Assembly (NCBI GenBank): GCA_021796015.1
Contig: JAJYOT010000034.1
Coordinates: 1 to 19,926, forward strand
Source of the DNA: a bacterium
GTDB lineage: Bacteria > Elusimicrobiota > Elusimicrobia > UBA1565 > UBA9628
Direction of reading: 5' to 3'
DNA: 19,926 nucleotides
Below, in pieces: positions 1-19,926 of this stretch. Position 1 is the stretch's first letter. Each line of letters begins with the position of its first letter. The notes under the pieces were generated by a model. That model saw only the letters and a list, made by a program, of their open reading frames with translations. It ran no database searches and was not told the DNA's origin. The position numbers and the translations under genes are program-made.

Positions 1-1
1 G

Positions 2-445
2 GGTTGGCCCATTCTTTTTTTATTTTTAGGCTCTTCTCCTAAACCTGCTCCTCAACCCGCAAAACCCAATCTTCCGGATCTTTATTTCAGTAAAATCGCG
101 ACGGGGCGCTTGCCTGATAAAAAATTCGACTGCAAAACCGACACGGTCTACGCTTTCTTAAGGCTCCCAAAAAAAATTTACGGGAAGCATAGTTTCTGGT
201 TTTATTGGACGCGCCCGGATGGAACGCTCCAGGATTCGACAAAACTCTACGTCCCGAATATTCCTCCGGGGCAAAGGCATTTTCCGGCTTATCTCACTTT
301 TCATGTTCCCGATGCCGATGTTGTAGACATTTTCTTCGCCTCGGGAGAAGACCCGGGCGAGGAATTTTCCGGGCATTGGAAGGCGAAAGCGGTTTTGGAC
401 GGGAAAACCGTTCTTAAAGGCTCTTTTGACGTCGCTTGCCCCTGA
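2..445 (+). CDS. Hypothetical protein, C-terminal part (5' end outside window)
   Basis: The reading frame is open from the first bases of the window, so the start lies upstream or is lost; an internal TTG at 110 is probably not the true start. The first visible residues are hydrophobic (ILFLFLG) and lead into a Pro/Lys-rich linker, which looks like the end of a signal peptide or membrane anchor followed by a spacer. The rest (about 115 residues) is rich in aromatic and beta-branched residues. It ends with a pattern (GHWKAKAVLDGKTVLKGSF) typical of the last strands of small beta-sandwich domains in secreted bacterial proteins. I do not recognise a named family. A weak hairpin with a T tract follows the TGA stop and may end this transcript. 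That it is a real gene is fairly certain; its function is unknown. Confidence 0.6.
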   Translation, partial: GWPILFLFLGSSPKPAPQPAKPNLPDLYFSKIATGRLPDKKFDCKTDTVYAFLRLPKKIYGKHSFWFYWTRPDGTLQDSTKLYVPNIPPGQRHFPAYLTFHVPDADVVDIFFASGEDPGEEFSGHWKAKAVLDGKTVLKGSFDVACP

Positions 446-472
446 ACGGGGTCAATCATAAATTCACTTGTG

Positions 473-499
473 TCCAGTAAAAAGCCTGGAATATTTTTT
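473..499 (+). terminator. Weak Rho-independent terminator candidate
   Basis: TCCAG (473-477) and CTGGA (486-490) form a 5-bp stem with an 8-nt loop, followed by ATATTTTTT. The stem is short, so this is tentative. It sits between the stop at 445 and the promoter of the next operon. Confidence 0.35.
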
Positions 500-527
500 G
501 CCTTACTGAGCAAGGCTTTGATATAAT
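498..527 (+). promoter_or_regulatory. Sigma70-type promoter of the HIT-rpsU-dnaG-rpoD operon
   Basis: TTGCCT (498-503) is followed after 18 bp by a perfect TATAAT (522-527). Transcription would start near 534, leaving only about 8 nt before the ATG at 542, and no good Shine-Dalgarno is visible there. The -35 box overlaps the T tract of the preceding terminator candidate. A 5-bp inverted repeat, GCCTT/AAGGC (500-504/512-516), lies between the boxes. Confidence 0.55.
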
Positions 528-541
528 AATGAAGATATTAA

Positions 542-880
542 ATGGGTTCCTGCCTATTCTGTAAAATAGCCGCGAAAGAGATTCCTTCGCAACTTATTTT
601 TGAAGATGAGCGGAGCCTTGTATTTAAAGATATTAGCCCTAAGGCTCCCACGCATGTTTTGGTTGTTCCTAAAAGACATATCGCGAGTCTTTCGGATTCG
701 ACAGATGAAGACAAAGATTTATTGGGGCATTTGCAAAGAGTGGCGGCTCAAGTTGCCGCGACCTTAAAATTAGAGTCGTTTCGATTGGTGACTAATAATG
801 GACGCGGCGCCGGCCAAACCGTCGACCATTTGCACTATCATTTAATGGGCGGGCGCACGATGCAGTGGCCGCCGGGTTGA
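542..880 (+). CDS. HIT family (HINT-like) nucleotide hydrolase
   Basis: This is a 112-residue protein of the usual length for the HINT/PKCI branch of the histidine triad superfamily. These proteins hydrolyse nucleoside phosphoramidates, AMP-lysine adducts or similar nucleotides in the cytoplasm. The N-terminal CLFCKIAAKEIPS is the family opening with the CxxC pair. The central region has PTHVLVVPKRHIAS, and the triad HLHYH is at residues 96-100, followed by GGR and the C-terminal MQWPPG tail that is characteristic of HINT. The gene starts 14 nt after a perfect -10 box and is the first gene of a probable operon with rpsU, dnaG and rpoD; the next gene starts 24 nt after its stop. Family assignment is secure; the physiological substrate is not known. 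Confidence 0.93.
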   Translation: MGSCLFCKIAAKEIPSQLIFEDERSLVFKDISPKAPTHVLVVPKRHIASLSDSTDEDKDLLGHLQRVAAQVAATLKLESFRLVTNNGRGAGQTVDHLHYHLMGGRTMQWPPG

Positions 881-904
881 TTGAAAAAAAGGGGGTGAAT
901 GTTC

Positions 905-1102
905 ATGGTTTTTGTTAAGTTGCGCGAAGGAGAAGGCGTTGACGACGCGTTGCGGCGTTTTAAGCGTGAGTGCGAAAAAAACGGAGTTCTTCGCGAAATC
1001 AAGCGCCGGGAATTCTATCTGCCCCCTTCCTTAAAAAGGAAAATGAAGGCGGCTGAATCAAGACGAAAAATGATGCGTTCCAGACGTCGAAAGACGGTTT
1101 AA
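905..1102 (+). CDS. rpsU: Small ribosomal subunit protein bS21
   Basis: This is a 65-residue basic protein with the S21 signatures [20 protein letters not shown] and [10 protein letters not shown], and a tail rich in Arg and Lys. S21 binds the 30S platform next to the anti-Shine-Dalgarno end of 16S rRNA and helps mRNA selection. I chose the ATG at 905 rather than the ATG at 899 because the AGGGGG at 890-895 is well spaced only for 905, and MVFVKLRE then aligns with the E. coli N-terminus. It lies 14 nt before dnaG in the conserved rpsU-dnaG-rpoD order. Confidence 0.96.
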
Positions 1103-1116
1103 ACTAAGGAGGCAAG

Positions 1117-2874
1117 GTGGGCGTTGCAGGAGATACGGTTGAGGCGATTCGCTTAAAGCTCGATATTGCCGATGTCGTTTCCGACTATGTCCCGAACCTT
1201 CAGCGTTCTGGAAAGAACCTGAAGGGGCTTTGCCCTTTCCATAACGAAAAAACCCCCTCTTTTATCGTCAGCTCCGAAAGGCAGACGTTTCACTGCTTCG
1301 GCTGCGGAGAAGGGGGGGACGCTTTTTCTTTTGTCATGAAAGCCGAGAATTTGACTTTCCCGGAAGCCATCGAAAAATTGGCCGCCAAGGCGGGCGTGCC
1401 CTTGGTCCAAATAGAAAAAAGAGATCAGCGTTACGAAGAAAAGATGGGTTTGAAAGCGGTTTTGGATTTCGCATCCTCTTTTTATCACGGGGAGCTTCTC
1501 CGTTCGCCCGCGGCGGAACACGCTCGGCGCTATCTCGCCGGTCGCAAGGCTTCAAAAGAGTCCTTGGAGCGCTTTCAATTAGGTTTTGTGCCCGATTCAA
1601 GCGTTTTCCTGGAGGCGGCCAGAAAAAAAGGGTTTTCCGAATCGCATCTTGTTTCCGCGGGGGTTGCCGTTAAAATCGGCGGGCGTTTAAGGCCTTCTTT
1701 TTTCGGGCGGATTCTTTTTCCTATCAGGGATTCCCGAGGGAGCGTGGTCGGTTTTGGCGGACGGGTGTTAAATTCTGAAATTCAGCCGAAGTATCTTAAT
1801 TCCGCGGAATCGCTTCTCTTTTCCAAGAGCCGCATTCTTTATGGAATTTTTGAGGGTTTGTCTTCCATTCGTTCAAACCGGGAAATTGTTCTGATGGAAG
1901 GATACTTGGACGTTTTAATGGCGCATCAGTATGGAATTGAATCTGCCGTCGCTCCTTTGGGAACGGCGATTACTTCCGAACACGCTAAAACCATTAAGCG
2001 TTACGGGGCGAAAACCGTCATCGCTTTTGACCCGGATTCGGCTGGGCGCTCGGCGGCTTTGCGCTCGGCTGAGATTTTGCTTCCCGAGGACATCGACGTT
2101 CGCATCGCCGTTTTGCCGGGAGACAAAGACCCTGATGAAATCTTAATTGAAAAAGGCGCTTCGGCTTTGAAGGCTCTTTTGGATAAGGCCCTAGATCCGG
2201 CGGCTTTTAAGACGGAAATCCTTCTCGCGGGGCATCAAGGGCCTTTGTCTTCATCAAAGAAATCCGAGATTGCCCATGAAGTGTTCGCCTTGATCTCAAA
2301 AACTTCGGATGAGGTTTTGCGCTCCGAATGGTTGCGCGCGTTGTCCCAGAAACTTCAGATTCCGGAAGATTCCTTACGGGTGGAATTTAAGAAAGAGACG
2401 GATAAAAAATTTCGCTTTCGACGTCCTTATCAATCCAATGAAAGAAACCTGGAAGTAAAGACGAACGCGCTAAAAATCGAAGCGAGCCCGTTTGAGAGAC
2501 AAGTTCTTTGCCTGATGATGAAAAATCCATCCTTGGCTTCAATTGCCGATGACACGCATTTTCGCTCGCCGGACGCCCGGGCTACTTGGCAGGCGCTTCT
2601 TTCGGCCCAAGCCCATCTTCCGGGTTGGCCGGCGCGCGTATTGGAAAATGCGGGTCCGGCCAAGGCCTTGGCTTCGGAGCTTCTCATGATTGCGGAAAGC
2701 ATAGAAGGAGAAGATCCTAAACAGGAACTAAACCGAATTTTCACGCGTCAACGTCTTGAAGAAAGGCTTCAGGAGCTTGAGGGGCGCATTCATTCTCAAA
2801 AAGACGGCGAGTTGCACCCGGAGTTAAGACTGGAATATCAGAAAGTACTTTGTGAACTAAAAGGGAGCAGGTAA
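1117..2874 (+). CDS. dnaG: DNA primase DnaG
   Basis: This 585-residue protein synthesises RNA primers at the replication fork. The N-terminal CHC2 zinc finger is complete (C39, H42, C60, C63). The TOPRIM catalytic core follows, with the metal-binding EGYLD (E261) and DPDSAG (D305, D307), close to E. coli E265/D309/D311. The C-terminal part from about residue 430 starts with an extended basic linker and contains the [15 protein letters not shown] helix typical of the DnaB-interacting domain. The start is GTG at 1117, preceded by a strong AAGGAGG (1106-1112) only 4 nt away. The stop is 2 nt before rpoD, so translation is probably coupled. No key residue is missing. Confidence 0.98.
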
Positions 2875-2876
2875 TT

Positions 2877-4592
2877 ATGGCTATTCATGCGAGTCAAGCG
2901 GTAAAAAATCTAATCGAAATGGGAAAAAACCACGGGTATCTGACGCTCGATGAAATTAATAGAACCCTGGGCCCCGCCAATATCAGCTCGGAAGAGGTGG
3001 ACGATTTGATGTCCACATTGGAAGATTTGGGAATTGAGGTCGTGGACAAGAAAAAATCTCTTCCCGATTCGACTCCCGAAAGAGAGCGTTTTAGTGAGGA
3101 GTGGACTTCTTCATCGGATGTTTCCAACTCGATTCGCATGTATCTTTCCGAAATGGGGCGCGTCCCGCTACTCAGTCGTGAGGAAGAAGTAACCTTGGCC
3201 AGAAACGTTCGGGAAAGAGAAAGAGAGCTTCGGCTTTTGGTTTTGGAGTCGCCGGTCGCGATGCGGGAAATCCGCAGTTGGGAAACTTTGATTGAGCAAG
3301 AAGAGATGACCCCCAAAGAACTGATGCCTCGGGGGCGGAAGACTGATTCGGAACTCGCGGGAATGAAAAAGAAAATGAAAACCGTTTCCCGCTTTATCGC
3401 GGAATCAGAAAAAGTGATGGCGGGCCTGCGTTCCCGTCTAAATAATCCTAATCTCAAGGAAAAAGACAGAATTGAGATTAATAAAGCCATCGAAAAAAGA
3501 AACAAGGCCGTCATCGAAAAAATTTTGAGTCTTGATCTAAATCAGGACAAAATCAAGCGCTTGACCAATAAGGTTAAAAACCTGGCCTCTAAAATTCGAG
3601 AATGCCACGATGAAATCGAACGCTATAAAAAAAGATACGGCGCGAGTTTTGAGGAACTTCAGCATTACTTTCAACAAATTAAAAGCGGGAAGATGACGGA
3701 AGCCGCTTTTAAGGCGAAAACCGGATACGCACCTTCGGCGGTGGAAGCCGCGCTTGAGAATATGGGCGCTGTGGTTGAACGCCTTCAGCGCATTCAAAAC
3801 ACGCTTCCCATTCCCGTGGAGAGATTTTTGGAATTAGACGATAAAATCGTTCGCCTAGAAGAGACGATTTTGACCGATAAGCTAAAACTCATCAAAGCCA
3901 ATTTGAGGCTGGTCGTCTCCATCGCCAAAAAACACGTGAACTCAAACCTCGAACTTTCGGATTTGTTTCAGGAAGGCGGTTTGGGACTCATGAAGGCAGT
4001 CGAGAAATTTGAATACAAGCGCGGCTTTAAGTTCTCAACCTACGCCACTTGGTGGATTCGGCAATCCATCAATCGCGCGATTGCCGATCAGGCGCGCACC
4101 ATTCGTATTCCGGTCCACATGAAGGAATTAATTTCCAAATTGACCAAGGTTTCCAGAAAATACCGCCAGGAGTATGGACGGGAGCCCACCATTGAAGAGT
4201 ATTCAAAGTCCATGCACCTGTCTATGGATAAAGTAAAAAACGTTCTTAAAATCATGCAGGAGCCGGTGTCTTTGTCTACTCCGGTTGGAGAAGAGGACGA
4301 CTCTTACTTGGAAGAATTTTTAGAGGATAAGAGTAGCCACCCCGCCTCATATTCAGCGGCTTCTTTTCTGCGAAAGAAAGAAATCGAGCAGGTTTTGGCG
4401 ACTTTAAGCGACCGGGAAGCCAAAATTGTCAAACTGCGTTTTGGAATTGACACGGGATACCCTCGAACTCTTGAAGAAGTGGGACGCTTATTCCGCGTGA
4501 CCCGCGAGCGCGTGCGGCAGATCGAGGCCAAGGCCATCCGCAAGCTTCGCCATCCTTCTCGGAGTAAACTTTTAAAGGACTACATGGAATAA
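2877..4592 (+). CDS. rpoD: RNA polymerase primary sigma factor (sigma70/RpoD)
   Basis: This 571-residue protein carries all primary-sigma regions. A region 1.1-like acidic helical domain spans residues 1-65. Region 1.2 is at about 84-115 ([20 protein letters not shown]). A long charged non-conserved region runs to about 330. Region 2 begins near 335 ([12 protein letters not shown] from 342, then [19 protein letters not shown] and [17 protein letters not shown]), and region 3 follows. Region 4.2 holds the helix-turn-helix ([20 protein letters not shown], about 531-551) and the KLRHP end. The region 2.4 and 4.2 residues are canonical, consistent with the TATAAT- and TTGnnn-like boxes seen elsewhere in the window. 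It is the promoter-distal gene of the macromolecular synthesis operon. GGGAG lies a few bases upstream of its ATG, inside the dnaG end. Confidence 0.98.
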
Positions 4593-4594
4593 CC

Positions 4595-4873
4595 TTGAAA
4601 AAATATCTCCTGCCTTTGATTGTTTTTTTGGCTCTCGCGGGTTGGATTTATTTTGAGAAGTTTATTTTGCCTTCTTTGCCGGCTTGGCAGGGAAAGGTGA
4701 TGGGACGGGAAATAGGGAAAATTATCGCGGCAAGAATGGTTCCAAAGCCTCAAAATAATCCGAATCCGCCCCTGGAACACGCGGTTCCCTTGGCTCCGCG
4801 GGTGAGTTTTTCCGGAAAAAATCCCGAGCCCGTGTCCGCTTCTCCGGAAGCTCCTCCAGCTCCTTCCAATTAA
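4595..4873 (+). CDS. Small membrane-anchored protein of unknown function
   Basis: This 92-residue protein has one strongly hydrophobic segment (about residues 4-20, LLPLIVFLALAGWIYF) directly after MKK. A short amphipathic stretch and a Pro/Ala/Ser-rich C-terminal tail (from about residue 50) follow. It is either a signal anchor with an exported Pro-rich tail or an uncleaved signal peptide. The start is TTG at 4595, two bases after the rpoD stop, with only a weak GGA upstream, so it probably depends on translational coupling to rpoD. Its stop overlaps the stop of the convergent murQ by 4 bases. I do not recognise a family. Position and composition support a real gene, but the start codon is uncertain. 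Confidence 0.6.
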   Translation: MKKYLLPLIVFLALAGWIYFEKFILPSLPAWQGKVMGREIGKIIAARMVPKPQNNPNPPLEHAVPLAPRVSFSGKNPEPVSASPEAPPAPSN

Positions 4874-5775
4874 TCTAAAAGCGCGCGGCGCAAAAAACCG
4901 TTGGCGGCGGAAAGTTTTCGCCGCGCTTGGACCAGGTTCAAATTCTTCTGGATCATGAGAATCGCGAGTTTGGCGTTTCCCCGAGCCTTTTTGAGAAATT
5001 CTTCCGAGATTTTAGGCGAGGTTTTCGTGATTTCCGAGACGATGCGAACGGCTCTTAATTTGAGTTTTCGAGAAATTGGTTTTAAATCCACCATCCAAGG
5101 GCCGTAGGTTTTCCCAAGGCCGATCATGGAAATGGTGCTCAACATATTGAGGGCGAGCTTGGTTGCAGTCCCGGCTTTAAGGCGGGTTGAGCCCGCGATG
5201 ATTTCCGGCCCTACGTTTAACGCGATGACGAGGTCAGCCAAGGGTTTGCGGGCTTCTTGAAAATTGCAGGTCAGGAAAATGGTTTTGCATCCAAGTTTTT
5301 TCGCGAATTGAAGAGCCGAGCGGGTAAACGGGGTCAGACCGCTGGCGGCAATTCCAATCACGATGTCGTTGGGGGTTAGAACTTTTTTAATGTCAGAACC
5401 AATGGGTAAATCTTCAGCTCCTTCGCGGGAAGCAAAAACGGAATTTTTTCCTCCGGCGATGAAGGCTTGAATTAACTGGGGATGGGTTCCAAAGGTCGGC
5501 GGACATTCGGCCGCTTCAAGAACCCCAAGCCTTCCGCTGGTTCCCGCTCCAAATAAAAAAATGCGCCCATCTTGAGATAGACATTTTTGGATGAGTTCCG
5601 CTCCTTTGGCAATGGAAGGGAGTTCTTTTTTTACGGAGCGGACCACTTTTGCGTCCTCCTGATTCATCAGGCGCGCGATCTTAAAGGGCTTAAGTTGATC
5701 GAGATTGGAATAAGACGGCGCTTTTTCCGTGGGAAGACGAGAATAAATTTTAAAAGGCGAGCCTAAAACAGTCAA
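4870..5775 (-). CDS. murQ: N-acetylmuramic acid 6-phosphate etherase
   Basis: MurQ cleaves the lactyl ether of MurNAc-6-phosphate to give GlcNAc-6-phosphate and D-lactate in cytoplasmic peptidoglycan recycling. The 301 residues match the usual length. The SIS-domain phosphosugar site FGAGTSGRLG (75-84) is followed by LEAAECPPTFG with the catalytic Glu (E90, equivalent to E. coli E83). REGAED holds the second Glu (E121, equivalent to E114). IAASGLTPF, GSTRLKAGTATKLALNMLST and the C-terminal helical domain are also present. The start is TTG at 5775-5773, overlapping the TGA of the upstream hydrolase as TTGA, with no Shine-Dalgarno; this suggests reinitiation after the hydrolase. It is the last gene of the ndk-hydrolase-murQ unit. 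No kinase or transporter for MurNAc is visible in the window. Confidence 0.95.
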   Translation of the reverse strand: MTVLGSPFKIYSRLPTEKAPSYSNLDQLKPFKIARLMNQEDAKVVRSVKKELPSIAKGAELIQKCLSQDGRIFLFGAGTSGRLGVLEAAECPPTFGTHPQLIQAFIAGGKNSVFASREGAEDLPIGSDIKKVLTPNDIVIGIAASGLTPFTRSALQFAKKLGCKTIFLTCNFQEARKPLADLVIALNVGPEIIAGSTRLKAGTATKLALNMLSTISMIGLGKTYGPWMVDLKPISRKLKLRAVRIVSEITKTSPKISEEFLKKARGNAKLAILMIQKNLNLVQARRKLSAANGFLRRALLD

Positions 5776-6653
5776 GGATTTTGAACCGCAGGCGTTGTAG
5801 ATGAGGATAAAGCTACGCTTGGGGTTGGGGTCGAAATCATCGTCGAAGTGGCGGTCGATGTGGAAACGGCGGGAGGGATAATCTTCACGGGGTTTTTAAT
5901 CCAATCGGCGATCTGTTGGGCGATAGGCCGATAGAAAGCGATTTTGCGGCCGTTTAAATTGGGAATGGAGATAAGACTTGCATTCGGGTCGCCCGCTGAG
6001 AGCCGTGCGAATTGATAGAGAAGAGGCGCTTCATGGGAAGATTTGCGATCGTTTTCGGCGTAAATTAAAAGAACGGGGCGGTTTTTGTAGGCCCGCATCG
6101 CGTTGACCGTCAAAACTTCCTCATAATTTAGGCCTGGAGAGATTAAAACGACCATCGGAATTTCAGGATGGATAGCCGCGTATTTAAGGGCAAGGCTTCC
6201 ACCTACTTCATCTCCAATCAAAGCGACGGAACTGGAATCAACTCCTTGCGTTTTTAGATATTGGATTGCGGCATCAATATCAAAACGCATATTTTCAAAA
6301 TCATTTTGCCTTTTGGTAACCCTAAATTTATGCCAGGACTCGTTTCCCCGCGGGCCTGAAAGACTCTCTCCATGACCTCTTAAGTCAACGGCTAAATATC
6401 CAAGTCCCGCGTCTTTTAAATAACGGGCGAGCAAAATCCAATGTTCCTTGTTTTGCCCGCGACCATGAAGGAGAAGAATAGTCTTTTGGTTTTTCTGGGC
6501 CGGCATGTACTTAGCCGTTAAGGTCCAGCCGTCTGTGGTTTTAAACGAGGCGTCAAGGCCTGGAATAACGGGCAACTCAGCCGAAACCGGTTGGACGACT
6601 TGACTGAAAAGAAGCCCGGTCAGGATTCCAACGAGAAAGAAAACGACCTTCAT
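5772..6653 (-). CDS. Exported alpha/beta hydrolase fold protein lacking a canonical catalytic triad
   Basis: This 293-residue protein begins with a signal peptide (residues 1-25, hydrophobic core FFLVGILTGLLF, cleavage likely after VSA). An alpha/beta hydrolase domain follows, with oxyanion-loop LLLHGRGQN (about 60-68) and LAVDLRGHGES (87-97). The nucleophile elbow reads GDEVGG (147-152), so Glu149 occupies the position of the usual Ser. The strand-7 acid is present (AENDRKS, D202), but the expected His region (about 230-240, IPNLNGRKIAF) has no His. The tail from about residue 258 is rich in Ser, Thr and Pro. The ATG at 6653 is preceded by GAGGA inside the end of ndk, 3 nt away. Fold assignment is good. 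Activity is doubtful: it could be a binding protein or use an atypical nucleophile. Confidence 0.85.
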   Translation of the reverse strand: MKVVFFLVGILTGLLFSQVVQPVSAELPVIPGLDASFKTTDGWTLTAKYMPAQKNQKTILLLHGRGQNKEHWILLARYLKDAGLGYLAVDLRGHGESLSGPRGNESWHKFRVTKRQNDFENMRFDIDAAIQYLKTQGVDSSSVALIGDEVGGSLALKYAAIHPEIPMVVLISPGLNYEEVLTVNAMRAYKNRPVLLIYAENDRKSSHEAPLLYQFARLSAGDPNASLISIPNLNGRKIAFYRPIAQQIADWIKNPVKIIPPAVSTSTATSTMISTPTPSVALSSSTTPAVQNP

Positions 6654-6656
6654 GGC

Positions 6657-7118
6657 TTATCCTCTCGGTAAAATTTCTTCGGGTTTAAACCAAAGAGGAA
6701 CTTCTCTCGCGGCGTCGGCGGCGTCTCCGGAAGCGTGGATGACGTTTTCAAATTGTCCTTCGGTGGTGATGCGCCCAAAGGAACCGCGAATGGTCCCAGA
6801 AGCGGCTTGTTCGGGGTTGGTCGCCCCGGTGACCTCGCGAGTTTTTTTAATCGCGTTTTCGCCTCGGTAGACCAGGGCCAGAATACGGTGGTCTTTAAAT
6901 CCGTGAAATTCTCCGCGGATATAGCGAATCAAATTAGGGAAAAAGGGCTTGTCTTTGAGAAGGCTATAATGTTCTCTTGCGAGGGATTCGGAGACCGAAA
7001 CCATCTTAGCGGCGACCATTTCAAGACCCGATGCGTCCAAGCGATCGATGGTAAGGCCGGTCAAACGGCGTTTGTTGCCGTCCGGTTTGATTAAAACGAG
7101 GGTTTCTTCAATAGCCAT
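6657..7118 (-). CDS. ndk: Nucleoside diphosphate kinase
   Basis: Ndk transfers the gamma phosphate of ATP to nucleoside diphosphates through a phosphohistidine. The 153-residue protein has the opening MAIEETLVLIKPDG, the KPFF motif (57-60), GATNPEQAASGTIRGSFG (98-115) and the active-site NVIHAS with H128. It is about 10 residues longer than E. coli Ndk because of insertions near residues 68-77 and 115-122. After the active His the usual HxSD reads HASGD, so the Asp is displaced by one residue. The ATG at 7118 is chosen because an AAGGAG lies 6 nt upstream and it aligns with family N-termini. The open frame upstream of it (to 7673) covers the divergent gene and is not part of the protein. Confidence 0.96.
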   Translation of the reverse strand: MAIEETLVLIKPDGNKRRLTGLTIDRLDASGLEMVAAKMVSVSESLAREHYSLLKDKPFFPNLIRYIRGEFHGFKDHRILALVYRGENAIKKTREVTGATNPEQAASGTIRGSFGRITTEGQFENVIHASGDAADAAREVPLWFKPEEILPRG

Positions 7119-7138
7119 GGGAGACTCCTTTTTCTTTA

Positions 7139-7167
7139 ATCTTACAATAATAGAAAAGGGCTTGCAA
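7139..7167 (-). promoter_or_regulatory. Candidate ndk promoter (minus strand)
   Basis: TTGCAA (7167-7162 on the minus strand) is followed after 17 bp by TAAGAT (7144-7139), giving a start near 7132 just before the AAGGAG of ndk. The -10 match is moderate. The -35 hexamer is palindromic and is the same six bases used by the divergent promoter. Confidence 0.35.
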
Positions 7168-7190
7168 AAAATGATTTTTGGGTCTATACT
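7162..7190 (+). promoter_or_regulatory. Sigma70-type promoter of the 7208 gene
   Basis: TTGCAA (7162-7167), a 17-bp spacer and TATACT (7185-7190) predict a start near 7197. This falls inside or just before the AAGGAGG (7194-7200) that serves the ATG at 7208, so the leader is about 11 nt. Confidence 0.6.
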
Positions 7191-7207
7191 GATAAGGAGG
7201 CTCTCAA

Positions 7208-7867
7208 ATGAACCATTCTGGCAAGGCCTGGTTGTTCTTTTTACTGACGATGTTGTTTTTCTATTCAGCGGGATATTCTCAAACCTTCGTTCCGGTTTCC
7301 AACGGCAATAATTCAAATAATGGACAACCGTCCCAATTTCCCCAGCTTCAATCCAATCCCTTCGGGAATTCCGGGATGAATAATTCCGCTGATTCTCAAG
7401 CCGTGATGCCGACATCCGTTGGAAATTCGGCGTCTCCCGCGCAGAAAACAGGGGCGCAGGGGGCTGCGCCCAATTCCGCGGCGCCTTCTTTCCCGCACAT
7501 TGCTCCCGCCTCGTCTCCAAAAACTTTTGTTCCGGGATATCACCCGGTCGTGATTCCTCTTGCCACTTCAGGGATGGGTGGAGGAAGCGGCGGTTATGGC
7601 GGAGACAGGTCCGCGGGCGGAACGGGTTATTCTTCAGCGCCAACTTATACCCCTCCCGTGCACGCATCTCCAAAACCCTCTTCCACGACTCCGAAGCCGT
7701 CCTCGGTCGTGATTCCTAATGTGCCTTCAAATGCCCAGAAAGTTAATCCTACCTATGTCCAGCCAAATTCAAATGCTAATGCCGGTTCTATGAATTCTTC
7801 GCCTCAGACCGTCGGGAGCACCAATTTAACCCCGCAGGCTTGCGTAGCCACAGGGGCGTGCAAGTGA
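7208..7867 (+). CDS. Exported low-complexity Asn/Ser/Pro/Gly-rich protein
   Basis: This is a 219-residue protein with a clear signal peptide (hydrophobic WLFFLLTMLFFYSAG, cleavage near residue 24). The mature part has biased composition: Asn/Ser/Gln to about residue 60, Ala/Ser/Pro to about 110, a Gly/Ser/Tyr patch (about 122-142), then Pro/Thr/Ser. The TFVP motif occurs right after the signal peptide and again near residue 106, and VVIP occurs twice (near 114 and 166). Two Cys residues lie close together at the very C-terminus (ACVATGACK). I do not recognise a domain; it resembles disordered surface or envelope proteins. It has its own promoter and a good AAGGAGG. Its stop is one base from the stop of the convergent 7869 gene. 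Confidence 0.75.
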   Translation: MNHSGKAWLFFLLTMLFFYSAGYSQTFVPVSNGNNSNNGQPSQFPQLQSNPFGNSGMNNSADSQAVMPTSVGNSASPAQKTGAQGAAPNSAAPSFPHIAPASSPKTFVPGYHPVVIPLATSGMGGGSGGYGGDRSAGGTGYSSAPTYTPPVHASPKPSSTTPKPSSVVIPNVPSNAQKVNPTYVQPNSNANAGSMNSSPQTVGSTNLTPQACVATGACK

Positions 7868-7868
7868 A

Positions 7869-9452
7869 TTATTGAGGATGAAGCATACGCCGCGCGGCGG
7901 TCTCATCTCCGGTCGCGATACTTAAGAATACGTTCTTAAAAGATTTTCTCTGTGCGTCTAAAGACTTAAGCGCTTGTCCATAAGCGGTCCAGGGAAAGAA
8001 TTCTCGGGCGATTTTGCGCGCCCAGTTTTTCCAGCGCGGTTCCGGCTGATAAAGAGACGCGAGATGATAGGGAACCGAGACGAAATCTTCAATATCGGTA
8101 AAAAGGTGAGGCCGTAACGCGGAGCTTTTTTGCATCAATTGATCGGCCTGGCCGGATTTTTGAGGCCAATGATTGACCAGGTCGGTCAAGGCTTTGAAAT
8201 CGCTTGCGTTGAGGGCGTTGAGGCGGTCAAAAAAACTTTGTCCGCGCGCGAGATATTCTCCGCGTTCTTGATTGGAAACAGGGCAAGCGGCGATGGCTTC
8301 TTTAAGTTGAGGTGAAAGACTTTTTTCTTCTCTAAGGATTTGGCTGATTTCTCCTTCTAAAAATGTCGCATTAATCCACCGGGAAGCTTCTTTCTGGAGA
8401 TTGCCAAGTTGGTGAATAAAGGAAAGAGTGATTTCTTTGGGGTCTTGTGCTTTTTTGGCGAAGGCTGCAAAGGCCGTAAAGGCTTTTTGGGCGCGGGCGA
8501 GGGTTTCTGATTGAATTTGAAAATCCCGTGGAAGAGAAATTCCTTTTTTTTGGGCTTTATCCAACAGAGAAGAAATCGTCGCGGGGTCTTTGGCTTCTTG
8601 ATTGGAGATTTTAATTCCCAATTTCTCGGCTAAGGTCAGGGCTTCTTGCGCGTTGAGACGCAGCTTGAGATTTGATAGATCGTATTTCATTTCATAAGCC
8701 GGATAGGATAGGGTTTTATAATCCAAATATCCCGTGACGATTAACGGGGGCGCTCCAGGAATATTTTCTCTCGCCATTTGGCTTTGAAGGGCGGCCACCT
8801 TGGGAGAATATCCGGATAAATTAGAAGCGCTGAGACGGTTGTAAAAATTTCTTGTTAAAGTCGTGGCGGGAGACTCAGAAGACCCGCCTTTTTGCATTCT
8901 GCGGATAATGGCCTTAGATCCGCTTCCCCGTCCTTCAAAAAGATTATTGAGGATTTCCACTCTCTCTTCATTAGTCATGGTTTTATCGGAAATCATTGAA
9001 CGCTCCGTTTTGGAGGCGCGTTTAAGTTGATAATAGGCGTTGTGGACGGCGTTGGGATTGGGTTCGAATTGGCTTAACTCCTGGTTCATCCGATTTTCAA
9101 AATCATGATTTCCATTGGCGGCGTCGGCCTGAAGACCCAAGCCGATAATCGCTCCCGCTTGGGGATTTTTTAAAAGCCAGGCTTCTATTTCCTTGGTTTT
9201 TTGAAGACTGCTTTTGGAGAGAGAAATTCTATTTCCAATAGAAGATTGAGCGATTCTTTCGGCTATGGCTTTGGCAATCTTGGGGTTTGATTCGATGAGG
9301 CGTTCTTCTTCACTCACTTGTTGATTTAATTGCGCGCTTGTTTGAGCCCGAGCGCAGGGAATAAATAGAAATAATTCTAAGGCGGCAAGGGCCGCGAAAG
9401 AGGCTTTAAAAGAAGCTGAGGTAGCGGTCTTCGTATTCCGGAAAAAGCCCAT
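7869..9452 (-). CDS. Exported protein of unknown function (527 residues)
   Basis: The N-terminus has an 18-residue polar/basic stretch, a hydrophobic core (FAALAALELFLFIP) and a probable cleavage site CARA-Q near residue 36, so the protein is exported. The mature part is soluble and mostly alpha-helical by composition, with many Lys/Glu/Ala/Leu stretches and no further membrane segment. I see no enzyme motif and recognise no family. The ATG at 9452 lies inside the end of the upstream gene (47-nt overlap), which points to coupled expression. No other Met precedes the hydrophobic core, so this start is the most likely. It may work with the upstream gene or the FtsH-like protease, but this rests only on position. 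Confidence 0.75.
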   Translation of the reverse strand: MGFFRNTKTATSASFKASFAALAALELFLFIPCARAQTSAQLNQQVSEEERLIESNPKIAKAIAERIAQSSIGNRISLSKSSLQKTKEIEAWLLKNPQAGAIIGLGLQADAANGNHDFENRMNQELSQFEPNPNAVHNAYYQLKRASKTERSMISDKTMTNEERVEILNNLFEGRGSGSKAIIRRMQKGGSSESPATTLTRNFYNRLSASNLSGYSPKVAALQSQMARENIPGAPPLIVTGYLDYKTLSYPAYEMKYDLSNLKLRLNAQEALTLAEKLGIKISNQEAKDPATISSLLDKAQKKGISLPRDFQIQSETLARAQKAFTAFAAFAKKAQDPKEITLSFIHQLGNLQKEASRWINATFLEGEISQILREEKSLSPQLKEAIAACPVSNQERGEYLARGQSFFDRLNALNASDFKALTDLVNHWPQKSGQADQLMQKSSALRPHLFTDIEDFVSVPYHLASLYQPEPRWKNWARKIAREFFPWTAYGQALKSLDAQRKSFKNVFLSIATGDETAARRMLHPQ

Positions 9453-10080
9453 AATCTTTTAATTTTTTCCCTATGAGCGGCAAGACGCTCTTGTCTCCAG
9501 AAACCGCTTTTTCAAACAAAGACTCGATTTCCCCGCGGCGGCGGTCTTCCTGGGTTTTTTCCGGGTTAAACATCCCGCGCCGTTCCATGTCTCTTAGATG
9601 AATGGGAAAAGAGCGCGCCGATTCGTCAAGAGTAAACTTCATCAAGGCCAAGGACCAGGCCGCGTCCGGGCAACTAATGACCGCTTGATTAGATAATTCT
9701 CGCGCTTTAATATCAGCTTGAATTCGCGAGACGACTTCCTTGGGGGAATCGGAAATCACCTGAACTGAAAAATCTTTATTTTGAAATTGGTATTCAAGGG
9801 CCCTTAAAAATTCCCCGTAGCTGGATTTAAGCCAATCGGCAAATTCACTCGATTCAGGGCCAAAACCCTCAAATCTCTCGGCTAAACCTTGGGGCGTGAT
9901 AATCTGTGGCTTTGAACTTACGACTTCGCCCTTTCTTAAACGTGTTTTATCCTTGAGATCATCAATGGGGGAGATGAGATGATATTCGATATGCGTTGCC
10001 CCAAAGGTGGATAAAATTTTCTTGGGCGACTCGATAATACGCGTGCGCTTTAAATAATTAAAGATGAGAGACTGTTCCAC
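9406..10080 (-). CDS. Conserved-looking soluble protein of unknown function
   Basis: This is a soluble protein of about 224 residues, rich in charged residues, with no signal peptide or membrane segment. Notable stretches are KKILSTFGATHIEYHLISP near the N-terminus, a central CPDAAWSLALMKFTLDE, and a C-terminal KKLKDYGLFPEYEDRYLSFF. I do not recognise the family. The frame can be extended to a TTG at 10095, but a perfect TATAAT lies at 10092-10087, inside that extension. A transcript from it would begin at or next to the GTG at 10080, so I take GTG (VEQSLIFNYLKR) as a leaderless start. No Shine-Dalgarno precedes either choice. The gene overlaps the start of the downstream 7869-9452 gene by 47 nt. 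Confidence 0.7.
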   Translation of the reverse strand: MEQSLIFNYLKRTRIIESPKKILSTFGATHIEYHLISPIDDLKDKTRLRKGEVVSSKPQIITPQGLAERFEGFGPESSEFADWLKSSYGEFLRALEYQFQNKDFSVQVISDSPKEVVSRIQADIKARELSNQAVISCPDAAWSLALMKFTLDESARSFPIHLRDMERRGMFNPEKTQEDRRRGEIESLFEKAVSGDKSVLPLIGKKLKDYGLFPEYEDRYLSFF

Positions 10081-10086
10081 GTCTTT

Positions 10087-10092
10087 ATTATA
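10087..10092 (-). promoter_or_regulatory. -10 box of the 9406-10080 gene, leaderless arrangement
   Basis: TATAAT is followed by AAAGAC and then GTG, so the expected transcription start coincides with the start codon. No -35 hexamer is recognisable because the upstream bases are the terminator stem of the preceding gene. Confidence 0.5.
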
Positions 10093-10093
10093 C

Positions 10094-10116
10094 AAAAAGG
10101 GGGTTGTCCCCTTTTT
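10094..10116 (-). terminator. Rho-independent terminator after the FtsH-like gene
   Basis: A perfect 9-bp inverted repeat AAAAAGGGG/CCCCTTTTT has a 5-nt loop. On the minus strand it begins 1 nt after the TAA at 10118, and the T run ends the hairpin. The symmetric A and T runs mean it could also act on plus-strand transcripts. Confidence 0.75.
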
Positions 10117-10117
10117 A

Positions 10118-13100
10118 TTATTTAGGACGCTGGGCTTTAGGGATTAAGCGGTCGAAGTCCTCTCCTCGGAGGGTTTCTTTTGTCCTCAACTCTTCCGCCG
10201 CGGCTTTAAAAATTTCCCAATTATTTTGAAGGGTGGCGCGAGCCGTCTGATAGGCGTCTTGCACCAGAGATTTGACCTCGGCTTCGATGGCTTTGGAGGT
10301 CGCTTCGCTCATCGGCTTCTGGTTTTGCCGGTCGCCTTCAAACCCATAGCTGACCAGTCCAATTTTGTCGGACATTCCGAATTTCATGACCATGTACCGG
10401 GCGATTTCGGTTGCTTTTTCAAGATCGTTGGCGGCTCCGGAAAAATTCTCTTTCTTTCCATGAATTCTCTCATTTAAAAGTTCTTCTCCCGCGCGTCCGC
10501 CCAAGGCGACGGCCATGCGGGCGACTAAATAAGAGCGACTTTGAATTCTTCTTTCGACATCGGGCACGGCCTGCATAAGCCCCAAGGCGTTGAGGCCATG
10601 CGGGACGATCGTCACTTTGCGAATGGGATCGGAATCCGGCAAGAGATGGGAAACAAGCGCGTGTCCGGCCTCATGATAGGCGACGACTTCTTTCTCGTCT
10701 TCCGGCATGACGAGTTTTCTTTCCATTCCCAGTTGGACGCGATCGATGGAGGAAATAAAATCGGCTTGGGAAAGGGCAACGCCCCCGCGCTTGATGGAAG
10801 CGGAAGTCGCTTTCATGACCAAGCTTTCCATGTCCGCGCCGGAGAACCCGGCCGTTTGCCGGGCGATTTCTTTAAGGTTCACGGTCGAATCGAGAGCGAT
10901 TCCTTGGGTGTGGACCTTGAGAATCCCTTCTCTTCCCAAAACGTCCGGAAGTCCGACGGGAATCTGAAGTTCGAGACGTCCGCCGCGGGTCAAGGCGGGA
11001 TCGAGAGACTCGGGTTTATTGGTCGCTCCGATGACGCTGACATTGTTTTCAGTTTTAAATCCGTCGATGGCGGTCAAGAGCTGGTTGACCAAGGCGTCTC
11101 CGCTGCCGTTTAAATCCGATCCACGGGCGCGGGCGATTGCGTCGATTTCGTCGATGAAAATGATGGCCGGCTTTTTTTCTCTTTTCGATTCGTAGGAGGC
11201 GGCGTCGAAAAGATCCCTGACCGCTTGCGGCCCCTCGCCGACGAATTTCTTAAGGAAATCGGTTCCATCCACTTTGAAGAAAAGAGCTCCCGATTCTTTC
11301 GCGATGGCCCGGGCCATCAAGGTTTTTCCCGTTCCCGGAGGTCCGAATAAAAGCGCTCCTCTAAGAGGGCGAAATTGGGGGTTAATCTCAAGATAGCGAG
11401 CCCGGTTTTTGATTTGATTAACCAGTTCCGCGACCTCGGCCTTGGCTTCATCTTGGCCCGCGACCTGATCAAACCCGGTCGTGATGGTCTCAGGGTCCTC
11501 GAATTGAACGGAAAGGGCGGATGAACTGTTGGAACTGTCGACGGCTTTGGCCTTTTTGTTGATATTTTCTTTGATACTCTCAACCGCTTTTTCAATATCA
11601 GTTTGGGAGATAAAATCAGATTGCGCTTCGTCAACGGCAATTTCAGTCGCTTTTTGGGCGACGGCCTCAAGATCGGCGCCCGAAAACCCCGTGGTTTTTT
11701 CCGCGATTTTATGGAAATCAATCTCAGGGGAAAGACGAGCTTCCTTCAAATGCAATCGCAAAATGCTTTCGCGGCCTTGGATATCCGGATTTTCAAGCGC
11801 AATATGGGTTCCAAAGCGTCCTGAGCGCTTAAGAGCCTTATCGAGTTTTCCAAATTCATTGGTAGCCCCGATGATGAGAATGTTGTAATCCGGCCCCGAC
11901 AACTTATTCATTTCAGTTAAGAGGGCGTCAATGGTCATTTGCTTTTCGTGATCCGCCCCGCTGTCGGCCGTTCCGCCGCGGCTACCGAAGCCGTCGATTT
12001 CATCGATGAAAATTAGGGAAGGCTTTCCCGACTTTTTACTTTGTTCTCGCGCTTTTTCAAAAAATTTGCGCACGGCATCCGGACCGACTCCGACAAATTT
12101 ATTCATGAAAGAAGCGCCGTCGGTCTTGAAAAAAGAATCCTTGTCAAGCTTAAGTTCTCCCGCGACGGCTTCGGCCAACAAAGTCTTTCCCGTTCCCGGA
12201 GGGCCTACCAGGAGAAAGGCATTGCGAGGTTTAAACCTTGCGTTTATATTTCTGTACTTAGAAGGAGACTCAAAGGCCGAAACAATTTTCCGCACCTCGG
12301 CTACGGCTTTGTCTTGTCCCGCGACATCGGCGAATGTGAGAGTGGACGCGGGAGCGTTTTCGTCCTTTTGCTTGGCGGCGCTGGTCTTCCAAACCTTGCT
12401 TCGGGCGTTTTTCCAGTTAGAAATCTTTTGGCGGACATTGCCGCCAAATTTTTTCCAGACCCAATAAGTGAAGGCGACGGCGGCGGCGGTGAGAACAAGA
12501 TGGGTCAGGCCGCTTGCGCCGAAAAGGGAAGTTAAAATGGAGTGGTGAGCCGGCGCGTTTTGCGGAGTTTGAAGCGGGGCCGCGATAGCGCGGGAAATGC
12601 CCGTTAAAGAAGCGACGGTTCCTGCCACAAAACCGACTTGACGCCAGGGCTTTAGAGAGGAAATCGTTTTTGCGGCGCGCGCTTTTGAAACTGGAGGCTC
12701 TTTGCGGCTTGCGAAGCCTTGGGAATGGTCAAAAAATCGCGTAAGGTTGCCGGCGAGGTTTTCCTTTTTGACAGAGACGGTTTTTTTCGCGTATTTGATG
12801 ATCCCTGAAATTTGATGTCTGATTTTCCGAATTGGGTTTTGTTTTGTCGTTAGCGTTTGAGGGATAGCAGAAGCCTCAAGTTTTAACGTAGGGTTTTGAA
12901 TGAATGATGCTTGGGGCGTCTCAAGCGTTTTTTCATTTGAAGTATTGACTTGATTAAGTTCTTCGTTTGATATAGGAGTTGCGGACTCTATATTAAGAGG
13001 AGATTGAGTAAGATTGAGAACTTGCGGGGAGTTCTCAGCATGAAAGGAAGTCTCCAAACTGCCCGCGAAAAGAGGGCCGGGCGCGCAGAGGGCCGCCGCG

Positions 13101-13126
13101 ATGACCAGGGCGATTAATTTTTTCAT
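10118..13126 (-). CDS. FtsH-like membrane zinc metalloprotease with two tandem AAA domains
   Basis: This 1002-residue protein has a signal peptide or first membrane segment (3-21) and a non-canonical exported/linker region, basic at about 95-165. A possible hydrophobic stretch (164-183) is followed by a clear membrane segment (about 207-224). AAA module 1 has Walker A 308-315 (GPPGTGKT), pore FVG 344-346, Walker B 371-378 (LIFIDEID), sensor N423 and Arg fingers R434/R437. AAA module 2 has Walker A 595-602, FVG 628-630, Walker B 655-662 and R714/R717. A C-terminal M41 peptidase has HEAGH 818-822 and third zinc ligand D901. All catalytic residues are intact. Canonical FtsH has one AAA module and about 600-650 residues, and degrades membrane and regulatory proteins. 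Both modules have the FtsH-type pore motif, so a duplication is more likely than a fusion to another AAA class. Confidence 0.93.
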   Translation of the reverse strand: MKKLIALVIAAALCAPGPLFAGSLETSFHAENSPQVLNLTQSPLNIESATPISNEELNQVNTSNEKTLETPQASFIQNPTLKLEASAIPQTLTTKQNPIRKIRHQISGIIKYAKKTVSVKKENLAGNLTRFFDHSQGFASRKEPPVSKARAAKTISSLKPWRQVGFVAGTVASLTGISRAIAAPLQTPQNAPAHHSILTSLFGASGLTHLVLTAAAVAFTYWVWKKFGGNVRQKISNWKNARSKVWKTSAAKQKDENAPASTLTFADVAGQDKAVAEVRKIVSAFESPSKYRNINARFKPRNAFLLVGPPGTGKTLLAEAVAGELKLDKDSFFKTDGASFMNKFVGVGPDAVRKFFEKAREQSKKSGKPSLIFIDEIDGFGSRGGTADSGADHEKQMTIDALLTEMNKLSGPDYNILIIGATNEFGKLDKALKRSGRFGTHIALENPDIQGRESILRLHLKEARLSPEIDFHKIAEKTTGFSGADLEAVAQKATEIAVDEAQSDFISQTDIEKAVESIKENINKKAKAVDSSNSSSALSVQFEDPETITTGFDQVAGQDEAKAEVAELVNQIKNRARYLEINPQFRPLRGALLFGPPGTGKTLMARAIAKESGALFFKVDGTDFLKKFVGEGPQAVRDLFDAASYESKREKKPAIIFIDEIDAIARARGSDLNGSGDALVNQLLTAIDGFKTENNVSVIGATNKPESLDPALTRGGRLELQIPVGLPDVLGREGILKVHTQGIALDSTVNLKEIARQTAGFSGADMESLVMKATSASIKRGGVALSQADFISSIDRVQLGMERKLVMPEDEKEVVAYHEAGHALVSHLLPDSDPIRKVTIVPHGLNALGLMQAVPDVERRIQSRSYLVARMAVALGGRAGEELLNERIHGKKENFSGAANDLEKATEIARYMVMKFGMSDKIGLVSYGFEGDRQNQKPMSEATSKAIEAEVKSLVQDAYQTARATLQNNWEIFKAAAEELRTKETLRGEDFDRLIPKAQRPK

Positions 13127-13133
13127 CTTTCTC

Positions 13134-13139
13134 AGTGTA
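13134..13139 (-). promoter_or_regulatory. Possible -10 box of the FtsH-like gene
   Basis: TACACT (13139-13134 on the minus strand) matches 4 of 6 consensus bases and is followed by GAGAAAG and then the ATG at 13126. Its start would again be at or next to the start codon. GAGAAAG is too close to the ATG to be a good Shine-Dalgarno. No convincing -35 is seen; an overlapping TATCTT (13143-13138) is an alternative. Confidence 0.3.
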
Positions 13140-13161
13140 AGATAATTTTCAAAAGTTAAAC

Positions 13162-13203
13162 AGGGCCAAAAGGCCTAGACTCTTTAGGGTCAAAAGACCT
13201 ATA
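13162..13203. repeat. Two tandem covarying palindromes, probable operator
   Basis: Two 18-nt units, 13162-13179 and 13186-13203, follow the consensus AGGGYCAAAAGRCCTAKA and are offset by exactly 24 bp. Each is a dyad, GGGCC-AAAA-GGCCT and GGGTC-AAAA-GACCT. Two of the three differences between units are paired (C to T with G to A), so the symmetry is kept. The first unit begins at the place where the -35 region of the minus-strand FtsH-like gene would lie. A regulator-binding site is the simplest reading; RNA hairpins are possible. Confidence 0.5.
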
Positions 13204-13204
13204 T

Positions 13205-13226
13205 CTTTCGGCTTATTCGTCGAAAG
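13205..13226. repeat. Inverted repeat CTTTCG-10-CGAAAG upstream of ychF
   Basis: A perfect 6-bp inverted repeat (13205-13210 and 13221-13226) lies about 40-60 bp upstream of the predicted ychF start, where activators usually bind. It could also be a stem-loop of no function. Confidence 0.35.
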
Positions 13227-13249
13227 AAAATAAAGCAGGGACTCTTGTT

Positions 13250-13258
13250 TGGTAAAAT
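13250..13258 (+). promoter_or_regulatory. Extended -10 promoter of ychF, leaderless arrangement
   Basis: TGG followed by TAAAAT (13253-13258) forms an extended -10 element without a recognisable -35. Seven bases (AAAGAAT) separate it from the ATG at 13266, so transcription should start at or one base before the start codon. Confidence 0.5.
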
Positions 13259-13265
13259 AAAGAAT

Positions 13266-14336
13266 ATGGAAATCGGAATTGTCGGCTTGCCCAATGTCGG
13301 AAAATCCACTCTCTTTAACGCCTTGACCTCGGCCAATGCCCAGGCTTCCAATTATCCCTTTACGACGATTGAACCCAATGTCGGCATTGTCCCTGTTCCC
13401 GATTCTCGTCTCGGGCGATTAACGGAAATCTTTAAACCAAAAAAAACGACTCCGGCCGCGGTGCGTTTCGTCGATATCGCGGGATTAGTCAAGGGCGCCT
13501 CTTCAGGTGAAGGACTGGGGAATAAATTTTTGTCTCATATCCGGGAAGTGGACGCGATCTTGATGGTGGTGCGCCTTTTTAAAGATTCAAATGTCACTCA
13601 TGTGATGGGGGGAGTTGATCCGGAGCGCGATATTTCGGTTATCGAGACCGAACTCATTTTGGCCGATTTGGCCAGCCTTGAGAAGCAGAAGGAAAAACTT
13701 TTCGGCAAGGCGAAATCCGGGGACAAGGAAAGCCGCGAGGCTCTTGAGTCTTTGGAAATGGTTAAGGCCGTTTTGGATTCCGGGCGTCCCGCGCGGAGTT
13801 GTGAAATGAGCCCCAAGGTCTTGGCCAGTTTTTCTCTGCTGACTTCAAAACCCGTTTTGTTTGTCGGAAACACCGATGAAGTTCCCGACCCCGTCTTGGT
13901 CGCTAAATTAGACGAGCTTGCGAAAAAACGCGGGGCCAGGGCCTTGACCTTGTGCTCCAAAATCGAATCTGAGATTTCGCAGCTCAATCCTGAAGAAAGA
14001 GAGACTTTTCTTAAGGAGATGGGAATTAAAACGACGGGGCTTGAACGAGTGATTCTCGCGGCCTATGAAATTTTGGGGTTGTGCAGCTATTTTACGGCCG
14101 GGGAAGACGAGGTGCGGGCCTGGACCATTCCGGTTGGCGCCAAGGCTCCGTTGGCTGCCGGAGTTATTCATTCTGATTTTGAGAAAGGTTTTATTCGCGC
14201 CGAGGTTTATTCCTTTAAAGATATCGCCGCGCATCTTAAAGAATCGGTTCTTCGCGAAAAAGGCCTCATTCGTTCCGAGGGGAAAGACTACATTGTCAAA
14301 GACGGAGACGTCTGTTTCTTTAAATTCTCAAACTGA
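13266..14336 (+). CDS. ychF: Redox-regulated ATPase YchF (OLA1 family)
   Basis: YchF is a universal Obg-like P-loop protein that binds ATP better than GTP and associates with ribosomes and stress responses. The 356-residue protein has G1 GLPNVGKS (7-14), the switch region [14 protein letters not shown] and G3 [10 protein letters not shown], and NTDE in place of the GTP-specific NKxD. A helical insertion domain (about 130-200) and a C-terminal TGS domain ([15 protein letters not shown] onward) follow. I use the ATG at 13266, which gives the family N-terminus [12 protein letters not shown]; an in-frame TTG at 13245 lies upstream of the -10 element and is unlikely. No Shine-Dalgarno is seen. The methyltransferase gene starts 1 nt after the stop. 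Confidence 0.97.
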
Positions 14337-14337
14337 T

Positions 14338-15483
14338 TTGAACTCGCCTCGTTGTTCAAGCTTTGGGATATGCGGCGGTTGTTCCTTGCAAAACGAGCCG
14401 TATCCCCGCCAGCTTGAAGGGAAACTGTCAAATCTAAAGACAGTGTTTGAGCCTCAGGGTGTTGTTCCTTCCGCCATTTTGCCTTCGCCTTCGGAGTGGT
14501 TTTACCGCAATAAAATGGAATTTAGTTTTGGCTCTGACGGCGTGGGCCTTTCCTTAGGTCTTAAGGCCAAAGGCCAGTGGTCGAAAGTTCTGAACTTAAA
14601 AGAGTGTTACCTTTTGTCTCCGGAATCTTCGGCCCTTTTAGAATCGGTTCGGAATTGGGCCTTGGCGGAAAAACTTTCCATTCATGACCCAAGGTCTCAT
14701 CAAGGGTTACTCAGGCATTTAGTGGTGCGCGAGTCAGGGGATAAAAAAGAACGGATGGTTCTTTTAGTAAGTTCTGCGGAAGATTTTCCCAAGGAATCTT
14801 TTATTCGCGCGGTTTTAGACTCTTATCCCGCCACCGGCGTTCTGTGGGGGAAAAACGATCAACTGTCGGATACGGCGTTAGTGGAAGAGCCGCGGCTTCT
14901 TTGGGGAAAGAATCATGTCGTCGAAACTTTAAAAAGCGGAAAACGGGAATTAAAATTCCAGGTTTCTCCGCAATCGTTTTTTCAATCCAATACCCGCGCT
15001 TCCGAAATTCTTCACGCGTTTATCCGCGAAAAAGCAAAGCTTGTTTCGCCCAAACTAATTCTTGATCTCTACTGCGGTTTAGGCGCAATCAGTTTGTCGG
15101 TGGCTGATTTGTGTGATAAAGTGATCGGGCTTGAATCAGTGGAAGCTGCTGTTTTGGACGCTCGCTTCAACGCCGATTTAAACGGAGTTAAAAATGCTTC
15201 TTTTTATAGCGGTTTGGCCGAGATCCTTTTGCCCGCTTTGCTGGCCATGAAGCCTGAGCTTTTGATTGTAGATCCTCCCCGATCCGGCATTCACCCGAAA
15301 GCCCTTTCCATGATTGAAAAAGCCGAGATCCCTGCGGTTCTGTATGTCTCTTGCAACCCTAAAACTCTTTTGCGAGACTTAAGCGTTCTCTTGACGCGCT
15401 ATAAACCCATTTCTTTTGAAGCCTTTGATTTCTTTCCGCAGACCGAGCATGTTGAGACGGCGATTTTTCTCGCGCGCCGATGA
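14338..15483 (+). CDS. TrmA/RlmD-family 23S rRNA or tRNA (uracil-5-)-methyltransferase
   Basis: This family methylates C5 of uridine in rRNA or tRNA using S-adenosylmethionine. The protein starts with a [4Fe-4S] ligand set, C6-x5-C12-x2-C15, with the fourth Cys at C90 (LKECYLL), as in RlmD (RumA). The motif VSPQSFFQSNTRASE, the SAM site DLYCGLG (243-249), DPPRSG, the catalytic SCNPKTLLRDL (C339) and the C-terminal FFPQTEHVE follow. The 381 residues lack the N-terminal TRAM domain of RumA. The TTG at 14338 is chosen because upstream sequence in this frame only shadows ychF and no closer start precedes the first Cys. It is probably coupled to ychF. The exact target uridine cannot be told from sequence. 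Confidence 0.88.
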   Translation: MNSPRCSSFGICGGCSLQNEPYPRQLEGKLSNLKTVFEPQGVVPSAILPSPSEWFYRNKMEFSFGSDGVGLSLGLKAKGQWSKVLNLKECYLLSPESSALLESVRNWALAEKLSIHDPRSHQGLLRHLVVRESGDKKERMVLLVSSAEDFPKESFIRAVLDSYPATGVLWGKNDQLSDTALVEEPRLLWGKNHVVETLKSGKRELKFQVSPQSFFQSNTRASEILHAFIREKAKLVSPKLILDLYCGLGAISLSVADLCDKVIGLESVEAAVLDARFNADLNGVKNASFYSGLAEILLPALLAMKPELLIVDPPRSGIHPKALSMIEKAEIPAVLYVSCNPKTLLRDLSVLLTRYKPISFEAFDFFPQTEHVETAIFLARR

Positions 15484-15492
15484 TTTCCTCTC

Positions 15493-15527
15493 CAATGCCT
15501 TGTCCTATACTCTTAAAGCCGGCATTG
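15493..15527. repeat. Inverted repeat CAATGCC/GGCATTG between methyltransferase and mntA
   Basis: A perfect 7-bp inverted repeat (15493-15499, 15521-15527) has a 21-nt loop. The loop contains a TATACT, and TTGTCC occurs at 15500 and again at 15525. No T run follows, so it is not a standard terminator. It lies just upstream of the mntA promoter and might be an operator for the toxin-antitoxin unit. Confidence 0.3.
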
Positions 15528-15544
15528 TCCCGACCTTAAGATTA

Positions 15545-15573
15545 TTGAGGAACGGGGCCAAAAATGCGATACT
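15545..15573 (+). promoter_or_regulatory. Promoter of mntA-hepT(-carAB), leaderless arrangement
   Basis: TTGAGG (15545-15550), a 17-bp spacer ending in TGC, and GATACT (15568-15573) form a -35 plus extended -10 promoter. Six bases later comes the ATG at 15580, so the predicted start is the A of the start codon. No Shine-Dalgarno is present. Confidence 0.5.
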
Positions 15574-15579
15574 AGATGT

Positions 15580-15909
15580 ATGGCGCGCTTAGACGGAAAG
15601 GAGATGGAGTCCGTTCGGAGCGTTTTAAATTCAATTCTCGCTGATTTTCCGGGCTCGCGCGTTTGGCTGTTCGGGTCCCGGGCCAAGGAAAATGCGCGCG
15701 GCGGCGACATTGATTTTCTCATCGAGATCAAGGTCCCGGTCCGGGACGCGGCGGATTTAAAGAGAAAATGGGCGCGTCTCTTTAAAGACAGGATGGGGGA
15801 GCAAAAAATAGATATTGTCCTTAAATACCCGGGCGCCAAACCCAGCAGTTTTTACGATTTGGCCAAAAGCGAGGGAGAAATTATTTGGAGCCATCCAAGA
15901 CCGAGCTGA
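15580..15909 (+). CDS. mntA: MntA-type nucleotidyltransferase antitoxin
   Basis: This 109-residue protein has a minimal nucleotidyltransferase domain: FGSRAKENARGGDIDFLIE gives the GSx(9-10)DxD motif (G32, S33, D43, D45), and a third acidic residue is D78 in KIDIVLKY. In characterised MntA/HepT pairs the antitoxin transfers AMP groups to a Tyr of the toxin and so inactivates it. The gene overlaps hepT by 25 nt, the usual arrangement for this toxin-antitoxin type. It has its own promoter with the start codon at the predicted transcription start. All catalytic Asp residues are present, so activity is expected. The ATG at 15576 is out of frame. Confidence 0.88.
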   Translation: MARLDGKEMESVRSVLNSILADFPGSRVWLFGSRAKENARGGDIDFLIEIKVPVRDAADLKRKWARLFKDRMGEQKIDIVLKYPGAKPSSFYDLAKSEGEIIWSHPRPS

Positions 15910-16355
15910 AAAAGAAGTATCTTGCGGAGCAGTTGGAGGCGGCGCGCCGGGCCGTCAATGCCTTGACCTTGTCCCATGAATCTCTTCAGGCAAAATATCC
16001 TTTTCCGCATTCCTTGTCCAACGAACTAGACGAGAAGTTGGAATCTTTGACCTCGCGCTTCGCGCGCTTGACCGATATCTTGACGCAGAAAGTTTTCCGC
16101 GCCATAGACGCTCTCGAGCTCGAAAATGAAGGGACTTTGCTCGATCGCTTAAACCGTATGGAAAAGCGCGGAGTGATTTCCTCGGCTTCTCTTTGGCGGG
16201 ATATTCGCGATTTGCGCAATCAAATATCGCATGACTATTTGGAGGATGAAATCGAATCGTTGAGAAACGGCGCGTTTAAATACTGCCCCGATTTGTTCGC
16301 CGCGTTTAAATCCGCCGAGTCCTACGCGCGAAAAATTCTGGAGCGCGATGAATAA
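15885..16355 (+). CDS. hepT: HepT-like HEPN-domain ribonuclease toxin
   Basis: This is a 156-residue all-helical protein. The C-terminal half carries the HEPN active-site motif RNQISH (R111 to H116) followed by D117-Y118, giving the Rx4HxY pattern known from HepT. There Arg and His make up the RNase site and the Tyr is AMPylated by MntA. The TTG start at 15885 is supported by GAGGGAG (15871-15877) inside mntA, 7 nt upstream. The N-terminal 40 residues are charged and helical. The last 8 bases (ATGAATAA) contain the start codon of carA, so toxin translation ends inside the carA start region. The toxin looks intact. Confidence 0.85.
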   Translation: MEPSKTELKKKYLAEQLEAARRAVNALTLSHESLQAKYPFPHSLSNELDEKLESLTSRFARLTDILTQKVFRAIDALELENEGTLLDRLNRMEKRGVISSASLWRDIRDLRNQISHDYLEDEIESLRNGAFKYCPDLFAAFKSAESYARKILERDE

Positions 16356-17448
16356 AAAAACGCCCGCCGTTATCGTTCTTGAAGATCAAAGCGTGTGGCC
16401 CGGGTTTTCCTGTGGCGCATTAGGAGAAGCGGAAGGCGAATTTGTCTTCAACACCGCGATGACGGGATATCAGGAAATTCTGACCGACCCTTCCTACAAA
16501 AACCAAATCGTCATCATGAGTTATCCCTTGATTGGGAATTACGGAATTATAACCAAGGACCACGAGGCGGAACGTCCATTTCTTTCGGGTTTTGTGGTCG
16601 GAGAACTCTGCAAAAACCCGTCTAATTGGGAGATGACGGAAACCTTGGAGTCTTTTTTAAAACGCCACGCGGTGGTCGCCATCGAGGGCGTGGATACCCG
16701 CGCCTTGATCTTGCATTTGAGAAATAAGGGCGTCTTGCGCGGCTTGATCTCCACGCAAACTTCGGAACTCGGGCGTTTAAAGAAAAAAGTAAAATCCATT
16801 CCTTCCATGGTCGGCGCCGCTTTGGCCGAGCAGGTTTCTTGCCGGGAGAAATATTCCTGGAGTTCTTCCGGGAAACCTCATGTTTTGGTTTATGATTTTG
16901 GCGTTAAAAGAGGCATTTTAAGAGCTTTGGCGGCGGAGGATTTTCGCGTGACCGTTCTTCCGGCCCGCACCTCCGCCCAAGAAGCTCTTGCCTTGAAGCC
17001 GGATGGAATTGTTCTCTCCAACGGCCCCGGAGATCCGGAACCGCTCAAAGAAATTATTCAGGCGACAAAGGCCTTGATCGATTCCGGAAAACCAATTTTC
17101 GGAATTTGTTTGGGGCACCAGATACTCGCCTTGGCCTTGGGCGGAAAAACCTATAAGCTTAAATTTGGGCATCATGGGTCCAATCATCCGGTGATGGAGC
17201 TTGGATCTCGTCAAGTTGAGATTACCTCTCAAAACCACGGCTTTGCGGTCGATGCGGCGTCCTTGCCTGATTGCGTGTCCTTGACTCATTTAAGCCTTAA
17301 CGATCAATCCTGCGAGGGGTTCGCGCATAAAGAGGCGCCGGTTCTTTCGCTTCAGTATCATCCCGAGGCTTCCGCCGGCCCCCATGACGCGCTTAAATAT
17401 TTCCGGCGATTTAAAGAAATGATTGAGAAAAAGGTGAGCCGAACTTGA
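16348..17448 (+). CDS. carA: Carbamoyl-phosphate synthase small (glutaminase) subunit
   Basis: CarA hydrolyses glutamine and passes ammonia to CarB for carbamoyl phosphate, used for pyrimidine and arginine synthesis. The 366 residues are of typical length. The N-terminal CPSase small-chain domain has [19 protein letters not shown] and [10 protein letters not shown]. The class I glutamine amidotransferase domain begins near residue 176, with [10 protein letters not shown], nucleophile C254 in GICLGHQ, and H338/E340 in YHPEAS. The ATG at 16348 overlaps the hepT stop (8 nt) and has GGAG 4 nt upstream. No separate promoter for carAB is obvious, so these genes may be read from the toxin-antitoxin promoter. 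carB begins 4 nt after the carA stop. Confidence 0.97.
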
Positions 17449-17452
17449 GACT

Positions 17453-19926
17453 ATGCCTAAAAGAAACGATTTAAAGACGATTTTGGTCATCGGTTCCGGC
17501 CCCATCGTCATCGGTCAGGCTTGCGAATTCGACTATTCCGGAACCCAGGGAATCAAGGCTTTAAGAGGCGAAGGCTACCGAGTTATATTGGCTAATTCCA
17601 ATCCCGCGACGATTATGACGGATGCCGAGCTTTCGGATCGGACCTATATTGAGCCCTTAACCCCGGAGTATTTGGCGCGCGTTATTGAAAAAGAAAGGCC
17701 GGAGGCTCTGTTACCTACCTTGGGAGGCCAAACCGCGCTCAATCTCGCGGTGGCTTTAAGCGAGCGCGGAATTCTTGAAAAATTTTCGGTCGAACTTTTG
17801 GGCGCGAACCTTGAAACGATTCGCAAAGCCGAAGACCGCGAGCTGTTTAAAAAGACGATGGAATCAATCTTTGTTTCCGTTCCTCGGGGAGTGGTCATCA
17901 GCGAATCTTCCGAAATTCGCGCGATTGCCCGCGATCTGGGCTTTCCCTTGATCGTCCGTCCTTCTTTTACCTTAGGGGGAACCGGCGGCGGCATCGCCTA
18001 TAATTTAGAAGACTTGCGCCAAAAAGTTCACTCGGCTCTCGAGGCTAGCCCCATCAAAAAAGTCCTTCTTGAGGAATCGGTCTTGGGCTGGAAGGAATTT
18101 GAGCTCGAAGTGATGCGGGATAAAAAAGACAATTTCGTCGTCGTGTGTTCGATTGAAAATCTGGACCCCATGGGGATTCATACCGGCGACTCCATTACGG
18201 TGGCGCCCTCTCAGACCCTCAGCGACCGCCAGTATCAAGAAATGCGCGACTTGGCGAAAAAAATTGTCTCGGCTATCGGGGTTGAAACGGGGGGATGCAA
18301 CATCCAATTTGCCGTTCACCCTAAAACCGGGCGCGTGGCGGCGATAGAAATTAATCCCCGCGTTTCCCGCAGTTCCGCTCTGGCCTCAAAAGCGACCGGC
18401 TTTCCTATCGCGAAAATCGCGGCGCTCCTTGCCGTCGGTTACACCTTGGATGAAATTCCCAACGCGATTACGAAATCAACCCCCGCTTCTTTTGAACCCT
18501 CCATTGATTACGTGGTGACGAAAATTCCGCGTTTTGCCTCGGAAAAATTCGGGAACTTTACGCTCGATACCGCGATGAAATCAGTCGGAGAAACGATGGC
18601 CTTGGGGCGCACATTTAAAGAATCTTTTCAGAAAGCGTTGCGCGGGCTCGAACTGTCTTCTCGCAGTCTTCCCTCTTTTAACTCTCCGGAAAACCCGCAG
18701 GAATGGATGAAGCTTTTATCCTTGCCCTCTTCTTCTCGAATCTTTTGGCTGAGAGCCGCCCTTAAATGCGGAATTTCGATAGAGGATATTTCCGCCTGGA
18801 CTTCGATTGACCCGTGGTTTATCCATCAGATTAAGGAATTGACGGATTTTGAGGAAGATTTAAGAAGCGAGAAACTGAGTCCCGAACTTTTGCTTGAAGC
18901 CAAGCGCCTTGGCTTTTCAGACGCGGAAGTATCGCGAATTAAAAACATGGCGGAGAAGGCGATTAGAAGCTTGAGGAGAAAATGGAAAATCAAACCCGTC
19001 TATAAGATGGTGGATTCCTGCGCCGGAGAGTTTCCGTCCACAACCCCTTACGTCTATTCGACCTATCTGCCCGGCGGAGATTTAAAGCCGTCCGCGAAAA
19101 AAAAGAAGGTTTTGGTCATCGGCTCCGGTCCCAACCGTATCGGACAAGGAATTGAATTTGATTATTGTTGCGTTCAAGCTTTAAACGCCTTGCGGCAAGA
19201 GGGTTTTGAGGCGTTGATGATTAATTCAAATCCCGAGACGGTTTCAACCGACTATGATCACGCCGACCGCCTCTATTTTGAACCCTTGGCCTTGGAAAAC
19301 GTGCTTGCGGTCATTGATTTTGAGCGCCCGCAAGGGGTGTTAGTCCAATTTGGCGGACAAACCCCGCTCAATTTAGCCGAAGGGCTTGAGAATGCGGGAG
19401 CAAAAATCTTGGGAACCTCGGTTAAGTCCATCAACCGCTCGGAAGACCGGAAACTCTTCGCCCAAATCTTGAAGCGCCTTCAAATTCCCGCGCCCGCCCA
19501 TGGGGCCGCGAAAAACGCCAAAGAGGCCGTCACCGCCGCGCTTAGAATCGGTTTTCCCGTCATGGTTCGCCCGAGTTTCGTCTTGGGCGGGCTGTCCATG
19601 GCGATTGTAGACGACGTAAAAACCCTCCGGCGTTATCTGGAAGAAAACCCCTTGGCTTCTGGAGCGGAAATTTTTATCGACCGTTTTTTAGCGGACGCGA
19701 CCGAAGTGGACGTGGACGCGGTTTCGGACGGAACCTTGGTTTATATCGCCGGCATCATGGAGCATATTGAAGAGGCGGGCATTCATTCTGGAGATTCGGC
19801 CTGCACCTTGCCCCCGCGTTCTTTAAGTCCGGCCTTAATTTCCACGATTTCCTCTTATACCCGGAAAATCGCGCGCGCTTTGAAGGTCAAGGGCCTCATC
19901 AATATTCAATTCGCGGTTAAAGATGG
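17453..19926 (+). CDS. carB: Carbamoyl-phosphate synthase large subunit (3' end outside window)
   Basis: CarB makes carbamoyl phosphate from bicarbonate, ATP and ammonia supplied by CarA. The 824 visible residues of an expected 1070 or so cover the first synthetase half and part of the second. The first half has [18 protein letters not shown] near the start, [31 protein letters not shown] and [18 protein letters not shown]. An oligomerisation region follows (about 400-540). The second half starts near residue 553 with [19 protein letters not shown] and has [14 protein letters not shown]. The frame was spot-checked along its length and stays open with no frameshift. The C-terminal regulatory (MGS-like) domain lies beyond the window. 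Confidence 0.97.

Follow-up and report, generated by a model that had tools for sequence, protein, structure and literature searches.

Canonical FtsH has two transmembrane helices placed around FtsH_ext. Published descriptions give FtsH a single AAA module in each chain (PMC12048511, PMC2674469) and Cdc48 and ClpA two AAA modules per subunit (PMC7226402, PMC6176779), and an aromatic-X-Gly pore loop is reported to be required for unfolding (PMC5511170). In the literature searched, which excluded most subscription papers and all bioRxiv preprints, we found no account of M41 proteases carrying multiple AAA modules. The window (the whole stretch of DNA analysed, 19,926 nucleotides) encodes a protein of this kind. 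We read it, with a probability of about 0.7, as a probably membrane-anchored AAA protease of the M41 type that arose in one Elusimicrobiota lineage by tandem duplication of its FtsH-type AAA module, and that would work as a hexamer threading its substrate through two stacked AAA rings.

The open reading frame runs on the minus strand from an ATG at 13126 to a stop ending at 10118. Pfam recognised in its 1002 residues two AAA stretches, two AAA_lid_3 stretches and one Peptidase_M41 stretch (residues 806-994). The features of the chain are the following:

10118..13126, minus strand: tandem-AAA M41 protease, 1002 aa, ATG start (ORF and Pfam)
11567..12340, minus strand: AAA module 1, about residues 263-520 (Pfam, profile, alignment, model)
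12182..12205, minus strand: Walker A of module 1, GPPGTGKT, residues 308-315
12089..12097, minus strand: pore loop of module 1, FVG, residues 344-346
11999..12016, minus strand: Walker B of module 1, residues 371-376, D375 and E376 invariant (alignment)
11816..11827, minus strand: Arg-finger motif of module 1, RSGR, residues 434-437
11489..11536, minus strand: linker between the modules, residues 531-546 (low model confidence at 529-539)
10727..11488, minus strand: AAA module 2, about residues 547-800 (Pfam, profile, alignment, structure match)
11321..11344, minus strand: Walker A of module 2, GPPGTGKT, residues 595-602
11237..11245, minus strand: pore loop of module 2, FVG, residues 628-630
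10976..10987, minus strand: Arg-finger motif of module 2, RGGR, residues 714-717
10145..10711, minus strand: peptidase M41 domain, residues 806-994 (PF01434, 186 bits)
10661..10675, minus strand: zinc motif HEAGH, residues 818-822, the sole zinc motif in the chain
10424..10426, minus strand: D901, taken as the third zinc ligand (invariant in the alignment)

In both modules, Walker A is followed by the FVG loop, Walker B, a sensor-1 ATN and R.GR Arg fingers. The first-pass annotation had announced two complete motif sets (residues 308-437 and 595-717) ahead of a single M41 peptidase with HEAGH and D901. Both sets were found at these residues, with correct coordinates and on the minus strand, which that annotation had left unstated, and the peptidase was likewise confirmed by its one Pfam stretch. 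H818, E819, H822, D901 and the key ATPase residues of both modules are invariant in the 6 aligned family rows, the window's own included. At the level of sequence, the protein thus has both the HEXXH motif and the third Asp ligand expected of M41, the role of D901 being one that we assume from FtsH. The full-length structure model is of low overall confidence (pLDDT 67.4, pTM 0.43); in a structure search with it, residues 542-996 aligned to FtsH structures.

Two ftsH copies collapsed or joined during assembly or gene calling would be an artefactual explanation of this layout, and a very improbable one. A protein database search returned, besides an identical protein (P0002), five relatives with the same layout at 53-83% identity (P0003-P0007), and the layout recurs in other assemblies at 53-85% identity. 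Among the five genome loci found, three are full length (L001-L003), one is cut by a contig end (L004) and one retains the last 106 residues only (L005). Moreover, module 1 and module 2 of the window protein are only 42.5% identical to each other, so that a misassembled repeat is very unlikely, and the M41 domain is present in a single copy. We also calculated dN/dS by a Nei-Gojobori count with our own script, on the six pairs formed by four genes. The ratios, which are rough as dS exceeded 1 in several pairs, were 0.042-0.074 for module 1, 0.023-0.057 for module 2, 0.039-0.085 for the M41 domain and 0.23-0.34 for the N-terminal region. In the least saturated pair (L065, L066) they were 0.042 for module 1 and 0.057 for module 2. 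By these sequence-based counts, both ATPase modules are under strong purifying selection, module 1 being about as strictly kept as module 2 and the M41 domain.

To trace the origin of module 1, each module was compared singly with the NCBIfam models. The FtsH model came first for both, with 248 bits for module 1 and 284 bits for module 2, against 198 and 238 bits for the PAN model and 154 and 210 bits for the CDC48 model. The whole protein scored 709.6 bits with TIGR01241 (cut-off 600), a score that sums two stretches corresponding to both AAA modules, and 366 bits with the Cdc48/p97 model TIGR01243, below its cut-off of 802.65. For module 2, the one joined to the peptidase, the FtsH type is indicated by TIGR01241 as top match, by a tree position inside FtsH and by the structure match. 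For module 1, the structure model did not distinguish FtsH from Rpt/PAN/p97 folds.

Two trees were built, of 60 and 82 AAA modules, with Cdc48 and VAT as outgroup. The divergent M41 paralogues of 603-607 aa (L015, L021-L023) are absent from both, their module having been missed by the motif pattern. In both trees the module 1 rows form one clade and the module 2 rows another, and the two join the single-AAA Elusimicrobiota M41 proteins L059 and L060 with support of 97/91 and 96/90. A sister relationship of modules 1 and 2 without L059 and L060 reached just 81/45 in the 82-module tree. In the same tree, module 1 is a long branch, the stem of its clade measuring 1.01 against 0.55 for that of module 2. 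From a conserved glycine to Walker A, 19 of the 20 modules in the ten family rows examined have 37 residues (the remaining one lacking the motif), as do both modules of another copy (L028) and the module of L060. Almost all modules of the other rows examined (604 of 618) are two residues shorter here, with 35, and so is that of L059.

Module 1 might alternatively be no duplicate of module 2, having been acquired from another AAA protein when a gene of the Cdc48, PAN or another FtsH-like kind was fused on. We hold this to be quite unlikely, in view of the FtsH model as its top profile match, of the 37-residue spacing common to both modules and of the grouping of both modules with the two single-AAA Elusimicrobiota proteins. 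A Cdc48- or PAN-type origin in particular is disfavoured by the lower profile scores, while the AU tests leave it standing. The first-pass annotation had left room for module 1 belonging to a different AAA class: the 82-module tree sets the modules apart from the four Cdc48/VAT modules with support of 100/99, yet constraining module 1 with Cdc48/VAT was not rejected (p 0.195). Neither were the constraints placing module 1 with the actinobacterial modules (p 0.102) or with the long-N-terminus paralogues (p 0.108), nor that placing module 2 with L059 and L060 apart from module 1 (p 0.062). The tandem duplication that had been proposed therefore comes out as favoured, not proven. The best FtsH profile scores, the trees and the shared two-residue insert point to an FtsH-type AAA module duplicated in tandem within one Elusimicrobiota lineage, and the AU tests leave module 1 other possible partners (p 0.102-0.195).

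To survey the distribution, we searched 294 genomes from the phylum that includes G003 (which carries L003), scoring two candidates in each, so that divergent tandem copies could escape. A complete tandem protein was found in 3 of them (G001-G003) and one truncated at a contig end in 1 (G004); the remaining phylum matches listed under the chosen threshold covered the module 2 and M41 part only. A fifth genome, G005, holds a C-terminal fragment of the tandem protease, its last 106 residues, as part of a frame of 208 residues; Pfam matched nothing in the first half of this frame. A transposase had been read by eye before this broken copy; Pfam found M41 alone in that frame. An ordinary single-AAA FtsH frame of 608-610 aa is present in all 5 related genomes, together with further M41 matches. 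The tandem-AAA protease is thus an additional enzyme, the relatives that carry it also carrying ordinary FtsH.

In the family of G003, 43 of 44 genomes gave M41 matches, several of them in long frames. We fetched 13 of these regions, 12 of which were readable (L109 gave no motif frame). Each of the 12 frames has one AAA module, so that no further tandem-AAA member was found among them, and 9 begin, by eye, with a signal-peptide-like segment. Judging from these frames, an exported N-terminus seems to be widespread in the family, with the second AAA module apparently added in this clade.

In the window protein itself, the N-terminal part is organised as follows:

13064..13126, minus strand: signal-peptide-like segment, residues 1-21 (hydropathy peak within residues 1-26)
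12527..13063, minus strand: putative exported N-terminal region, residues 22-200 (low model confidence)
12458..12526, minus strand: probable transmembrane helix, about residues 201-223, then K/R-rich residues (hydropathy peak within 196-224)

By eye, residues 1-21 show a K-rich start, a hydrophobic core and the motif APGPLFA. Two further hydropathy peaks lie at 164-185 and within 196-224, the second being the stronger; the structure model places a helix at 205-252 and leaves residues 1-206 below pLDDT 50. Judged by hydropathy, the N-terminal region would lie outside the cytoplasmic membrane, and both AAA modules and the peptidase would be cytoplasmic. The first-pass annotation had called this region unusual for FtsH, and profile searches agree. 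Residues 1-254 alone gave no NCBIfam match and no Pfam match over cut-off, FtsH_ext included, the sole Pfam match shown being MnhB at 13.9 against a cut-off of 22.5.

A seven-row alignment of the N-terminal region found matches in 5 of the 294 phylum genomes. In G005, beside ychF and on a contig other than that of the protease fragment, two genes start with the same N-terminal module, 48% and 46% identical to it over the aligned stretch (254 residues). The first (L078:1246-2214) continues with ankyrin repeats. The second (L078:2603-8149) continues with an M50 stretch (33.3 bits, cut-off 27.2), a ClpB-like AAA domain (218 bits with AAA_2) and an FGE-sulfatase domain (97 bits). Since it also fronts ankyrin and M50/Clp-like genes in this one genome, the N-terminal module looks exchangeable.

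Two genes downstream of the protease gene were also considered:

9406..10095, minus strand: 229-aa ORF, next gene downstream, no Pfam match (adjacency kept in L001-L003 and L005)
7869..9452, minus strand: 527-aa ORF overlapping the 229-aa ORF, no Pfam match (adjacency kept in L001-L003 and L005)

A functional link to them was tried and dropped. Their adjacency is kept, yet matches to the 229-aa gene turned up in 60 of the 294 phylum genomes and matches to the 527-aa gene in 41; most of the genomes with such matches lack the tandem gene, and we therefore claim no specific link. The ychF gene adjoins the tandem gene in the window and in L001; no match to it was found in L002 or L003.

By analogy with FtsH and with Cdc48 and ClpA, six chains would form a hexamer in which two AAA rings are stacked on one M41 ring, between the membrane and the peptidase. 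The ring of module 1 would be the membrane-proximal one. It would meet the substrate first, presumably entering from the membrane side, grip it through its FVG loops and hand it to the ring of module 2, which in turn would feed the peptidase chamber.

AAA rings with a structural or regulatory role are discussed for p97 D1 and NSF D2. Module 1 could likewise hold the hexamer together or sense the substrate, module 2 alone doing the threading, and we regard this as rather unlikely. Where module 2 keeps DGF, which we take to be the motif for signalling between FtsH subunits, module 1 has NKL, and the stem of the module 1 clade is the longer of the two. Lacking DGF, ring 1 would possibly have a looser inter-subunit coordination; it may be coordinated differently, or be mainly structural. 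Against a purely structural ring, however, the ATPase, pore-loop and Arg-finger residues of module 1 are kept in all 6 aligned rows, purifying selection on it is about as strong as on module 2, and the one changed pore loop, LQG instead of FVG in P0007, belongs to module 2. Two threading rings remain our preferred reading. No double-ring FtsH was listed by our structure searches, which is no evidence of absence.

Finally, we looked for multi-AAA M41 proteins in other lineages. Three protein searches with multi-AAA queries, from each of which the best 120 of about 8000 scored rows were taken, led to 305 fetched proteins. Being drawn from the best rows of such queries, these over-represent multi-AAA forms and do not reflect how common such forms are. 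We assigned architectures from motif patterns, so that degenerate modules may have been overlooked. One M41 was preceded by two AAA modules in 57 proteins, three in 100 and four in 4, a total of 161 out of 305 that includes the window's family, the window protein being counted twice (P0001, P0002). The remainder comprised 40 proteins of AAA-M41-AAA-M41 layout, 101 ordinary ones and 3 with other patterns. Acidimicrobiales, Thermoleophilia, Solirubrobacterales and Chloroflexi appear as source names among the listed matches, and the multi-AAA M41 proteins are annotated as 'AAA family ATPase' or 'ATP-dependent zinc metalloprotease FtsH'. The first-pass annotation had suggested that the architecture would be new; with two- to four-AAA M41 proteins this frequent among the best-scoring rows, it is not confined to this gene.

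In the 82-module tree, modules cluster by group, which argues for separate duplications. The window's family stands with its two single-AAA relatives, the actinobacterial group is supported at 100/99, P0009/P0238 at 95/95 (with P0013 as sister, 96/86), P0008 at 98/90 and P0301/P0302 at 100/99. The backbone forks between groups are weak, for example 94/72 and 84/71. A single origin of all first modules was rejected (log-likelihood 200.5 lower, p 6.6e-73) in a test covering the window's family, the actinobacterial group, the P0009/P0238 group, P0008 and P0013, with P0301/P0302 left out. Weak as the backbone forks are, the simplest reading of the tree would be at least five separate AAA expansions in M41 proteins, a number based on how the modules cluster inside each group. 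Outside the five groups, P0258, with its two almost identical modules, may result from faulty assembly.

The tandem AAA layout is thus not unique to the window gene, and the repeated duplication of AAA in M41 proteins is the more interesting result. FtsH is regarded as a weak unfolder, and double-ring motors are known from Cdc48, NSF and Clp. At even odds, M41 proteases of at least five lineages would have built taller, undescribed stacked-ring extraction motors by two- to four-fold AAA duplication, with, in the present case, an exchangeable N-terminal receptor wiring one outside sensor to different inside effectors. A second AAA family would then have evolved double-ring motors several times over, through duplication within the chain. 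A series of one to four AAA modules on the same kind of peptidase asks what an extra ring buys: pulling force, grip on membrane substrates or a regulatory gate.

Compared with known systems, the window protein resembles the FtsH-FtsH fusions (P0012, P0265 and others; those that bear a name come from dinoflagellates) in having two FtsH-type AAA modules per chain, and differs from them in that each of their AAA modules has its own M41 (the AAA-M41-AAA-M41 layout of 40 of the 305 proteins). With the single-AAA M41 proteins of the same Elusimicrobiota family (L055-L060, L098-L110) it shares a long variable N-terminus, often with a signal-peptide-like start, followed by AAA and M41, and with L060 the spacing insert as well, whereas the 12 frames read have one AAA module each. 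The multi-AAA M41 proteins of Actinomycetota and others also have several FtsH-type AAA modules before one M41; their duplications nevertheless look separate, a single origin of the first modules having been rejected. As in FtsH, m-AAA and i-AAA (M41, TIGR01241), the M41 domain is C-terminal to an FtsH-type AAA, with HEAGH, the Asp and an FVG pore loop, and a membrane segment is N-terminal to the AAA. In contrast to FtsH, the chain carries two AAA modules, and in place of two transmembrane helices around FtsH_ext it has a signal-peptide-like start, one transmembrane segment and an exported region specific to the clade. Cdc48/p97, VAT and ClpA/ClpC likewise have two AAA modules per chain, and VAT (5vc7) aligns loosely over both modules (residues 262-851, 502 aligned, rmsd 6.7). 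The modules of the window protein, however, look FtsH-type, and where those motors feed a separate protease, here motor and zinc metallopeptidase are joined in one chain.

In the related genome G005, the tandem protease, the window protein with two AAA modules and one M41 peptidase, is reduced to its C-terminal 106 residues (L062:7833-7516), and both genes found downstream of the protease are still present beside this remnant. The remnant sits in a 208-residue frame, the first half of which gave no match in a Pfam search; a transposase start for this half, proposed from a likeness judged by eye, was unsupported by the search. The exported N-terminal module of the tandem protease is common to two G005 genes adjoining ychF:

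L078:1246-2214, genome G005, N-terminal module with C-terminal ankyrin repeats
L078:2603-8149, genome G005, N-terminal module with M50-like, ClpB-like AAA and FGE-sulfatase domains

Long N-terminal regions were also observed in Elusimicrobiota M41 proteases with one AAA module (L055-L058 and L098-L108, frames of 787-1286 aa), 11 of these 15 having a signal-peptide-like start as judged by eye.

Among the proteins recovered with multi-AAA queries, P0122, P0123, P0008, P0009, P0238 and their relatives are M41 proteins whose chains, of up to 1493 aa, carry three or four AAA modules; in some M41 proteins of about 1400 aa with three detected AAA modules, space is left for another, degenerate module. 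The two FtsH-type AAA modules of P0258 (860 aa) are almost identical to each other, corresponding either to a very recent duplication or to an assembly artefact. P0012, P0265-P0267, P0278-P0280 and others consist of two complete AAA-M41 units joined head to tail in a single protein, and those carrying organism names come from dinoflagellates.

Other window genes were the following:

7208-7867, plus strand, P/S/N/G-rich ORF that begins with a signal-peptide-like segment and lies opposite the 5' end of the ndk ORF
15580-15909 and 15885-16355, plus strand, overlapping minimal nucleotidyltransferase (PF01909) and HepT-like protein

A relative of the first (63-64% identity) was found past the 527-aa downstream neighbour of the full-length tandem protease in two related loci, L002 and L003. 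The overlapping pair has a counterpart in a third such locus, L001, with 94-97% identity to the window. With a HepT-like match of 22.9 bits, slightly below the cut-off of 23.5, this pair resembles an MNT-HEPN toxin-antitoxin pair.
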